Shown here in pieces: positions 1 through 64,000 of a DNA stretch of 64,000 nt. Position 1 is the first letter of the stretch, and every line of letters starts with the position of its first letter. A model generated the notes under the pieces. That model was not told the origin of the DNA, ran no database searches, and worked only from the letters and a program-made list of their open reading frames with translations. Source of the DNA: Candidatus Poribacteria bacterium (GTDB lineage Bacteria; Poribacteria; WGA-4E; WGA-3G); the NCBI GenBank assembly GCA_009841255.1, contig VXMD01000013.1, positions 43,431 through 107,430 of the forward strand, read 5' to 3'. Made by a program: the position numbers and the translations under genes.

Positions 1-282
1 ATACGTCTTTTTCTATAGACATATTGCTCCGCTGGAGCAAAGAGAGCGTTTATTTCTATCGACAAGTAGATGTGCTGAAGCGGGTGAGCGTTGATACTTC
101 CGGGGAAAGCCCTCCTCACGCTATTTGTAGACATAGCACTCCGCTGGAGTGCGTTGGTTCGCATACGTCTTTTTCTATAGACATATTGCTCCGCTGGAGC
201 AAAGAGAGCGTTTATTTTTATCGACAAGTAGATGCGCTGAAGCGGTGAGCGTTGATACTTCTGGGGAAAGCCCTCCTCACGC
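1..282. repeat. Two direct copies of a ~120-nt intergenic repeat
   Basis: Positions 1-121 and 163-282 are near-identical direct copies that differ by a few substitutions and one deleted G in the second. The left end may continue outside the window. Each carries the hairpin GCTCCGCTGGAGC. The spacer holds the related perfect hairpin GCACTCC-GCT-GGAGTGC at 137-153, which recurs in inverted orientation at 327-343. A 74-codon ORF across the repeat is low-complexity and itself repeated, so it is not called as a gene. The unit looks like a non-coding dispersed repeat of REP or MITE type. No transposase is present. Confidence 0.7.
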
Positions 283-317
283 CAGAGGCGTGATATATCT
301 ATAGAAATTGGAATGCC

Positions 318-344
318 AAAAACGCAGCACTCCAGCGGAGTGCT
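318..344 (-). terminator. Possible intrinsic terminator after the glycosidase gene
   Basis: Read on the minus strand, the hairpin AGCACTCC-GCT-GGAGTGCT (326-344) lies about 60 nt past the stop at 404 and is followed by GCGTTTTTGG, a run of five T. The same hairpin sequence occurs at 137-153 without a T run, so it may be a repeat element used secondarily as a terminator. Confidence 0.4.
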
Positions 345-403
345 ATGTTTGAGGGGGACATCTCGTGGACGCTAACAAATATTTACATACCCGCAAACCT
401 TAA

Positions 404-2722
404 TTATTCCACGGAAAACACCGCAACTTTACCTGTGTCGATCCATCTCGCAACCACGCTTTTGCCGGGAATTACTATACCTTCATATTCAAATGGGTTC
501 GTCCCGAAATTGGCGATCAGTTCAACAGTATTCCCAAACTCAGTGCGTTGGACCTGCCTGTTATCGCTCAACCACTCAAAGTCGGTCATCGGTTTGCCTC
601 CGATGTACCGATGCAGCGGTGAAAAGAAGGCATAGTGTCGTTGTATCCATGCTTTATGCTTTGTAAACTCCGCCATGTTCAGATGGTATAACGGTGGGAC
701 GTTGTAAAGCAACTCTAAGAGTGCTAAGGTCTCGATCGCATTCTCAAATTTGAGACTTCCAGAGCCCCAATGGTTCGTCGTGATTACTGAATCGTGGAAC
801 ACAATTTGGTAGAGCGGTAACCGGAAACGTGAATCATAATAGAGATACAGATAGTTTGATTTGAGCGGCACCTGTTTGATGTGAACCGCCGGACCTTCGG
901 GGGGCCAGTACGCACCTATATAGTAAGGCGAAGTTTTTTCTTTCATATCTGGATCGCCCCACCCGATGACGGGGACCGTCATCCCATGTGCAAAATGAAT
1001 CGTTGTCGCGGCGTAGGCAGCACCACGTTCCGAACCGACGACCATGTTATGTGTATCCCGAATCCACGCCATACGGGCGAGGCGTGCGTTCATGCCATCT
1101 AACTGCGTCGCAGGATGGGACGGCGAATAGTCGTCGAAGAGTTGACCATAAGCATCGCAATCAATGAACCACGTATTGAAGTCCGTTGGCATCTGTGCGA
1201 CGATACCGTTGACGCGATCTTCGACATACGGTCGTGCCACGAGCGGACTTAAGTGATATCCTTTCTTTTTAAATCCGCGATTCTTCGTGCCATCTGCGTT
1301 AACAATTGCGCCAGTCTCATAAAGCGACAGGTCAAACTGTGCGGTTTCCCACGTATCCTTTTCGTTTGGATGATGAATACTATGGTAGGAATCGTAGGGT
1401 CCGATCAGATACCCGAGTTCTCGCGCTTTTTCGACTGCAGTCGGATGCCGAAATCCGTCCTGCCATGAATCAGCGCCGAGCCAGAGTCTGTCCAACCCAC
1501 TTTCAGCAAATTGCTCCAGCAGTTTCACAGAGAGACCGTCACCCCATACGTCTGGATGCCTGAGTGTGTCGGGGAACGCGGCGTAAAGTAACAGACAGTT
1601 ACGGCGATAAATTTCTGGAAGCGATAGTGTGGGGACGTCTTGGGAAAGTAACTTTTCTGTTTCCGACGTAAGAGGAATCCTTGTCCACGCAAAGGCATTG
1701 TGAAAATCGGGTTTCTCAAGTTGCTCACTTAATGCGCGGCTCACGATCCGTAAGACATAATGGGACTGATAGGTAGATTGAGCGATTTCACGAACCGCTT
1801 TCCGGGTCTCCGTACTGAACTCTGCCCAGATCTGTTTCGCAACCTTCCCATCGCCACTCAGTCTTGTCGCAAACGTCTTCCAATCCGTTACATCGTATCG
1901 ACTGAGGAGCTTGCCGCCCCAGAGGTAGACGTGCGCCGCACCGAGCAATTTCTCCGCTTCTGGGGTCTTTTCGATCTTTTCAGCGAACGAAACGAATTCA
2001 CCGTTCTCAATCAGCCACTGCCGATATTGCTTGGCAGGTTCAACCGGGGATGCCGCACCGAGTGAAAGACGCACCCCATACGTTTTCTGTTCCCAGTTCG
2101 GCGTGAAGGCGTGTGATACCCGCATCCCTAAGTCAGATGTTTCCGTCTCACTGAAATGGATGCGGTTGTTGAAAGGGTTGGTTAAAATGTAAGTAAGCGT
2201 TCTCTCACCGAGATCTAATCCCCAAAACGGCATAGAGAGACCTGCTGTTGTGTTTATCGGTCCCCGATCGCGTAAAAAGTCTCGCCAGGTGATGTCATCT
2301 TTCGGTACGTAACTCCCCTCAAAGAAGGGAAGAATATAGCCGCGGATGGATTCGGTGTTTTCAATAAGGGGCCAGGTGAAATTTTGTGGGTCGTTTACAG
2401 GGTCATCTTGAATGAATACGATCGTTAGCGAATCCTTTAGCAATTCGGCATGAACGGTAAGGGCGCGTTCCGGCAGTTTCCAACGAAAACCGTTGTCTTC
2501 ATGAGAAACATCCATCGCGGCACCCAATCCTGTCTGACCCACTGAAGCCCGAACCGTTATGTCCGTTCCTGCAGGATAGACATTCATAGCAAGCGACTGC
2601 GGGAAGATTTCAACGTCCCAAACGGCGTTGCTGAAACGGAGGCTTTCAAGTGTGTCACTCATAGCGATAGCAGGCAGCAGAAATATCCCTATGGATAAGA
2701 GGTAAAATTGGAATCTCGACAC
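404..2722 (-). CDS. Secreted glycoside hydrolase-like protein (GH101/DUF5696-like)
   Basis: Large secreted protein of about 772 aa that probably acts on a complex glycan outside the cytoplasm. The open frame extends up to 2932 but overlaps the preceding gene. A GTG at 2722, preceded by GAGG, gives a clean signal peptide (FYLLSIGIFLLPAIA) and is preferred; an ATG at 2662 is the fallback. The middle region has the layout of an alpha-glycosidase barrel: 'GLDRLWLGADSWQDG', 'FNTWFIDCDAYGQ' (candidate nucleophile Asp) and, about 40 residues later, 'MVVGSERG' (candidate acid/base Glu). This resembles the Asp...Glu spacing of endo-alpha-N-acetylgalactosaminidases (GH101) and their relatives. The C-terminus has a beta-sandwich look. 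Family assignment is from motif memory and substrate is unknown. It is last of three minus-strand genes. Confidence 0.55.
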   Translation of the reverse strand: MSRFQFYLLSIGIFLLPAIAMSDTLESLRFSNAVWDVEIFPQSLAMNVYPAGTDITVRASVGQTGLGAAMDVSHEDNGFRWKLPERALTVHAELLKDSLTIVFIQDDPVNDPQNFTWPLIENTESIRGYILPFFEGSYVPKDDITWRDFLRDRGPINTTAGLSMPFWGLDLGERTLTYILTNPFNNRIHFSETETSDLGMRVSHAFTPNWEQKTYGVRLSLGAASPVEPAKQYRQWLIENGEFVSFAEKIEKTPEAEKLLGAAHVYLWGGKLLSRYDVTDWKTFATRLSGDGKVAKQIWAEFSTETRKAVREIAQSTYQSHYVLRIVSRALSEQLEKPDFHNAFAWTRIPLTSETEKLLSQDVPTLSLPEIYRRNCLLLYAAFPDTLRHPDVWGDGLSVKLLEQFAESGLDRLWLGADSWQDGFRHPTAVEKARELGYLIGPYDSYHSIHHPNEKDTWETAQFDLSLYETGAIVNADGTKNRGFKKKGYHLSPLVARPYVEDRVNGIVAQMPTDFNTWFIDCDAYGQLFDDYSPSHPATQLDGMNARLARMAWIRDTHNMVVGSERGAAYAATTIHFAHGMTVPVIGWGDPDMKEKTSPYYIGAYWPPEGPAVHIKQVPLKSNYLYLYYDSRFRLPLYQIVFHDSVITTNHWGSGSLKFENAIETLALLELLYNVPPLYHLNMAEFTKHKAWIQRHYAFFSPLHRYIGGKPMTDFEWLSDNRQVQRTEFGNTVELIANFGTNPFEYEGIVIPGKSVVARWIDTGKVAVFSVE

Positions 2723-2799
2723 TGGGAGTCTGTCCTCGTCTATTCTATCTGTAGCTGCGTAAGATGGCGCGCCAGGAAAACGCGCCACAGAAAGACTGT

Positions 2800-3558
2800 T
2801 TAGCTTGATAATTCTTCCCACAACGCTCGATAGAAATTCATCACACGGATGGGATCCGAGCTTCCTGCGATCTCTGCTAAGCAGTAATCCGAATATCCGG
2901 ACTCTTTCAGCAATGTGAAGAGTTCCCGCCACGGATACTCACGTCGATGTAGCTCCGTGATATGCACCAAGCCGATTCTGCCTCTCACGTAGTTGAAGTT
3001 GTTTAGAATGGAACCGTCTTCTACTTCACCGAAATTGGAATTCCAGCAGACATAGACATTCTCATGGTCGGCGACATCAATAATTGTGCGGATATGTGGG
3101 AGTTCAGAGGTGCCACCCCCGTGCACTTCTAACCGAATCTGCACACCGAGATTCGCGGCGAATTCGCCACACTCGCGCAATGCCAACCCGATCTGTTCCA
3201 AGGTCTTTTCGACGGGTACTTCGTTGGGCAATCCATTCGGACGCACTTTCACGCCGGGTGCGCCGACATCGGCGGCGAGTTGAGAATACGCCTTTGTCCC
3301 CGCTATATTCCTGCGAACCACTGCTTGATCGGTGGCATGATAGTCAAATGCGGAACCTAAACCGGCGATCTCGATCGGAGAGTCAGCAAATTGCTGCTTT
3401 ATCGCCGCTCGTTCACTTGCGGAGAGGTCAACTTCAACGCCGTGGGCATGTGTTGTCCGCAATTCCACACCTGAGAATCCTGTCTCTACGCAGTTTTCGA
3501 TGATTGTAGCGACATCCCAATCTTTTGCCATATTATACGTAACTAAACCAAGTTTCAT
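2800..3558 (-). CDS. Sugar phosphate isomerase/epimerase family protein
   Basis: 252 aa TIM-barrel protein of the xylose isomerase-like / AP endonuclease family 2 superfamily. It starts 'MKLGLVTYN' and shows the family's spaced metal-ligand acidic residues and histidines ('GFSGVELRTTHAHG', 'RLEVHGGG', 'VYVCWNSN', 'LAEIAG'). Length is usual for the family. An AGGAG lies 5-6 nt upstream of the ATG. These enzymes typically isomerise or epimerise keto sugars, inositols or hydroxypyruvate. The exact substrate cannot be read here. It sits 9 nt after the Uma2 gene and 77 nt before the glycosidase, on the same strand, so a small sugar-related operon is plausible. Confidence 0.8.
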   Translation of the reverse strand: MKLGLVTYNMAKDWDVATIIENCVETGFSGVELRTTHAHGVEVDLSASERAAIKQQFADSPIEIAGLGSAFDYHATDQAVVRRNIAGTKAYSQLAADVGAPGVKVRPNGLPNEVPVEKTLEQIGLALRECGEFAANLGVQIRLEVHGGGTSELPHIRTIIDVADHENVYVCWNSNFGEVEDGSILNNFNYVRGRIGLVHITELHRREYPWRELFTLLKESGYSDYCLAEIAGSSDPIRVMNFYRALWEELSS

Positions 3559-3567
3559 AGAATCTCC

Positions 3568-4140
3568 TTATTCAAAAAGTTGTGCGACTTGACATGAAAA
3601 ATCTTCAACGACATCTTCGCCAGTGAGTGTGTCGTTGCGTGTGAGCAATTTGATATCTGTTTTAGAACGGTAGATCGTCACCGTTCTGGATAACGGCTCG
3701 ATCACCCAGACAAGACGGGTTCCGGCGTCCAGATAGGCGAAAACCTTTTCAGAAACATTATACTGTAAATCCATCGGTGCAATTATCTCAACCGCAAGAT
3801 CAGGCGAGTACGGAAATACATTACTCAGGTCATCTGGTATCTGGGTTAATAAAACAAAAGCAATATCTGGTATTAGCACACAATCACCGATCTTGAAACC
3901 TGTATAGGGCACATAGATGCGTCCCAATTGGTTTTCCCGTACATGCTGACCTAAAGACCAACTGAGATTCATACTAATATTGCCGTGTTCCACTGGTGTA
4001 GGCGGTATTGGTATGAGTTTTCCTTCCACATATTCATATATTTCCAACTCACTCTCGAGGAAATCGTCCACCGTCATATCGGTTTCCAGCGGCACGAGGG
4101 ATATCGCCGCTTGTTCATAGCCGTTTTTCGGAATGTCCAT
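3568..4140 (-). CDS. Uma2 family endonuclease (DUF820)
   Basis: 190 aa from the ATG at 4140, which has a strong GGAGGAG six nt upstream; the longer frame to 4176 lacks one. The fold is the PD-(D/E)XK-like Uma2/DUF820 domain: N-terminal 'TVDDFLESE.EIYEYVEGKLI', central 'DCVLIPDIAFVLL' (catalytic Asp) and 'DLAVEIIAP' (catalytic Glu), then 'VFAYLDAGTRLVWVIEP'. These proteins occur in many paralogues in cyanobacteria, planctomycetes and poribacteria, and their cellular role is unsettled. First gene of the minus-strand trio, divergent from the XRE-MBL gene. Confidence 0.88.
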   Translation of the reverse strand: MDIPKNGYEQAAISLVPLETDMTVDDFLESELEIYEYVEGKLIPIPPTPVEHGNISMNLSWSLGQHVRENQLGRIYVPYTGFKIGDCVLIPDIAFVLLTQIPDDLSNVFPYSPDLAVEIIAPMDLQYNVSEKVFAYLDAGTRLVWVIEPLSRTVTIYRSKTDIKLLTRNDTLTGEDVVEDFSCQVAQLFE

Positions 4141-4171
4141 CAGAACTCCTCCGTTTTTGATGCCTACCGTT

Positions 4172-4205
4172 TTCAATTGTATTATACCGAATTTTTTGCT
4201 ACAAT
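4172..4205. promoter_or_regulatory. Overlapping divergent promoters
   Basis: On the + strand, TTGTAT (4177-4182), 17 nt, TACAAT (4200-4205) lies 36 nt before the XRE-MBL start. On the - strand a TATAAT occupies 4186-4181, about 40 nt before the Uma2 ATG, with no good -35. The two cores overlap, so the flanking genes may interfere with each other's transcription. Confidence 0.45.
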
Positions 4206-4241
4206 GTTTCTTAAATCCGAAAAAGTAAGGAGAACACCACT

Positions 4242-5069
4242 ATGGCTTATGCACTTGAAGATGAATTTGGTGACATCATCGGCAAAGCTCGACGCGGGCA
4301 AGACTTGTCTCACAGCCAAGTTGCCACTGCAACCGGTATCACAGAGGCAGACCTTGCTCGTATGGAACAGTATACCTTAAAACCGACAGAAACGCAAGTC
4401 CTTCGGCTCGCAGAAACCCTGAATTTGGACGGTGCCAAACTGCTCGATATTGCGACGGAACAGTGGGAACCCGAACCACCGCAACAGAGGAGCGATTCAG
4501 CCCTTGAAGTGATCACAATCAGCGCACCGGTCGGCGGCTGGCCCGTCAATGCCTATCTCCTCATCTGCCAAGCAACTAACGATGCCGCGATTATCGACAC
4601 AGCGGCACATCCAGACCTCATCTTGGAACAGTTAGATGCTCATAACGTGAATCCCACAGCGATTCTTTTAACACACGCCCACAGCGACCACACCGATGGG
4701 TTACCGAAGATCCAAACCGCGATTGGCTGCGAAACTTACATCCATACGGACGAACCGAAACCGCAGAGCGAAACGAGATTGCGTGAGGTGGCACATGGAG
4801 ACACCCTCACCGTCGGTGAACTCACGGTAACCGTCGTCAATACACCGGGACACACCCCTGGTGGATGTAGTTTCATCGCGGAGACCGTAGCCTTCGTTGG
4901 CGATGCGATCTTCGCTGGCTCAGTCGGTGGTCCTAATATCTCCCTTCAGAATGAGATTGATAGCGTTCGAGACAATCTGTTGTCGCTGCCAGACGGGGTT
5001 AGACTCTTTCCAGGACACGGTCCGTCTACTACCGTGGGTGAAGAGAAAGCACACAACCCATTTTTCTAA
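4242..5069 (+). CDS. XRE-type HTH fused to metallo-beta-lactamase-fold hydrolase
   Basis: 275 aa two-domain protein. Residues about 10-70 form a Cro/C1-type helix-turn-helix ('LSHSQVATATGITEADLARME', 'TQVLRLAETLNLD'). Residues about 88-275 form a glyoxalase II-like metallo-hydrolase with HAHSDH (His145, His147, Asp149, His150), 'NTPGHTPGG', 'FVGDAIFAG' and 'LFPGHGPST', so both metal sites look complete. AAGGAG lies upstream of the ATG. A DNA-binding domain on a thioesterase-like hydrolase suggests an enzyme that senses its own substrate, but this is inference. It ends 25 nt before the peptide permease genes and could be cotranscribed with them. Confidence 0.85.
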   Translation: MAYALEDEFGDIIGKARRGQDLSHSQVATATGITEADLARMEQYTLKPTETQVLRLAETLNLDGAKLLDIATEQWEPEPPQQRSDSALEVITISAPVGGWPVNAYLLICQATNDAAIIDTAAHPDLILEQLDAHNVNPTAILLTHAHSDHTDGLPKIQTAIGCETYIHTDEPKPQSETRLREVAHGDTLTVGELTVTVVNTPGHTPGGCSFIAETVAFVGDAIFAGSVGGPNISLQNEIDSVRDNLLSLPDGVRLFPGHGPSTTVGEEKAHNPFF

Positions 5070-5094
5070 TTTTTAACTACGGCGGGTTCACCTC

Positions 5095-6117
5095 TTGCTC
5101 TCCTATCTCCTCCAACGCTTTCTTTCGATCGGTTTATCCCTTTTGGCGGTATCGCTTCTTGTGTTCCTGATGGTGCACCTCATCCCCGGCGATGCCGCCG
5201 TCGCTATTTTGGGGGAACGCGCGACCGAAAAGGCGCTTATTGAACTTCGAGAGGATATGGGGCTTGATAAGCCTTTGTATCACCAATACGCCAAATTCTT
5301 GTGGGATGTCGCACACCTCGACTTCGGACGCTCCTTCAAAACAAAGCAACCCGTCATCGAAGAAATCAAACGTTATTTTCCAGCAACGGCTGAATTGACC
5401 CTTGCGGCAATGGCATTTTCTATTTTGTTCGGTATTGCAGCAGGCATCATTGCGGCGATCTTTCGTGGAACGTTTTTAGACTATTTCTCCATGTCGATAT
5501 CCCTCGCGGGCATCTCTATGCCGATCTTCTGGTTGGGATTGATGCTCATTTTGCTTTTCTCATACTTTCTGCCTATCCTACCGAGCACGGGACGACTGGA
5601 TGTCATCTTAGATTTAGATATCCAGTCGCGCACCGGTTTTTATCTTATCGATACCCTTCTTGCTGGAAACTTCGCCGCCTTTCGGAACGCCGTCGCACAC
5701 CTCATCCTCCCAGCGATAACATTGGGCACGATCCCATTAGCAATTATCGCTCGTATGACCCGATCCAGCCTCCTTGAAGTGCTAAACCAACCCTATATCA
5801 TGACCGCTTACGCGAAAGGTTTACCGCGGTGGAAGGTTATTGGTAAACATGCAATGAAAAACAGTATGGTGCCTGTTCTGACAGTTATAGGATTGGAATT
5901 CGGCTATCTATTGGGCGGAGCGATCTTAACCGAGCACATCTTTTCCTGGCCCGGACTGGGTTCATGGTTACGCGCTGCCGTCGAGGCTCGCGATGTTCGC
6001 GCAGTGCAAGGCGGCGTGCTTTTCGTTGCTACGGTCTTTATGCTCGTCAATCTTATCGTGGACATGCTGTATGCCTACTTTGATCCACGCATTCGAGTCG
6101 GAAACGAAGTTAGATGA
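5095..6117 (+). CDS. ABC transporter permease, dipeptide/oligopeptide type (DppB-like)
   Basis: 340 aa integral membrane protein of the DppB/OppB/NikB family. It begins with the typical 'YLLQRFLSIGLSLLAVSLLVFLM' helix and 'IPGDAA' segment, and has about six membrane spans and the EAA-like loop 'TAYAKGLPRWKVIGKHA' that contacts the ATPase. The start is a TTG with weak GGCGGG upstream; no in-frame ATG fits better. It overlaps the next gene by 4 nt (ATGA), so the two subunits are translationally coupled. No ATPase or binding-protein gene lies beside it, so the rest of the transporter must be encoded elsewhere. Confidence 0.9.
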   Translation: MLSYLLQRFLSIGLSLLAVSLLVFLMVHLIPGDAAVAILGERATEKALIELREDMGLDKPLYHQYAKFLWDVAHLDFGRSFKTKQPVIEEIKRYFPATAELTLAAMAFSILFGIAAGIIAAIFRGTFLDYFSMSISLAGISMPIFWLGLMLILLFSYFLPILPSTGRLDVILDLDIQSRTGFYLIDTLLAGNFAAFRNAVAHLILPAITLGTIPLAIIARMTRSSLLEVLNQPYIMTAYAKGLPRWKVIGKHAMKNSMVPVLTVIGLEFGYLLGGAILTEHIFSWPGLGSWLRAAVEARDVRAVQGGVLFVATVFMLVNLIVDMLYAYFDPRIRVGNEVR

Positions 6118-6968
6118 ACAACGCAACAACCGTTACCAGCCAACAATACGTCCTTCGGAAACTCTTAAGGCACCGTTCTGCTACCATCGGTGCGTCTATT
6201 ATACTGTTTTTCATTATCATCGCCATCTTCGCGCCACTTATCGCAACGCACGACCCGAGGCATGCCAATGTCGTTGAGCGTCTCAAAGGCTGGTCCAGCG
6301 CGCATTATCTCGGTACTGACGGCGTCGGACGTGACATCTTTAGCAGGATTGTCTACGGAACGCGTATTTCTCTGAAGGTCGGACTCATCGCGATGTCGTT
6401 TTCCATAGGGTTCGGGATCTGCTTCGGGGCCATCGCCGGATATTACGGTGGGAGGCTCGACAATCTAATTATGCGTGTGATGGATATGATGCTTGCAATG
6501 CCAAGTATCCTTCTGGCGATGGTCATTGTTACTATTTTGGGACAGAGCCTCACGAATGCTGTTATCGCGGTCTCCATTGTTTATATTCCGCAATACGCCC
6601 GCATTTTGCGTGCCGCTGTCCTGAAAGTCCGAGCGTTAGATTATGTCGTTGCGGCAAAGGTTATCGGTGCCAGCAACGGTCGCATTCTGCTGACCACGGT
6701 TCTCCCGAACTGTATTGCACCGTTGATTGTCCAAGCGACTTTAGGTATCGGTGCTGCCATTTTAGATGCCGCGGGTCTGAGTTTCCTCGGACTCGGTGCT
6801 GAGATTGGCGAACCCGAATGGGGCGCGATGCTAAACGAAAACCGCAAGTTTATCCGTCGCTCCCCCTTGGCTGTTACTGCGCCTGGCATTGCTATCTTCC
6901 TCATCGTCTTGGGGTTCAACCTCCTCGGTGATGCTCTCCGAGATGCTCTTGACCCTCAAATGGATTGA
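6114..6968 (+). CDS. ABC transporter permease, dipeptide/oligopeptide type (DppC-like)
   Basis: 284 aa partner of the preceding DppB-like subunit. N-terminal cytoplasmic segment, first helix 'ATIGASIILFFIIIAIFAPLIA', the DppC hallmark 'HYLGTDGVGRDIFSRIVYGTRISL', and the EAA loop 'DYVVAAKVIGASNGRILLTTVLPN'. Length is usual for the family. The ATG sits inside the TGA of the upstream gene. Substrate (peptide, nickel or glycoside) cannot be told from the permeases alone. Confidence 0.9.
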   Translation: MNNATTVTSQQYVLRKLLRHRSATIGASIILFFIIIAIFAPLIATHDPRHANVVERLKGWSSAHYLGTDGVGRDIFSRIVYGTRISLKVGLIAMSFSIGFGICFGAIAGYYGGRLDNLIMRVMDMMLAMPSILLAMVIVTILGQSLTNAVIAVSIVYIPQYARILRAAVLKVRALDYVVAAKVIGASNGRILLTTVLPNCIAPLIVQATLGIGAAILDAAGLSFLGLGAEIGEPEWGAMLNENRKFIRRSPLAVTAPGIAIFLIVLGFNLLGDALRDALDPQMD

Positions 6969-7017
6969 GATTAACGAGAGGGGTATGAGCGGGCATGTAT
7001 CAAATTTTAAGATTTTT

Positions 7018-7046
7018 TTGACACGTCCCGCTTTTTGTGGTATAAT
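7018..7046 (+). promoter_or_regulatory. Consensus sigma-70 promoter for the multicopper oxidase gene
   Basis: TTGACA (7018-7023), exactly 17 nt, TATAAT (7041-7046): a perfect match to both hexamers at optimal spacing. The expected transcription start is near 7053, about 30 nt before the ATG. It is the best promoter match noticed in the window. Confidence 0.8.
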
Positions 7047-7082
7047 TCAATGCAAATTTAACCCTGTGAGGTTTAATATCTG

Positions 7083-8240
7083 ATGGAGCCAGCCTTAAGA
7101 AGTCGATTTTTGAAAATGAGTCTCAATATCACGAGATTGAACTCAACATGGAATACCCGCCGATTACATTCCCTACGCAATTCCGGAAACCTACACTCCA
7201 CGTCTTATACATTGCTTATACTCATGAGTGTCCTACTTTACCTCTGCCCCGGTACCGGTGAAGCCGCAACACGGGAGTACTGGATCGCGGCTGAGAAAGT
7301 CGAATGGAACTACGCCCCGAGTGGACAAAATCTCATCAGACCAGCGATGGGGTTGGGCGTTTGGGGTAAGGCACTGGCGTACGAAAAATACCGTTACATC
7401 GAATATACCGATGGGACCTACACGACACAGGTCGAACAACCCGTGTGGATGGGGATCCTGGGACCGCAACTGCACGCCGTTGAAGGCGACAGTGTCCGCG
7501 TGCATTTTCTCAATCGCGCCGACAAACCGCTCAGCATCCATGTGCACGGATTACAATACGATGAAGCAAACGAGGGGGCTGATATGAAAGGCTCGGGTGC
7601 CGCTGTGCCACCGGGTGGACAGTTCACCTATCACTGGGAAGCGGATAGCGATGCTGCTCCGGGTCCGAACGATCCTTCGTCTATTGTTTGGCTTTACCAC
7701 TCGCACGTCGATGCGGTTACGGAGGTCTACGACGGTTTGATTGGGACCATTGTTGTTACGAAAAAAGGGATGGAACGTGCTGCGAACGACCCACGTCCGA
7801 AAGATGTCGACAAAGCGTTCACGACTCTGTTTTTGATCTTTAATGAAAATGACCGCAGAATTGTCAAAAGTGGACAAAGTGCCGAGTATGATTCTCCTGA
7901 AGAAACTGAAGAGGGAAACCTTAAGCATGCTATTAACGGCTATATCTTTGGGAATCTACAAGGGTTGGAAGTTGAACAGTACGATAGGGTACGGTGGTAT
8001 CTTATTGGGTTAGGCACTGAAGTCGATATGCACACTGCCCACTGGCACGGTCAGACGGTGTTAAACGCTGGAAAACGCACGGACGTGGTGGATTTGCTAC
8101 CCGGCTCTATGGTTACAGTGGATATGACGGCGAAAACGCCTGGCAATTGGCTCTATCATTGCCATGTTGCTGATCATATTACGGCGGGTATGAACACACG
8201 TTGGCGGGTAGTGCCAAAGGTTCGAGAAAACACCCATTAA
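7083..8240 (+). CDS. Multicopper oxidase, two-cupredoxin-domain type
   Basis: 385 aa secreted oxidase-like protein with two visible cupredoxin domains. Domain 1 has 'LSIHVHGLQYDE' and 'WLYHSHVDAVTEVYDGL'; domain 2 has 'HTAHWHGQTVLNAGKRTDVV' and 'WLYHCHVADHITAGM'. Together these supply the HxH pairs and HCHxxxHxxxGM expected for type 1 and trinuclear copper sites. The N-terminus is long (about 50 residues) before the hydrophobic segment 'LLILMSVLLYLCPG', so an internal start at 7119 is possible. It could oxidise metals or phenolics; the substrate is not deducible. Next to it lie Fe(III) uptake genes, which makes a ferroxidase-like role attractive but unproven. Confidence 0.85.
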   Translation: MEPALRSRFLKMSLNITRLNSTWNTRRLHSLRNSGNLHSTSYTLLILMSVLLYLCPGTGEAATREYWIAAEKVEWNYAPSGQNLIRPAMGLGVWGKALAYEKYRYIEYTDGTYTTQVEQPVWMGILGPQLHAVEGDSVRVHFLNRADKPLSIHVHGLQYDEANEGADMKGSGAAVPPGGQFTYHWEADSDAAPGPNDPSSIVWLYHSHVDAVTEVYDGLIGTIVVTKKGMERAANDPRPKDVDKAFTTLFLIFNENDRRIVKSGQSAEYDSPEETEEGNLKHAINGYIFGNLQGLEVEQYDRVRWYLIGLGTEVDMHTAHWHGQTVLNAGKRTDVVDLLPGSMVTVDMTAKTPGNWLYHCHVADHITAGMNTRWRVVPKVRENTH

Positions 8241-8247
8241 GCGCCTA

Positions 8248-8301
8248 TTCAAAAATTTTGAACCTTTCGCAATTAAATCTGACTAAATTTAGACCAGATT
8301 T
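8248..8301. promoter_or_regulatory. Two palindromes upstream of the iron uptake genes
   Basis: TTCAAAA-A-TTTTGAA (8248-8262) follows the oxidase stop directly. AAATCTG...CAGATTT (8275-8301) surrounds TAAATTTA and forms an imperfect 27-nt palindrome 45 nt before the Fe(III)-binding protein gene. The second has the size and place of an operator, perhaps for a Fur-like repressor, though it does not match the classical Fur box well. Confidence 0.35.
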
Positions 8302-8345
8302 GATAACGATGTCCAGTTTATTAATTACTTGCTTAAGGAGACTTT

Positions 8346-9356
8346 ATGTTTAACAACCGATCCAGTTTATTCGGTTCCTGTTCACTGGTTTTGCTCTTAT
8401 TCACCCTCATTGGGATGGTTCACGCTGAAACACTCACCATCTATTCGGGGCGAAGTAAGAGCCTCGTTGAACCGATTATCAAGCAATTTGAAGAGAAGAG
8501 TGGTATCCAAGTAGAGGTGAGTTACGGTGGAACAACGCAACTCGCCGCTGCGCTCCTCACAGAAGGCGACAAAAGCCCTGCCGCCCTCTTTTGGGCACAG
8601 GACGCTGGTGCCCTTGGGGCAGTTAGCAAAAAAGCGATGTTTGAAAAATTGCCGGAGTCGATCCTTACACAGGTCCCTTCAGGATTTCGGGATGCGGAAG
8701 GCTTTTGGGTTGCAACGAGCGGTAGAGCGCGTGTGCTCGCATACGCTCCTGAACGCGTTAAGATGGAAAAACTTCCCGAAAGCATCTTCGATTTAACACA
8801 ACCGATGTGGAAAGGCAGAGTCGGTTGGGCGCCAACAAATGCGTCCTTTCAAGCGTTTGTCACTTCTCTGCGTGTGCAGATCGGCGAAGAACGAACAGAA
8901 GAATGGCTCCGCGGTATGAAAGCAAATGGTGCAAAAAAATATGCGAAGAACACACCCATCATAGAGGCACTCGCTGCCGGAGAAATCGATGTCGGTTTAC
9001 CGAATCACTACTACCTCCTTCGTTTCAAAAGCAAGGACGCCAGTTTCCCTGTAGAACAGACCTTCTTTAAGTCGAGTGACCCGGGTAACCTCGTCAATAT
9101 TGCTGGTATCGGCTTATTGAAAAGTAGCACAAATAAAGAGGCAGCACTGAAATTTGTGGAATTTCTGCTATCTTCTAAAGCACAGCAATACTTCACCAGC
9201 GACGTTTTTGAATATCCCGCCATTGAGGGCGTAACGCCGCACGCGAACCTGTTGCCCCTCTCTGAACTGCTTCAATTGGCACCGACGTTCAATCTCAATG
9301 ATATGGACGATCTCGACGGTACAGTTAAACTGTTGAGAGACGTTGAGATTCTATAG
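8346..9356 (+). CDS. Fe(III) ABC transporter substrate-binding protein (FbpA/FutA-like)
   Basis: 336 aa periplasmic binding protein. Signal peptide ending 'IGMVHA', then the family opening 'ETLTIYSGRSKSLVEPII.QFE..SGI'. The C-terminal lobe has 'IDVGLPNHYYLLR', which contains the paired tyrosines that bind ferric iron in FbpA/FutA proteins. AAGGAG is 5 nt before the ATG. It lies 41 nt before its permease. Known family role: captures Fe(III) and hands it to the membrane permease. Confidence 0.9.
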   Translation: MFNNRSSLFGSCSLVLLLFTLIGMVHAETLTIYSGRSKSLVEPIIKQFEEKSGIQVEVSYGGTTQLAAALLTEGDKSPAALFWAQDAGALGAVSKKAMFEKLPESILTQVPSGFRDAEGFWVATSGRARVLAYAPERVKMEKLPESIFDLTQPMWKGRVGWAPTNASFQAFVTSLRVQIGEERTEEWLRGMKANGAKKYAKNTPIIEALAAGEIDVGLPNHYYLLRFKSKDASFPVEQTFFKSSDPGNLVNIAGIGLLKSSTNKEAALKFVEFLLSSKAQQYFTSDVFEYPAIEGVTPHANLLPLSELLQLAPTFNLNDMDDLDGTVKLLRDVEIL

Positions 9357-9397
9357 ACGCAGCAACCCATCGCGGCAGTTGAGGTGACTGGAATTGA

Positions 9398-10969
9398 ATG
9401 TCAAAGCCAAAAATAGTAAGTATAAACCACTATCTCCTCATACCGGCAATTGTGGTAGGGGCTGGCGGGCTAATTCCGTTGGTTTACCTGCTTGTCAAAG
9501 CGTTTTCTGCGGAAGGCACTGCGCTTATGCAGATTGTCTTCCGCTGGCGAAACGCAAGGCTTTTCTTTAATACACTTCTGCTGACCGCCGGTGTTCTTGC
9601 GTTAGATCTGCTTTTGGCAACCCCCGCTGCATGGTTAACAACCCGAGTGAACCTGAAGGGAAAATATTTCTGGACGGTGCTGTGCGTTTTACCACTTGCT
9701 ATCCCAGGCTATGTGATGGCTTATGCCTTGCTGGCACTGGGTGGGAATACCGGTATCGTCGCCCAATTTTTCGGAAAAAGCATCCCGCGTCTCAGCGGCT
9801 ACTGGGGAGCACTCCTCGCATTGAGTGCCTATACAAGTCCCTATCTCTTTTTGAATCTGCGGACTGCCCTGTTAGGACTCGACCCAAGCCTCGAGGAATC
9901 CGCTCGGAGTCTCGGCTACCGATATCGCGAAACTTTTTTCCATATTGTCCTTCCGCAGTTACGTCCTGCTCTCTATGCCAGTGGTTTACTCATTAGCCTA
10001 CATGTCCTCGGGGACTTCGGCGTCGTGTCATTGATGCGTTATGAGACCTTCAGTTATGCTCTCTACATAGAGTATATGCTCTCTTTCGAGCACATCTATG
10101 CAGCATGGCTTGCGCTCATGCTTCTGGTTTTTACGGGATGTCTGCTATATCTTGAGGCAAGATTGCTAAATCGAGTGGTTCTCCATCGAGCAGGGAGTGG
10201 GGTTTCCCGTCAACTACCACAGATCCCACTCGGGGCGTGGCGAGTTCCGGCTTACCTGTACCTCAGTATACTCTTATTCACGACTGTAGTTGTTCCCGCT
10301 GGTGCTGTACTTCTCTGGATGTTTAGAGGGTTCGATGCTACAGCGTTGGATGGACTTGCGAATTCCCTCGTCGGTTCACTATCAATTGCAATACCTGCGG
10401 GGATTTTGTGTGCTTTTTTGGCTGTTCCGTTTGCTTATGTAGATGTTCGACATCCCTCACGCCTGTCAAACATGTTGGGGCGCGTCGCCTATATCGTTTA
10501 CGCCATACCACCGCTCGCCTTTGCGCTGTCTCTCATCTTTTTCGTTTTAAACACCATGACCTTTATCTACAAAACGTTACCTGTATTAATCTACGCGTGT
10601 ACCTTACATTTCCTCGCCGAAGCCATTGGACCGGTGCGGAGTTCGCTCTACCAAGCCTCACCCAATTTAGAAGAAGCGGCTCGCTCACTTGGGTATTCAC
10701 GAATACAAGCGTTTTTCAGGGTCCTTCTCCCAATTCTGACGCGTGGTATGCTTACTGCCACAGCGCTCGTTTTCCTCGCGACAATGAAAGAACTACCGCT
10801 GACCTTTCTTTTATCGCCGGCTGGATATGAAACCCTCGCGCTCAACGTCTGGAGTTACACATCAGAAGCGATGTTCGCCGAAGCGGCACCTTATGCCCTC
10901 GCAATTCTGGTTTTTTCAGGAATATTCGTTGGGGTCCTGATTCGCCATGAAGAACAAGCACAGGAATAG
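9398..10969 (+). CDS. Fe(III) ABC transporter permease (FbpB-like, fused double permease)
   Basis: 523 aa protein with about 12 membrane helices in two homologous halves. Each half carries an EAA-type ATPase-docking loop: 'DPSLEESARSLGYRYRETFF' in the first and 'SPNLEEAARSLGYSRIQAFF' in the second. This is the usual architecture of FbpB/HitB/SfuB. The cognate ATPase (FbpC) is not in the neighbourhood: the next gene is a small lipoprotein. The transporter either borrows an ATPase or has it at another locus. Confidence 0.9.
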   Translation: MSKPKIVSINHYLLIPAIVVGAGGLIPLVYLLVKAFSAEGTALMQIVFRWRNARLFFNTLLLTAGVLALDLLLATPAAWLTTRVNLKGKYFWTVLCVLPLAIPGYVMAYALLALGGNTGIVAQFFGKSIPRLSGYWGALLALSAYTSPYLFLNLRTALLGLDPSLEESARSLGYRYRETFFHIVLPQLRPALYASGLLISLHVLGDFGVVSLMRYETFSYALYIEYMLSFEHIYAAWLALMLLVFTGCLLYLEARLLNRVVLHRAGSGVSRQLPQIPLGAWRVPAYLYLSILLFTTVVVPAGAVLLWMFRGFDATALDGLANSLVGSLSIAIPAGILCAFLAVPFAYVDVRHPSRLSNMLGRVAYIVYAIPPLAFALSLIFFVLNTMTFIYKTLPVLIYACTLHFLAEAIGPVRSSLYQASPNLEEAARSLGYSRIQAFFRVLLPILTRGMLTATALVFLATMKELPLTFLLSPAGYETLALNVWSYTSEAMFAEAAPYALAILVFSGIFVGVLIRHEEQAQE

Positions 10970-11004
10970 GTGCAACATTATCAAAAAAATAGGAGAAACA
11001 CGTT

Positions 11005-11445
11005 ATGACACGCCTCAAAAATTCCATCTATAGCACTTTTGCATTTGTCTTACTCCCGTTCGTGATGCTCGGTTGTCTTTCCATGGCAGCACAAAACACA
11101 GTTCGTGTCGACGGTGGTATGACGCAAACGTTTGAAATGTCTGAAGGGGGTACAGGTGCAATTCAGAAGTGGATACTTCCTGAAAGACGTTCTATCAGTC
11201 GAATCGAGATTCACTTTGATCCGATTGAGCCGCTGCGGAACATGACCGTCTACGCTCGAATGGGTGAAGACAATTGGCGAGTTGTCAAGGCAATCAAAAC
11301 GCCAGTTCGGACATCGCCCTATATCATTCGGGCTCCGCTCTCCACAGATGCTATCCGCGTTGTGTTGTCATCGTCAATGGGGGTTACGGGAATGATTGAC
11401 CGTATCGTTCTCTATGGGGCAGAATCGAACACATCAACCGAATAG
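11005..11445 (+). CDS. Small lipoprotein of unknown function
   Basis: 146 aa. Signal peptide with lipobox 'VMLGC' near residue 24, then a beta-rich domain ('KWILPERRSISRIEIHFDPI', 'MTVYARMGEDNWRVVKAI', 'GMIDRIVLYG'). The strand pattern is reminiscent of discoidin-type carbohydrate-binding sandwiches, but this is only an impression. AGGAG upstream of the ATG. It lies 35 nt after the iron permease and may be cotranscribed with it. No recognised family. Confidence 0.7.
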   Translation: MTRLKNSIYSTFAFVLLPFVMLGCLSMAAQNTVRVDGGMTQTFEMSEGGTGAIQKWILPERRSISRIEIHFDPIEPLRNMTVYARMGEDNWRVVKAIKTPVRTSPYIIRAPLSTDAIRVVLSSSMGVTGMIDRIVLYGAESNTSTE

Positions 11446-11594
11446 GTTTTCCATAGATTTTCTCGACGCAAATATGGGAGAAAACCGCGGTAAATCACTT
11501 TAACTCGCTTTTTTGACACAATTTTCCAACAATTTCTCTATGAGTTTGTCAAATTATGATAGACTATAGTCTAAATCTTTAATTGGCAATCTGA

Positions 11595-12254
11595 ATGGAT
11601 ATATTACTTGATTTTTTAACGCTACCTCCACTTGTAACGCTTGGTGCGGATGCCCTTAGAGTGTTACTCTCATTTGTGCTGGGCGTTTTCGTTGTTAACA
11701 TCTACGTGTGGACCCACGCGAAGGTCCCACAAAAATCGTTTACGGACACACTCATCATCCTCTGTATGCTGATTTCTGTAGTGATGGTGATTATCGGTGA
11801 TAGCATCGCTCGGGCGTTTAGCCTTGTCGGTGCCCTGTCCATCATTCGGTTCCGTACGGCTATTCAAGACCCGCGCGATATCGGTTTCGTTTTTTACGCG
11901 TTGGCTGTTGGGATGGCAGTCGGTGCTGGAAATCCATCTGTCGCGATTCTGGCGGCATTTCTCATCGGTATTATTATCCTCTGTATGTATCATTGGCATC
12001 AACGCTTTGGGAACGATAACGAATTCAGTCTTGAGTTCTGCCTACCACCAGACCAAGACTCCGAGACCCTCTATCGCCCCGTTTTCGATAGGCACCTGAT
12101 TTATGAACGTTTACTTGAGCAACGTATCAAAAAAACACAGCTGGTTGAATTAACATTCCGAGTGAGATTGGCGAATCCAGAGGAATGGCTCGCTTTCTTT
12201 CACGAACTCTCAGGGGTTGAAAATGTCACAGAGGTAAAGATGGATAAAGAATGA
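11595..12254 (+). CDS. DUF4956 family membrane protein
   Basis: 219 aa with four hydrophobic segments in the first 140 residues and a soluble C-terminal part. The signature 'AFSLVGALSIIRFRTAIQDPRDIGFVFYALAVGMAVG' (read in pieces) is characteristic of DUF4956 proteins. In other bacteria these are found with CotH proteins and VTC-type polyphosphate polymerase genes. Here CotH follows 68 nt downstream but no VTC gene is present. No clear Shine-Dalgarno precedes the ATG. Confidence 0.85.
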   Translation: MDILLDFLTLPPLVTLGADALRVLLSFVLGVFVVNIYVWTHAKVPQKSFTDTLIILCMLISVVMVIIGDSIARAFSLVGALSIIRFRTAIQDPRDIGFVFYALAVGMAVGAGNPSVAILAAFLIGIIILCMYHWHQRFGNDNEFSLEFCLPPDQDSETLYRPVFDRHLIYERLLEQRIKKTQLVELTFRVRLANPEEWLAFFHELSGVENVTEVKMDKE

Positions 12255-12322
12255 ATATGGTAAGCGGATAAACAGCAAACTTTTCTATGCGGTCCGAATC
12301 TAAAATTAAAAAGGAGAATACG

Positions 12323-14791
12323 ATGAAACACCTTAAAACACTAACACTCATTGTGCTGATAGTCATGGGGTGGGCGATACACACGAACGCTGAGGACAAT
12401 CAGGAACCCCCGAAACTCTCAGATGACCAGAAGCGGTTTGATCTCGACAAAAACGGTGCGCTTAGTGGTGAAGAGAACGATCTCATGCTCCGGGTTACGA
12501 GCATAGAAGCACTCACAGGCAATAAACTTACGCCGGAAGAGATTAAGCGAATGCAGGATGACCAAGGTCCTAACATGGGCTTCGGAGGACCCAATGGGAT
12601 GCCCGGTTTTGGCTTTGGAGGTGGACGTGGTGGACGAAGGGGACCTCAACCGCCAGAAAAACTGCGCGATCAATTCGATAAAGATGAAAATGGAAAATTA
12701 ACCGGTGCCGAACGCCAAGCGGCACTGGACGCGCGCGGTGGTGGAAGTTTGTCTCGCATGAGCGAGGAAAGTTTGCAGGAGGGCGTTCAGAACGATGTAC
12801 AGGCAAGCCTCAATACGGTACCAGAAGGTTCACCGTCACTCTACAACGCACAAACACTCCGCACGCTTTATCTCCGGTTCCACCATGAAGATTGGTACGA
12901 ACAGATGTCCTCGTTTTATCGCACGGATATCGAAGTTCCGGCAGAACTGATTGTTGATGGAAAGGTTTACCCAGAAGTCGGGGTTCATTTTCGAGGCACC
13001 TCCTCCTACTTTACAGTCGGATCGGAGAAAAAATCTTTCAATGTTGCTGTTGACTATGGTGAAGATGGACAACGCCTTTATGGCTACAAAACGCTGAACC
13101 TACTCAATGGACACGTTGATGCCTCCTTTCTGCGTGAAGTGCTCTACAATCAAATCTCACGAGACTATATCCCGGCGATGAAAACCAACCTCGTAAAATT
13201 GGTTATTAACGGTGAAAATTGGGGCGTCTATATCAACCTCCAGCAATACAATAAAGATTTTCTCGCCGAGTGGTTCGACACCAAGGGCGGTATCCGTTGG
13301 AAGATAGGTCCCGGTAGAGGTGGCGCGCTGACCTATGCTGGGGACGATCCAGCATCATATCAAGAAACGTATCAACTCAAAACCAACAATGTCGAAAATC
13401 CGTGGAAAGGTCTTATTGCGCTTACGAAAATGCTTGACGATTCCACTTCTGACGCCGAACTTGTGGAAAATCTCCCAGCCGTCCTTAACATCGACCAGGT
13501 CTTGTGGCAACTCGCTGTTTCAAACGTCTTTATGGATGACGATGGTTACATCCACAAAGGTGGTGATTATGCCCTCTATCAGGATGTCAACGATAGATTC
13601 CATCTTGTACCGCACGACAATAACGAAAGTCTCAGGTTTGGTCGATCCGGTCGAGGTGGTCCTGGTGGTGGCGGTCCCGGTGGGTGGTCATGGGGAGACT
13701 TAACGGACGGAATGGTGTCGCCTATCGCGCATGAAGACAATGCCGCGCGTCCGCTTATTAAGCGGTTGCTCTCAAATCCGGAGTGGCGCGCAAGGTATCT
13801 CGCACACGTCCGAACTGTCGTTGACGAATGGCTCGATTGGGAAGTGTTTGAACCGATTATCAAGGAATATCAAGCGCTTATCGATGCAGAGGTTCAGCAG
13901 GACGATAAGAAACTTTATGGATATGAAGAATTTACAACTGGTGTTCCCGCGGACCTTGAACGGTTTGTGAACCAACGCCGCGAGCATCTGAGAAATCATC
14001 CTGAACTCAGCAAGCCGGTACCCAAGATTGTCTCGGTTGAGATCAGATCTGACACGCCTCCTGTAGCAAATCAACCTGTCTCGGTTAAAGCGGCGCTTGA
14101 CAAATCAATTGCCGTTGATGCGGTTTTGCTGTATTATAGTACCGATCGGTATACCGTTTTCGATCAAGTGGCAATGACAAAGGAAGGGGACAGTTATGTT
14201 GGTCAGATCCCCGGTTTTCCTGCAGATACCACAGTCTACTATTACGTGGAGGCGAATGCGGTCAAGACGCATGGGACAACTGCCTTTTCGCCAGCAAGGT
14301 CAGAACAAGGGGCGGCGCGGTACCGAATTGGTATCCCTGTTGCAAAAGAAACGCCAATCGTCATTAATGAACTGATGGCATCTAACACAGAAAGTCTTGC
14401 GGACCCTCAAGGGCAATACGAAGACTGGCTTGAGCTGCATAACCTCACCCGTAACACTGTGAATCTCTCCGGGATGTATCTAACAGATAAAACGGATAAT
14501 CTGAAAAAATGGGCATTTCCTGAGAATACGACGATTCCAGCGCAGGGTTATCTCCTTGTGTGGTTAGATGAAGACGGTAAAGCCGAGGTGGGACTCCATG
14601 CGAACTTCAAGTTGTCCCGTAACGGCGAAACGGTGATACTCGTTGATACCGATATACGTGGTAACCAAGTGCTTGATGCAGTGACGTTTGATAAACAGGA
14701 GAAGGATGTTGCCCTCGGCAGGTGGCCGAACGGTAGTGGCACACTCAAACAGGTCCAAACCACACCGGGAAAAGAAAACGTGCTGAAATAA
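12323..14791 (+). CDS. Secreted CotH-family protein with EF-hand and lamin-tail domains
   Basis: 822 aa from the ATG at 12323, which has AAGGAG at good spacing; the 12 codons before it are untranslated in this model. Domains in order: signal peptide ('LTLIVLIVMGWAIHTNA'); two EF-hand-like calcium loops ('DLDKNGALSGEE' and 'DKDENGKLTGAE') split by a Gly-rich linker; a CotH domain ('VGVHFRGTSSYF', 'FNVAVDYGEDGQRLYGYKTL', 'MKTNLVKLVINGENWGVYIN') with a Gly-rich insert; and a C-terminal lamin-tail domain ('IVINELMASNTESL', 'DWLELHNLT'). Spore-coat CotH is a secreted protein kinase. Whether this one keeps kinase activity is not clear. Confidence 0.88.
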   Translation: MKHLKTLTLIVLIVMGWAIHTNAEDNQEPPKLSDDQKRFDLDKNGALSGEENDLMLRVTSIEALTGNKLTPEEIKRMQDDQGPNMGFGGPNGMPGFGFGGGRGGRRGPQPPEKLRDQFDKDENGKLTGAERQAALDARGGGSLSRMSEESLQEGVQNDVQASLNTVPEGSPSLYNAQTLRTLYLRFHHEDWYEQMSSFYRTDIEVPAELIVDGKVYPEVGVHFRGTSSYFTVGSEKKSFNVAVDYGEDGQRLYGYKTLNLLNGHVDASFLREVLYNQISRDYIPAMKTNLVKLVINGENWGVYINLQQYNKDFLAEWFDTKGGIRWKIGPGRGGALTYAGDDPASYQETYQLKTNNVENPWKGLIALTKMLDDSTSDAELVENLPAVLNIDQVLWQLAVSNVFMDDDGYIHKGGDYALYQDVNDRFHLVPHDNNESLRFGRSGRGGPGGGGPGGWSWGDLTDGMVSPIAHEDNAARPLIKRLLSNPEWRARYLAHVRTVVDEWLDWEVFEPIIKEYQALIDAEVQQDDKKLYGYEEFTTGVPADLERFVNQRREHLRNHPELSKPVPKIVSVEIRSDTPPVANQPVSVKAALDKSIAVDAVLLYYSTDRYTVFDQVAMTKEGDSYVGQIPGFPADTTVYYYVEANAVKTHGTTAFSPARSEQGAARYRIGIPVAKETPIVINELMASNTESLADPQGQYEDWLELHNLTRNTVNLSGMYLTDKTDNLKKWAFPENTTIPAQGYLLVWLDEDGKAEVGLHANFKLSRNGETVILVDTDIRGNQVLDAVTFDKQEKDVALGRWPNGSGTLKQVQTTPGKENVLK

Positions 14792-14980
14792 AACAAAACG
14801 AACCTTTTGTTCTGTTAGATGTCTAATTGAACAACGAAACCCTTTCGTTTCCCTTGTATTCACGTTTTTGCTGAATCGAAGCGAAATTCGAGATTTGGAG
14901 AACAAGAATATAGGGGAATTGAGGGGTTCTGAGTAGTGAATAAAAGCATGTTCTTTATCCCGACAGTTTGGAGAGGAAGT

Positions 14981-15601
14981 ATGTCCGTTGCAACCCTTAC
15001 AGCTACTATGGAAACCTATTCGGAGATAAGCAAGACAGAAGAATTAGATCTCGTACAGGAACGTGAGATTGTTTTGCGCTGTCAAAAAGGTGATGCGGAT
15101 GCAATGGGAACCCTTGTGATTCAATATCAGCACTGGGTTTACAATATCGCTTACGGCATGCTCGGTCATCACCAAGACGCCGAAGATGTCGCGCAAGATG
15201 CTTTCCTCTCTGCATGGGAAAACATCGGGAAATTTCAATTCCGTTCCCGATTTTCCACGTGGCTCTACCGTATCGTGAAAAACAAGTGTCTCAATCATAT
15301 TGATCAGTATCAACGCCGGAAAACCGACCCGACAGAGATTGACGATTCACAACCCTGGGTTCCCCTTGATACAGTGACCCCTGAAGAGGAAGCACTGCGG
15401 ACCGAAGAAAAAGAAATCGTTCACGCAGCCCTCGCAAAACTCAAAACCAGTCATAGAGAGATCTTGGTGTTGAGAGAACTGCGAGATCTGCCTTATGAAG
15501 AAATATCTGAAATTCTGGGATGCACACTGGGACGTGTTAAATCCCGGTTACATGAAGCCCGAAAAGCACTCAAAAAAGAACTGGAGCGAGTCGAGTGGTA
15601 A
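14981..15601 (+). CDS. ECF-type RNA polymerase sigma factor
   Basis: 206 aa from the ATG at 14981 with GAGAGGAAG just upstream; an earlier GTG at 14936 has none. Region 2 is complete ('LVIQYQHWVYNIAYGML', 'HHQDAEDVAQDAFLSAWENI', 'FSTWLYRIVKNKCLNH') and region 4 is present ('LKTSHREILVLRELRDL', 'YEEISEILGCTLGRVKSRLH'). It directs RNA polymerase to a stress regulon. It is followed 31 nt later by a zinc-finger anti-sigma factor and an RseB-like protein, the classic control module. Confidence 0.95.
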   Translation: MSVATLTATMETYSEISKTEELDLVQEREIVLRCQKGDADAMGTLVIQYQHWVYNIAYGMLGHHQDAEDVAQDAFLSAWENIGKFQFRSRFSTWLYRIVKNKCLNHIDQYQRRKTDPTEIDDSQPWVPLDTVTPEEEALRTEEKEIVHAALAKLKTSHREILVLRELRDLPYEEISEILGCTLGRVKSRLHEARKALKKELERVEW

Positions 15602-15631
15602 CACCTTTTACCGCTATCCTCGATTGGAGAT

Positions 15632-16402
15632 ATGAACCATCGACGAATCCAAGAGGACTTATCCGCCTACTTAGATAACGAATTAAGCCCGAGCAGGCAT
15701 AAGCAGATTGAAGCACATTTGCGTACCTGCGACGAGTGTTCCGATATGCTAGCAGTGTTGGAAAAGAACCGTCAGATAGTTGCCAACATCGCGCACCCGG
15801 TGCCATCGACGCTCAAGGACGGCGTGATGGCAAAAATACACACGCAGTTTCAAGAGGACTTATCCGCCTATTTAGACAACGAATTGGCGCCTGCGATGCG
15901 CGATCGGATTGAAACGCACCTTCACGCCTGCGATGAGTGTTCCGACATACTGGTAGCGTTCCGTCAAAATCGCGAGCGGATTAAAGCACTTGAGCATCCT
16001 GCTCCGTCATCTATCGAAAGCGCAGTGATGGCGAAAATACGTGAACAAACCGCGAAGCAGCGTATAGAAGAACCTACTCGCACCCGATGGATACCAGATA
16101 TCGGGCGATGGATACCGGATTTGGGGAATTGGTTTTCCCGTCCCGTTACAGCGGCTGCGACGGGTATTCTAACGCTCGTGCTGATTTTGGGGGCACTCTA
16201 CTTTTATCCGACCGCTCCGCAGCATGAAGAGACATTTGACTTTTACTTCGGGCTTTATACTGAACACCTCGAAGACAACCCATTGAAATCAAACGTCAGC
16301 ACACCGCTCATTACAACACAGACAGAGGAATCTGTTGTTATAGAAGCAGCTGACGACCTCGAACAAATTCTCGACCTCTATCTGGAGGATGTAGGGAATT
16401 AA
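15632..16402 (+). CDS. Anti-sigma factor with two zinc-finger (zf-HC2) modules
   Basis: 256 aa membrane protein expected to hold the preceding sigma factor inactive. The cytoplasmic part carries a tandem duplication: 'EDLSAYLDNELSPSR...HLRTCDEC' (residues about 5-36) and 'EDLSAYLDNELAPAM...HLHACDEC' (about 75-106), each with the HxxxCxxC zinc site. A single helix ('AAATGILTLVLILGALYFY', about 172-190) leads to a short external tail. Most zf-HC2 anti-sigmas have one module, so the duplication is unusual. Start is the ATG 31 nt after the sigma stop. Confidence 0.92.
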   Translation: MNHRRIQEDLSAYLDNELSPSRHKQIEAHLRTCDECSDMLAVLEKNRQIVANIAHPVPSTLKDGVMAKIHTQFQEDLSAYLDNELAPAMRDRIETHLHACDECSDILVAFRQNRERIKALEHPAPSSIESAVMAKIREQTAKQRIEEPTRTRWIPDIGRWIPDLGNWFSRPVTAAATGILTLVLILGALYFYPTAPQHEETFDFYFGLYTEHLEDNPLKSNVSTPLITTQTEESVVIEAADDLEQILDLYLEDVGN

Positions 16403-16433
16403 ATTGTCCAGTAGGAACCAGACAGGTGAATCT

Positions 16434-17537
16434 ATGCGGATGCACATGTATTTAATCCTTCATAAAGGTTTGCAATCTAAACACCACCTTCTTTGCATTT
16501 CAATTTTAGTCTCCTTGCTCTGGGCCCCTCAAATGCTGCGTGCTGACATCAAGACGCTTGAACGCATTGCAGAAGCTGAACACAAAGTCAGTTATGTAGG
16601 ATTGCGCTTGAGGACGTTTAGTTCGTCAAGAGGCACACGTACTTTTGAAGAAGTCGTCATTCACAAGTCTGTAGATGCTTCGTATCGGAAGGTGGTATCC
16701 ATAGTCGGCGAGCGAAATTCGTCTGAAGGTTCGCACAACGGAAACGAACGCGGGCGCAACGACAGACATAGAGATAACAACGAGAATCGCAGAGACCGTC
16801 GCGAAAGAGACCGGGACCGGAACGAATGGCGGCAAGTTAGAAACCCATTTCCCGAAAAAGAGATCAAGTTGATTGCCCAAAATTACGACTTGGAAGAACT
16901 GACATCCACGGAAAAAATAGCGAACTATGAAATTGACATCCTAACAATCACACCTAAATTTGCTGATAGACCCACAAAGCGAATTTTCTTTGCCCGCGAA
17001 AATGGAGTTATCTTGCGGGTAGAGGATCTAGACGCTGAAGGTGTGCTTCGGGAGATGTTTGTCTATACTCGAATTAGCTTCGACCCTGAGACCGTGGAAC
17101 GCAAATGGGAAGTCTTTGGAAAAGAGATTAAACCGCGACCGCCGCGCAGCTCTTCAGCTTCGCTTGCTAAAGCGGAAAAAGTGTTAAAAACCAAACCCAT
17201 CCAACCTGAATACCTACCACCAGGATTTCAGTTAAAGGATGTTCGTATCATCAAAAGTAGAGGCAGCGACTCAATTCTTCTCGAATATACAGATGGATTG
17301 GTAAATTTCACGCTGTTTGAAAAAACGGGCAACCCTCCGCGTATCAGGGACAGAGATCGCAGAGAAGAAATCGAGGTTGAACTTGGAGGGATAACTGTGT
17401 ATAAACGCCCGTTCAGAGAGACGGATATCTTCAGATGGTCGAGCGCGAAAATCCACTTCTTCCTGATCGGGGCAATCTCTGCTGACGAGATGCAGAGGGT
17501 AGTAGAATCCATCATTGAAAAAATAAAGGAAAAATAA
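16434..17537 (+). CDS. RseB/MucB-like sigma-regulatory secreted protein
   Basis: 367 aa from the ATG at 16434, which has AGGTGA 5-6 nt upstream. Signal peptide ('LLCISILVSLLWAPQMLRA'), then a LolA-like fold ('ITKTL' replaced by 'IKTLERIAEAEHKVSYVGLRL'), an Arg/Asn/Asp-rich insert of about 35 residues (roughly positions 105-140), and a C-terminal domain. The pattern resembles RseB/MucB, periplasmic proteins that guard the anti-sigma factor from proteolysis. Position third in the sigma/anti-sigma operon supports this. The charged insert is odd and may be a flexible linker. Confidence 0.7.
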   Translation: MRMHMYLILHKGLQSKHHLLCISILVSLLWAPQMLRADIKTLERIAEAEHKVSYVGLRLRTFSSSRGTRTFEEVVIHKSVDASYRKVVSIVGERNSSEGSHNGNERGRNDRHRDNNENRRDRRERDRDRNEWRQVRNPFPEKEIKLIAQNYDLEELTSTEKIANYEIDILTITPKFADRPTKRIFFARENGVILRVEDLDAEGVLREMFVYTRISFDPETVERKWEVFGKEIKPRPPRSSSASLAKAEKVLKTKPIQPEYLPPGFQLKDVRIIKSRGSDSILLEYTDGLVNFTLFEKTGNPPRIRDRDRREEIEVELGGITVYKRPFRETDIFRWSSAKIHFFLIGAISADEMQRVVESIIEKIKEK

Positions 17538-17547
17538 GGACTAAACT

Positions 17548-18357
17548 ATGCAGATACACCATGTTTTGATGTGGGCTTGCTTTCTTGTCAGTTTATTAGT
17601 CGTTGGAAACGCAGCAGCTGATAGTATAAAAACGCAACTTGAAGCATCACCGCGCCACGGTGAATGGGTGAAAGTAACAACCGCCGATGCGCGGACCGTC
17701 AACACGTTTGTTGTTTATCCAGAGGTGAAAGAACCCGCAACGGCGATTATTGTCATCCACGAGATTTTCGGACTCACCGATTGGATCCGGCTCGTGGCAG
17801 ATACACTCGCCGCTGAAGGGTTTGTCGCAATTTGCCCTGACCTGCTTTCCGGTATGGGTCCCGACGGTGGCGGCACGGAGAGTTTCGGTTCCGGGGATGA
17901 CGTCCGCCGGACGATCCGTGAACTCTCACCTTCCCAAGTTACATCTGATCTGGATGCCATCCAGAAATATGCCCGAGACCTACCTTCAACCAACGAAAAA
18001 GTGGCTGTCTCCGGCTTCTGCTGGGGAGGCGGACAAACGTTCAGTTACGCCGTCAATTCCGACACCATTGCCGCTGGCTTCGTGTTTTACGGTCGTGCAC
18101 CGTCAACGGAGGACGTTCCGAAAATATCAGCACCCGTATATGGCTTCTATGGAGAAAGTGACAACCGTATCAATGCGACGATCGATGCCACGAAAGCCGC
18201 CGCGGATGCCGCAAGTGTTACCTATGAACCCGTCATCTATGAAGGTGTTGGTCACGCTTTCCTGAGACGCGGTATGGCAGATGACGCCAACGACGCACAG
18301 AAATCCGCCACCAAAGCCGCTTGGGAACGGTGGGTATCCCTCCTGCAAGGACTCTAA
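17548..18357 (+). CDS. Dienelactone hydrolase family protein, secreted
   Basis: 269 aa alpha/beta hydrolase with a signal peptide ('FLVSLLVVGNAAA'). The catalytic triad of dienelactone hydrolases is visible: Cys158 in 'GFCWGGG', Asp205 in 'GESD' and His236 in 'GVGHAF'. AAGGA lies before the ATG. It sits 10 nt after the RseB-like gene and could belong to the same transcript. Family members hydrolyse lactones and esters. The substrate is unknown, and export is less common for this family. Confidence 0.9.
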   Translation: MQIHHVLMWACFLVSLLVVGNAAADSIKTQLEASPRHGEWVKVTTADARTVNTFVVYPEVKEPATAIIVIHEIFGLTDWIRLVADTLAAEGFVAICPDLLSGMGPDGGGTESFGSGDDVRRTIRELSPSQVTSDLDAIQKYARDLPSTNEKVAVSGFCWGGGQTFSYAVNSDTIAAGFVFYGRAPSTEDVPKISAPVYGFYGESDNRINATIDATKAAADAASVTYEPVIYEGVGHAFLRRGMADDANDAQKSATKAAWERWVSLLQGL

Positions 18358-18478
18358 AGATTTTTAATTTTACCTTGCGGTTCGGTCAGGGATATTGAAT
18401 AAACAAAAGTTATTCGCGTGGATCCGCCTGCGCCGTTGTTGCAGGCTACCGATTTTTAGTCTTCCTTAAGGAACATAT

Positions 18479-19243
18479 ATGGCAAACCGACTTCAAGATA
18501 AGATTGCCGTTATCACGGGGGCAGCGCGCGGCATCGGCGCGAAAAGTGCAGAACTCTTTGCGGGTGAAGGTGCGGCTGTAGCACTCTGGGATCTGAATGC
18601 CGAACGTGGCGAAGAAACCGCACAGCAGATCCGGTCCGCTGGGGGCACTGCCCTTTTCTGCGAGTGCGACGTGACCGACGCGGCGCAGATTGAACGTGCC
18701 GTTGCCCACGTCACCTCTGAACTTGGCAATCCGAATGTGCTTTTCAATAACGCTGGTATCGCTGTTGTTGGTGAATTAGAAGAAATCTCCGAAGCAGACT
18801 GGGATCATCAATACGCCGTCAATGTGAAAAGCATCTATCTCGTTTCTCGGGCGATAATTCCGCTGATGCGCGAAGCGGGTGGTGGTTCAATTATCAACAT
18901 GGCGAGTGAATCGGCGTATGTCGGGTTCCCGATGCACCCCGCCTATACCTCCTCCAAAGCCGCTGTGGTACACCTCTCACGAAGCATGGCGGTTCGGTAT
19001 GCTGAAGACAACATCCGCGTCAACAGTCTCTGTCCCGGCACGATTAACACTGAACTCTACCAGGAATTCCTATCGAAGCAACCGGATCCAGAAGCGATCA
19101 ACACAGAAATTAAAGAGATGCATCCCTTAGGCATCGGCGAACCGGAAGATATCGCTTGGGCAGCCGTCTATTTAGCCGCCGATGAATCCAGGTACATGAC
19201 GGGTGCCCCGATGCTCGTCGAGGGTGGTATCCTCTCACTCTAA
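18479..19243 (+). CDS. SDR family NAD(P)-dependent oxidoreductase
   Basis: 254 aa classical short-chain dehydrogenase. Cofactor motif TGAARGIG (13-20), 'NNAG' (90-93), catalytic Ser143, Tyr156 and Lys160 (YTSSK), then 'CPGTINT' and the C-terminal 'YMTGAPMLVEGG'. Asp38 after the second strand suggests NAD preference. AAGGA upstream of ATG. Substrate not deducible; relatives include 3-oxoacyl reductases and sugar dehydrogenases. Confidence 0.92.
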   Translation: MANRLQDKIAVITGAARGIGAKSAELFAGEGAAVALWDLNAERGEETAQQIRSAGGTALFCECDVTDAAQIERAVAHVTSELGNPNVLFNNAGIAVVGELEEISEADWDHQYAVNVKSIYLVSRAIIPLMREAGGGSIINMASESAYVGFPMHPAYTSSKAAVVHLSRSMAVRYAEDNIRVNSLCPGTINTELYQEFLSKQPDPEAINTEIKEMHPLGIGEPEDIAWAAVYLAADESRYMTGAPMLVEGGILSL

Positions 19244-19945
19244 ACGGCATCCGACAACTCTATCCTTTATCCAGAAGATACCTCCGTCTACCTTCCTTTC
19301 AAGTCCACCAAAGAGGATAGATTCAATCTATCCCTTTATCCATTTCCCCCAATTTCTGCAGAATATGCAAGCATTTCGTCCTTAACTCCCGTCATTATAT
19401 ATCATGAAGTTTTCCACTGATATAGTGGATCCTAAAAATAAATAGACAATCTCCGCCCCTGGTAGGCGAGGTTTCTAACCTCGCCGATTATCCAGTGTCC
19501 ACTTAATTGTCGACTCCACTATATTGGCAAACGACGGGAATACAGCGTCGAGATTATTGCACAAATTCGGGCATTCGCCATTGTTGCCTGCCCTATTTGG
19601 TGCAGTGTTTTGCCAAGTGTTTGTCCTAAAGATTGCCTAATCTCACATTGAGCACACTATTTCAGATTGGCACATAAATTGCGAATCACTGTTTATGTTT
19701 ACCATTTCAATGGGAACTCGATGAATCCATACATACCCTAAGTTGATGCCTAATAGGTTCTTCGAGTAAAATTCCTGTCCTTGCCTTCCTAAGGTGCTAT
19801 GTCTATAGAAAAATTGTATCGAATTCCTTTCTTTTTCACATTTTGAACCCTTTCTGCGCCAAGATTTCGTCTTAAAAGAATAGAGGGTGTGAATCGTATG
19901 TCCTGCTGAGTTTTGGGAGATTTTGCATTTGATGAGGAGATCCGC
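19244..19945. other. 700-nt intergenic region with a MITE-like element
   Basis: No coding signal is convincing here. It contains the element at 19413-19524 described separately, with GGCGAGGTT-TCT-AACCTCGCC (19465-19485) at its core. The last 130 nt form the leader of the sigma-propeller gene, with GAGGAGA before its ATG. No T-rich terminator or clear promoter was recognised. Confidence 0.5.
19413..19524. repeat. Inverted-repeat element with internal palindrome
   Basis: The left end carries ATATAGTGGA (about 19420-19429) and the right end TCCACTATAT (19515-19524), so the element is bounded by 10-nt inverted repeats. The left end also forms the small hairpin TCCACT-GATAT-AGTGGA. The centre holds the perfect 9-bp hairpin at 19465-19485, one of a dispersed GTAGG-type family in this window. 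No coding capacity. It is probably a non-autonomous insertion. Confidence 0.5.
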
Positions 19946-22078
19946 ATGAAAAGGGAAGACGATGTTCAATTGATTTACAGAATATTATCGGGCGATGCAG
20001 CCGCGTTTCGCGTTTTAGTCGAAAAGCACCAAAAGGGTGTTCACGCGCTTGTGTGGCGGAAGATCGGGGACTTTCACTATGCTGAAGAGATCACATAAGA
20101 CACCTTCCTTCGAGCCTACAAGAAACTCTCAACGCTCAAAGATCCGAATCAGTTTACTGGATGGCTTTATGTCATCGCAAATCGACTCTGTATTGATTGG
20201 CTCCGAAAGCAAAAGTTTACGATGCAATCGTTGGAGGATACACCCGTGGAAGAAATTGACAGGGCCGCTTATGAACATCATATATTCGAGCAACAACGGA
20301 CGGAGATCGCCGAGAATCGCCGTGAAGTAGTGAAACAACTGCTAGCAAGGCTGCCAGAGAGTGAGCGCACGGTTGTAACGCTCTACTATCTCGGCGAGAT
20401 GACAACGAAAGAGATTGGTAAATTCTTAGGGGTGTCGGTGGATACGATTAAGACTCGGCTCCGACGCGGACGAAAACGCTTACAAGAGCAACAGGTAGAA
20501 CCTTTCGTTTCTGAAACACTCGGAACTATTCAATTCCCTGCACACATAACCGATCAGATCATGCAGCAGGTCGCCGATATTGGTCCCATACAACCGCCGG
20601 TTGGTAAACCCTTGCTACCGTGGATAGTTTTCGGCACAGTTGTCGTTGTGGTTATGTCAATGCTCGGTGTGAGTAACCAGTATCTGGCTCGGTTTCAGAA
20701 ACCGTATAGTTTTGAGGCAGAATCTGAACCGACTATCGAAATCATTGATGCGTTTATTGTTCTTGATATTGCGGCAAAGCCATCTGTGCGAAGTCAAGGC
20801 GGACGGATTGATGCCTCCCAAGAAAGCAGAGGTGTCGGTACCCAAGTCTCCCACACGACCTCAGCATCTCTTGCATCAGGGGATACCGTCACGTTTGCCC
20901 GCACAGCAGAACTCAAAATCGAACAGACTTTGACCCAAGCGGATGGCTTAGCATCCGATACGGTTCTTACTGTTTTTGAAGACAGCTACGGCACGGTATG
21001 GTTTGGAACGACTGACGGGCTCACCCGTTATGACGGCAAGAATTTCCAAACCTTCACAACAGAAGATGGTTTAGCACAGAACACGATAGGGCTTATCTTT
21101 GAAGATCAGCGAGGCATGCTTTGGTTTGCTGACGGTGTGCTCTCAAGTTTTCTGGAGAGAGGGAAGCCTATAGACGTGTCATGGATGGAAACGCCGTTGA
21201 GTGAACTCGATATCGAACTGCCTAACGAAACGCCCGAAGGAATGGCAAGACGTATTCCATCAAAAGGCGTGAGTCGCTACGACGGTGAAAAGTTCAGGGT
21301 TTTCACGACAGCCGACGGGCTTGCTGGTGATACCGTTAAGGATATCTTTGAAGACGAAGCAGGCACGCTTTGGTTCGCAACAGGGTTCGGTGTGAGTCAC
21401 TATGACGGAGAAACTTTCAACACTATCACCGTGAACGGACCAATAGGCATGGATGTATTACCTGACTGGTGGAGTCACATCACGGCAATTGCTCAGGATA
21501 CAGCAGGCAATTTTTGGTTTGGTAGCACTGCTGGCATTACCTACTATAATACCGAAACGTCCCAATTCCGCCATTTTGCTATCGACGAGGATTTCGCTGC
21601 TTTCCAAGAGATGGGACAAGCACGAAGCACACACGTAACGGACCTGCAGTTCGATGTGAACGACAACCTTTGGATAAGTCAAAGTGGTGGAGGCGAAGAG
21701 AATAGCGGCATTCGTCGGTTCAATGACAAAGAACTGGCGATTTTTCCGCAAAGTGAGCAACTGCCGATGAATAGCGTTGACAACATTATGCAGGATAGGA
21801 ATGGTAATCTTTGGTTTACTGGTGTTAAGAATGCGGAGAACCAGCCGCCAATGAGACACGAAACCGAAGAAAGTGTTAGCCTGGTTTTTCCTGAAACTGA
21901 ATCCAGCATAAGTGTATACAATGGCAAAACCTTCCAAAACTTTAACACAGCCGATGGTCTGCCGAGTAACCGCGTCTGGTCGGTATTTGAGGACAGCCGC
22001 GGCAAACTCTGGTTTGCTACCGATGAAGGTGTTGGCGTAGGCGTTTATACGCCTGCACCAGCTCACAAAGAAAATTAA
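19946..22078 (+). pseudogene. ECF sigma factor fused to membrane-anchored beta-propeller, interrupted by TAA
   Basis: One reading frame runs from ATG 19946 (GAGGAGA upstream) to 22078 with a single interruption, TAA at 20096-20098 (codon 51). It falls inside sigma region 2, 'DFHYAEEIT*DTFLRAYKKL', where relatives normally have Gln; one C-to-T change explains it. Beyond the stop come the rest of region 2 ('FTGWLYVIANRLCIDWLRK'), region 4 ('LPESERTVVTLYYLGEM', 'TIKTRLRRGRKRLQ'), a membrane helix ('WIVFGTVVVVVMSMLG') and about 380 residues of Reg_prop-type propeller blades ('GTVWFGTTDGLTRYDG', 'GTLWFATGFGVSHYDG'). The intact form would be a sigma factor tethered to an outside sensor. Planctomycete ECFs with WD40 tails are a precedent. 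A 618-aa product from ATG 20222 is possible but has no Shine-Dalgarno and lacks region 2. Confidence 0.8.
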
Positions 22079-22095
22079 ATAGAAGGAGTTTTTCA

Positions 22096-23313
22096 ATGCA
22101 AAAACGATTACATACGATATGGCTGGCTGTATTTCTGCTATCATTACATTGGACAGTATCCGTTGCTTACGCAGCGGAACTCAAAATTGAAGAGACCCTA
22201 ACCGAAGCAGATGGTTTGGTATCCAATAATGTGCTTGCTATTTTTCAAGATAGCCACGGCTCAATATGGTTCGGAACGACCGATGGACTCACCCGCTATG
22301 ATGGAGAGAATTTCCAAACCTTCACAACAGAAGATGGACTTGCACGAGACACGATAGGACTCATCTTTGAAGACCAGCGAGGCATGCTTTGGTTTGCTGA
22401 TGGTGTGCTTTCAAGTTTTTTGGAAAGAGGAAAGCCTATGGATATGTCATGGATGGAAACGCCATTGAGTGAACTTGATCTCACGCCGTATAACGAAATG
22501 TCCGAAGGAATGACAAGGCGTATTCCAAAAGGCGTGAGTCGTTACGATGGTGAAAAGTTCAGAATCTTTACGACCGCCGACGGTCTCGCCCGTGATACGG
22601 TTAAGGATATCTTTGAAGACGAAACTGGTACGCTTTGGTTCGCGACATCGTCTGGTGTGAGTTACTATGATGGGGAAACTTTCAACACTATCACCGTGAA
22701 CGGACCGATGAGCATGGAGGTATTACCTGATTGGTGGGGTCAAATTACGGCAATTGCGCAGGATACAGCGGGAAATTTTTGGTTTGGCAGCACTGCTGGT
22801 ATTACCTACTACAATAGCCAAACGACCGGTTTCCGTTATTTTGCTGTTGGTTTGGATTTCGCCCCTTTCCAAGAGATGGGAAAGACAGCAACCGCAAATA
22901 TAACAGACCTGCAGTTCGATGCGAAGGAAAACCTCTGGATAAGTAAAGATGGTATAGATAAGGCGGACAGCGGTATTCGCCGATATGATGGCAACAAACT
23001 GACGACTTTTCCGCAAAGTGAAGCACTTCCGATGAATAGCGTTGACAACATTATGAAGGATAGCAGCGGCAACCTCTGGTTTACCGGCGTTAAGAATCTG
23101 CCTCCGAGGTTAAACGAAACCGAAGAAAGTGTTAGCATGGTTTACACTGTAGCCAATGCTGGTGTAAGTGTCCATAACGGTGAGACGTTCCAAAACTTTA
23201 ACACAGACGACGGTCTACCGAGCAACCGAGTCTGGTCGGTATTTGAGGACAGTAGTGGTAAGTTCTGGTTTGCTACGGATGCCGGTGCCGCAGTAGGGGT
23301 TTACCTGCCTTGA
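22096..23313 (+). CDS. Secreted Reg_prop beta-propeller protein, paralogue of the preceding sensor domain
   Basis: 405 aa with a signal peptide ('LAVFLLSLHWTVSVAYA') followed at once by a propeller closely similar to the C-terminal part of the preceding gene: 'ELKIEETLTEADGL' here against 'ELKIEQTLTQADGL' there, with the same blade order to the end. GGAG upstream of ATG, 18 nt from the previous stop. It has no sigma or membrane part, so it looks like a secreted copy of the sensor produced by partial tandem duplication. Reg_prop blades are known from hybrid two-component sensors that bind glycans or other ligands. Confidence 0.85.
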   Translation: MQKRLHTIWLAVFLLSLHWTVSVAYAAELKIEETLTEADGLVSNNVLAIFQDSHGSIWFGTTDGLTRYDGENFQTFTTEDGLARDTIGLIFEDQRGMLWFADGVLSSFLERGKPMDMSWMETPLSELDLTPYNEMSEGMTRRIPKGVSRYDGEKFRIFTTADGLARDTVKDIFEDETGTLWFATSSGVSYYDGETFNTITVNGPMSMEVLPDWWGQITAIAQDTAGNFWFGSTAGITYYNSQTTGFRYFAVGLDFAPFQEMGKTATANITDLQFDAKENLWISKDGIDKADSGIRRYDGNKLTTFPQSEALPMNSVDNIMKDSSGNLWFTGVKNLPPRLNETEESVSMVYTVANAGVSVHNGETFQNFNTDDGLPSNRVWSVFEDSSGKFWFATDAGAAVGVYLP

Positions 23314-23379
23314 CCTAAGATTTCTTCCGTCTTTACGATTAAGACATCAAATGAAACCAAAATGAAAGAGGTAAAACAG

Positions 23380-26300
23380 ATGAAAAAGATTCTTCAATAT
23401 ATCGCTTGTTTTTCGATAACAACTCTTTTTGGGATTCTTTTCTTGTTGATGGGTTGTGTGAAAAAGGAGATTACGCGCCAAGCGGATTGGGAAACCCATT
23501 TCCAAGGTCTCTATTTTGTGGATGCCAAACACGGATGGATCGTAGGACATCAGGGGTGGATTCTCCATACTGCCGACGGTGGCGAGAACTGGGAAAAACA
23601 GACGGTAAACACAAATGAGGATTTCAAAGCAGTCTATTTCACAAATCTCCGCAACGGTTGGGCAGTCGGCGATAAAGGATTAATTGCCACAACTGACGAT
23701 GGTGGACGGCATTGGACGCTACAGAACAGTGGGAGCCATGCTTTACTTTTGGATGTCTTTTTCGTCAATTCAAAGCTTGGATGGATTGTTGGGCGCGATG
23801 GCGCGCTTTACACACAAAATGGTGGAAAAACGTGGCATCATCAGCCGATAAGCGAGTTTGGGCTTGGTGGTACCTGGTTCGTGAGCAAACATCGCGGCTG
23901 GGCGGTTGGCGACTATAATCGAAGTTTTTTGACAAATGATGGGGGACAGACTTGGCACAGACAGGAGGCTTTGGTCAGAGAAGATAAAATGCTTTTCAAC
24001 GTCCAGACAGTCCGTTTTATCGGTGATTCTAAGGGATGGTGCGGTGGCACAGATGGGACCATTTTTCACACGACCATGGGTGGCACACAATGGCAGCAAC
24101 AGAGGAGTCGATTTCCAATAGCGATGGGGCATATCGCTCCAACTGTTAGAGACATTGATTTCATGAACGATGATCGTGGTGTGATGGTCGCTCAGGGTGG
24201 GTTTATCAACCGAACGGAAGATGGTGGAGACAATTGGCAATTGGTGGAAAGTCCGACCAAGAATGACTTAACCGGTGTTCAATTCATAGGCCCTAAAGAG
24301 GTATGGGCGGTCGGTTTAAATGGAACACTGCTACACTCGACTGATGCGGGCGTCACGTGGGACATGAAAAGTGGCACGACGGCAAACAGTCTAAATAGCG
24401 TTGCGTTCGCAGACGCAGACCGGGCGGTTGCTGTTGGTGAACATGGTGCTATCACGATGAGTGAGGACGGTGGTAAAACTTGGACAGACTTGGATATGGA
24501 TGTCTGGCATCGGATTCGGAACCTATCTTTTGCTACTGACAGGGAAGGCTGGGCGGTTGGAGATGGTGGACTTATCCTCCACACAACCGATGCAGGTCAA
24601 ACGTGGGAACGGCAATCCAGTGGCTGGTGGTATACGCTGAATGCCCTCCATTTCATCAATTCAAAAAAGGGCTGGGTCGTCGGGGATTTAGGCACAGTGC
24701 TTCATACAGTGGATGGTGGGGAAACGTGGATACAACAAGCACCGCGCTACTTTCATGAGATGATTAAAGGGATCTTTTTCCTTAACGAGAAAGAGGGTTG
24801 GGTGGTCGGGTGGCCCGGTATTATCTTTCAGACCAAGGATGGAGGAATCACCTGGAAACGACAGAATAGCAACAGCTACAACGAACTCTATGCCGCCTAC
24901 TTCATCGACAGGCACACCGGCTGGGTGGTTGGACAATTCGGTGAGATTCTACATACGCTCGATGGCGGAAAAACATGGAAGTTTCAACGCAGTCGAACAC
25001 AGGCAAATCTGAACAAAGTCTATTTTGCCGACGTAAATCACGGGTTAATTGTCGGCGATGACGGTGTGATTCTAACCACCACCAATGGAGGTGTGACGTG
25101 GGAATTGCAGAAAAGCGGCACATCCAATGATCTTTACAGTTTCTCGCTTTCCCCCGACGGCATTCTTGCTGTCGGTGAAGGTGGGATTGCAATGCGTTAT
25201 TCTGTGGATACGGAGAAGTTCATTGTCGAATTGCCGCCTGTGGCGGAAGACATGGAAGTGGAGGCAACCCCAGCTGAACCGATTGAATATTATTGGGAGG
25301 TTATGCGTCAGGGAAACTGGCGCTCTGCTTTCACTGATATCTATTTCCTGTCGACACAGCGCGGGTGGTCAGTCGGGGGTGGCGGCGTCATTTTACGGAC
25401 TACGGATGGTGGCAAAACCTGGCAACCCCAACAAAGTGGTGTAACAAGGGATTTGCAGCGGATTCTCTTTATTGATGAGAACTGTGGCTGGATTGGTGGA
25501 CAAGGGGTGTTCCTACGAACCGAAAACGGTGGTGAGACGTGGCAAGCGATCCATAAAGGGCTACAAAACTTCCGAAGTATCGCAACGATGCACTTCATCA
25601 ACCCCAAGGAGGGTTGGATCGGCGTTGATAAGGGGCAAATCTTGCGGACCAGCGATGGCGGTAAAACCTTCCACTTGCAGAAAACCGGGACAACGAATCA
25701 GCCAATCGCGGACTTACATTTTGTTGATAGCAAAGAAGGGTGGGCAATTGCGCCGCAACGACGAGATGGTGGGTTGATTCTGCATACCGTTGATGGCGGT
25801 GATTATTGGCAAATTCAAGCACAAACACATCAACGAGGTGTCGGGGTCCATTTTTCAAATACCCAATCGGGTTGGGTGGTCATGGAAGATGGGAGTTCGC
25901 TGCTCACGACAGATGGTGGGGGGACATGGAAACAAATTCCGAGCATAGATTTCGGAGTCCGTCTCCATACCGTGAAATTCTGCAATCACACCGGAGCGTG
26001 GGGATTTGTTGAGGGACAAGTAATTTTCAAGACGCAAAACCGAGGCGAAAGCTGGGAAACAGTAAGTTTTTCACTTGAAACGGAAGCTGCAGATGCCGAA
26101 GCACAAAGTTGGATAGACAAAATGGTAGAGGAACGCCCCTTCAATTTGACGTCCCAAATTACCAACGCACATTTCTTGGCGAATGGCAAGGGGTGGGCAG
26201 TCGGTGGGGTGCTGGTTCAAGAGGGGACTTCGGACGGGAAGGATTTTGACAGTTTTAATAAGACGCAAGCGTCTAGCGGTCAGATTTATTACACTACGGA

Positions 26301-27219
26301 TGGCGGGAAGACTTGGGAGCATCAATTTGGTGAATCGCTTGATGACTTACGCGATGTCCTGTTTCTTGATGAACAGCGAGGTTGGGTTGTCGGAGATAAT
26401 GGCACTTTGTTTTCAACAGCGGATGGCGGAGAAAGTTGGAAGCGTTTGAAGAGTGGCACCACCCAACGCATTGTTGATGTCCATTTTGTGAGTCGTAATC
26501 CCGCATGGGGCTGGGCGATGTCCCGCGATGGGACCCTGCTTTACACCGTTGACGGTGAGGACTGGTCAATAAACTTGCCAGAGGGGCTTGCAAGCGACAT
26601 TCTGGATGGGCGGAAACGCCCTGCGAACGCTGCGACTTCCATAAACGATGTTGCCTTTGGGACGTTTTCTGAGGGATGGGCTGTCGGTCAGAGTGGAGAG
26701 ATTCTCCACAATCGGGATGGCGGTTTAATTTGGACGCTTCAACGCACTTCAACTGGAAAAGAGCTCATAGGGATCGATATGAAATTCGCACCGCTTGGCT
26801 GGGCGGTTGGCGCCAACGGTGTGATCCAGCGAACCGTTAACGGTGGAGACTATTGGAAATTTCACGAGACCGACACAGGCTATGATCTCTATGCGGTGTC
26901 GTTTATTACCAAACGGAAAGGATGGGCGGTTGGACGGGGTGGGATTCTTTTGTACACTTCCGACGGTGGATTTACTTGGACATCAAAGTTGAGTCGTCTG
27001 CCAGAATCCCTGTATGATATTTTGGCATTCTCTGAACAGGAACTTTACGCAGTCGGTGCCTCTGGAACCATTATTCATTCCACAGATGGCGGGGAAACTT
27101 GGGAGCAGGAGCATACCGGTATTAACAATGATTTGTACGCAATTACGCGGGTCAAAGATGGTAATACACTATGGGTCGTTGGGCAGGGAGGCGTTGTGCT
27201 ACGCCGTCCTAAACGTTAG
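23380..27219 (+). CDS. Giant lipoprotein with about 28 Ycf48/BNR-like propeller repeats
   Basis: 1279 aa from ATG 23380 (GAGG upstream); an ATG six codons earlier has no Shine-Dalgarno. Signal peptide with lipobox 'LLMGC'. Almost the whole chain is repeats of about 45 residues with the pattern 'GWAVG..G.ILHTTDGGKTW', as in the photosystem II assembly factor Ycf48 and BNR repeats. I count 14 repeats, an acidic Pro-rich linker ('LPPVAEDMEVEATPAEPIE', near residue 630), then 14 more. Ycf48-like propellers have seven blades, so this equals four propellers. Not a photosynthesis gene here; probably a surface adhesion or sensing protein. A few blades are degenerate. Confidence 0.88.
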   Translation: MKKILQYIACFSITTLFGILFLLMGCVKKEITRQADWETHFQGLYFVDAKHGWIVGHQGWILHTADGGENWEKQTVNTNEDFKAVYFTNLRNGWAVGDKGLIATTDDGGRHWTLQNSGSHALLLDVFFVNSKLGWIVGRDGALYTQNGGKTWHHQPISEFGLGGTWFVSKHRGWAVGDYNRSFLTNDGGQTWHRQEALVREDKMLFNVQTVRFIGDSKGWCGGTDGTIFHTTMGGTQWQQQRSRFPIAMGHIAPTVRDIDFMNDDRGVMVAQGGFINRTEDGGDNWQLVESPTKNDLTGVQFIGPKEVWAVGLNGTLLHSTDAGVTWDMKSGTTANSLNSVAFADADRAVAVGEHGAITMSEDGGKTWTDLDMDVWHRIRNLSFATDREGWAVGDGGLILHTTDAGQTWERQSSGWWYTLNALHFINSKKGWVVGDLGTVLHTVDGGETWIQQAPRYFHEMIKGIFFLNEKEGWVVGWPGIIFQTKDGGITWKRQNSNSYNELYAAYFIDRHTGWVVGQFGEILHTLDGGKTWKFQRSRTQANLNKVYFADVNHGLIVGDDGVILTTTNGGVTWELQKSGTSNDLYSFSLSPDGILAVGEGGIAMRYSVDTEKFIVELPPVAEDMEVEATPAEPIEYYWEVMRQGNWRSAFTDIYFLSTQRGWSVGGGGVILRTTDGGKTWQPQQSGVTRDLQRILFIDENCGWIGGQGVFLRTENGGETWQAIHKGLQNFRSIATMHFINPKEGWIGVDKGQILRTSDGGKTFHLQKTGTTNQPIADLHFVDSKEGWAIAPQRRDGGLILHTVDGGDYWQIQAQTHQRGVGVHFSNTQSGWVVMEDGSSLLTTDGGGTWKQIPSIDFGVRLHTVKFCNHTGAWGFVEGQVIFKTQNRGESWETVSFSLETEAADAEAQSWIDKMVEERPFNLTSQITNAHFLANGKGWAVGGVLVQEGTSDGKDFDSFNKTQASSGQIYYTTDGGKTWEHQFGESLDDLRDVLFLDEQRGWVVGDNGTLFSTADGGESWKRLKSGTTQRIVDVHFVSRNPAWGWAMSRDGTLLYTVDGEDWSINLPEGLASDILDGRKRPANAATSINDVAFGTFSEGWAVGQSGEILHNRDGGLIWTLQRTSTGKELIGIDMKFAPLGWAVGANGVIQRTVNGGDYWKFHETDTGYDLYAVSFITKRKGWAVGRGGILLYTSDGGFTWTSKLSRLPESLYDILAFSEQELYAVGASGTIIHSTDGGETWEQEHTGINNDLYAITRVKDGNTLWVVGQGGVVLRRPKR

Positions 27220-27248
27220 TGGACATTAACCATTTGAAAAAAAACAGT

Positions 27249-27277
27249 TTGACTTTGCTGACAACAAGTGATATATT
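27249..27277 (+). promoter_or_regulatory. Promoter of the toxin-antitoxin operon
   Basis: TTGACT (27249-27254), 17 nt, TATATT (27272-27277). The predicted start is about 27284, giving a leader of roughly 130 nt before the antitoxin ATG; TTGGAGGG precedes that ATG. Confidence 0.55.
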
Positions 27278-27412
27278 ATATACAACTGACAGGAAAGGGA
27301 TGCTCCCAAATGCCGAGTTTTGTCTGTATCAGTGAAACAATAGCGAGCAAGTTGCAAGCGATCCCATGTGTATAGCACGTAAAGATCATTCCGTCTTGGA
27401 GGGTAAACATAT

Positions 27413-27775
27413 ATGACCCGTATCACAGATGAGCAGATTACCACCGATGGTGTGTTTGAACCACCTCTTGAGCACACGCAGTTTCAGTCTGTCGAAATAG
27501 TGGACCCCGTCTTTGAGGAAGTCTACACTGCCCATGTAACAAAAAAGTCTGCTGGATGGCGCGGACGGATTCCAGATATCCCAGAAGTCGAGTGTGAAGC
27601 AAAGACAAAAACAGAATTGTTGAAACGCCTCACAGCACAACTCCGTGAAGCTTTAAAGGCTCGCGAGGAAGCTTGGGATAAACAACTCGAAGAAGATATA
27701 AAAGCCGGAAAATTAGATCATCTACGTCAGGAAGCACTTGAAGAGATAAAGGCTGGAAAGGTTATTGATTTATAA
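27413..27775 (+). CDS. HicB-like antitoxin domain protein
   Basis: 120 aa. The central part, 'GWRGRIPDIPEVECEAKTKT' followed by 'ELLKRLTAQLREAL', matches the HicB-type fold (strands then helix) that usually neutralises mRNA-interferase toxins. The N-terminal 35 residues and the charged helical C-terminus are extra. It overlaps the following RelE/ParE-like toxin gene by 11 nt, an arrangement typical of type II pairs, although HicB normally pairs with HicA rather than RelE. Confidence 0.65.
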   Translation: MTRITDEQITTDGVFEPPLEHTQFQSVEIVDPVFEEVYTAHVTKKSAGWRGRIPDIPEVECEAKTKTELLKRLTAQLREALKAREEAWDKQLEEDIKAGKLDHLRQEALEEIKAGKVIDL

Positions 27776-28022
27776 GACAACCCGTAAGTTTTGGGTTTAT
27801 TATCGTAGACTCCCGCGAGATATTCAAAGGCGAGCGGATAAGCAATTTGAACTCCTAAAGCAAAAACCTGATCATCCTTCGCTTATGTTAAAGAAGACCC
27901 AGCGGGGTAATTACTGGTCCGCAAGAATTAATGATGACTATCGAACATTGGCAATTGAACATGAGGGCATTTTGACTTGGGTCTGGATCGGAAAACATGA
28001 TGAGTATGATAGACGGCTCTGA
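27765..28022 (+). CDS. RelE/ParE family toxin
   Basis: 85 aa, small and basic. Start is TTG inside the antitoxin's last codons, with AAAGG 4-5 nt upstream. The C-terminal signature 'GNYWSARINDDYRTLAIEHEG' followed by 'WVWIGKHDEYDRRL' is that of RelE-superfamily toxins (conserved Arg in 'ARI..DYR', final His/Tyr). RelE toxins cut mRNA on the ribosome and ParE toxins act on gyrase; this one cannot be assigned to either. Confidence 0.82.
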   Translation: MIYKTTRKFWVYYRRLPRDIQRRADKQFELLKQKPDHPSLMLKKTQRGNYWSARINDDYRTLAIEHEGILTWVWIGKHDEYDRRL

Positions 28023-28139
28023 TAAGCACATCGTCGGTTTCCACAATTTTTTTACATGCGCACGAAACACGTGGATCTGATCCAAGTCTAAAGACTTGGG
28101 ACTGTTCAGGAAGCCCCTCCACATCTTATCTTTTGAGTA

Positions 28140-28529
28140 TTATTTGGGCTGCTTTCCCCCAATGACAACGAGAAACGCGCTATCTTCGCTGGCATAGACA
28201 CTATGAAGAACATCCCCTGTGAAGGTAACTCCCTCACCATGCTCCATCGTTATTTTATCAGCATTTGTTGTAAATATAATACTTCCGCTAAGCGTAATGA
28301 CAGTCGCGGCGGCGGGTGCTGGGTGCTCCTCTAATACATTGTTTGCTTTCAGAGCGACTAAAATAACTGTCAGTTCATCGCCGCGAGCCAGTGTTAGCGA
28401 CGCTCGACCTGACGCAGCAGATTCAGCTTCTTCCATGAGTTTTTCAGCCATTTCCATAAATGGAAATGCTTTCGTCAGAGATGTATTTAAGTCTACAGGT
28501 CTATAGGGTCTTTCAAATGACGTATTCAT
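28140..28529 (-). CDS. Cupin domain protein
   Basis: 129 aa single cupin barrel. Motif 1-like segment 'ALKANNVLEEHPAPAAATVITLSG' (in pieces) and motif 2-like 'HGEGVTFTGDVLHSVYASED'. The first motif has one His where metal-binding cupins have two, so metal binding is uncertain. The ATG at 28529 has no ordinary Shine-Dalgarno; on the coding strand ten G residues occupy that place. Similar small cupins often shield or regulate other proteins. Its convergent neighbour is the toxin gene. Confidence 0.75.
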   Translation of the reverse strand: MNTSFERPYRPVDLNTSLTKAFPFMEMAEKLMEEAESAASGRASLTLARGDELTVILVALKANNVLEEHPAPAAATVITLSGSIIFTTNADKITMEHGEGVTFTGDVLHSVYASEDSAFLVVIGGKQPK

Positions 28530-28535
28530 TAGTTA

Positions 28536-28545
28536 CCCCCCCCCC
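28536..28545. repeat. C10 homopolymer (G10 on the cupin coding strand)
   Basis: Ten C on the + strand read as ten G on the minus strand, ending six nt before the cupin ATG, i.e. at Shine-Dalgarno distance. Such tracts change length by slippage and could alter translation of the cupin. Confidence 0.75.
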
Positions 28546-28636
28546 ATTCTATTTTACCCGCGCACTCACAGAACAAAATGTCGTGCCTCACCCGTATGAA
28601 TAAAATAAACAGGCGAGACACGAAACCCTCGCTTAC

Positions 28637-29572
28637 CTATGAAGCATGATCTTCTGGACGGACACCTTTTGTAAATGTACCGAAACCGAAGAACGTCGGG
28701 GCATAATCACCGACATAATCGACAACACTCTTATCAGGGATTGCATCCTCCATCCCCATACACCAATAGCAACCATTGACGAGGAGACGGCGGAGTCCTT
28801 CACTCTCCAAGTCAACGGAGGCACCCATCGTTGTATTCAGGACGCGTGAGGTGTTGCCTTCATCACCTGTATAGGTCTTAATCCATACCATTGGCATTGT
28901 GACGGTATCCGGTTTCGGGGCATCTGTCGGTTCCATACCGACCAACACCTGTCCGTGGATAAGCACTTGGGAGTCGCCTGTTAGATCGTTAATACCATAG
29001 ACATCGGACGGTCCCCAAACATCGTCAACACCTGTGAGAATCGGGTGGTCTTGCATCGCTTCGTCAATGACGCCGCGTGCGCTCTCTTTACCATGATGTC
29101 CATGATGGTTAACCCACGTCTCACCGAGGACTTGCCTGCCGTAGCCACCCTCAAATTCCTCGCTGTCAAAACTGTATTTTGCATAGGGACTCTCAAGATT
29201 ACGGTTATAACTGAAAGCGTGTGTAGCCGTGCGGAGTCCCATCACAGGTTTGCCAGCGTTGGTATAGTCAACGACATACTTCATCTGTTCATCGGGCAGT
29301 TCGCGGAAACGCGTGAACAGCACCATCATATCCGCGGATTCTAAATGGTGGAGCCCCGGAATGTTGGTCTGGACCTCCGGATCAATAACCCCTGTCTCCG
29401 GATCAATCGCAAACAGCACTGTACATGTAAATCCATGGTGTGTGGCTAATACCTTTCCCAACATCGGCAACGCCTCTTCAGAACGATATTCCTCATCACC
29501 ACTGACGAGAACAATATGCTTGCCCTTCCCGGGACCGTCGTTTCCTTCGTAAACAACCCATTCGTTTTTCAT
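28637..29572 (-). CDS. ThuA-like domain protein
   Basis: 311 aa from ATG 29572; the codon before it is TTG. The flavodoxin-like/class I amidotransferase-like ThuA fold is suggested by 'KHIVLVSGDEEYRSEEALPM', 'HHLESADMMVLFTRFRELPD', 'YVDYTNAGKPVMGLRTATHA' (segments) and 'GRQVLGETWVNHHGHHG', with the C-terminal 'RVLNTTMGASVDLESEGLRR'. ThuA proteins are linked to trehalose and other sugar use in some bacteria and are abundant in planctomycete-like genomes. Biochemical activity is not established. No leader peptide, so cytoplasmic. Confidence 0.85.
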   Translation of the reverse strand: MKNEWVVYEGNDGPGKGKHIVLVSGDEEYRSEEALPMLGKVLATHHGFTCTVLFAIDPETGVIDPEVQTNIPGLHHLESADMMVLFTRFRELPDEQMKYVVDYTNAGKPVMGLRTATHAFSYNRNLESPYAKYSFDSEEFEGGYGRQVLGETWVNHHGHHGKESARGVIDEAMQDHPILTGVDDVWGPSDVYGINDLTGDSQVLIHGQVLVGMEPTDAPKPDTVTMPMVWIKTYTGDEGNTSRVLNTTMGASVDLESEGLRRLLVNGCYWCMGMEDAIPDKSVVDYVGDYAPTFFGFGTFTKGVRPEDHAS

Positions 29573-29690
29573 CAAAAATTAAACTCCATACAATAAGATT
29601 TTGCATAAGTATAGCACATTTTGCTGAGAAAGTCACGTTGAATCTGTTAACAGAGAGTCAAATGTTCCGTACATATTTAGAGAAAAAATT

Positions 29691-29719
29691 TTGACAAATA
29701 TCCGAAGTTACCATAAAAT
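29691..29719 (+). promoter_or_regulatory. Promoter of the oxygenase/aspartate kinase cluster
   Basis: TTGACA (29691-29696), 17 nt, TAAAAT (29714-29719), giving a leader of about 55 nt before the ATG at 29781. Confidence 0.65.
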
Positions 29720-29780
29720 TAAAGGACAGGTTCGAAAACACTGTCCAAAACGGACTAGCAATCTGCAGGAGAAATTGTCC

Positions 29781-30500
29781 ATGCGTTTGACCTCTCAACA
29801 GCGAGACCACTACAAAGAGCAGGGTTTCGTGGTAATTCCGTGTCTTTTTAGTACAGCCAGAGTAACGTTGATGCGCGAGCATTACATGAAACGCCGTGCA
29901 GAGGGTCCGAAACCTGGTGACACCGGTGGCACAACCGACCATGCCGAGGACCCAAATCATCAATTCCCGCGCATGATCAATATGCACAACTGGGACGGAT
30001 TAACCCAAGAATGGGCATCGGATACCGACTTACTTACCGTTACGGGGCAATTGATTGATGATACGCCGGTGCTGTTACAAACAATGCTTTATTTCAAACC
30101 GCCCGGTGCGCGAGGGCAAGCCTTACATCAAGATGAACAATACATCACCATAGATCCAATCATTGGTGTTTGGGTAGCGTTAGATACATCGGACGACGCT
30201 GTTGGACGTATGGTGCTTATCCCGCGTTCTCATCAATATGGACTGTTACCTGTTGAAACAGCAGACACGGCTATCTCGTTTACAAATGTACAAGCCGTCA
30301 AACCGGAAAATGTTGAAGAATTGGGAGTAGATATGTCACCCGGTGACACGCTTTTCTTTGATGGTAAGGTTATTCACGGTTCCTACATGAATAAAACAGG
30401 TGATCGGTGGCGGCGGAGTTTTATATGTCATTATATGGGCGAGAATTCACAACGGTTCGAGCCAACCGAAGGAACGCACGTCTCACATCTAAAAAAATAG
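29781..30500 (+). CDS. Phytanoyl-CoA dioxygenase (PhyH) family protein
   Basis: 239 aa from ATG 29781 with AGGAG upstream. 2-oxoglutarate/Fe(II) oxygenase: iron ligands from 'LHQDEQY' (HxD) and the later His in 'KVIHGSYMN', and a 2OG-binding Arg in 'DRWRRSFICHY'. Opens with the family's 'LTSQQRDHYKEQGFVVIPCLF'. PhyH proteins hydroxylate varied small molecules, including fatty acyl-CoA and ectoine; substrate unknown. First of four genes on the + strand with short spacings (21 nt to the kinase). Confidence 0.9.
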   Translation: MRLTSQQRDHYKEQGFVVIPCLFSTARVTLMREHYMKRRAEGPKPGDTGGTTDHAEDPNHQFPRMINMHNWDGLTQEWASDTDLLTVTGQLIDDTPVLLQTMLYFKPPGARGQALHQDEQYITIDPIIGVWVALDTSDDAVGRMVLIPRSHQYGLLPVETADTAISFTNVQAVKPENVEELGVDMSPGDTLFFDGKVIHGSYMNKTGDRWRRSFICHYMGENSQRFEPTEGTHVSHLKK

Positions 30501-30521
30501 CGTAAAATTGGAGGATCTGGA

Positions 30522-31874
30522 TTGTTAAAAGTATCAAAGTTTGGCGGAAGTTCCCTTGCATCAGCGGATCAGGTCCGTCGTGTTTGCGACATCATTATTG
30601 CCGATCCCGGACGCCGGCTCATTGTTGTCTCTGCCCCCGGAAAGCGTTATGATCAAGACATCAAGGTGACAGACTTACTCATCGCAGCCGCATCGGAGCG
30701 ACTCGCGGGAAAAATCGGTGCCTCGGAATGTGCTGAAGCGATTGAACGGTACAGGAGTATCGCCTCTGAATTAGGACTTCCCCCCGAGGTCGTCGAGCCT
30801 ATCGCTCGCGATTTAACGGAACGCTTGGAAAATAGCACAACCGATGCCGACCTCTATATGGACACAATGAAGGCAGGTGGTGAAGACAACTGTGCTCGTC
30901 TCATTGCACAAGTGTTACAGGCACGCGGTGTAGACGCACATTATGTGAACCCGAAGGATGCTGGCTTATTACTTTCGGACGAGCCCGGTAACGCACAAGT
31001 GCTACCCGAAGCATACAATCGACTACGTGATTTACACGAGCGTCCCGGCATCACTATTTTTCCCGGCTTTTTCGGATACTCAGAACAGGGCAACGTTGTG
31101 ACCTTCTCGCGCGGCGGGTCAGACATCACGGGGGCTATTCTCGCCAGTGCTGTGCGGGCGGAAGTCTATGAGAACTTTACAGACGTCGATTCTGTGTTCG
31201 CGGCAAACCCATCTATCGTTAAAAATCCGGTACCGATCGCTGAGTTAACCTACCGTGAGATGCGGGAACTCTCTTACGCAGGCTTCTCTGTGTTTCACGA
31301 TGAGGCACTTGAACCTGTCTACCGCGCGCAAGTACCTGTCAACATTCGGAACACGAATAACGCGAAAGCAGACGGTACGTTGATTGTTCCAAACCGTAAG
31401 TCAACGGATATTCCAGTTGTCGGTATCGCGGCAATGGATAGTGTCTGCTGTATCTATCTCAGCAAATATCTAATGAACCGTCAAATCGGGTTTGGTCGGC
31501 GACTGTTGCAGATATTGGAAGCCGAAGACATCTCTTTTGAACACGTCCCTTCGGGAATAGACAATATGTCTGTCATCCTCCGAGGAGATAACTTATCTGC
31601 GGCAAAAGAGAAGAGAATTGTTGAACAGATTCGGCAAACCCTTGCCCCGGAAGATATTTCCGTGGAACGTGGACTCTCTCTAATCATGGTCGTCGGTGAA
31701 GGCATGCGTCACACTGTCGGTATCGCCTCGCGTGCTACAAGAGCGTTAGCTGGAGCGGAAGTCAACATTGAGATGATTAACCAGGGTTCCAACGAAGTCA
31801 GTATGATGTTCGGCATAAAATCCGAAGATATGGAGACTGCCGTTCAAGCCCTCTATGCCGAATTTTTTGGCTAA
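30522..31874 (+). CDS. Aspartate kinase
   Basis: 450 aa. Starts at TTG 30522 behind a strong GGAGG; the protein opens 'LKVSKFGGSSLASADQVRRV', containing the KFGGSS phosphate-binding motif. The kinase domain has 'GNVVTFSRGGSDITGAIL' and 'ENFTDVDSVF'. Two ACT regulatory domains follow ('MNRQIGFGRRLLQILEAEDI' and 'TRALAGAEVNIEMINQGSNE'), so feedback control by an end product is likely. It catalyses the first step toward Lys, Thr, Met and isoleucine. Threonine synthase is encoded 22 kb downstream. Its placement between oxygenase genes is unusual. Confidence 0.95.
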   Translation: MLKVSKFGGSSLASADQVRRVCDIIIADPGRRLIVVSAPGKRYDQDIKVTDLLIAAASERLAGKIGASECAEAIERYRSIASELGLPPEVVEPIARDLTERLENSTTDADLYMDTMKAGGEDNCARLIAQVLQARGVDAHYVNPKDAGLLLSDEPGNAQVLPEAYNRLRDLHERPGITIFPGFFGYSEQGNVVTFSRGGSDITGAILASAVRAEVYENFTDVDSVFAANPSIVKNPVPIAELTYREMRELSYAGFSVFHDEALEPVYRAQVPVNIRNTNNAKADGTLIVPNRKSTDIPVVGIAAMDSVCCIYLSKYLMNRQIGFGRRLLQILEAEDISFEHVPSGIDNMSVILRGDNLSAAKEKRIVEQIRQTLAPEDISVERGLSLIMVVGEGMRHTVGIASRATRALAGAEVNIEMINQGSNEVSMMFGIKSEDMETAVQALYAEFFG

Positions 31875-31884
31875 AGGAAACATT

Positions 31885-32724
31885 ATGGAAATAACAGTTC
31901 AACCGGAAGAATTAGCCGCAGGAGAACTGACAGATGCACACGTGGCACAAGCGGTTAAGGCGATCCGTGTTAATGGCTATGTCATTTTGGAGAACGTTGT
32001 CAACCATGAGCACTTAGACATTCTTCGCGAACGGATGGATGCCGATTCACAAATCCTTATTAATGCGGAAAAATGGGGTGGTGCAGGCAGACTCGTGGGG
32101 CATCTCCAACAGGGACCGCCACCTTTTGCGCCCTACATTTTTAGAGACGTCGTCGCGAATCCGTATGTTGTGCAGGTGACGAAAGAACTGCTGGGACCGG
32201 GACTCTATAATAACTTTTACAACGGCAATACAAACTGCCCTGGTAGCATAACCCAACCCCTCCACAGGGACGGAGCGCACCTTTGGGAGGACCAAGAGGT
32301 CGCGCATCCGACAACAGAAGTGGTCGTCAACATCTCACCTCAGGAGACAACAGCGGAAAATGGCAGCGTCGAACTCTGGCCTGGTTCACATCTTCAGGTG
32401 GGTAGTGGAGGCGTAGATGAGGAACAGGAGGAAGCGCGTCGCAAAATCTGTCCCCCTATCCGTGGAAATGCGAAAAAGGGTAGTGCACTCATTCGAGATA
32501 TGCGACTCTGGCACCGGGGGGTCCCCAACCCATCCGATAAACCCCGCCACATGATAGCCCTGATTTTCCGCGTCAGTTGGCTGAAATCCAACCGCCGACT
32601 GAAGTATAAAACCGGATGTGAAGCCGCTTTTGAAGACAGCGATCTCGATCATAATGCCGAGTTCCTTGACTTCGCTAAGGAAAAAATAGACGATTACGAT
32701 TATCTTTTTAATCCGCGCTTCTAA
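31885..32724 (+). CDS. Phytanoyl-CoA dioxygenase (PhyH) family protein
   Basis: 279 aa from ATG 31885 (AAGGAAA upstream); a longer frame begins inside the kinase gene. Fe(II)/2OG oxygenase with 'PLHRDGAHLW' (HxD), a conserved 'ENGSVELWPGSHL' loop, and the distal His and Arg in 'MRLWHRGVPNPSDKPRHMIA'. Distinct from the PhyH at 29781 rather than a recent copy. Substrate unknown. It starts 10 nt after the kinase stop, so cotranslation is likely. Confidence 0.9.
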   Translation: MEITVQPEELAAGELTDAHVAQAVKAIRVNGYVILENVVNHEHLDILRERMDADSQILINAEKWGGAGRLVGHLQQGPPPFAPYIFRDVVANPYVVQVTKELLGPGLYNNFYNGNTNCPGSITQPLHRDGAHLWEDQEVAHPTTEVVVNISPQETTAENGSVELWPGSHLQVGSGGVDEEQEEARRKICPPIRGNAKKGSALIRDMRLWHRGVPNPSDKPRHMIALIFRVSWLKSNRRLKYKTGCEAAFEDSDLDHNAEFLDFAKEKIDDYDYLFNPRF

Positions 32725-32775
32725 ATGTATAAGGGAGTACGATAGCACTGCTCTGAGTTCAGTACGGAGGTTACT

Positions 32776-33612
32776 ATGAACGTCCAAAACACTTGGCTCC
32801 CCGCTGAGCCTGACCTCGAAACGGTTTGTAAAACCTACAGCGACCCGATTTACGCACTCTCCCAAGCGGAAATGCCCGCTATCATCCTTCGAAACGCCTA
32901 CTCACCGGCAGAATGCCACGGACTTATCAACCGATTCACAAATATGGGTTTGATGCGAGATGAAGACGACATCAACTCCCCTGACAAACGCACCCGTATC
33001 GACATCGGTACCAGTCTTGGTAACCGTGGCGCGGATAAGACGAAATTTCTGGCACACGCCGAAGCCACACATCACCTTTTTAAGTTTCTATTCGACGGAT
33101 TTGATGACCCTGTCAATCTCATCTACGATTCGCTGACTGCGCTTTCCCCCAAACAAGAGGTGAAGGTTGCGCGTGAACCGGACGGTTCGCTCTATGGTCC
33201 AGCGATCTTTCGGGTGCATTACGAAACCCATAGCTATAAGCCGCATATCGACCACGTCAAGTATCGCGAGCAGCGCACCAATTATGATGTTTATCGTTTT
33301 GAGCATCAGTTTGCAGGCGTGCTATGCGTCCAGAATGCTGACGAACACGGGAGAGGCACGCAAGCCCTCTTGCATCGCTGCCTCTGGTCTGAGGAAATCC
33401 AACCCCATATTATCGAAGAAACTTTTGATCAATATGCCGCTGACAACGGAGTCGAGAACTATCAGGTCGATCTGAATCAGGGGGATCTCTACTTTTTCAA
33501 CACGCGATGTATCCACGAAGTGCCACCCGTGCAAGGTACGCGCGCCCGAATTGTTTTGGCAGTATTCATCGGGTATTCCCCGGAAGATGGTGAAGTATTC
33601 GTGTGGTCGTAG
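32776..33612 (+). CDS. 2OG-Fe(II) oxygenase family protein
   Basis: 278 aa with GGAGG before the ATG. The jelly-roll oxygenase core has 'YKPHIDHVKY' (HxD), the distal 'TRCIHEVPPVQGTRARIVLA' (His and 2OG Arg) and 'VDLNQGDLYFFN'. Different subfamily from the two PhyH proteins. Last gene of the cluster, 51 nt after the second PhyH gene. It may act on a small molecule or on a peptide; not determinable here. Confidence 0.85.
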   Translation: MNVQNTWLPAEPDLETVCKTYSDPIYALSQAEMPAIILRNAYSPAECHGLINRFTNMGLMRDEDDINSPDKRTRIDIGTSLGNRGADKTKFLAHAEATHHLFKFLFDGFDDPVNLIYDSLTALSPKQEVKVAREPDGSLYGPAIFRVHYETHSYKPHIDHVKYREQRTNYDVYRFEHQFAGVLCVQNADEHGRGTQALLHRCLWSEEIQPHIIEETFDQYAADNGVENYQVDLNQGDLYFFNTRCIHEVPPVQGTRARIVLAVFIGYSPEDGEVFVWS

Positions 33613-33682
33613 ATCTCACATTTCTCCTCTTCTCTAAGGCTCCATTTCCGGCTTATTTCCTTCCACGCCTACTTCTTTGCTG

Positions 33683-33731
33683 GCGGGGTTTGTAACCCCG
33701 CTTATTTCCGAGTATACGATCAATCGTATAC
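33683..33731. repeat. Two adjacent palindromes in the 420-nt gap after the oxygenase cluster
   Basis: GCGGGGTT-TGT-AACCCCGC (33683-33701) belongs to the dispersed GTAGG/GGTT family. GTATACGAT-CA-ATCGTATAC (33712-33731) is a separate perfect 9-bp stem of operator size. The rest of 33613-34033 holds an A/T-rich promoter region and no gene. Confidence 0.6.
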
Positions 33732-33881
33732 CTCACTATAACCGCTTCCTCCTTACACCCGATGCAATGCGTCCAGATTACGAACATTATCGGACATAGC
33801 GCACAATTCAGGGCATTCTTTCATTACTGCTTCACCATTTCAAGCAAAATTGGTGAGAAAAAAGAATTATTTGACTTTTTC

Positions 33882-33911
33882 TTGACATTTTTTTGACAAA
33901 TATGTTAACAT
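33882..33911 (+). promoter_or_regulatory. Probable promoter of the secreted-protein trio
   Basis: TTGACA (33882-33887), 18 nt, TAACAT (33906-33911). A second TTGACA at 33893 has no matching -10. Leader of about 115 nt before the ATG at 34034. Confidence 0.4.
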
Positions 33912-34033
33912 ATTGGCAAATGAGGTTGGTAGCATCCGTTTTATAATGTGAGTTTATAACGTGAGTTTGATGAATATTTAAGAGGGACGGATTTTGGCTT
34001 AAAGTCTCGCTGATTCTGAAGGAGGACAAAATC

Positions 34034-34738
34034 ATGAAACTGATTATTCAGGCAGGCGTCGTTATTTTGATGATTGCCTCATTAATAATGCCCGCTAAAT
34101 GCGCTCTTGAAGCAAGTGGTAAAAAGGCGCCGATTGCCAGAGGAGAGAATCTCATTGCTGGAGCGGCTGTCAACGATTCAGCCGGCAGTAGTGATTTAAC
34201 CTTAATCATTCAGTTGAAAATTGATGGTAAAATCGTGGTCGATGAAGGCCACAAGTGCACTGCCATTCAGCCTGAGGAGAATATCCCTTCGGATAAAGAT
34301 CCCACCGGCTGGACACAACCAAAATTTGACGATAAAGATTGGGAAAAGGGCGAATACGGTGTCGGTTACGGTGACAACGATGACAATCTGGTCATTGGTA
34401 AAGGAGACCTTGCAATGGTCTACAGCCGCGCTGTCTTCGAGGTCAAGTCCATCAGGTCAAATAGCAAAGTTGAGCTGGGAGCAGACTTTGACGATGGTTG
34501 TGTGATTTGGATTAACGGCGTCGAAGTTGCCCGTGAAGCAAACACCGATATTCCGGACGTGCCGGAGTGGGATTCGTGGACCGATAAGGGAAGTGGGCAT
34601 TCACACGAAGCCAGTAAAACAGACCCACCGACTTATGAGTTCGTCGAACTTGACGTTAAGGTGATTGGGAATCCCTTTGCTGTTGAGCCGGCAGATAAGC
34701 TTGCTACCTCATGGGGGGAAATCAAAGCCGGGTACTAA
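34034..34738 (+). CDS. Secreted protein of unknown function with TSWGEIK tail
   Basis: 234 aa; GGAGG before the ATG; signal peptide ('VVILMIASLIMPAKCA'). The middle part is a beta-sandwich of the kind found in carbohydrate-binding modules attached to secreted glycosidases ('GWTQPKFDDKDWEKGEYGVG', 'ADFDDGCVIWINGVEVAR'). The C-terminus is 'KLATSWGEIKAGY', a tail shared with the next two secreted proteins. Function unknown; probably exposed outside the membrane. Confidence 0.75.
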   Translation: MKLIIQAGVVILMIASLIMPAKCALEASGKKAPIARGENLIAGAAVNDSAGSSDLTLIIQLKIDGKIVVDEGHKCTAIQPEENIPSDKDPTGWTQPKFDDKDWEKGEYGVGYGDNDDNLVIGKGDLAMVYSRAVFEVKSIRSNSKVELGADFDDGCVIWINGVEVAREANTDIPDVPEWDSWTDKGSGHSHEASKTDPPTYEFVELDVKVIGNPFAVEPADKLATSWGEIKAGY

Positions 34739-34892
34739 GCGTCAAAAATTATTGGTTTTCAGTGTTCATCGGCGTTCGGACGTTCTTTCCCCGTTCATAT
34801 TCGTGGCAAAAATACGACGTGCGAATCAAAAGGAATCCGTGATAGCACCCCCAACCTAATGAAGTTTCAGAAAATAAATAGGAAGGGTTCTC

Positions 34893-35855
34893 ATGAGACT
34901 GCGATATATATTTACCCTCTGTTGTCTCATGTTTGGGTTGTTATGCCCTGTTACGGCAAAACAACTCGGCAGCGAAAAGATTGTGTTCGCATCAAATCGC
35001 GACGGCAATTGGGAAATCTATATGATGAATCCCGATGGAACCCGGCAGGAAAGACTCACCTACGACCGCGCTGTCGATTGTGAGCCCGTCATCTCACCAA
35101 AAGGGGACCAGATTCTCTTCAATTCCAACCGCGGGGGAACGCGCGATCTTTACCTAATGGACATCGATGGCAGAGATGTGCGTCCACTGTTTGGTATCAG
35201 CGAAGCGTACCGAACGGAACCTACTTGGTCACCGGATGGAGAGAGGATCGCCTATTCTCAGCGTGCGTTAGGCGGCGTAAACATTCACACCGCAAACGCG
35301 GATGGGACGGCAGTGAAACTGATCGTGCATCTGGAGAACGCTCACAGCGGATATCCGACTTGGTCGTCGGATGGAACAGAAATTGCGTATGTTGTCGCAG
35401 ATGAGGTTCATTGGGCAAGCCATCAAATTCGGTTTATTAGCTTAGAAACCCGCAAACAGGAAACCCTTTTCCCCGATGACTTCCCACGCATGTTTCAGCC
35501 TTCATGGGCGCCAGTTGGAAACAGAATCGCATTTGTTTGGTTTAGACCGGCGGAAAAGCGGCAGTCCCTATTCATTGTTAACCGGGACGGAAGCTACCTG
35601 AAACGCATTGCGTCGTTCGTGGCGAATACGCCTGCTTGGGCGCCTTTCGGGAACGAACTCATCTACGCCGAAGGCGTCATCGGCAGCAATTCACAAATTT
35701 TCAAAGTCAATCTGATACGTCGAAAAGTCACACAACTTACGGGCGATGGAAGCAATTATCCCGGTAACTGGTTTGCCCCGAGGCAGCTGCCTGTTTCCCC
35801 GTCAACATCGCTTTTAAGCACATCGTGGGGCAACGTGAAAAGCCAGAGGAAGTAG
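34893..35855 (+). CDS. Secreted TolB-like PD40 propeller protein with TSWGNVK tail
   Basis: 320 aa with signal peptide ('LCCLMFGLLCPVTA') and AGGAAGG before the ATG. Repeats of the PD40/TolB type: 'KIVFASNRDGNWEIYMMNPD', 'ILFNSNRGGTRDLYLMDIDG', 'YRTEPTWSPDGERIAYSQ', 'PTWSSDGTEIAYV', and others, enough for a six-blade propeller. The C-terminus 'STSWGNVKSQRK' parallels its neighbours. TolB-type propellers bind partner proteins in the envelope, but this one is not TolB, as the N-terminal TolB domain is missing. Confidence 0.88.
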   Translation: MRLRYIFTLCCLMFGLLCPVTAKQLGSEKIVFASNRDGNWEIYMMNPDGTRQERLTYDRAVDCEPVISPKGDQILFNSNRGGTRDLYLMDIDGRDVRPLFGISEAYRTEPTWSPDGERIAYSQRALGGVNIHTANADGTAVKLIVHLENAHSGYPTWSSDGTEIAYVVADEVHWASHQIRFISLETRKQETLFPDDFPRMFQPSWAPVGNRIAFVWFRPAEKRQSLFIVNRDGSYLKRIASFVANTPAWAPFGNELIYAEGVIGSNSQIFKVNLIRRKVTQLTGDGSNYPGNWFAPRQLPVSPSTSLLSTSWGNVKSQRK

Positions 35856-36015
35856 CGTAGATTATAGTAAGTTAAAAAATTAATAAGACACTCTTTGGCG
35901 GGCGAGGAGACCTACGAAGAAACACCCAAGCAAAAACCCCCTACGGAAACCGAAGCCTCCCAATATTATTAAAATGTATTTTTAATTCTAAGTTTTACTA
36001 TAAAAGGAGCGAAAA

Positions 36016-36864
36016 ATGCTTCCGTTTGTTATGAATGCAACCGCCAAAAAAATGGTTCTGAGTTTAGCCGCTGTTTTAATTACTGGATTGGGAATAGGAA
36101 TCCCTGTCGCTGCCCAGACAGTCGTCATCGAAGATGGGTTAATTGGCTATTGGAGTTTCAATAAAGACACGGTAAAAGGCAATACGGTACAGGATATCTG
36201 GGGCGACCAAGACGCCGAGATGATAGGGAAAATTCAAATCGTCCAAGGCAAGTTTGGAGAAGCAGTCCAACTGGAAGGTGGCGCGGGCTCACGTGTCCAA
36301 ATGACCGATGACATCAAGAAAGCCAAACTCCCCACAGAGGGGATGACCGTGGAAGTATGGGTATGGGATGAGCAGTTCATCGAATGGGGTGGGTACATCG
36401 TGGCAGTTCAGGACAATGGTCCTTTTGAAAAGGGTTGGCTGCTCGGTACTCGATGGAAACAGTTCAGTTTCGCACTCTCCTCAGATGATGCTGATGATGG
36501 CGATGGTCTCTTAACTTACCTCAATTCCGCCAACACGTATGACATGGGAGAATGGCACCATGTGGTCGGAACGTATGACGGCAAGGAGATGAAAATCTAC
36601 GTGAATGGGAAACTGGAGAACACTTCGGATGCCCAATCGGGCGTTATCAATTATCCGGATCGCGTCTTCTTCTCCATCGGCTCTTATAAAGATGACAACG
36701 AGGATTTCGTGCACAAGGGAATGATCGACGAAGTGCGGCTCTATGATCGGGCATTCAGTGAAAAAGAGGTGTCCAACAATCTTAACGCCGAAGGGTTGGC
36801 GGTAGAAGTTGCTGGAAAACTAAGTCTCACTTGGGGTCAAATCAAGGCTGCTGCGGGGAGATAG
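36016..36864 (+). CDS. Secreted LamG-domain protein with LTWGQIK tail
   Basis: 282 aa; AAGGAG before the ATG; signal peptide ending 'IPVAAQ'. A concanavalin/LamG-type lectin domain fills most of the chain: 'DGLIGYWSFNKD', 'TVEVWVWDEQF', 'EWHHVVGTYDGKEMKIYVNG' and 'GMIDEVRLYDRAFSEKEV'. Ends 'KLSLTWGQIKAAAGR'. LamG domains bind glycans or proteins. Likely surface associated or released. Confidence 0.88.
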   Translation: MLPFVMNATAKKMVLSLAAVLITGLGIGIPVAAQTVVIEDGLIGYWSFNKDTVKGNTVQDIWGDQDAEMIGKIQIVQGKFGEAVQLEGGAGSRVQMTDDIKKAKLPTEGMTVEVWVWDEQFIEWGGYIVAVQDNGPFEKGWLLGTRWKQFSFALSSDDADDGDGLLTYLNSANTYDMGEWHHVVGTYDGKEMKIYVNGKLENTSDAQSGVINYPDRVFFSIGSYKDDNEDFVHKGMIDEVRLYDRAFSEKEVSNNLNAEGLAVEVAGKLSLTWGQIKAAAGR

Positions 36865-36920
36865 GCAACTTTCATCAAAAGTCTGCTTAGGACCGCCAAA
36901 TCAGACCCATCTCATATCCT

Positions 36921-37616
36921 TTATAGCAACGCCTCCGCTAATTCCGTAAAATCGCTCACCGTCACATCGGGTTGGTAGGGGGTATTTTCATAGGGAAGTT
37001 CATAACGATTTACAAACGCACCTCTAAAGCCGCACGCCCGCGCACCCATGATGTCAAACGAGTTCGCAGACACCATCACGCACTCGTCAACTTCAAGCCC
37101 TAACTTCCCAGCCGCGGCGCGGTAAACCGCCGGATGCGGCTTAAATGCACCCACCGATGTAACCGAAATCACATCGTCGAAGTTCCATGCAACCCGTTCC
37201 GTGACGAGATATTCTAAAAATGAAGGATCGCCGTTGGATAACACTACCAACTGATACCGAGATTGCATCTCCGCGAGGGCAGACAAAACTTCAGGGAACG
37301 GCGAGAGGGACCGCCAACCGCGCATGAACTCTTCCACTGTTTCAGGAGTGGCATCAATGCCGTTTGCTCTCAGAACGTAGTGGACGGCGCGCCGAACGGT
37401 CTCCAGATAACCGCTATGTCCGAGCATGACAATCGTATCTTGATACTGCTCGATCCGCTGACGGTATCGCCACTGTGCCCAGAATTCATCCGCCGATACA
37501 TCGACAGCACGTGTTTTCAGTGATTCATCAATGAAGGGGGTAAGACTCCCCCCTAAGTCCAAAATTGTACCGAACAGGTCAAAGGTGAGAGCCTTTGTCT
37601 CCGCAAAATTTGCCAT
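36921..37616 (-). CDS. Haloacid dehalogenase-like hydrolase (type II family)
   Basis: 231 aa HAD hydrolase. Motif I 'TFDLFGTILD' with nucleophile Asp13, motif II 'VVLSNGDPSF', and motif III/IV region 'GAFKPHPAVYRAA' with Lys and 'VMVSANSFDIMGARACGFRG'. The layout is that of haloacid dehalogenase type II rather than of a sugar phosphatase, although the exact substrate is uncertain. No obvious Shine-Dalgarno before the ATG. Convergent with the LamG gene. Confidence 0.88.
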   Translation of the reverse strand: MANFAETKALTFDLFGTILDLGGSLTPFIDESLKTRAVDVSADEFWAQWRYRQRIEQYQDTIVMLGHSGYLETVRRAVHYVLRANGIDATPETVEEFMRGWRSLSPFPEVLSALAEMQSRYQLVVLSNGDPSFLEYLVTERVAWNFDDVISVTSVGAFKPHPAVYRAAAGKLGLEVDECVMVSANSFDIMGARACGFRGAFVNRYELPYENTPYQPDVTVSDFTELAEALL

Positions 37617-37932
37617 AATAGTAAATAGTTGTCGGTTGTCGGTTTGCTTCGCAGTGAAAATGCGGTTTTTGAGGGTTATAGGTTATAGGTTCGGTTTTTT
37701 CTTCCGAAAAAACCTTTAGGTTATAAGTGAAGAGGGTCTTTGTGAGTTCTTAACTTATAACCAATAACCAACAGGTTGTCGTAGGGGTTGGGGGATTTAG
37801 TCTTTAAATAGACTAAATCCGTTCCTTGTATTACATTCCCAACCCTTACGGAGGTTACCGTTTAGCGAAAGACTCTTAACTTATAACCAATAACCGAAAG
37901 TGGAGCGCAGCGGAACGAACCGATAACCATCT
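37617..37932. repeat. Repeat-rich intergenic region with nested palindromes
   Basis: Contains GATTTAGTCT-TTAAAT-AGACTAAATC (37794-37819, a perfect 10-bp stem), enclosed by GTAGGGGTTGGG (37781-37792) and CCCAACCCTTAC (37838-37849). On both sides the sequence TTAACTTATAACCAATAACC occurs (about 37750 and 37876). There are also tandem GGTTATA repeats near 37675. No gene. The region resembles an accumulation of small mobile or regulatory repeats. Confidence 0.6.
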
Positions 37933-38952
37933 TTACCCCAATTCGACTGTACGTCCAGTTGCCATTGCCTCAAATGCGGCATCAATGACGCGCATCTGAT
38001 TCACGCAGCTTTCCGGTGAGATACGATGCGGTTTTCCGGTCGCTACAACCTCGCACATGTGCTCCAATTGCAATGCGAATTGGAAACAGGGTTCAAAATC
38101 AATGACTTCGCGCCCTTCTCGTGTGGTCAGTTCAATGTTGACCGCTGTATTCTCATTGTTCCAAACCCGATCGAGTCGGCACATGCCGCCGGTGCCTGAC
38201 ATTTCGGCATACTGTCCACCGGCACAATTAAAGCCGGTAGAAATCTGCGCAACCCGTTCACCGGGGAATACTAACAATAGATAGGAACCATCGTCTACTT
38301 CTAACCCGGCTTGGGACATCCCCGACACCCGAATCGGTTCCGCGCCGAACATGAAACGGGCGTGGTGGATATTGTAGCACGCCAAATCGTAAATGCTTCC
38401 GCCGCCTTTCGCTTTGTTAAACCGCCAATTCATCTCAGGGCGTCGCGTTTCAGGACCGCCGCCACCGCCACCTGTACAGAAGGTGCTGCGGATCGCCTTA
38501 AAGTCCCCGATTGCCCCCGAATCAATGAGTTCTTTTGCCTTCAGGTGCATCGGATGATGTCGGAATTTAAACGCTTCCGCCACCAGTACACCGTTTTCTT
38601 GTGCCGCACCGACGAACGCTTTTGCCTCCGCCGCTGTTGACGTGAAGGGTTTCTCACACAAAATCGCTTTGACTTGGCGGGATTCAGAAAGCTGGATACC
38701 GACCTCAGCGTGAAAGGCACCCCAGGTACAGATAACAGCGATGTCCAAGTTTTCAGCGTCTAACATCTCTTCCAAAGAGAGATACCGGTTTTCGGGGTCC
38801 ACATCAAATCGTTCACCGAAATTGGTTAATGCGTCTTCCGACACGTCACAGATCGCCGCTAATTCGGCGCTCGGTGCTTGTTGACACGCGTTGCCGTGTG
38901 CGTTGGCGATTCCACCTGCTCCGACGAGTCCAACACGATAAGTCGTTGACAT
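37933..38952 (-). CDS. Gfo/Idh/MocA family oxidoreductase
   Basis: 339 aa. N-terminal Rossmann fold 'RVGLVGAGGIANAHGNA', then 'CEKPF' (the EKP signature, residue about 100) and the C-terminal alpha/beta domain with 'GGGSIYDLACYNIHHARFMF', which carries the catalytic-region Asp and His. AAGGAA precedes the ATG. These NAD(P) enzymes oxidise or reduce sugars, inositols and related alcohols. The sugar isomerase, ThuA and this gene suit a carbohydrate-degrading lifestyle, but no direct partner is evident. Confidence 0.92.
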   Translation of the reverse strand: MSTTYRVGLVGAGGIANAHGNACQQAPSAELAAICDVSEDALTNFGERFDVDPENRYLSLEEMLDAENLDIAVICTWGAFHAEVGIQLSESRQVKAILCEKPFTSTAAEAKAFVGAAQENGVLVAEAFKFRHHPMHLKAKELIDSGAIGDFKAIRSTFCTGGGGGGPETRRPEMNWRFNKAKGGGSIYDLACYNIHHARFMFGAEPIRVSGMSQAGLEVDDGSYLLLVFPGERVAQISTGFNCAGGQYAEMSGTGGMCRLDRVWNNENTAVNIELTTREGREVIDFEPCFQFALQLEHMCEVVATGKPHRISPESCVNQMRVIDAAFEAMATGRTVELG

Positions 38953-38969
38953 AATAGTTCCTTTCTCTG

Positions 38970-39728
38970 TTAGGTTGCCGTTAAGGGATAACCGTTCTCG
39001 ACAATCGGTTCTTTCAGAAACTCAAACTCGTATTGTGGTAACGATGCCCCAGGTTTCAACGCCGCAAAATCTTTTTTCCAGCGATCTACTGCGTCTGGAC
39101 GCACAATGATCCTGCCCAAGGGGATACCCAAAAACGCTTCAAGCTCCTTGAGGATCCGTTCCTGATGTAAAATAAAGTCTTCAAAGCGTATCTGGATAAC
39201 ATTTTTAGGCATAGGCGTTGCTTGCATGAGTTTATACTGATAAATCCATGAAATTGCCCGTCTTTCATAGATATCATCCGTTTCAGGATAGACGACTCCG
39301 AAATCCCGAAGGTCATCCGTTTTATGATTCCCTCGGATGCAATCCCGCGGATCCCGAATCCAGTGGATGAACTTTATCTCAGGAAACATCCGAGCTATCC
39401 ACGGGTAGATTAACGTCGTCTCAGGTATCTTCCAGCCTTTGTGAGGTGCCGGATTCTGTAGCACATCTTCAAGATAGGTATTGATAAGTCGTTCAAATTC
39501 CGGGTCGATCGGCATCGTGAACAGGGGTTCAAAATCCCATGATAGACCGCCTTCCCACTTGACATATTGTGCCATCACTCGACAGGCATCATACATCGCA
39601 TGCGGTGGAATCTTATCGCCGGAGGGGTTCAACTGGCTTCCCATGAAAACCCCACTGGCGTATAATGTATGAGAAATGGCGCGCGTCCCTGAATGACCCC
39701 TGCCAATCACTGTAATCAAATTTTCCAT
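38970..39728 (-). CDS. Sulfotransferase family protein
   Basis: 252 aa from ATG 39728; the frame extends 12 codons upstream without better support. It begins 'MENLITVIGRGHSGTRAIS', in which GHSGTRA is the 5'-phosphosulfate loop of PAPS-dependent sulfotransferases. 'FIHWIRDPRDCIRG' is the 3'-phosphate-binding segment. C-terminal 'FEDFILHQERILKELEAFLG' is typical of the family. Acceptor unknown. The start is 18 nt upstream of the Gfo/Idh start region on the same strand, so the two genes may be cotranscribed. Confidence 0.8.
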   Translation of the reverse strand: MENLITVIGRGHSGTRAISHTLYASGVFMGSQLNPSGDKIPPHAMYDACRVMAQYVKWEGGLSWDFEPLFTMPIDPEFERLINTYLEDVLQNPAPHKGWKIPETTLIYPWIARMFPEIKFIHWIRDPRDCIRGNHKTDDLRDFGVVYPETDDIYERRAISWIYQYKLMQATPMPKNVIQIRFEDFILHQERILKELEAFLGIPLGRIIVRPDAVDRWKKDFAALKPGASLPQYEFEFLKEPIVENGYPLTAT

Positions 39729-39791
39729 AGTAGATGGCAGTCGGCAGTCAGCACTTACCGACAACCGATAACCTCTGCGTCTTATATGAAA

Positions 39792-39820
39792 TTGACTTGT
39801 TTATTTTCGATGTTTAATAT
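39792..39820 (+). promoter_or_regulatory. Possible promoter of the amino-acid binding protein gene
   Basis: TTGACT (39792-39797), 17 nt, TAATAT (39815-39820), about 150 nt before the ATG at 39979. The surroundings are very A/T rich, which makes chance matches likely. Confidence 0.35.
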
Positions 39821-39978
39821 TATATTAAGTTACGTATGCGAATCTAAGATGTCGCATTACACAGTTTTCAGTCGCATTGAGACGTTATTGCCCTCAGTGG
39901 TAGTTTCTCACGCGATTCAAAACATTGTATCAAATATCATAAACAAAGGAAACCATTTTTTCTAAGGACTTTATCACC

Positions 39979-41139
39979 ATGCAGAAATTCTTAGTGCTCA
40001 TTAGTTTTAGCGTATTGTTTGCCATATCAATCGGGTGTGACCGCATCCAAAAAGTTGTTACGCCTCAACAAGAAGAAGAAACCCTTAAGATCGGTTTCGT
40101 CGTCGCCGGCGAACGTGTTACCTATCCAAACGGCGCTGAGATGGCTGTAACAGAGGTTAACCAGCAGGGTGGGCTTCTCGGAATGCCGGTCGAACTGATC
40201 GGGCACATCAACAAAGAAGCACTACCGGAAGTCTCCGTCCAGATCGTTGAACAATTCATCGTTGAAGACGAAATTATTGCGCTCATCGGACCCAACCGTT
40301 CGTCTCATGCCGTTGAGGTAGGTCCAATCGCGCAGCGTTATGGAATCCCGATGGTTACCACGAGCGCAACCAATCCCAACGTAACAAATGCGGGTGATTT
40401 TGTCTTTATGGCATCCTTCACGGACAATTTCCAAGGTGCCGTCATGGCACAGTTCGCGAAAACAGATCTCGGCATGACTACGGCTGCCGTTATTACGCGG
40501 CGCGGGGATCTCTACACGGAAGGGATCTCTGAATTTTTTGCCTCCAATTTCAGTAAACTCGGTGGCGAAATTGTCGCCAACGAATTCTATGATGCCAATC
40601 CATCAGACTTTACAGCACCATTGGCACATATTGCCGCTATGCAGCCTGATGCACTTTTCATATCCGGTTTTACGCAAGACATTGTCCTAATAACGCAACA
40701 GGCGCGAGCGATCCCTTTACAAAACACAGCAGGCGAACCCACGGTCTTCCTCGGCGCGGACGCATGGGACAGTCAACTGCTATTTGATAACGAAGCGGCT
40801 GAATTAGAAGGCAGTTTCTTCAGTGGACATTTCTCATCAGACACAGATGAACCGAACGCCCGCACCTTTGTTGACGCTTACGAATCCATCTATGGGGTTG
40901 CACCGACTGGCGGTGTAGCGGTCAGTTACGATGCCGTCAAATTACTTTTTCAAGCTATAGAGCGAGCGGGAAGCCTCAATCCGGGTGAAATACGTCAACA
41001 ACTCGCCGCCACAGAAAACTACATCGGTGCGACGACCATCGCCAATTATGACGAAAATCGGCATCCAACCAAAAGTGCCGTAATTTTCACTATCGAAAAC
41101 GGTGAAAAGCAATTTCACAAACAGATCGATCCCTTCTAA
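39979..41139 (+). CDS. ABC transporter substrate-binding protein, Leu/Ile/Val type, lipoprotein
   Basis: 386 aa periplasmic binding protein of the branched-chain amino acid family (type I fold). Signal peptide with lipobox 'SIGC' (Cys about 20), then 'KIGFVVAGERVTYPNGAEMA', 'IALIGPNRSSHAVEVGPIAQ' and 'IPMVTTSATNPNVTNAGDFV', the segments that line the ligand cleft. No permease or ATPase genes are nearby. It could be an orphan receptor or serve a distant transporter. The ligand may be an amino acid, amide or urea-like compound. Confidence 0.88.
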   Translation: MQKFLVLISFSVLFAISIGCDRIQKVVTPQQEEETLKIGFVVAGERVTYPNGAEMAVTEVNQQGGLLGMPVELIGHINKEALPEVSVQIVEQFIVEDEIIALIGPNRSSHAVEVGPIAQRYGIPMVTTSATNPNVTNAGDFVFMASFTDNFQGAVMAQFAKTDLGMTTAAVITRRGDLYTEGISEFFASNFSKLGGEIVANEFYDANPSDFTAPLAHIAAMQPDALFISGFTQDIVLITQQARAIPLQNTAGEPTVFLGADAWDSQLLFDNEAAELEGSFFSGHFSSDTDEPNARTFVDAYESIYGVAPTGGVAVSYDAVKLLFQAIERAGSLNPGEIRQQLAATENYIGATTIANYDENRHPTKSAVIFTIENGEKQFHKQIDPF

Positions 41140-41195
41140 TGCGAACAGTATCAGTGGTAATTTGCGTTAATTTCTAACAAAAGCATACATGCCTT

Positions 41196-43208
41196 ATGAA
41201 AATTTCCCGTTTTCTGATATATCTACTACTCGTAATTTCAATTTACTGTTTCCCTACTATCGCGCAAGATGCAACACGATTTAGTCTACCTGAAGGCGCA
41301 ATAGCACGACTCGGTAAGGGAACGTTAGGCGAAATTCAGTTTTCTCCGGACGGCAGTCGGCTTGCGGTCTCCAGTTCTGTCGGTATCTGGTTCTATGATC
41401 CGCAAACTGGTAAGGAATTAGACCTGCTGAGATACACGGACGGAGTTTCTCCTTTCGCGTTTGCGTATTCACCCGATGGAAATACTGTTGCCAGTGCAGG
41501 CACGAACCAGATGACAGTGATAACAGGAAGAATAGAATCGAGACTTCCTTCAATTTCGGGGAATATAGTACAGATGCGGGATGTCACAACCGGGGAAAAA
41601 AGAACGACGGTCAGCGTACAGACACAGCAGGTTGCTAATGTCGTATACGCTCCCGATGGAAAAACAATCGCGACTGCAAGAAAGCGAGATAACACGGTAT
41701 ATTTGTGGGACACTGCTACAGGGAAACTCAAGGGAACACTCGAAAGGGTAGGTAGAGGTAGCGTTGCGTCTTTTGTGTATGCTTCCGATGGAAAAACGAT
41801 CGCGACGGCAGGGGGATGGACAGACAACGTTGTGCAGTTGTGGGACGCACAAACGGGCGACCACAAAACGACACTGACTGGACATACGAAACGGGTCAAT
41901 TCCGTTACATATTCACCTGATGGCAACATAATCGTTTCTGGGAGCGCGGATGGCACAGTGCGGTTGTGGGATACTGCCACCGGAAAACACAAACCCATCC
42001 TGAATCACACCAATTGGTTTAATCTCCTATTTCAATGGTTGAACGCACCTGTTCATTCTGTTGCGTATTCACCCGATGGAAATACCGTCGCTGCTGGAAG
42101 TATGGACAGTGCGGTGCGATTGTGGGATACACAGATCCCAAAACTCAAAGCTACACTTATTGGACATTCGGGATCAGTTGATACTGTCGTCTATTCACCC
42201 GACGGGAAAACGATCGCCACCGCTGGCGGTTGGGAAGACAACACAGTGCGATTATGGGATGCTGTCACGGGTGAAACCAAAGCCGTTCTCACAGGATATA
42301 TCCATATCAGTGCTGTCGCATATTCCCCTGATGGTGAGATGATCGCCACGGGTACGGACTATCGCAGCGACTCACTACAATTGTGGGATGTTCCGACAGG
42401 GAAACGCAAAACGACGTATACCGAACACATGGAGGGCACTCTCTCTTCCATCGTGTATTCGCCCGATGGCAAGACAATCGCTGCGGTGGGTCTGGAAGAT
42501 AAGACAGTTCGGTTGTGGAGTAGCGGAACAGGTACACACAAAGCCACATTCAAACCTATCAACACAGATCCTGAATACGACATATCTTCGGTGGCATATT
42601 CATCCGATGGACAGACGATTGCTGTCGTCGGAGGATATTATAAACAACATAGAGGAACGGTATACCTCTGGCACGCGCAGACACGGAAACGCAAGGTCAT
42701 ATATGAAGGACCCGATTATATATCTTCCGTAGCGTATTCGCCAGACGGCAAGACGATCGCTACTGGAAGCTGGAACGGCAACATACAGATGTGGCATACT
42801 GTGACAGGTGAGGAACTCAAAACAATCCCCACTGGACACAAAGGCGGGGTCGAGTCATTAGCGTATTCACCTGATGGTAAGAGGCTTGCGTCTGGTGGAG
42901 GATATCGCGATGACCTCGTGCAATTGTGGGATGCGGTAACAGTGGAACACAAAGCCAGACTTAGAGGACATACGAAGACTGTCAGTTCCGTTGTGTATTC
43001 ACCCGACAGACAGACGATCGCTTCGGGAAGCACGGATGGCACCGTCCAGTTCTGGGATGCGATGACAGGGAAACACAAGGCCACATTCACCGCACAGACG
43101 GACATCGTTTCTGTTGTGTATTCACCCGATGGACAGACAATCGCTACCAGAAGTACCGATGGCACGGTGATACTCTGGAAAACCAAATCGACTTCGGAGG
43201 AGAAATAG
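41196..43208 (+). CDS. Secreted WD40-repeat protein, 14 repeats
   Basis: 670 aa; signal peptide ('IYLLLVISIYCFPTIA'). About 14 WD40 repeats, typically 'SVAYSPDGKTIATGS..GTVRLWD..TGK.KATL', cover residues about 45-665, which equals two seven-bladed propellers. Weak ribosome-binding site (no purine-rich box next to the ATG). No kinase or enzymatic domain. Secreted WD40 proteins of this kind are common in planctomycete/poribacterial genomes and act as protein-binding platforms; the partner is unknown. Confidence 0.9.
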   Translation: MKISRFLIYLLLVISIYCFPTIAQDATRFSLPEGAIARLGKGTLGEIQFSPDGSRLAVSSSVGIWFYDPQTGKELDLLRYTDGVSPFAFAYSPDGNTVASAGTNQMTVITGRIESRLPSISGNIVQMRDVTTGEKRTTVSVQTQQVANVVYAPDGKTIATARKRDNTVYLWDTATGKLKGTLERVGRGSVASFVYASDGKTIATAGGWTDNVVQLWDAQTGDHKTTLTGHTKRVNSVTYSPDGNIIVSGSADGTVRLWDTATGKHKPILNHTNWFNLLFQWLNAPVHSVAYSPDGNTVAAGSMDSAVRLWDTQIPKLKATLIGHSGSVDTVVYSPDGKTIATAGGWEDNTVRLWDAVTGETKAVLTGYIHISAVAYSPDGEMIATGTDYRSDSLQLWDVPTGKRKTTYTEHMEGTLSSIVYSPDGKTIAAVGLEDKTVRLWSSGTGTHKATFKPINTDPEYDISSVAYSSDGQTIAVVGGYYKQHRGTVYLWHAQTRKRKVIYEGPDYISSVAYSPDGKTIATGSWNGNIQMWHTVTGEELKTIPTGHKGGVESLAYSPDGKRLASGGGYRDDLVQLWDAVTVEHKARLRGHTKTVSSVVYSPDRQTIASGSTDGTVQFWDAMTGKHKATFTAQTDIVSVVYSPDGQTIATRSTDGTVILWKTKSTSEEK

Positions 43209-43250
43209 ATTTAAATCTTTGCTTTCAGTCAACCCTCTAACAACGCCATG

Positions 43251-43366
43251 GCTTATGCAACGCGCAATACATTGCGCTACTACGAACCCTACTGCTTTTG
43301 AGCAACGCACATTCTTCTAAAGTATGTTTGTAGTAAAGTGATTTATCGTTTGTCTACGTAAGTTCT
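43251..43366. mobile_element. Degenerate copy of the 53695 MITE-like element
   Basis: Starts 'GCTTATGCAACGCG', includes 'ATTGCGCTACTACGAACC', and ends 'TGTCTACGTAAGTTCT'. This matches, in the same order, the outer parts of the element at 53695-53819 (ACTTACGCA...TTGCGCTACTACAAACC...GTCTGCGTAAGTCCT). The inverted ends have diverged. Confidence 0.5.
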
Positions 43367-43403
43367 AAACACTTAGTGCTACTACGAAAAATAGGAGATA
43401 GAT

Positions 43404-44408
43404 ATGAATAGACCGCCAGAAGCCTTCGTTCACGTGGACGAAGAACGTCTTCTCAACTTCTCTACTGCTTGCTTTGAAAAGGCGGGCATCACGCACGAAC
43501 ACGCCGCACTCATCAGCCGTTTGCTCGTCAATTCCGACTTACGAGGTGTCCGCAGTCACGGCACCCGAACCGTCAACGGATATTGCGGAGGCTTTGAAAA
43601 CGGAAGTTTCAATCCGAACCCTGATATCCGTGTCATCCGTGAAACCCCAACGGCTGTCGTTCTGGATGGAAACGGTACGCTCGGCTATCTCCCGATGGTG
43701 CGCGCAACCGAACACGCTATCGCTAAAGCGAAAGAGGTGGGCATCGGGATGGGACTCGTCCGCTACATTGGGCACTACGGGTCTGCCGGACACTATGCAC
43801 GAATCTGTAATGCGTCAGGTTGTATAGGTTTCTCAGTGCAAGGGTATCAGAATCAAGGCAACGCCGGAAACCAAGACCCCAAACCGCAACTCGGTTACTA
43901 TGGCAACCCTCCGATCTGTTTCGCTATTCCCTCTGATGACGAACCCCCGGTCGTGCTCGACGCAGCGACCTGTATCATGGCGGACTACCAACGGGGTCCT
44001 GATTTCGATGCGCTGCTTTCAGTGATTCCAGCGGCTTTCTTTAAAAGCATCGGTTATACCGCCATAGCGAGTCTGCTCGGTGGTGCGCTCACTGGCTTCA
44101 CAGAACCGCCACCGGAGGATACCGCGAAATGGGGTGGTGCGAGTATGGGAGGAATGGTGCTCGCTATAGACATCGAATCCGTCGTGCCAACTGCTGTTTT
44201 CCATGCGGAAGTCGATCGGATGGTGCACGATGTTCGCGAAACCTATGAACCAATGCCTGGAACAGACAGAGCACTTCTACCGGGTGGGATCGAAACGGAA
44301 CGCACAGAACAACATCGGCGTGAAGGTATCCGTTACGGTGAGATGGAACAGGAGTCCGCACGCGGGGTCAGTGAGCGGTTAGGTGTGCCACTTCCTTGGG
44401 ACGAATAA
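43404..44408 (+). CDS. Ldh2/malate-lactate-ureidoglycolate dehydrogenase family protein (copy 1)
   Basis: 334 aa oxidoreductase of the Ldh2 (YlbC/MDH2) NAD(P) dehydrogenase family. Recognised by 'LVNSDLRGVRSHGTRTVNGY' (substrate-binding His in SHG), 'VVLDGNGTLGYLPM', 'GIGMGLVRYIGHYGSAGHYA' and 'VVLDAATCIMADYQ'. AGGAG before the ATG. It is followed by a close paralogue 112 nt downstream. The substrate could be a 2-hydroxy acid; the family includes lactate, malate and ureidoglycolate dehydrogenases. Confidence 0.85.
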   Translation: MNRPPEAFVHVDEERLLNFSTACFEKAGITHEHAALISRLLVNSDLRGVRSHGTRTVNGYCGGFENGSFNPNPDIRVIRETPTAVVLDGNGTLGYLPMVRATEHAIAKAKEVGIGMGLVRYIGHYGSAGHYARICNASGCIGFSVQGYQNQGNAGNQDPKPQLGYYGNPPICFAIPSDDEPPVVLDAATCIMADYQRGPDFDALLSVIPAAFFKSIGYTAIASLLGGALTGFTEPPPEDTAKWGGASMGGMVLAIDIESVVPTAVFHAEVDRMVHDVRETYEPMPGTDRALLPGGIETERTEQHRREGIRYGEMEQESARGVSERLGVPLPWDE

Positions 44409-44519
44409 CCCCTGCGCTTATAGGAAATGAAACTGCAGAATGAATTATCGGGTGCGGTTCCAAACCGGACCTACTGGACTTGGTGAGTCGGGTGTTCGTA
44501 ATTATAGGAGGAAGAAGAC

Positions 44520-45521
44520 ATGAATAGACCACCAGAAACTTTCGTTTTAGTAGATGAGGAACGACTTCTCAACTTCTCTACTGCTTGCTTTGAGAAAGCC
44601 GGCGTTCCACATGAACACGCAGCACTTATCAGTCGATTGCTTGTCAACTCTGACTTACGAGGCGTCCGTAGTCACGGCACACAGACTGTCAATAGATATT
44701 GTGCAGGGTTTGAAAACGGAAACCTAAATCCGAACCCAGATATCCGGGTCATCCATGAAACCCCAACGGCTGTTGTGCTGGATGGAAACGGTACGCTCGG
44801 TTATCTCCCAATGGTGCGCGCAACCGAACACGCTATCGCCAAAGCGAAAGCGGTCGGCATCGGGATGGGACTCGTCCGCTACATTGGACACTATGGGTCT
44901 GCGGGGCACTATGCCCGTATGTGTAACGAAGCCGGATGCATCGGATTTTCGGTCCAGGGATCCCGGAACCACGGCAATGCCGGAAACCAAGACCCGAAAC
45001 CACAGATTGGTTACTACGGCAATCCGCCTATCTGTTTCGCTATCCCTTCTGGCGATGAACCCCCGGTCGTGCTTGACGCGGCGACCTGTATTATGGCGGA
45101 TTACCAACGGGGTCCCGAATTCGATGCGCTGCTTTCGATCATCCCGGCGGCTTTCTTCAAGAGTATGGGCTACACCGCTGTTGCACACCTACTCGGCGGT
45201 GGACTCACTGGCTTCACCGAACCACCATCGGAGGACACCGCAAAATGGCGTCCACCACAGGGCGGTATGGTACTCGTCATAGATATTGAATCCGTTGTGC
45301 CACCTGATGTCTTCCACGCAGAAGTTGATCGGATGGTACACGATGTTCGCGAAACCTACGAACCGATGCCGGGAACCGACAGAGCACTACTACCCGGGGC
45401 AATTGAAGTGGAACGTACAGAATTGCATCGCCGTGAAGGTATCCGTTACGGGGAAGCCGAACAGGAATCCGCACGTGCGGTCAGTGAACGGTTAGGCGTG
45501 TCACTCCCTTGGGATGAATAA
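44520..45521 (+). CDS. Ldh2/malate-lactate-ureidoglycolate dehydrogenase family protein (copy 2)
   Basis: 333 aa, very similar to copy 1 over its full length; the most visible differences are near the start ('FVLVDEER' for 'FVHVDEER') and around 'TAKWRPPQGGM' for 'TAKWGGASMGGM'. Strong AGGAGG before the ATG. Likely a recent tandem duplication whose copies have begun to diverge at the likely substrate side. Same catalytic residues as copy 1. Confidence 0.85.
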   Translation: MNRPPETFVLVDEERLLNFSTACFEKAGVPHEHAALISRLLVNSDLRGVRSHGTQTVNRYCAGFENGNLNPNPDIRVIHETPTAVVLDGNGTLGYLPMVRATEHAIAKAKAVGIGMGLVRYIGHYGSAGHYARMCNEAGCIGFSVQGSRNHGNAGNQDPKPQIGYYGNPPICFAIPSGDEPPVVLDAATCIMADYQRGPEFDALLSIIPAAFFKSMGYTAVAHLLGGGLTGFTEPPSEDTAKWRPPQGGMVLVIDIESVVPPDVFHAEVDRMVHDVRETYEPMPGTDRALLPGAIEVERTELHRREGIRYGEAEQESARAVSERLGVSLPWDE

Positions 45522-45573
45522 CTTTCATACCGCCGTAGGAAAAAGAAAATCAAGAAAGCAGATGAGATTTTCC

Positions 45574-45602
45574 TTGCCTTTTTTGGGAAAATGTTACATA
45601 CT
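45574..45602 (+). promoter_or_regulatory. Promoter of HAF propeller gene 1, duplicated before gene 2
   Basis: TTGCCT (45574-45579), 17 nt, CATACT (45597-45602), inside a block of about 40 nt that recurs before the next HAF gene. Gives a leader of about 150 nt. Confidence 0.5.
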
Positions 45603-45758
45603 TTTTAGGATGCCTAAATGTATCAGGACACCCGGTTCTCGCTTTTAGCGTATTATTCTAACTTGCGATACTTCAAATACAAGCGTCATCCCGCAAGACA
45701 GGGTATCTGACATATTGTTTTTTATTTTTGAAGAAAATACTTTAGAAAGGCTTGTGTT

Positions 45759-48413
45759 ATGTACACTCATATTAAAACCCACTTTTTATTTTACACGTTT
45801 ACGTTGTTCGTATGCCTCAACGCCTTTTTCATAGGGAACACTGCTGCACAAGGCAGCTCCAACTATACCTTTGAGACGATTGACGTTGAGGGTGTAGAGT
45901 TCTTAGCGGTGACGGCAAGTAGCGACTTTGAGGACTACGCTGGCAACACCCCGAGTGCCAATGGTGAAAAAATGGTTGCCTTTACGCTCATTGACGGTGT
46001 TTTTGAGACCCACGATTTCCCTGGCGCGAAAAATACCTATTTCTATGCGCTCGGTAATAATGGACTCGCTGCGGGGCACTACGAGGATAGCGATGGTCTT
46101 TTCCACGGTGTCATCTTAGAGAATGGTGAGTTGCGGGAATACAACTTCCCGGATTCTGTTGAAACGGAGATCTATGGATATAGTGATTCAACCGGGGTGC
46201 TGACGGGTAATTTTACAGATGCGTCCGGCATTCGTCGTGGGTTCTCAGGGGAGACAATAGTTGAGTTCCCTGGGGCGTCGGAAACTTATGCCGATTTTGT
46301 AAGCGGGTTAGGCAATATCGTGGGCAGTTACGTAGATACTGAAGGCGCATATCATGCATACCTGCGTGGACCTGGAGGTAGTTTTGCAACTCTGGGTATT
46401 CCAGAAATACCAAATATGGAATACTTTTTTCTGCACGGTATCAACGATGCCCTGGTTGCCGTTGGCAGAGCGAAAGCAGCGGATGGTGTCCCGCTGACCT
46501 TTGTCGGCAATCCCGTTGCTCTACAAGAATTTAAGATTCCGGGCGCCGTTAGCACAGAAGGTTGGAATATCAATCAAGATAGTTCTGTCGTCGGCCACTA
46601 TACTTCAGCCGATGGACGTACACATGGATTTATCGCCAGACCCTTACAGCCGACTGCTGTGCGACCACCTCCTAAGCTCAGCTATACTTTTGAGAGTATT
46701 GATGTTCCCAGTGTAGATTTTTTAGCGGTGACGGCGAGTAGCGACTTTGAGGATTACGCAGGCAACATGCGGGGTCCTGATGGTGAAAAAGATGTCGCCT
46801 TTACGCTGATTGATGGCGTTTTTACGACCTACGATTTTCCCGGCTCGCAAGGCACCTATTTCTATGCGCTAGGTAATGATGGAATAGCTGCGGGGCACTA
46901 CGAGGATAGCGACGGTCTTTTTCACGGTGTCATCTTAGAGAATGGTGAGTTGCGGGAATACAACTTCCCAGATGCCGTCGAAACGGAGATCTACGGGTAT
47001 AGTGATTCGACAGGAGCACTGACGGGTAGTTTTGTAGATACTGCTGGTGTTCGCCGCGGGTTTTCAGGAGACACAATAGTCGAGTCTCCTGGATCATTGA
47101 CAACATACGCCGATTTTGTGAGTTGGACAGGCCATATCGTGGGTAGTTACGTGGATGCTGATGGTGTATATCATGCCTACATGCGTAGTTCGGTGGGTAG
47201 ATTTCTATCTATCGACCTTCCAAACGCACTAAATCTGGAATACTTTTTTCTTCACGGTCTCAACAGGACAAGGACTGTCGTTGGACGGGCGAAAGCGGTG
47301 GGTGATGTCCCGCGCACCTATGTCGGCAGCCCCCTCAACCTACAAGAATTGCAGGTTCCGGGTGCTGTTAGCACAGAGGGCTGGAATATCAATGAGGACG
47401 GTTCTGTCGTCGGGCACTATGACTCAGCCGATGGGCGTAGACACGGATTCATCGCCAGGCTCGTTCCCAAAGCAGAGGGCGATCATTTTGGCAACACCTA
47501 CACTGTCACACTCTCTAAAGGGTTGAACATGCTATCTGTGCCGTTGGCATCCCCAGCACCGATGACTGCCAAGGCACTTTTAGCGATGACAGGCGCAACG
47601 ACCGTCATCCGACTTGATGCGTCAAACCAGCGGTTCATCGCATGGACGCCAGGCGCACCCAATGATGGGTTCCCGATTGAGGGTGGACACGGCTATATCG
47701 TCAATGTCCCAAAAACTCGTAACTTCGCCTTCATTGGCGCACCGTGGACAGATCCAACAGACCAAACGGAAGATGTTGCTGCAGCGTCCCCCGCCATATC
47801 CACGAAGCTGCCACAGCAAACGTGGGCATTCGTTGTCAGTGGGCATTTGGAAGGTAAACCAACTTTTGATGGCTATCAAGTTATCGTCCGTAACCTGAGA
47901 ACAGACAGCGTGATCACCGCCTCAGTGGACGGTGGTTATTTCGCCGCCGCAACCGCCGATTTGGCGCGGCGGAGCGTCGTTGAAGTTGGGGATGTGATTG
48001 AGTTACGCGTCATCGGTCCGAGTGGAAATGCGGAGTTACAACCGGTTACTTACAAAGTAACCCCTGAGCATCTGGCGAACGCCGTCTTGTCTGTCAGGCT
48101 TGATGGTATCGGTAAACCTGAGCAGAATCTTCTGTTGCAGAACTATCCGAATCCGTTCAATCCCGAGACGTGGATACCGTATCAACTCTCGGAAGACAGC
48201 CCGGTATCGATCTCCATTTATGATACAACGGGTCGTTTAGTTCGGACGCTTTCGTTGGGTTTGCAATCCGCAGGGTTTTACAATAGCCAGGGACGTGCGG
48301 CGTATTGGGATGGACGCAATGCGCTCGGAGAACGCGTTGCGAGTGGTATCTATTTTTACCAGTTGACAACCCCCACCTTCCAGCAGACACGACGGCTCGT
48401 CATTGTAAAGTAG
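45759..48413 (+). CDS. Secreted HAF-repeat propeller protein with FlgD/Por-type sorting tail (copy 1)
   Basis: 884 aa. Signal peptide ('FYTFTLFVCLNAFFIGNTAA'); two homologous HAF-type domains (about 30-300 and 305-575) built from repeats such as 'GNNGLAAGHYEDSDGLFHGV' and 'SVVGHYTSADGRTHGFIAR'; a conserved central domain ('VTLSKGLNMLSVPLA', 'GHGYIVNVPKTRNFAFIG'); and a C-terminal beta-sandwich containing 'NYPNPFNPETWIPYQL' and 'GRLVRTLSLGLQSAGFY', as in type IX-like sorting or FlgD-Ig tails. Likely secreted and retained at the surface. AAGG lies 8 nt before the ATG. Confidence 0.88.
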   Translation: MYTHIKTHFLFYTFTLFVCLNAFFIGNTAAQGSSNYTFETIDVEGVEFLAVTASSDFEDYAGNTPSANGEKMVAFTLIDGVFETHDFPGAKNTYFYALGNNGLAAGHYEDSDGLFHGVILENGELREYNFPDSVETEIYGYSDSTGVLTGNFTDASGIRRGFSGETIVEFPGASETYADFVSGLGNIVGSYVDTEGAYHAYLRGPGGSFATLGIPEIPNMEYFFLHGINDALVAVGRAKAADGVPLTFVGNPVALQEFKIPGAVSTEGWNINQDSSVVGHYTSADGRTHGFIARPLQPTAVRPPPKLSYTFESIDVPSVDFLAVTASSDFEDYAGNMRGPDGEKDVAFTLIDGVFTTYDFPGSQGTYFYALGNDGIAAGHYEDSDGLFHGVILENGELREYNFPDAVETEIYGYSDSTGALTGSFVDTAGVRRGFSGDTIVESPGSLTTYADFVSWTGHIVGSYVDADGVYHAYMRSSVGRFLSIDLPNALNLEYFFLHGLNRTRTVVGRAKAVGDVPRTYVGSPLNLQELQVPGAVSTEGWNINEDGSVVGHYDSADGRRHGFIARLVPKAEGDHFGNTYTVTLSKGLNMLSVPLASPAPMTAKALLAMTGATTVIRLDASNQRFIAWTPGAPNDGFPIEGGHGYIVNVPKTRNFAFIGAPWTDPTDQTEDVAAASPAISTKLPQQTWAFVVSGHLEGKPTFDGYQVIVRNLRTDSVITASVDGGYFAAATADLARRSVVEVGDVIELRVIGPSGNAELQPVTYKVTPEHLANAVLSVRLDGIGKPEQNLLLQNYPNPFNPETWIPYQLSEDSPVSISIYDTTGRLVRTLSLGLQSAGFYNSQGRAAYWDGRNALGERVASGIYFYQLTTPTFQQTRRLVIVK
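48029..48313 (+). repeat. 285-nt tract identical to 51018-51302
   Basis: Compared by eye over all 285 nt, this part of copy 1 and 51018-51302 of copy 2 show no difference, while the flanking coding sequence differs at many positions, including the first base on either side. It encodes the sorting-tail start. See the finding on gene conversion. Confidence 0.85.
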
Positions 48414-48442
48414 GGCAATCGTATAAAACTTACACCCTTCCC

Positions 48443-48475
48443 TGGGTAGGTGCGGTTTGAAGCGACACCTACCCA
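48443..48475. repeat. Hairpin after HAF gene 1 (GTAGG-type palindrome)
   Basis: TGGGTAGGTG (48443-48452) and CACCTACCCA (48466-48475) form a perfect 10-bp stem with a 13-nt loop, 30 nt after the stop. No T run follows, so it is a weak terminator candidate. Its stem resembles the palindromes at 51491 and 19465. Confidence 0.55.
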
Positions 48476-48487
48476 TTGAGATTTTCC

Positions 48488-48516
48488 TTACCTTTTTTGG
48501 TAAAATGTTGCATACT
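48488..48516 (+). promoter_or_regulatory. Promoter of HAF propeller gene 2
   Basis: TTACCT (48488-48493), 17 nt, CATACT (48511-48516), in a block almost the same as that at 45564-45606. Conservation of both hexamers and their spacing in the two copies supports a real promoter. Leader about 195 nt. Confidence 0.5.
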
Positions 48517-48717
48517 TTCTCACAGTGTTTTTGAATGTCCCAAGATAGCCTGTCCTTATGTTACATTACCAAAACACGTATTCCAGTAGAAGCGATCTCC
48601 GCATCGCGGCACCCAGCAGAAATCGGTAGAAAACTGAAGACTGAATGGCTCTGGGACTGGTGCTTGGTATACTGTTTTTTTATCCTTGAGACTTATACTT
48701 TAAGAAAGGGTTTCGTT

Positions 48718-51402
48718 ATGCACACGCATCTAAAAACCAACTTTTTGTTTTACACGTTCACGTTGTTAATGTGTTTTAATTCCTTTTTCCTAATTACTAC
48801 ACCTGCGCAGGTGGTCGAATCCGTCAGCGACAACTATACTTTTGAGACGATTGACGTTGAGGGCGTAGAGTTCTTAGCATTGACGGCGAGTAGCGATTTT
48901 GAGGATTACGCGGGTTACACGAAAAGTGCTGATGGAGAAAAAGATGTCGCCTTTACGCTGATTGATGGCGTTTTCACGACCTATGATTTCCCGGACGCAC
49001 AAAATACGTATTTCTTTGCGCTGGGTAATAATGGGAACGCCGCCGGACACTACGAGGATAGCGAAGGACTGTTCCACGGTGTGGTCTTAGAAGACGGCGA
49101 GTTGCGGCGATACGATTTTCCGGGTGCCGTCGAAACGGAAATATACGGTATCAGTGATACGACGGGTGCCCTGACGGGTAATTTTATAGACGCTGAAGGG
49201 GTGCACCGCGGGTTCTCAGGAGACGAAATCATTGAGGTTCCCGGGGCTTCCGAAACATTCGCCGATTTTGTGAACTCAAGCGGTGGGATGGTCGGCAGCT
49301 ACGTAGACGCTGACGGTCTATATCACCCTTATGTGCGTACCCCGAATGGTAGGTTTGTTCCCCTTGACCTTCCAGGATCACCAAATCTGGAATACTTTTT
49401 TGTGCACGGTATCAATGATGCCAGGGTTGTCGTTGCCCGAACCAAACCGGTAGATAGTCTCCCGGGCACGCTCGTCGGCACATTCCAGGAGGGACTCAAG
49501 AGATTTAAAGTTCCAGACAGCGTTAGCACCGAGGGCTACAATATCAATCAGGACGGTTCGATCGTAGGGCACTATGACTCAGCGGATGGACGTAGACACG
49601 GCTTTATCGCCAGGCCCATAACGGGCACCGCTGCACCCGTCGAGGATCAACCCGTTCCCACGCCTGCCGATCTTAACTATACCTTCGAGAGTATCGCTGT
49701 TCCGGGTGTAGACTTTTTGGCATTGACGGCGAGTAGCGATTTTGAGGATTACGCAGGTTACACGAAAAGTGCTGATGGTGAAAAAGATGTCGCCTTTACG
49801 TTGATTGATGGCGTTTTTATGACCTACGATTTCCCCGGTTCACAGCACACCTATTTCTTTGCCCTCGGTAATGATGGGCAAGCTGCCGGACACTACCAAG
49901 ACAGCGAAGGGCTCTACCACGGTGTCGTCTTAGAAAATGGCGAGTTGCGGGAATACAACTTCCAGGACGCCGTCGAAACGGAAATATACGGTATCAGTGA
50001 TGCGACGGGTGCCCTGACGGGTAATTTTATAGATGCTGAAGGGATTCGCCGTGGATTCACCGGGGACGAAATCGTTGAGGCACCCGGGGCACCAGAAACT
50101 TATGCCGATTTCGTGAACGCGAGCGGTCGTATCGTAGGTAGCTACGTAGATGCTGACGGGGTATATCATCCATACGTCCGTAATCCGAATAAGAGATTTA
50201 TATCTCTTGACCTTCCAGAAGCAGCACGGTTTGAATACTTTTTTGTGCACGGTATCAACGATGTAGGGGTTCTCGTTGGCAGATCCAAACGAGTCGGTGG
50301 TGTCCCGCTCACCTCGGTCGGTTCACTCCAGCATGGACTCAAGGTATTGAAGGTTCCGGGTAGCGTCAGCACGGAGGGTTGGAATATCAATCAGGACGGC
50401 TCTATCGTCGGACACTATGACTCAGCGGACGGGCGTAGACACGGGTTTATCGCAAGACTCGTTGATGCGGCAGAGAGCCGTCATTTTGGCAACACTTACA
50501 CCGTTACGCTGTCTAAAGGTTTGAACATGCTATCTCTGCCATTGGCACCTGCAACACCGATGACTGCCAAGAGCCTTGTCGCGATGGCAGGTGCGACAAC
50601 CCTCATCAGGTTTGACGCACCAAACCAGAAATTCGTGGCGTGGACCCCAGACGCACCCAATGCCGGGTTCTCCATTGAAGGTGGCCAAGGCTATATCGTC
50701 AATGTCCCAAAAACTCGCAACTTCGCCTTCGTCGGCGCACCCTGGACAGATCCAACCGAAGCGGCTGCGGCAGCACCACTTGCTGTATCCACGGAGACAC
50801 CGCAGGAAGCATGGGCATTCGTTGTCAGTGGGAATTTGAAAGGCGAACCGGCGTTTGATGGCTATCAGGTCATCGTGCGTAACCTGAGAACAGGCGGCGT
50901 GATTACCGCCTCAGTGGAGGGTGATTATTTCGCCGCCGCAACCGCCGACTTAGCGCGACGAAGCGTCGTCGAAGTTGGAGATGTCATTGAATTGCGCGTC
51001 ATCGGTCCGAGTGGAACTGCGGAGTTACAACCGGTTACTTACAAAGTAACCCCTGAGCATCTGGCGAACGCCGTCTTGTCTGTCAGGCTTGATGGTATCG
51101 GTAAACCTGAGCAGAATCTTCTGTTGCAGAACTATCCGAATCCGTTCAATCCCGAGACGTGGATACCGTATCAACTCTCGGAAGACAGCCCGGTATCGAT
51201 CTCCATTTATGATACAACGGGTCGTTTAGTTCGGACGCTTTCGTTGGGTTTGCAATCCGCAGGGTTTTACAATAGCCAGGGACGTGCGGCGTATTGGGAT
51301 GGGCGTAATGCCGTTGGGGAGCGCGTTGCGAGTGGTATCTATTTTTACCAGTTGACGACGCCATCCTTCCAGCAAACCCGGCGACTCGTTATTGTGAAGT
51401 AA
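48718..51402 (+). CDS. Secreted HAF-repeat propeller protein with FlgD/Por-type sorting tail (copy 2)
   Basis: 894 aa from ATG 48718, which like copy 1 follows 'AAGAAAGGG' and a signal peptide ('FYTFTLLMCFNSFFLITTPA'); the open frame begins 183 nt earlier but that part resembles the non-coding leader of copy 1. Two HAF domains, the same central domain and the same sorting tail as copy 1. Repeats include 'TYFFALGNNGNAAGHYEDSE' and 'GNFIDAEGVHRGFSGDEIIE'. Adjacent tandem copy with a homogenised 3' end. Ligand unknown. Confidence 0.87.
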   Translation: MHTHLKTNFLFYTFTLLMCFNSFFLITTPAQVVESVSDNYTFETIDVEGVEFLALTASSDFEDYAGYTKSADGEKDVAFTLIDGVFTTYDFPDAQNTYFFALGNNGNAAGHYEDSEGLFHGVVLEDGELRRYDFPGAVETEIYGISDTTGALTGNFIDAEGVHRGFSGDEIIEVPGASETFADFVNSSGGMVGSYVDADGLYHPYVRTPNGRFVPLDLPGSPNLEYFFVHGINDARVVVARTKPVDSLPGTLVGTFQEGLKRFKVPDSVSTEGYNINQDGSIVGHYDSADGRRHGFIARPITGTAAPVEDQPVPTPADLNYTFESIAVPGVDFLALTASSDFEDYAGYTKSADGEKDVAFTLIDGVFMTYDFPGSQHTYFFALGNDGQAAGHYQDSEGLYHGVVLENGELREYNFQDAVETEIYGISDATGALTGNFIDAEGIRRGFTGDEIVEAPGAPETYADFVNASGRIVGSYVDADGVYHPYVRNPNKRFISLDLPEAARFEYFFVHGINDVGVLVGRSKRVGGVPLTSVGSLQHGLKVLKVPGSVSTEGWNINQDGSIVGHYDSADGRRHGFIARLVDAAESRHFGNTYTVTLSKGLNMLSLPLAPATPMTAKSLVAMAGATTLIRFDAPNQKFVAWTPDAPNAGFSIEGGQGYIVNVPKTRNFAFVGAPWTDPTEAAAAAPLAVSTETPQEAWAFVVSGNLKGEPAFDGYQVIVRNLRTGGVITASVEGDYFAAATADLARRSVVEVGDVIELRVIGPSGTAELQPVTYKVTPEHLANAVLSVRLDGIGKPEQNLLLQNYPNPFNPETWIPYQLSEDSPVSISIYDTTGRLVRTLSLGLQSAGFYNSQGRAAYWDGRNAVGERVASGIYFYQLTTPSFQQTRRLVIVK
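51018..51302 (+). repeat. 285-nt tract identical to 48029-48313
   Basis: Second copy of the shared tract in the sorting-tail region of HAF gene 2. Confidence 0.85.
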
Positions 51403-51490
51403 AGTTAATCCGTATAGAACAGACAGGTGTCGCGGTTACGCTATCGGTGTAACTGTGACATTCCTTGAATCTAAAAAGGTTCTTGTTTAA

Positions 51491-51525
51491 GGTAGGCGCG
51501 GTTTCAAACCGCGCCTACCTTTTTT
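51491..51525. terminator. GC-rich palindrome followed by T6, probable terminator
   Basis: GGTAGGCGCGGTTT and its exact complement (51491-51504 and 51506-51519) form a 14-bp stem around one base, followed by TTTTTT. It lies 88 nt past HAF gene 2. The sequence family GTAGG-GG-TT/AA-CC-CCTAC is dispersed in the window. A partial relative is at about 51660-51686. The rest of 51403-51749 holds no gene. Confidence 0.6.
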
Positions 51526-51749
51526 GGGCTTGCGGATGCGTAAATCCTAACCCACCGAATTGCCCCCTTGTTCTAAACAATAATCTGCTTATCCTTTAGA
51601 TAGGATCATTTAGTTTTAAGAAATTATCGGATTCTCCACCTTTTTTGGACGTATCCGGTGAGGTTAGAAACCGCACCTACCGGGTTTGGGATGAAAACTG
51701 AACCGAAAGATGGAAAACTGAATAGCCCTGATCCTTTAGAAATAAACAG

Positions 51750-51778
51750 TAGTCAATATCACAGAAAAGTGCTATAAT
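51750..51778 (+). promoter_or_regulatory. Promoter of HAF gene 3
   Basis: TAGTCA (51750-51755), 17 nt, TATAAT (51773-51778), about 90 nt before the ATG at 51875. Confidence 0.55.
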
Positions 51779-51874
51779 ATCCAGAAAGGAGTCCCTTTGG
51801 TATCGGTTTGGATAGTTCATTTAAACAAAACCGTTTACCGACGGTTTCCGAACGCACATGAAAAAAGGATAGCT

Positions 51875-53692
51875 ATGAATCAAAAAATAAAAACAAAGCT
51901 TCCGTTGTTTATATGTCTAATTGTCTGTTTCACGGGATATGCCCTTGCACAGGTTGAAACCGAAACACCGATTGCTGATTATACCTTTGAGACGATTGAA
52001 GTTGAGGGTGTCGATTTTTTGGAAGTGGCAGCAAGCAACGACTTCGGCGATTACGCCGGGAACACCCGGAGCCCTGATGGCGAGAAGACCATCGGCTTCA
52101 CGTTGATAGACGGTGTATTTACAACGTACGATTTTCCAGGGTCCCTGAATACCTTTTTCTATGCACTCGACAACGCTGGAAAAGCAGCCGGACACTACAA
52201 AGATATAGATGGAGATTACCACGGTGTTATTTTGGAAGATGGCGAACTGCAGCGATACGATTTCCCGGGCGCAGCCGAAACCCATATCTACGGTCTCAGC
52301 GATGAAACAGGGGCACTGAGCGGTAACATTGTGGATGCAGCGGGCGTCACTCACGCTTTCTCAGGGGAGCTGATAATTACATTCCCTGGTGCAGTCAACA
52401 CTTATGGGGACTTTGTCAACGCCGCAGGCGCTGTCGTCGGTAGTTACATCGATGCCGATGGAAAGCCTCATGGGTTCATACGTAACCCCGACGGTAGTTT
52501 CACCACTATTGACCTTCCAGAGATGCCGAATCTTAAGTTCCTATTTGTGAACACTATCACTGATTTCGGTCTTATCGGCTTCAGAGCTAAAGCTGTAAAT
52601 GATATTCTGCGGTCCTATCTCCTCCTACCAGATGGCATTCTCTATGAAGTGCGGCGCCCAGGTAGTGTTAGCACCGTCGTTCGCAATGTTAATCAGGATG
52701 GGAGTATTATCGGCTATTATGACTTAACAGACGGTCGGAGATATGGTTTCGTCGGTAGACCTGCGACACCACTCTACACAAAAAAGTTTGGCAATATCTT
52801 CTCCATGCACCTCTCTAAAGGCTTGAATCTGCTGTCTGTGCCGTTGAAACCGACTGTCCAGATGACAGCACGCTCGCTTGCAGTAAAGACAGGCGCGACA
52901 GTCGTTGTTATGTTTGATGCCGCGAACCAACGGTTCGTTGGATGGACGCCGAACGCACCCGACGACGGATTTCCTATCGGAGGCGCAAAAGGGTATATCG
53001 CCAATCTACCAGAGTCCCGCGCGATCGTCTTTACCGGCACAAAATGGACGAATCAGACACAGGTCGCTGCAGCACCGGTTGCGATGCCTCTCGATCAGAC
53101 GTGGGCGTTTGTTGTCAGTGGGTATTTAGGGGGTACACAACACTTCAACGGGTATCTTGTCAGGATCCGAAACACACGGACGAACACTGTTATGACAACT
53201 CGTGTGCGTCGTAATTACTTCGCCGCTGCGACTGCCGATCTCAACTACCGTGGCGTTGTGGAAGTTGGGGACAGGTTGGAATTAACAGTGACAGACACAC
53301 ACGGAAACGCCGCCTCAGAAAAATTCAATTTCATTGTGAATCCTATGAATCTTGAAAATGCTGTTCTGAACGTGACGCTGGATGGCATTGGGACACCGAA
53401 ACAGAACCTCCTATTGCCGAACTACCCGAACCCCTTTAACCCTGAGACGTGGATTCCGTATCGTCTTTCAGAGGGCGGGCAGGTGTCTATGTCTATCTAT
53501 GATGCAAAAGGCAGGCTCATCCGAACGCTCTCACTCGGCTATCAGTCCGCAGGTTTCTATCAGGATCAAGGACGTGCGGCTTATTGGGATGGACGTAACG
53601 GCTTCGGCGAACCGGTTGCAAGTGGGATCTATTTCTATCAACTGACAACACCATCTTTCCAGCAAACCCGGCGGATGCTTATTTTGAAATAG
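51875..53692 (+). CDS. Secreted HAF-repeat propeller protein with FlgD/Por-type sorting tail (single-domain)
   Basis: 605 aa from ATG 51875 (AAGGAT upstream, signal peptide 'FICLIVCFTGYALA'); the longer frame to 51797 lacks both. Only one HAF domain (about 30-300; 'NAGKAAGHYKDIDGDYHGVI', 'IIGYYDLTDGRRYGFVGRP'), then the same central domain ('LSKGLNLLSVPLKPTVQM') and sorting tail ('NYPNPFNPETWIPYRLSEGG') as its neighbours but clearly diverged in sequence. The ancestor of the double-domain copies may have looked like this. Confidence 0.87.
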   Translation: MNQKIKTKLPLFICLIVCFTGYALAQVETETPIADYTFETIEVEGVDFLEVAASNDFGDYAGNTRSPDGEKTIGFTLIDGVFTTYDFPGSLNTFFYALDNAGKAAGHYKDIDGDYHGVILEDGELQRYDFPGAAETHIYGLSDETGALSGNIVDAAGVTHAFSGELIITFPGAVNTYGDFVNAAGAVVGSYIDADGKPHGFIRNPDGSFTTIDLPEMPNLKFLFVNTITDFGLIGFRAKAVNDILRSYLLLPDGILYEVRRPGSVSTVVRNVNQDGSIIGYYDLTDGRRYGFVGRPATPLYTKKFGNIFSMHLSKGLNLLSVPLKPTVQMTARSLAVKTGATVVVMFDAANQRFVGWTPNAPDDGFPIGGAKGYIANLPESRAIVFTGTKWTNQTQVAAAPVAMPLDQTWAFVVSGYLGGTQHFNGYLVRIRNTRTNTVMTTRVRRNYFAAATADLNYRGVVEVGDRLELTVTDTHGNAASEKFNFIVNPMNLENAVLNVTLDGIGTPKQNLLLPNYPNPFNPETWIPYRLSEGGQVSMSIYDAKGRLIRTLSLGYQSAGFYQDQGRAAYWDGRNGFGEPVASGIYFYQLTTPSFQQTRRMLILK

Positions 53693-53694
53693 TC

Positions 53695-53819
53695 AGGACT
53701 TACGCAAAGCGCACTAAATTGCGCTACTACAAACCGCGACCCTTTGGAGAAATGCTGATATTATAGGAAGTTTGTGTTCGTGGTAAGGAAACCCTTCATC
53801 GCCTGTCTGCGTAAGTCCT
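53695..53819. mobile_element. MITE-like element with 12-bp inverted ends
   Basis: 125 bp bounded by AGGACTTACGCA (53695-53706) and TGCGTAAGTCCT (53808-53819), a perfect 12-bp inverted repeat. No coding capacity. It begins two bases after the HAF gene 3 stop. A degenerate copy lies at 43251-43366. Ends of this kind suggest mobilisation by a transposase encoded elsewhere; target duplications are not evident. Confidence 0.65.
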
Positions 53820-53905
53820 AATGGGTAACACCTAAACATTGGCGGGCATACCGCTGGCAGGGTTTCCTTACCTCACCTTTTAGGTTTGTCAAACACACTT
53901 GAACA

Positions 53906-55009
53906 ATGCAGTATCAATGCGGCACATGCAACAACAGCTATCAGATCTCACCATTGCGCTATAAGTGTGATTGCGGCGGTGCGCTGAACCTCGTTACGGA
54001 TTCACGTATCCTACCGAACGCGCAGATCCCGGGGGCACTGTCGCTCTGGCGGTATCGCGAAGCACTACCGATCGGTGAGGAGACAGAGATCGTCACACTT
54101 GGTGAGGGCATGACGCCTCTTGTGCCACTCGACACCGACACGCCTGAACATTTCGTGAAATTGGACTATCTCTGTCCGACCGGTTCCTATAAGGACCGCG
54201 GGGCATCCGTCCTGCTCACACATCTCAAAGCTCTCGGTGTCAATACTGTTGTTGAGGATTCATCGGGCAATGCGGGTGCCGCGATAGCCGCCTACAGCGC
54301 GCGGGCAGGCATCCACTGCACCATCTACTGTCCTGAGTCCACCTCGAAAGGCAAATTGAGACAAATTTCTGCCTATGGTGCCGAGTTAAAACTGGTGGAA
54401 GGGAACCGTATGGCAACCACAGAAGCAGTAAAACTCGCCGCGGAAACCACCTGTTACGCCTCCCATAACTGGCACCCGTTTTTCTTAGAAGGCACAAAGA
54501 CACTCGCATATGAAATTACCGAACAACTCGGATGGCGCGCCCCGACGCATGTCATCTGTCCAGTTGGGTTCGGGAGCATCTATTTAGGACTCTCCATCGG
54601 ATTTCGTGAATTGCAGACCCAAGGGATTATTAAAAGCGTCCCTCGACTCCTTGGTGTTCAACCTGATGTCTGTTGCCCAATCTACAACGCATCTGTTGAA
54701 AACGTAACGTCCATCTCAAGAATGAAACAGACTGGGGAGACACTTGCCGAAGGGATTACTGCTGAACTCCCCATCCGCGGCGACAATATTTTAGAGGCAC
54801 TTCTTTCCACAAACGGGGCATTTACCACAGTCAACGACACAGACGTCGCGGAAGGCACAAAAACACTTGCGGCTAAAGGAATTTACGTGGAACCTACGTC
54901 TGCCGTAATCGTTAAAGCCTATCAGAAGTTCAAAGAATCAGGCATCATTCGACAAGGCGACATGACAGTCTCGATCCTCACGGGTATCGGTTTAAAGGCG
55001 AGCAAGTAA
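53906..55009 (+). CDS. thrC: Threonine synthase
   Basis: 367 aa PLP enzyme that converts O-phosphohomoserine to threonine. N-terminal zinc-ribbon-like CxxC...CxC (Cys5, Cys8, Cys21, Cys23), PLP lysine Lys96 in 'CPTGSYKDRGA', phosphate-binding 'SSGNAGAAIAAYSARAG', and 'PVGFGSIYLGL'. Length is in the range of the short (class II-like, bacterial) threonine synthases. No Shine-Dalgarno seen before the ATG. Aspartate kinase for the same pathway is at 30522; homoserine dehydrogenase and kinase are not in the window. Confidence 0.93.
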   Translation: MQYQCGTCNNSYQISPLRYKCDCGGALNLVTDSRILPNAQIPGALSLWRYREALPIGEETEIVTLGEGMTPLVPLDTDTPEHFVKLDYLCPTGSYKDRGASVLLTHLKALGVNTVVEDSSGNAGAAIAAYSARAGIHCTIYCPESTSKGKLRQISAYGAELKLVEGNRMATTEAVKLAAETTCYASHNWHPFFLEGTKTLAYEITEQLGWRAPTHVICPVGFGSIYLGLSIGFRELQTQGIIKSVPRLLGVQPDVCCPIYNASVENVTSISRMKQTGETLAEGITAELPIRGDNILEALLSTNGAFTTVNDTDVAEGTKTLAAKGIYVEPTSAVIVKAYQKFKESGIIRQGDMTVSILTGIGLKASK

Positions 55010-55102
55010 AACGGTTAACAGCAGTCAGCACGGGTGAGTCATGGTATTAACGAAGGACGCAGTTGCCACAATAACGAAGCCTGATAGCGAAAAAACAGAG
55101 AA

Positions 55103-56419
55103 ATGATGAGAGAAAACAGACCCGACTTCACAAAATTAATTGCCGTCTGCGCGCTGATCCTGCTCTTTATCTTTGTTATTGGAGCATTACGCGCACGGGA
55201 ACACCCGTTTTTCCGTATCGGTGCTAACAGCATCAAAAACCGAGAGGTTTTTCCTGACACTGTCAGACGGCGCGATGAACTCCAAAGCAAGCGATGGCAT
55301 AAAGGTTTTCGACTGCTCCGGTATTGGTGGACAGGTGGCGCGGCGGTTTACATCGCAGAAATGGACCGTACGGCGAAAGACCTCCAATTCGCAGTTGAAC
55401 TCGCGAATGATCAAATCTTAGGACGTGAAACCATCACGGATGCGACAAGACGACTCATGGAGAAGGACGTGCTACCGCTCGCAGGGGTCAACGGCAGTTT
55501 CGGCATCCGAGAGGACAATCGCGGACGTGGTGGTATGATATTTAATCTGCATATCCAAAACGGTGAGCTTATTAGCATTCCGACACCGCTTGACAGATGG
55601 GGCTATTCGCCGCCCTCAGCGTGGGGTGAAACGAGTTTCGGCGTAACGCCTGATGGCGAGTTTCTTTTGGATAGAGTCAAACTCAACGGTAGACTCAAGA
55701 TTGCAGGTGACACGCTTCTGATCGATGCGGTTAACCAAATTTGTGATTCATCGTGTCCCTCTGTAATTTATACACCTCGTTTTGGACGCAGAACTTTAAC
55801 GCGTCGATGCTACGAGTTCACACTCAGACAAATTAAACTTCCACTCACCGGGAACTACACGAGTAGATTTGTCGTCACGGGTGTGAACCCGCGCGGCAAC
55901 AGTGTCATTCCGTTTGATGGGATTGTGCTTGCGCTGGAACCGCGTTTGGCACGGGACTGGACAGATAAAATTGTCAAAGCCACAGCGGGGACATTGGAAA
56001 TCGCCCTCACACCTAAAAAATGGCAGCACGTTCAGCAGGGGATTGGTGGGAACTTGCGGCTTGTCCGGGAGGGTAAAGTCGAGGCTGAACTCATCGCGTT
56101 TGGTGAGTCCCGCGGTGGGAGTGCCTACAGACATCGTAATGCTGCGTCCCGTCATCCACGCAGTGCCCTCGGATTTAACGATGAAAAACTGTTCCTCATC
56201 GCTATCGATGGTCGTCAGCCGGGGTACAGTATGGGAATGACGCTCTATCAGATGGGAACGTTTTTCAGTGAACTCGGTATCAAACACGCTATCAACTTTG
56301 ACGGTGGAAGCTCCTCGACGTTATGGACACTCGGCAGGGTGGCGAACAGTCCCGCGCACGGTTACGAACGCCGTATCTTCAACGTTGCCATGATCCGCGC
56401 AAAAAAACAAGCACAATGA
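55103..56419 (+). CDS. Phosphodiester glycosidase family protein (NAGPA domain)
   Basis: 438 aa, N-terminal membrane anchor ('LIAVCALILLFIFVIGALRA') then a NAGPA/DUF2233 domain. Hallmarks: 'VLPLAGVNGSFG' with the invariant N-G and, near the end, 'KHAINFDGGSSSTLWTLGRV' (NLDGGGSST-like, catalytic region) and 'YERRIFNVAMI'. Relatives remove N-acetylglucosamine 1-phosphate in animals and are glycan-related enzymes in bacteria. Two ATG codons start the frame. Its stop overlaps the next ATG by 4 nt. Confidence 0.88.
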   Translation: MMRENRPDFTKLIAVCALILLFIFVIGALRAREHPFFRIGANSIKNREVFPDTVRRRDELQSKRWHKGFRLLRYWWTGGAAVYIAEMDRTAKDLQFAVELANDQILGRETITDATRRLMEKDVLPLAGVNGSFGIREDNRGRGGMIFNLHIQNGELISIPTPLDRWGYSPPSAWGETSFGVTPDGEFLLDRVKLNGRLKIAGDTLLIDAVNQICDSSCPSVIYTPRFGRRTLTRRCYEFTLRQIKLPLTGNYTSRFVVTGVNPRGNSVIPFDGIVLALEPRLARDWTDKIVKATAGTLEIALTPKKWQHVQQGIGGNLRLVREGKVEAELIAFGESRGGSAYRHRNAASRHPRSALGFNDEKLFLIAIDGRQPGYSMGMTLYQMGTFFSELGIKHAINFDGGSSSTLWTLGRVANSPAHGYERRIFNVAMIRAKKQAQ

Positions 56420-56808
56420 AACCTAAATATTTCCTGCTCCCTATTCTGCTAATACTTGCGTGTTCAAACAGAAACACACCGCAGACAGTTAGCGAAGATT
56501 TCATCTATAACTACTACCAACATGCGGATCAAGCAGCGGCACTCCAACTCAGTTCGGGACTTGCTGCTGAAAAATTGGAAGATGAAATTACTCGTGTGCG
56601 TGAAGTTCGGTCCTTAGATCAACAAATTGATGGGATGCCGAAGATTGAATACGAACTTATTGGCACAGAAGAGGACTCGACACGTGTATTATTCAACTAT
56701 AGGCTCACCATCAAAAATAGAGGCACGACAACACACACCCGGAATGTGATTATTAACACCGAACAGATTAACGGACGCTGGAAGGTGGTCAACTTTGACG
56801 AGTATTAA
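56416..56808 (+). CDS. Small lipoprotein of unknown function
   Basis: 130 aa from ATG 56416, which overlaps the preceding TGA (ATGA); the longer frame upstream lies in the other gene. Signal peptide with lipobox 'LILAC'. The rest ('SEDFIYNYYQHADQAAALQL', 'LTIKNRGTTTHTRNVIINTE', 'NGRWKVVNFDEY') looks like a small alpha/beta domain with the 'GRWKV.NFDEY' ending seen in NTF2-like or DUF4878-like proteins. Coupled to the NAGPA gene by translation. Family unassigned. Confidence 0.75.
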   Translation: MKPKYFLLPILLILACSNRNTPQTVSEDFIYNYYQHADQAAALQLSSGLAAEKLEDEITRVREVRSLDQQIDGMPKIEYELIGTEEDSTRVLFNYRLTIKNRGTTTHTRNVIINTEQINGRWKVVNFDEY

Positions 56809-56859
56809 GGAGCCTATACGTAAATATACAATCATTGGGCTTCATAGAAATCGTTATCC

Positions 56860-56889
56860 TTGAAAAAATTATATCCATTTGGTTATAAT
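56860..56889 (+). promoter_or_regulatory. Promoter of the HigBA operon, leaderless geometry
   Basis: TTGAAA (56860-56865), 18 nt, TATAAT (56884-56889). The predicted start (about 56895-56897) falls on the toxin ATG at 56895, so the transcript would be leaderless. Confidence 0.55.
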
Positions 56890-56894
56890 ATATT

Positions 56895-57269
56895 ATGGAT
56901 CATGAGAGAATAAACTTAAGAGAAGCCGTATGGATCGGAGATTCTAAGGCAAGACTGAAGGAATTTCCTCAGCCTGTCCAAAAAGATATTGGGGACGCTT
57001 TATTTATTGTTCAGGCTGGCAGCATATCTCCAGCGGCTAAACCATTTAAAGGTGTTGGCTCAGGGGTTTTTGAAATACGATCGGATTATCGAACCGATAC
57101 TTATCGCGCCGTATATGCAGTGAAAATTGGAGAGCGAGTTTATGTGCTGCATTGTTTTCAAAAAAAATCGAAGCGCGGAATTAAAACTCCTAAGAAAGAG
57201 GTAGACCTTATCAAGAGACGCCTCAGAATGGCGCAAGAACTGGAGGAAAGTTATGAGCAAGAGGATTAA
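56895..57269 (+). CDS. higB: HigB-type toxin (RelE superfamily, phage Gp49-like)
   Basis: 124 aa. 'VWIGDSKARLKEFPQPVQKDIG' (in parts) and 'AKPFKGVGSGVFEIRSDYRT' and 'YRAVYAVKIGERVYVLHCFQKK' are signatures of HigB/Gp49-type ribosome-dependent mRNA interferases. C-terminal 'TPKKEVDLIKRRL' also matches. It precedes and overlaps its antitoxin by 17 nt, the toxin-first order of HigBA. No Shine-Dalgarno; promoter elements end six nt before the ATG. The N-terminus is slightly extended relative to relatives that begin near 'VVWMG'. Confidence 0.88.
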   Translation: MDHERINLREAVWIGDSKARLKEFPQPVQKDIGDALFIVQAGSISPAAKPFKGVGSGVFEIRSDYRTDTYRAVYAVKIGERVYVLHCFQKKSKRGIKTPKKEVDLIKRRLRMAQELEESYEQED

Positions 57270-57576
57270 ATTTGAAAAGAGTTCAGGCAATGTCTTTAAG
57301 GATTTAGACTTGCCAGACGCGGAAGAACTATTCCTTAAAGCGAAGCTTGGGTTTGAGGTGTTCCAGATTATAGAAGATCGCAAGTTAACCCAGGCTGAGG
57401 CGGCAAAGATTTTAGGTGTGAAGCAACCTGAGATCTCCCGACTAAAACAAGGACGGTTTAATCACTATAGTGTAGAACGACTGTTGATGTTTCTGAACCA
57501 ATTGAATCGCGATATTGAAATTCGCATTATTCCCTCAGAAAATAGGAAGGGACAACAACGAGTGGTCGCTGTTTAG
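57253..57576 (+). CDS. higA: HigA-type antitoxin (XRE HTH)
   Basis: 107 aa. Central helix-turn-helix 'RKLTQAEAAKILGVKQPEIS' with 'RLKQGRFNHYSVERLLMFLN' and the C-terminal 'LNRDIEIRII' strand. Shine-Dalgarno GGAGG sits within the toxin gene (before ATG 57253). Neutralises the toxin by binding and represses its own promoter in known systems. Codon use and length are ordinary for the family. Confidence 0.9.
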   Translation: MSKRIKFEKSSGNVFKDLDLPDAEELFLKAKLGFEVFQIIEDRKLTQAEAAKILGVKQPEISRLKQGRFNHYSVERLLMFLNQLNRDIEIRIIPSENRKGQQRVVAV

Positions 57577-57733
57577 TTCCTGGAGAAAAAGTCCCTCATC
57601 AACGGAAAATTTAAAGAATCTTGTCTTTGATAAGCCAGAAAACTGTAGCCTGTAATGTAATGGAGGACGGTTTCTAAGACAGGCACGTCAACTCACAAAT
57701 CTACGTTATTTAACCGCAAGGAATAATTAAAGA

Positions 57734-58843
57734 ATGAAAACTGGAAAAGTTGCTGTCTTTACACAAACGCAAACGCCTATGGAATTTCGGGAATATCCGA
57801 TTCCATCCGTTACACCCGATGATCTGCTCGTCCGGATCCGTATGGCGAACATTTGCGGCTCCGACCTGCACTTCTGGCGCGGACACGGACCGAAAATAGA
57901 GAGCGGTATCCCGCAAGTGCTCGGACACGAAATGATCGGCACGATTGAAGCAATGGGACGCAATATCACAACCGATAGCACAGGACAGCCGTTAACCGAA
58001 GGCGACCGTATTGCTTATTCCTACTTCAAACCGTGTCAACGCTGTTGGATGTGCCTCAACGGCAAACCGGGGTGTCCGAACCGCTATCGAGATTGGCTCG
58101 GTGTTTCCAGCGAACAGTCGCCTCACTTTCACGGTGCTTATGGCGAGTACTACTACATGAAACCCGGACATTGGGTGTTCAAGGTGCCCGACACACTCCC
58201 CGATGCCCTCGTATCCCCCATCAACTGTGCCTTGTCTGAGGTCATTTACGGACTCAACCAGATCGGTATCACACTCGGCGATACCGTGGTCATCCAAGGT
58301 GCCGGTGGGCTTGGCCTCTACGCGACCGCGGTTGCAAAGGAGATGGGCGCAGGGAAGATCATTGTCTTCGATCGGCTTCCTGCACGCCTTGCCCTCGCAC
58401 AGGAATTCGGCGCGGATGAGATCCTCAACGTTGACGAAATTGACATGAAATCACGAATCGAATACGTCCTCGATCAGACCCGCGGCATTGGCGCAGACCT
58501 TGTTGCTGAGTTTGTAGGATCGCCGCGCGTCCTCGCCGAAGGCGTGGAGATGCTCCGGTGGGGTGGACGCTATCTCTGGATCGGCAACATCAATCTCGGA
58601 TTCCCCACAGAGATCGATCCCGGCAACATCGTTCGCTGTAGTAAAGCAATTCGTGGCGTGATTGTCTATGAGCCGTGGGTTATCCCGCGAGCACTTGATT
58701 TCCTGAGCCGAACCCGAGATAGGTATCCGTTCCACAAAATCATCTCCGATACTTTCCCGTTCAGCGACATTAACGAAGCTTTCTCTTATGCCGATAGTGG
58801 CGAGGCAATCCGAGTCGGACTCGAATTCGATGCGATTCATTAA
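57734..58843 (+). CDS. Zinc-dependent alcohol dehydrogenase family protein
   Basis: 369 aa medium-chain dehydrogenase. Catalytic zinc ligands Cys41 ('NICGSD') and His65-Glu66 ('LGHE'), structural zinc cysteines 101, 104, 107 and 114 ('CQRCWMCLNGKPGC'), and the Rossmann 'GAGGLGLYATAVAKEMGA'. Closest in pattern to threonine/sorbitol dehydrogenase-like enzymes. Position alone, no pathway partner. Substrate is unknown, although the presence of aspartate-threonine genes nearby makes threonine conceivable. Confidence 0.9.
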   Translation: MKTGKVAVFTQTQTPMEFREYPIPSVTPDDLLVRIRMANICGSDLHFWRGHGPKIESGIPQVLGHEMIGTIEAMGRNITTDSTGQPLTEGDRIAYSYFKPCQRCWMCLNGKPGCPNRYRDWLGVSSEQSPHFHGAYGEYYYMKPGHWVFKVPDTLPDALVSPINCALSEVIYGLNQIGITLGDTVVIQGAGGLGLYATAVAKEMGAGKIIVFDRLPARLALAQEFGADEILNVDEIDMKSRIEYVLDQTRGIGADLVAEFVGSPRVLAEGVEMLRWGGRYLWIGNINLGFPTEIDPGNIVRCSKAIRGVIVYEPWVIPRALDFLSRTRDRYPFHKIISDTFPFSDINEAFSYADSGEAIRVGLEFDAIH

Positions 58844-58977
58844 ATTAACCCAAGGTGCTACTTACAAGATTTTAGGCATGCAAATACCGTCTTTCATTGA
58901 GGTAGATTGATTGTTCGCAGGATTTTCGTAGTGTAGACTGTTAACCTGCGTCATAAAAGGCACAATTTAACATAAGT

Positions 58978-59661
58978 ATGGATTCTTCAACAGACACAAA
59001 TCGTCCTTTGGCACACTACTGGCATCCCTGTATTCTATGTGTTTTTCTGATTTTACTCGGTATATTTGGGTGTGGTGGTGATGAGATGGACATATCGGAC
59101 GATGAGGGTGGGGTGGACACATCTGGTGATGAAGTAAACCCATTGGCAATTTTCTTTGGGACGTGGACCCTTATAACTGCTGATGACAAAACACATAAAG
59201 CAGACCTTCAACAGATCGTAGGAAATAAGAGAACGGAAGTGCTCACAGCGGAGTCAATGGTCGACCTTGCTTCCGATGGTTCCATGGTTCAGATAATATC
59301 GTTTACGATACGGTTGTTGATTGATAACTCACCGGGCCCAGTCTATGTCAAAGCGCGCGTACGGTCCACATTAAAAGGGTATTATGTTGTTTCGATTCCG
59401 AATTCAACGGTTACATGCACTCCTGTAAACGATAACCTGAACATCAAGGCAACTTATTCTGTGGAGGCTCCGAAAAATCCAGAACTCAAGCGACAATGGG
59501 AGGGGATATTAGAGTTGGTGGAATATGAGAAAGAGATAGAGGCGGATTTTGAAGAGGTACCCATAAGTGTTGAATTATATCGTAAGATCCATACGTTTAA
59601 TGTGAAGGGGGACCTCCTCACGCTGACGAGCGACAGGGAGTTCATTTATAAAAAAAGATAG
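58978..59661 (+). CDS. Lipoprotein of unknown function
   Basis: 227 aa. N-terminal hydrophobic segment and 'LGIFGCGG' lipobox-like site (residue about 36); then an Asp-rich linker ('EMDISDDEGGVDTSGDE') and a beta-rich domain ('PLAIFFGTWTLITADDKTHK'). No recognised family; a lipocalin-like fold is possible since secreted 'GTW.L' domains of this size often are, but there is no firm match. Confidence 0.6.
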   Translation: MDSSTDTNRPLAHYWHPCILCVFLILLGIFGCGGDEMDISDDEGGVDTSGDEVNPLAIFFGTWTLITADDKTHKADLQQIVGNKRTEVLTAESMVDLASDGSMVQIISFTIRLLIDNSPGPVYVKARVRSTLKGYYVVSIPNSTVTCTPVNDNLNIKATYSVEAPKNPELKRQWEGILELVEYEKEIEADFEEVPISVELYRKIHTFNVKGDLLTLTSDREFIYKKR

Positions 59662-59752
59662 GCGTTCGACACCGCAACACAATACGCAAAATACTGCACG
59701 AGTTGGGATTTAAACTTTTGATAGAAACACGGGAAAACCGATCACAAGCAAT

Positions 59753-60895
59753 ATGAACTATCCTCCTAAAACCGCTACTTCCATATACATTCACATCCCC
59801 TTTTGCGCGACGAAGTGCTACTATTGTGCTTTCAATACGTATACCTTCCATAAAGAGGAGGCGAAAGCATACCTGACGGCACTCCGCACAGAGATGGAAC
59901 TCTATGCCTCGGAAGCCGATCCGCTACAAACGGTTTTCATCGGCGGTGGTACCCCTTCTATCCTCTCTGCGGACGCTTTGGTAGGGTTATTTGCGGATAT
60001 ACATCAGCATTTCCAAATAACGCCGAACGCTGAGATGACCGTAGAATGCAATCCGGGAACCGTCAATAATGAGAAGTTGAAGGTGATGCGGGATAACGGC
60101 GTGAATCGGCTCAGTTTCGGTTTGCAAGCCATGCAAGACGAAACCTTAAAGCAGTTAGGCAGAATCCACACCGTTGCCGAATTCCTGCAGAGTTATCGCC
60201 TCGCCCGTGAAGCCGATTTTGAGAACATCAACATCGACCTCATTTTCGCACTCCCTGATCAAACGATGGCAGCGTGGCAGCACACTCTCAAGGAAGTCAT
60301 TACTCTTGAACCCAACCACATTTCAGCCTATAACCTCGTTATGGAGGAGGCTACCCCGTTCTATGAATGGTGGCAAGCCGGTAAACTCCAGCTTCCGACC
60401 GAGGACACCGAAGCGGATATGTTCCAATATACTATTGATACACTCACGGCGCAGGGGTATGTCCATTATGAAATCTGTAACTTCGCCAGACCCGACCACT
60501 TCGCGCGACACAACCTTGTCTACTGGAACAACCAGCCGTGTGTCGGGCTCGGCGCAGGTGCGTGCGGATATATCGATAGTGTGCGTTATACGAATATTCG
60601 GGGTATCGCTCCGTACATCCGCAAACTCTCCGAGCGTCATAAGCCGATCGCCGATACCGAATGCATGACGGGACACGCTGAGAAGGCGGAAACGCTCATG
60701 CTTGCACTTCGGAAGCGCGAAGGTATTTCTCTTGAGGCGTATCAAGACCGATTCGGCGAAGACATCGAAGTCGCATTTGGGGGTATCCTCAAAAAGTGGA
60801 TTGGTTTGCAATTGATGGAACGCACGGATACACATCTCCGCCTCACCCCGTGCGGTCTTTTCCTCGCAAACGAGGTCTTTGTGGAATTGATGTGA
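59753..60895 (+). CDS. hemW: Radical SAM family heme chaperone HemW
   Basis: 380 aa radical-SAM enzyme. The cluster motif Cys18-x3-Cys22-x2-Cys25 lies in 'FCATKCYYCAF', with 'IGGGTPSIL' for SAM contact and 'NRLSFGLQAMQDETLKQLGR' as in HemN/HemW. C-terminal winged helix-like part ends 'LTPCGLFLANEVFVEL'. HemW inserts haem into respiratory proteins and was formerly called coproporphyrinogen oxidase-like. The full HemN-specific N-terminal motif (extra upstream region) is missing, which supports HemW. Confidence 0.9.
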   Translation: MNYPPKTATSIYIHIPFCATKCYYCAFNTYTFHKEEAKAYLTALRTEMELYASEADPLQTVFIGGGTPSILSADALVGLFADIHQHFQITPNAEMTVECNPGTVNNEKLKVMRDNGVNRLSFGLQAMQDETLKQLGRIHTVAEFLQSYRLAREADFENINIDLIFALPDQTMAAWQHTLKEVITLEPNHISAYNLVMEEATPFYEWWQAGKLQLPTEDTEADMFQYTIDTLTAQGYVHYEICNFARPDHFARHNLVYWNNQPCVGLGAGACGYIDSVRYTNIRGIAPYIRKLSERHKPIADTECMTGHAEKAETLMLALRKREGISLEAYQDRFGEDIEVAFGGILKKWIGLQLMERTDTHLRLTPCGLFLANEVFVELM

Positions 60896-60936
60896 CCCTA
60901 TCGCTTTTGGGCATATGACAGCCAGCTACCAAAGAC

Positions 60937-60965
60937 TTGACACGCCCCACAATTTCTGATACAGT
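60937..60965 (+). promoter_or_regulatory. Promoter of the UGA-containing redoxin gene, leaderless geometry
   Basis: TTGACA (60937-60942), 17 nt, TACAGT (60960-60965). The predicted start falls at about 60972, the ATG itself, and no Shine-Dalgarno is visible. Confidence 0.5.
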
Positions 60966-60971
60966 GTCTCC

Positions 60972-61469
60972 ATGTCACGGAAAAACAAGGTTCTCAATAT
61001 CGGTGATACTGCGCCGCTATTCACACTCCCATCGCATCAACGTGGTGAGGTATCCCTTGAAACGTATCACGGGGTGCAACACGTCATCCTCACCTTTTTC
61101 CGAGGGACGTGGTGACCGAACAGTCGCCGCCAGTTGGCAGCAGTGCAAGAAAACGTTGAAGACTACGCAGCATATACAGCGATCCCACTCGCCATCGCGG
61201 GACAGTGGCCCCGTGAACTCCGAGGCTATGCCGAGAAAAACGGCATTGCCTTCCCGCTACTGGTAGACAAAACACGGAGCGTTATCAAAAGTTACGGTGT
61301 CTATCATTGGCTCAGTTTAGAGGCTTACAATATTGCGCGTCCGGCAACATTTATCATTGACAAAACAGGGCTTATTAGATATATGTATATCGGTTCGCAT
61401 CAATTTGATCTCGCAAAACAGACGGAAATCCTTGAATCCCTGAAAGACATAGCGGCACTTGAAAAATGA
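60972..61469 (+). CDS. Peroxiredoxin-like (AhpC/TSA) protein, candidate selenoprotein with in-frame UGA
   Basis: 165 residues if the TGA at 61113-61115 (codon 48) is read as selenocysteine. Upstream part: 'MSRKNKVLNIGDTAPLFTLP' and 'HVILTFFRGTW', then UGA, then 'PNSRRQLAAVQENVEDYA' and the rest of a thioredoxin-fold redoxin ('AIPLAIAGQWPREL', 'GIAFPLLVDKTRSVIKSYGV', 'ARPATFIIDKTGLIRYMYIG'). In relatives this slot is Cys in RGTWCPxCRRQL, the peroxidatic residue. The frame is otherwise uninterrupted, and the second family Cys is Ser here. Terminates at TGA 61467-61469. Alternative: a nonsense mutation (TGC or TGT to TGA). Confidence 0.75.
61113..61141 (+). promoter_or_regulatory. Candidate bacterial SECIS element after the UGA
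   Basis: The stem GCCGCC (61126-61131) / GGCAGC (61136-61141) encloses loop AGTT (61132-61135). The pairing includes one C-A mismatch, and three G-C/C-G pairs flank the loop. The loop starts 16 nt after the UGA and its second base is G. Bacterial SECIS elements are described as having a G in the first two loop positions and a loop 16-37 nt from the UGA. The stem is short, so the match is suggestive only. Confidence 0.45.
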
Positions 61470-61471
61470 TT

Positions 61472-61499
61472 TTGACTTCTCATCGAAATATGATATAAT
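61472..61499 (+). promoter_or_regulatory. Promoter of the riboflavin genes
   Basis: TTGACT (61472-61477), 16 nt, TATAAT (61494-61499), giving a transcript start near 61506 and a leader of only about 34 nt. That is too short for an FMN riboswitch. Confidence 0.65.
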
Positions 61500-61539
61500 T
61501 TAAAGAAAGCAGACTTTCAAGGACAGATAACACATCGCT

Positions 61540-62643
61540 ATGGACGAAATACATAGAGCCTTTATGCAACGTGCGCTGGATTTAGCACGGCGGGCAAAAG
61601 GACGGACGAGTCCGAACCCTCTCGTCGGGGCGGTCATTGTCAAAGAGGAAAGGGTTATCGGTGAAGGGTATCACCAGAAAGCAGGAACACCCCACGCCGA
61701 AGTCCATGCGCTTAACGCCGCGGGTGAAGCCGCCAAAGGTGCGACGCTTTATACAAACCTTGAACCGTGTTGTCATTGGGGGCGGACGCCTCCCTGCACA
61801 GAAGCACTGATTCGAGCCGGGATCGTGCAGGTCTACGTCGCGGAAGTCGATCCGAATCCGAGTGTCGCCGGCAAAGGGGTTCAACGACTCCAAAATGCGG
61901 GCATAAACGTCCATGTAGGTGTCTGCAGGCAAGAGGCGTCTGACCTAAACGAGGTGCATCGGAAATACATTCAAACTGGCAAGCCGTTTGTGATTCTCAA
62001 GACCGCGATGAGCCTTGACGGGAAAATCGCCACTGTTTCTGGGGAATCGCAATGGATTACGTCCGAGGCATCACGGCAGCGAGGGCATGAAGTTCGGGAC
62101 GCCGTCGATGCGATCCTCGTCGGCAGAGGAACAGTCGCACGTGATAACCCCGCGCTGACGACACGACTTCAGAACAGAGAAGGGCAAGACGCAATCCGGA
62201 TTGTGTTAGATTCGCACGGAAGAACACGCGCGGACGCACGCATTTTTAACCTTGATAGTGAATCAGGCGTTATCGTGGCGGTGACGCCAGAGGCACCCGC
62301 TGAAAACATCGATGCCCTCGAAAAGGCTGGTGCGGAGGTGATAATCGTACCAGTAGCACACGGAAACCGGGTCTGTTTCGAGCGTTTGATGGCGATATTA
62401 GGGAAACGTGAGATAACAAGCGTCCTGATAGAGGGAGGTAGCGAAATCAACGCTTCAGCCCTCGCCGCTGGTATCATCGACAAGGTTATGTGCTTCATTG
62501 CCCCCAAACTCATCGGTGGGCAGGATGCCGTTGGACCGATCGGCGGTTTAGGGATCCGTAGTTTGAGTGATGCAAGGAACCTCCGACGCGTCAGTATTAC
62601 ACCGATGCCTGAACACGACTTTCTAATTGAGGGGTATCTATAG
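61540..62643 (+). CDS. ribD: Bifunctional riboflavin deaminase/reductase RibD
   Basis: 367 aa. N-terminal deaminase domain with 'PNPLVGAVIV', 'HAEVHAL' (His52, Glu54) and 'EPCCHWGRTPPC' (zinc Cys77 and Cys86), then the C-terminal reductase domain ('KTAMSLDGKIAT', 'SVLIEGGSEINAS'). It performs the deamination and sugar reduction of the pyrimidine precursor, steps 2 and 3 of riboflavin synthesis. The stop is one nt before the ribE ATG. Length and motifs are typical. Confidence 0.96.
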   Translation: MDEIHRAFMQRALDLARRAKGRTSPNPLVGAVIVKEERVIGEGYHQKAGTPHAEVHALNAAGEAAKGATLYTNLEPCCHWGRTPPCTEALIRAGIVQVYVAEVDPNPSVAGKGVQRLQNAGINVHVGVCRQEASDLNEVHRKYIQTGKPFVILKTAMSLDGKIATVSGESQWITSEASRQRGHEVRDAVDAILVGRGTVARDNPALTTRLQNREGQDAIRIVLDSHGRTRADARIFNLDSESGVIVAVTPEAPAENIDALEKAGAEVIIVPVAHGNRVCFERLMAILGKREITSVLIEGGSEINASALAAGIIDKVMCFIAPKLIGGQDAVGPIGGLGIRSLSDARNLRRVSITPMPEHDFLIEGYL

Positions 62644-62644
62644 A

Positions 62645-63316
62645 ATGTTCACTGGGATCGTCGAGGAACTCGGAACGATTAGAAGCGTACAGGTTAAACC
62701 TCAAGGGGCTATCCTTGAAATTCAGGCGGATGACGTTCTCAGTGATGCGAAGGTCGGCGACAGTATTGCTATTGATGGTGCGTGTCTTACGATCCGTTTC
62801 CTCACATCCGAAACATTCACTGTGGATATTTCCGCGGAGACCTTACGCCGCACAACCTTGGGTGAACGAAAGGTAGGAGAACACGTCAATTTAGAGCGTT
62901 CACTCCGGCTCAGTGATAGATTAGGCGGACACCTCGTCCTTGGACACGTCGATGAGGTCGCGACGATTCGTACGTGGAAAGATGAAGGGGATGCCTCTGT
63001 GATGCAAGTGACAATGAGTCGGACCACTAAACCCTACATCGCATACAAAGGATCCATCACCATCGACGGTGTGAGTCTAACTGTATCAAATGTACACGCG
63101 GATGCCTTTGAAGTTACGCTGATCCCGCATACAAAGGACGTTACGACCTTCGGGACGAAACGGGACGGTGCAAAGGTGAACCTTGAAGTTGACATTGTGG
63201 CGCGTTATCTCGAAACACTCCTGAAAAATAGCGAAGATAAGACGGAGTGGCGCAAACAGTCCTCTTCTGAAACCCTTAATTTGAACTTTTTAGCGAAACA
63301 CGGCTATATCGATTAA
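62645..63316 (+). CDS. ribE: Riboflavin synthase alpha subunit
   Basis: 223 aa from ATG 62645; an earlier in-frame ATG at 62627 lies in ribD and gives no better start. Two lumazine-binding domains in tandem: 'MFTGIVEELG' opens the protein, with 'GDSIAIDGACLTI' in the first half and 'GSITIDGVSLTVSNV' in the second. It dismutates two 6,7-dimethyl-8-ribityllumazine molecules to riboflavin. Lies between ribD and ribB in the usual synteny. Confidence 0.95.
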   Translation: MFTGIVEELGTIRSVQVKPQGAILEIQADDVLSDAKVGDSIAIDGACLTIRFLTSETFTVDISAETLRRTTLGERKVGEHVNLERSLRLSDRLGGHLVLGHVDEVATIRTWKDEGDASVMQVTMSRTTKPYIAYKGSITIDGVSLTVSNVHADAFEVTLIPHTKDVTTFGTKRDGAKVNLEVDIVARYLETLLKNSEDKTEWRKQSSSETLNLNFLAKHGYID

Positions 63317-63330
63317 ACGGTTTTCAGTAC

Positions 63331-63573
63331 GGGTTGCTACGCAACCCTTTCAGTTTTCGGTTAAGAGGTTTTCGTTTAGCAAAAGCCTTTTGTTACCGAA
63401 AACCGTTAGATCACATAAGGCGTCATTTAACGCTTGGCGCGTAATTAAAAATCTGTTTTCTTATATTATTTTTACAGTTTTGTAAGCCTGCCAACAGCGG
63501 CGGCAGGTGAACCTTGAGCGAAAACCGTTAGATCACACAAGGTGTCATTTAACGCTTGGCGCATAGTTAAAAA
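63331..63573. repeat. Repeat-rich spacer before ribB
   Basis: 63331-63347 is the hairpin GGGTTGC-TAC-GCAACCC. Two 55-nt direct repeats (63397-63451 and 63519-63573) match at 51 of 55 positions and begin CGAAAACCGTTAGATCAC. AACGGTTTTC (about 63316-63325) is the inverse of GAAAACCGTT in those repeats. The second repeat ends two nt before the ribB ATG, so it supplies the leader. No gene. Confidence 0.7.
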
Positions 63574-63574
63574 A

Positions 63575-64000
63575 ATGCCAACAAATACATTTAATACCAT
63601 TCCTGAAGCGCTCTCTGCAATCCAGAACGGGGAAATGATTATCGTCGTTGATGATCCTGACCGCGAGAACGAAGGCGATCTCATCATGGCGGCAGAAAAG
63701 GTGACAGCGGAGCGGATTAATTTCATGGCGAAATACGGTAGGGGATTGATATGCTTACCTACCTGTTCGGAACGCCTTGCTGAGCTTGAACTTCACCCCA
63801 TGGTGGCATCCAACACGGCGCAAATGCAGACCGCCTTCACGGTTACTATTGATGCGAAAGAGGTGACAACCGGTATCTCTGCACAAGAGCGCGCCTACAC
63901 CATCCAGAAATTCGTTAATCCTGACGCTGTCCCTTCAGATTTCGTCCGCCCCGGACATATCTTTCCTTTAGAAGCGAAACCCGGGGGGGTTCTCCGGCGC
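63575..64000 (+). CDS. ribB: 3,4-dihydroxy-2-butanone 4-phosphate synthase, 3' end beyond window
   Basis: First 142 codons of an open frame running off the end. 'IVVDDPDRENEGDLIMAA' is the DHBP synthase active-site motif, followed by 'AKYGRGLICLPTCSERL', 'HPMVASNTAQMQTAFTVTID' and 'TTGISAQERAYTIQ', and 'DFVRPGHIFPLEAKPGGVL'. It may continue as RibBA fused to GTP cyclohydrolase II; the window does not show this. It converts ribulose 5-phosphate to the four-carbon riboflavin precursor. Confidence 0.94.
   Translation, partial: MPTNTFNTIPEALSAIQNGEMIIVVDDPDRENEGDLIMAAEKVTAERINFMAKYGRGLICLPTCSERLAELELHPMVASNTAQMQTAFTVTIDAKEVTTGISAQERAYTIQKFVNPDAVPSDFVRPGHIFPLEAKPGGVLRR

What the first reader, a model, noticed from the sequence alone, without database searches (positions are those of the whole stretch)
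60972..61469. Candidate selenoprotein: peroxiredoxin-like protein with UGA at the catalytic cysteine
One TGA interrupts an otherwise intact redoxin frame exactly at the peroxidatic Cys of RGTWC. A bacterial-SECIS-like stem-loop follows with its loop 16 nt after the UGA. Upstream and downstream parts read as one protein of normal length. The family's second Cys is Ser, so this would be a one-Sec enzyme. Selenocysteine peroxiredoxin-like proteins are known, so the class has precedent; its presence in this lineage is the interesting part.
Basis: partly seen in the sequence, partly recalled or inferred. Interest (0 to 1): 0.9.

Follow-up and report, generated by a model that had tools for sequence, protein, structure and literature searches.

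The report
Selenocysteine redox enzyme in Poribacteria
A small thioredoxin-fold redox enzyme of sponge-associated Poribacteria uses an in-frame UGA to insert selenocysteine at its active site; 66 of 67 copies keep the UGA and the other has cysteine, so it is a real but fairly conventional selenoprotein.

Summary
The frame 60972-61469 has one internal TGA (61113-61115) inside RGTW-U-PNS. The window is from a Candidatus Poribacteria genome that holds selA, selB, a tRNA-Sec with UCA anticodon, and a selD that itself has an in-frame TGA. Of 67 orthologues in the phylum, 66 have TGA at exactly this codon and one has TGT (Cys). The protein part after the UGA is under strong purifying selection. Codons just after the UGA show synonymous constraint that fits a bacterial SECIS: the loop G and U are fixed in every copy. 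I regard selenocysteine insertion as practically certain, though not shown by experiment.

Two corrections. First, the Sec is not at the classical peroxidatic position. It takes the first position of the thioredoxin CxxC motif, where peroxiredoxins have Thr. Ser51 sits where peroxiredoxins have the peroxidatic Cys, and the peroxiredoxin Arg is Pro124, the thioredoxin cis-Pro position. It is a peroxiredoxin-fold protein with a thioredoxin-type UxxS site. Second, the stem pairs well but covariation is weak. Prx-like selenoproteins are a known class; this looks like a new, lineage-wide member.

The parts
60972..61469 (+). Selenoprotein gene: AhpC/TSA-redoxin family protein of 165 residues with Sec at residue 48
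   Evidence: frame; PF00578 E 3e-27; 67 orthologues; AlphaFold pLDDT 89.6
61113..61115 (+). In-frame TGA read as selenocysteine (Sec48), first position of the UxxS motif
   Evidence: 66/67 orthologues TGA, 1/67 TGT; column is Sec or Cys in all 29 aligned sequences, UxxC paralogues included
61122..61124 (+). Codon of Ser51, which aligns with the peroxidatic Cys of classical peroxiredoxins; Cys in the UxxC paralogues
61124..61143 (+). Bacterial SECIS-like stem: 61126-61131 with 61136-61141 (61128/61139 mismatched in this copy), mismatch 61125/61142, outer pair 61124/61143
61132..61135 (+). Apical loop A-G-U-U, 16 nt after the UGA; G61133 and U61134 are fixed at two synonymous sites
   Evidence: Gln CAG 66/66 and Leu TTR 66/66; GU in 57/57 distinct sequences against 12.5% synonymous background
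61341..61343 (+). Codon of Pro124, at the cis-Pro position of thioredoxins and the catalytic-Arg position of peroxiredoxins
   Evidence: Invariant in eight diverse orthologues, over 90% with paralogues; alignments; PMC2757866
59753..60895 (+). Upstream neighbour hemW (radical SAM heme chaperone), ends in an ordinary TGA
   Evidence: TIGR00539 323 bits, cut-off 205
61540..62643 (+). Downstream neighbour ribD
   Evidence: TIGR00326 371 bits; downstream of the gene in most Poribacteria loci
62627..63316 (+). Riboflavin synthase gene ribE, following ribD
   Evidence: TIGR00187 214 bits

Best explanation
The gene encodes a selenoprotein. SelB with Sec-tRNA(Sec) recognises a short stem-loop just after the UGA and inserts selenocysteine at residue 48, giving a 165-residue redoxin of AhpE/PrxQ-like fold (comparative sequence evidence; insertion itself not shown by experiment). 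[quoted passage not shown] the second motif position is Ser51 (shown by alignment and model). Inferred mechanism: a one-selenol enzyme in which the Sec selenolate attacks a disulfide or a peroxide, and the resulting mixed selenenylsulfide or selenenic acid is reduced by an outside thiol, since no resolving Cys is in the motif. Thiol-disulfide or peroxide reduction by this route is most likely; the substrate is not known.
For: Same codon TGA in 66 of 67 orthologues (others 57-89% identical to the window's), Cys (TGT) in the 67th, no TAA or TAG. Genome has selA (519 bits), selB (353 bits), tRNA-Sec (78 bits, anticodon TCA) beside selB, and a Sec-type selD with motif CAG-U-ASKL. selB is in 76 of 85 Poribacteria; both genomes without any homologue of the protein lack selB, one of them 95% complete. 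pN/pS is 0.18 after the UGA and 0.24 before. Synonymous constraint at codons +3 to +7: Ser AGY 66/66, Arg CGY 65/66 twice, Gln CAG 66/66, Leu TTR 66/66; the lowest-pS 8-codon window of the gene starts at +3. The stem has on average 5.56 of 7 pairs, above the synonymous-shuffle mean in every sequence. UGA is an ordinary stop elsewhere: 26 of 67 orthologues end in TGA. Site assignment. Fold.
Against: Covariation for the stem alone is weak: 79.9% of cells paired, covariation score reached by 27 of 500 shuffles, one pair unpaired in 13 of 32 sequences, the window's own copy included. Mean MFE z against synonymous shuffles is only -0.89. No Rfam SECIS match. Catalysis and substrate are inference. 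A MAG could hold foreign contigs, though the gene lies before ribD as in relatives.
Confidence: 0.92

Rival explanations
1. The TGA is a real stop and the gene is a pseudogene, or a split gene giving a short N-terminal peptide and a separate 111-aa C-terminal product.
For: TGA is a stop in bacteria; a TTG-started 111-aa frame 61134-61469 exists.
Against: 66 of 67 orthologues keep TGA and none has TAA or TAG; purifying selection is at least as strong after the TGA (pN/pS 0.18) as before (0.24); no other stops or frameshifts in 67 copies; the one exception is Cys.
Confidence: 0.02
2. A sequencing or assembly error changed a Cys codon to TGA.
For: A single-base change from TGY to TGA would suffice.
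Against: The same TGA is in dozens of separately assembled MAGs and single-contig chromosomes.
Confidence: 0.005
3. UGA is reassigned genome-wide, or read as Cys, Trp or Arg by a near-cognate tRNA, not as Sec.
For: The frame is open under any such code.
Against: hemW and 26 of 67 orthologues of this very gene end in TGA; the window-wide readthrough scan gives only this gene. Full Sec machinery is present, and the SECIS loop is fixed at synonymous sites.
Confidence: 0.02
4. It is a selenoprotein, but works as a 1-Sec peroxidase with the Sec as the peroxidatic residue.
For: The fold is closest to PrxQ/Bcp4 (Z 25.6) and AhpE, a 1-Cys peroxiredoxin (Z 24.7); PF00578 match. A Sec one helical turn earlier could still reduce peroxides.
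Against: In alignments without gaps around the active site, Sec48 faces the peroxiredoxin Thr and Ser51 the peroxidatic Cys; the PxxxT Pro is Arg44 and the catalytic Arg is Pro124. The own genome's classical Sec-peroxiredoxins have the UGA three codons later (L094).
Confidence: 0.25

Closest known systems
Prx-like thiol:disulfide oxidoreductase selenoproteins (PF00578; UxxC, UxxU; PMC2398784, PMC13188914)
   Same: Same Pfam family, Sec at the thioredoxin-type first position, bSECIS just downstream, Cys homologues.
   Different: Second motif residue is Ser (UxxS). The orthologue group is 58-90% identical to the window's protein, the UxxC paralogues of the same phylum only 33-41%.
AhpC/TSA family selenoprotein with UxxS (PF13911 / cd02970; first reported from the Olavius algarvensis symbiont; listed in PMC9312934 and PMC13188914)
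   Same: UxxS motif, AhpC/TSA relatives, symbiont of a marine invertebrate.
   Different: Our protein scores 12.5 bits to PF13911 against a cut-off of 27 and matches PF00578 instead.
Selenocysteine peroxiredoxin PrxU / Prx with TxxU (NF040737, PF00578)
   Same: Peroxiredoxin fold, Sec enzyme.
   Different: There the Sec replaces the peroxidatic Cys (TxxU); here U is at the T position. NF040737 score 29 bits, cut-off 270.
AhpE of Mycobacterium tuberculosis and PrxQ/Bcp4 (1xvw, 3hjp)
   Same: Fold: Z about 25 over 150 residues.
   Different: Active-site Pro, Thr, Cys, Arg are Arg44, Sec48, Ser51, Pro124 here.

Membership tests
Bacterial selenoprotein gene | In-frame UGA conserved in relatives and replaced only by Cys codons | tested here: met
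   66 TGA, 1 TGT in 67 orthologues
Bacterial selenoprotein gene | SelA, SelB, SelD and tRNA-Sec in the genome | tested here: met
Bacterial selenoprotein gene | bSECIS: 3-9 nt loop, 4-16 bp stem, G in the first two loop positions, 16-37 nt spacing, MFE -7.5 or lower (model quoted in PMC13188914) | tested here: met
   Window: loop AGUU, spacing 16, 5 pairs with one mismatch, MFE -8.7 over 48 nt. At the edge of the model for spacing and stem length.
Bacterial selenoprotein gene | Selenium in the protein | not testable with these tools
   Needs 75Se labelling or mass spectrometry
AhpC-TSA (PF00578) | Score above gathering cut-off | tested here: met
   95.3 bits against 26; all 29 aligned members match at E 0.001
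Classical peroxiredoxin | PxxxT/SxxC (or U) motif with the peroxidatic residue at the last position | tested here: not met
   RGTWUPNS: Sec at the T position, Ser at the C position
Classical peroxiredoxin | Catalytic Arg at the thioredoxin cis-Pro position | tested here: not met
   Pro124 faces the Arg of AhpE and PrxQ (PMC2757866)
Prx-like UxxC/UxxU selenoprotein | UxxC or UxxU motif | tested here: not met
   UPNS (or CPNS) in all 67 orthologues
AhpC-TSA_2 (PF13911) UxxS selenoprotein | PF13911 score above cut-off | tested here: not met
   12.5 bits against 27
PrxU (NF040737) and SelL-related redox protein (NF040769) | Score above NCBI cut-off | tested here: not met
   29.1 of 270 and 37.6 of 120 bits

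The most novel reading that the evidence does not exclude
A new selenoprotein subfamily, fixed across the sponge-associated order of Poribacteria: a peroxiredoxin-fold protein with a thioredoxin-type one-selenol UxxS site that works with an outside thiol or partner protein, and one of the client genes behind the unexplained enrichment of selA and selB in sponge symbionts.
Probability: 0.5. Interest if true: 0.55.

Novelty: new member of a known kind. Interest (0 to 1): 0.45.

Why it matters
A standard gene finder would stop this protein at the UGA or start it downstream of it, so a conserved redox enzyme of a phylum of uncultured sponge symbionts is likely to be misannotated. I found no paper in the held library on selenoproteins of Poribacteria, while enrichment of SelA and SelB in sponge symbionts has been reported without naming the selenoproteins in the passage I read (PMC5649159). 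The gene gives a named, testable client. The natural Cys orthologue in G028 gives a ready control for what selenium adds.

Tried and rejected
Rfam scan at E 10 over 60900-61600: no SECIS. RNAalifold on the orthologues preferred a weak helix of 61110-61114 with 61128-61132 (-2.5 kcal/mol) over the downstream stem; a fold of the window stretch that includes the UGA puts the UGA inside a stem. The downstream stem was therefore tested by pair counts and synonymous shuffles. The 2007 paper on the Olavius symbiont is not held, so the sequence of its UxxS protein could not be compared. Pseudogene, split gene, sequencing error and code reassignment were considered and rejected (see rivals). Literature search for Poribacteria with selenoprotein gave nothing.

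Full report
Where it is. The window lies in contig C13 of a 5.73-Mb, 96% complete genome. Its close relatives are recorded as Candidatus Poribacteria MAGs (record titles). The gene stands between hemW and ribD-ribE, and ribD and ribE follow it in most relatives with enough flank.

The observation. The frame 60972-61469 has one in-frame TGA at 61113-61115 and then runs to its own stop. A scan of the whole window for frames opened by reading TGA through gave four candidates; three look like two adjacent genes or an upstream non-coding stretch, and only this one reads as one protein (judged by eye). UGA is thus an ordinary stop elsewhere, and 26 of the 67 orthologues of this very gene end in TGA.

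Sec machinery. The genome has SelA (519 bits), SelB (353 bits), a tRNA-Sec of 78 bits that ARAGORN reads with anticodon TCA, next to selB, and SelD (361 bits) with TGA in the motif CAG-U-ASKL.

Relatives. A search of all 85 held genomes of the phylum gave 67 orthologues, the window's included; the others are 57-89% identical to it. 66 have TGA at the same codon; one, L056 (G028, the same place as L129), has TGT. There is no TAA, TAG or other sense codon. G028 still has SelB and SelA, so this is a local change and not loss of the trait; it keeps the loop codons CAG TTG, which suggests Sec to Cys. The distribution agrees: the two genomes with no homologue at all, G003 and G004, have no selB, and G004 is 95% complete. 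Outside the phylum I found one homologue, in a Gemmatimonadota MAG (L156); it also has TGA, and its genome has selA. Its motif is U-K-R-S, and it may be a transfer or a stray contig. That collection scan needed one of two short conserved peptides, so more distant homologues could be missed.

Selection. Against the window copy, mean pN/pS is 0.24 before and 0.18 after the TGA. The part after the UGA is thus translated and kept.

SECIS. Loop AGUU at 61132-61135 starts 16 nt after the UGA; stem 61126-61131 with 61136-61141 has one C-A mismatch in this copy. It fits the bSECIS model quoted in PMC13188914, at its edge for spacing and stem length; fold energy over 48 nt is -8.7 kcal/mol. The best evidence is at synonymous sites. 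Gln54 is CAG in 66 of 66 full-length copies and Leu55 is TTG or TTA in 66 of 66, although this gene family uses CAA for 44% of its Gln and CTN for 70% of its Leu codons; these two choices place the G and U in the loop. Ser51 is AGY in 66 of 66, and the two Arg third bases are pyrimidines in 65 of 66 each. GU occurs in 57 of 57 distinct sequences, where synonymous shuffling gives 12.5%; pairs in the stem exceed the shuffle mean in every sequence, by 2.0 sd on average. The lowest synonymous divergence of any 8-codon stretch starts at +3; a second low stretch is at the start codon. The sequences are related, so these counts are not independent. Covariation proper is weak: two pairs with changes on both sides, covariation score reached by 27 of 500 shuffles. 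Most UxxC paralogues looked at have perfect 7-bp stems with G-first loops (read by eye), so the weaker stem is a peculiarity of this gene.

What the protein is. It matches PF00578 and PF08534. AlphaFold gives a confident model, pLDDT 89.6, with helix 49-60 starting right after residue 48. Nearest folds are Sulfolobus Bcp4 (Z 25.6) and M. tuberculosis AhpE (Z about 24.6), at 23-29% identity. Profile alignments without gaps around the active site place RGTW-U-PNS on PxxF-T-xxC: Sec48 faces Thr, Ser51 faces the peroxidatic Cys, and Pro124 faces the catalytic Arg. The same register is seen inside this genome, where two tandem PrxQ-type genes carry UGA three codons later (L094). PMC2757866 describes this contrast: peroxiredoxins are TxxC with Arg in place of the cis-Pro, thioredoxins are CxxC with cis-Pro. 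Hence the active site is thioredoxin-like on a peroxiredoxin fold.

How it works. Shown: Sec or Cys at residue 48 in all, Ser51 and Pro124 kept in the orthologues. Inferred: Sec48 as selenolate at a helix N-terminus attacks a disulfide or peroxide; without a second thiol in the motif, an outside thiol must finish the cycle. Substrate and partner are unknown. Linkage to riboflavin genes is conserved in many relatives but may be only a shared operon.

Known or new. Prx-like selenoproteins with UxxC, UxxU, TxxU or UGC are catalogued (PMC2398784, PMC13188914). A UxxS AhpC/TSA selenoprotein is listed under PF13911/cd02970; our protein fails the PF13911 cut-off, but I could not compare the sequences. 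I file it as a new member of a known kind. The lineage part is new as far as the held library goes, with SelA/SelB enrichment in sponge symbionts already reported (PMC5649159).

Noticed in passing
G000:C82:102389-103216 (loci L094, L095): Two tandem PrxQ/Bcp-type peroxiredoxin genes, each with TGA at the classical peroxidatic position (FYPKDFTGG-U-TT and FYPRDFGRG-U-TA).
   Followed up: partly
G000:C34:11959-12348 (L092); relatives L089, L091: UxxC Prx-like paralogues with TGA (FYRGGW-U-PFC and others) and perfect 7-bp stems with G-first loops after the UGA; many more TGA-bearing paralogues across the phylum.
   Followed up: partly
G000:C31:125360-126283 (L019): selD with in-frame TGA in CAG-U-ASKL, a Sec-type selenophosphate synthetase.
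   Followed up: yes
G000:C50, about 156364-158686 against 151989-154311 (L011, L012): An exact 2.3-kb duplicate that includes the N-terminal part of selB, joined to what reads by eye as the end of EF4/LepA; probably an assembly artefact.
   Followed up: partly
L156 3001-3582: The Gemmatimonadota homologue has an insertion of about 30 residues after YGVYHW that resembles its own following stretch (NILRPVEFFIDK before SIARPATFIIDK), like a partial internal duplication.
   Followed up: no
L056 (G028), same place as L129: The only Cys orthologue keeps CAG TTG and the stem after its TGT codon, a trace of a former SECIS.
   Followed up: partly
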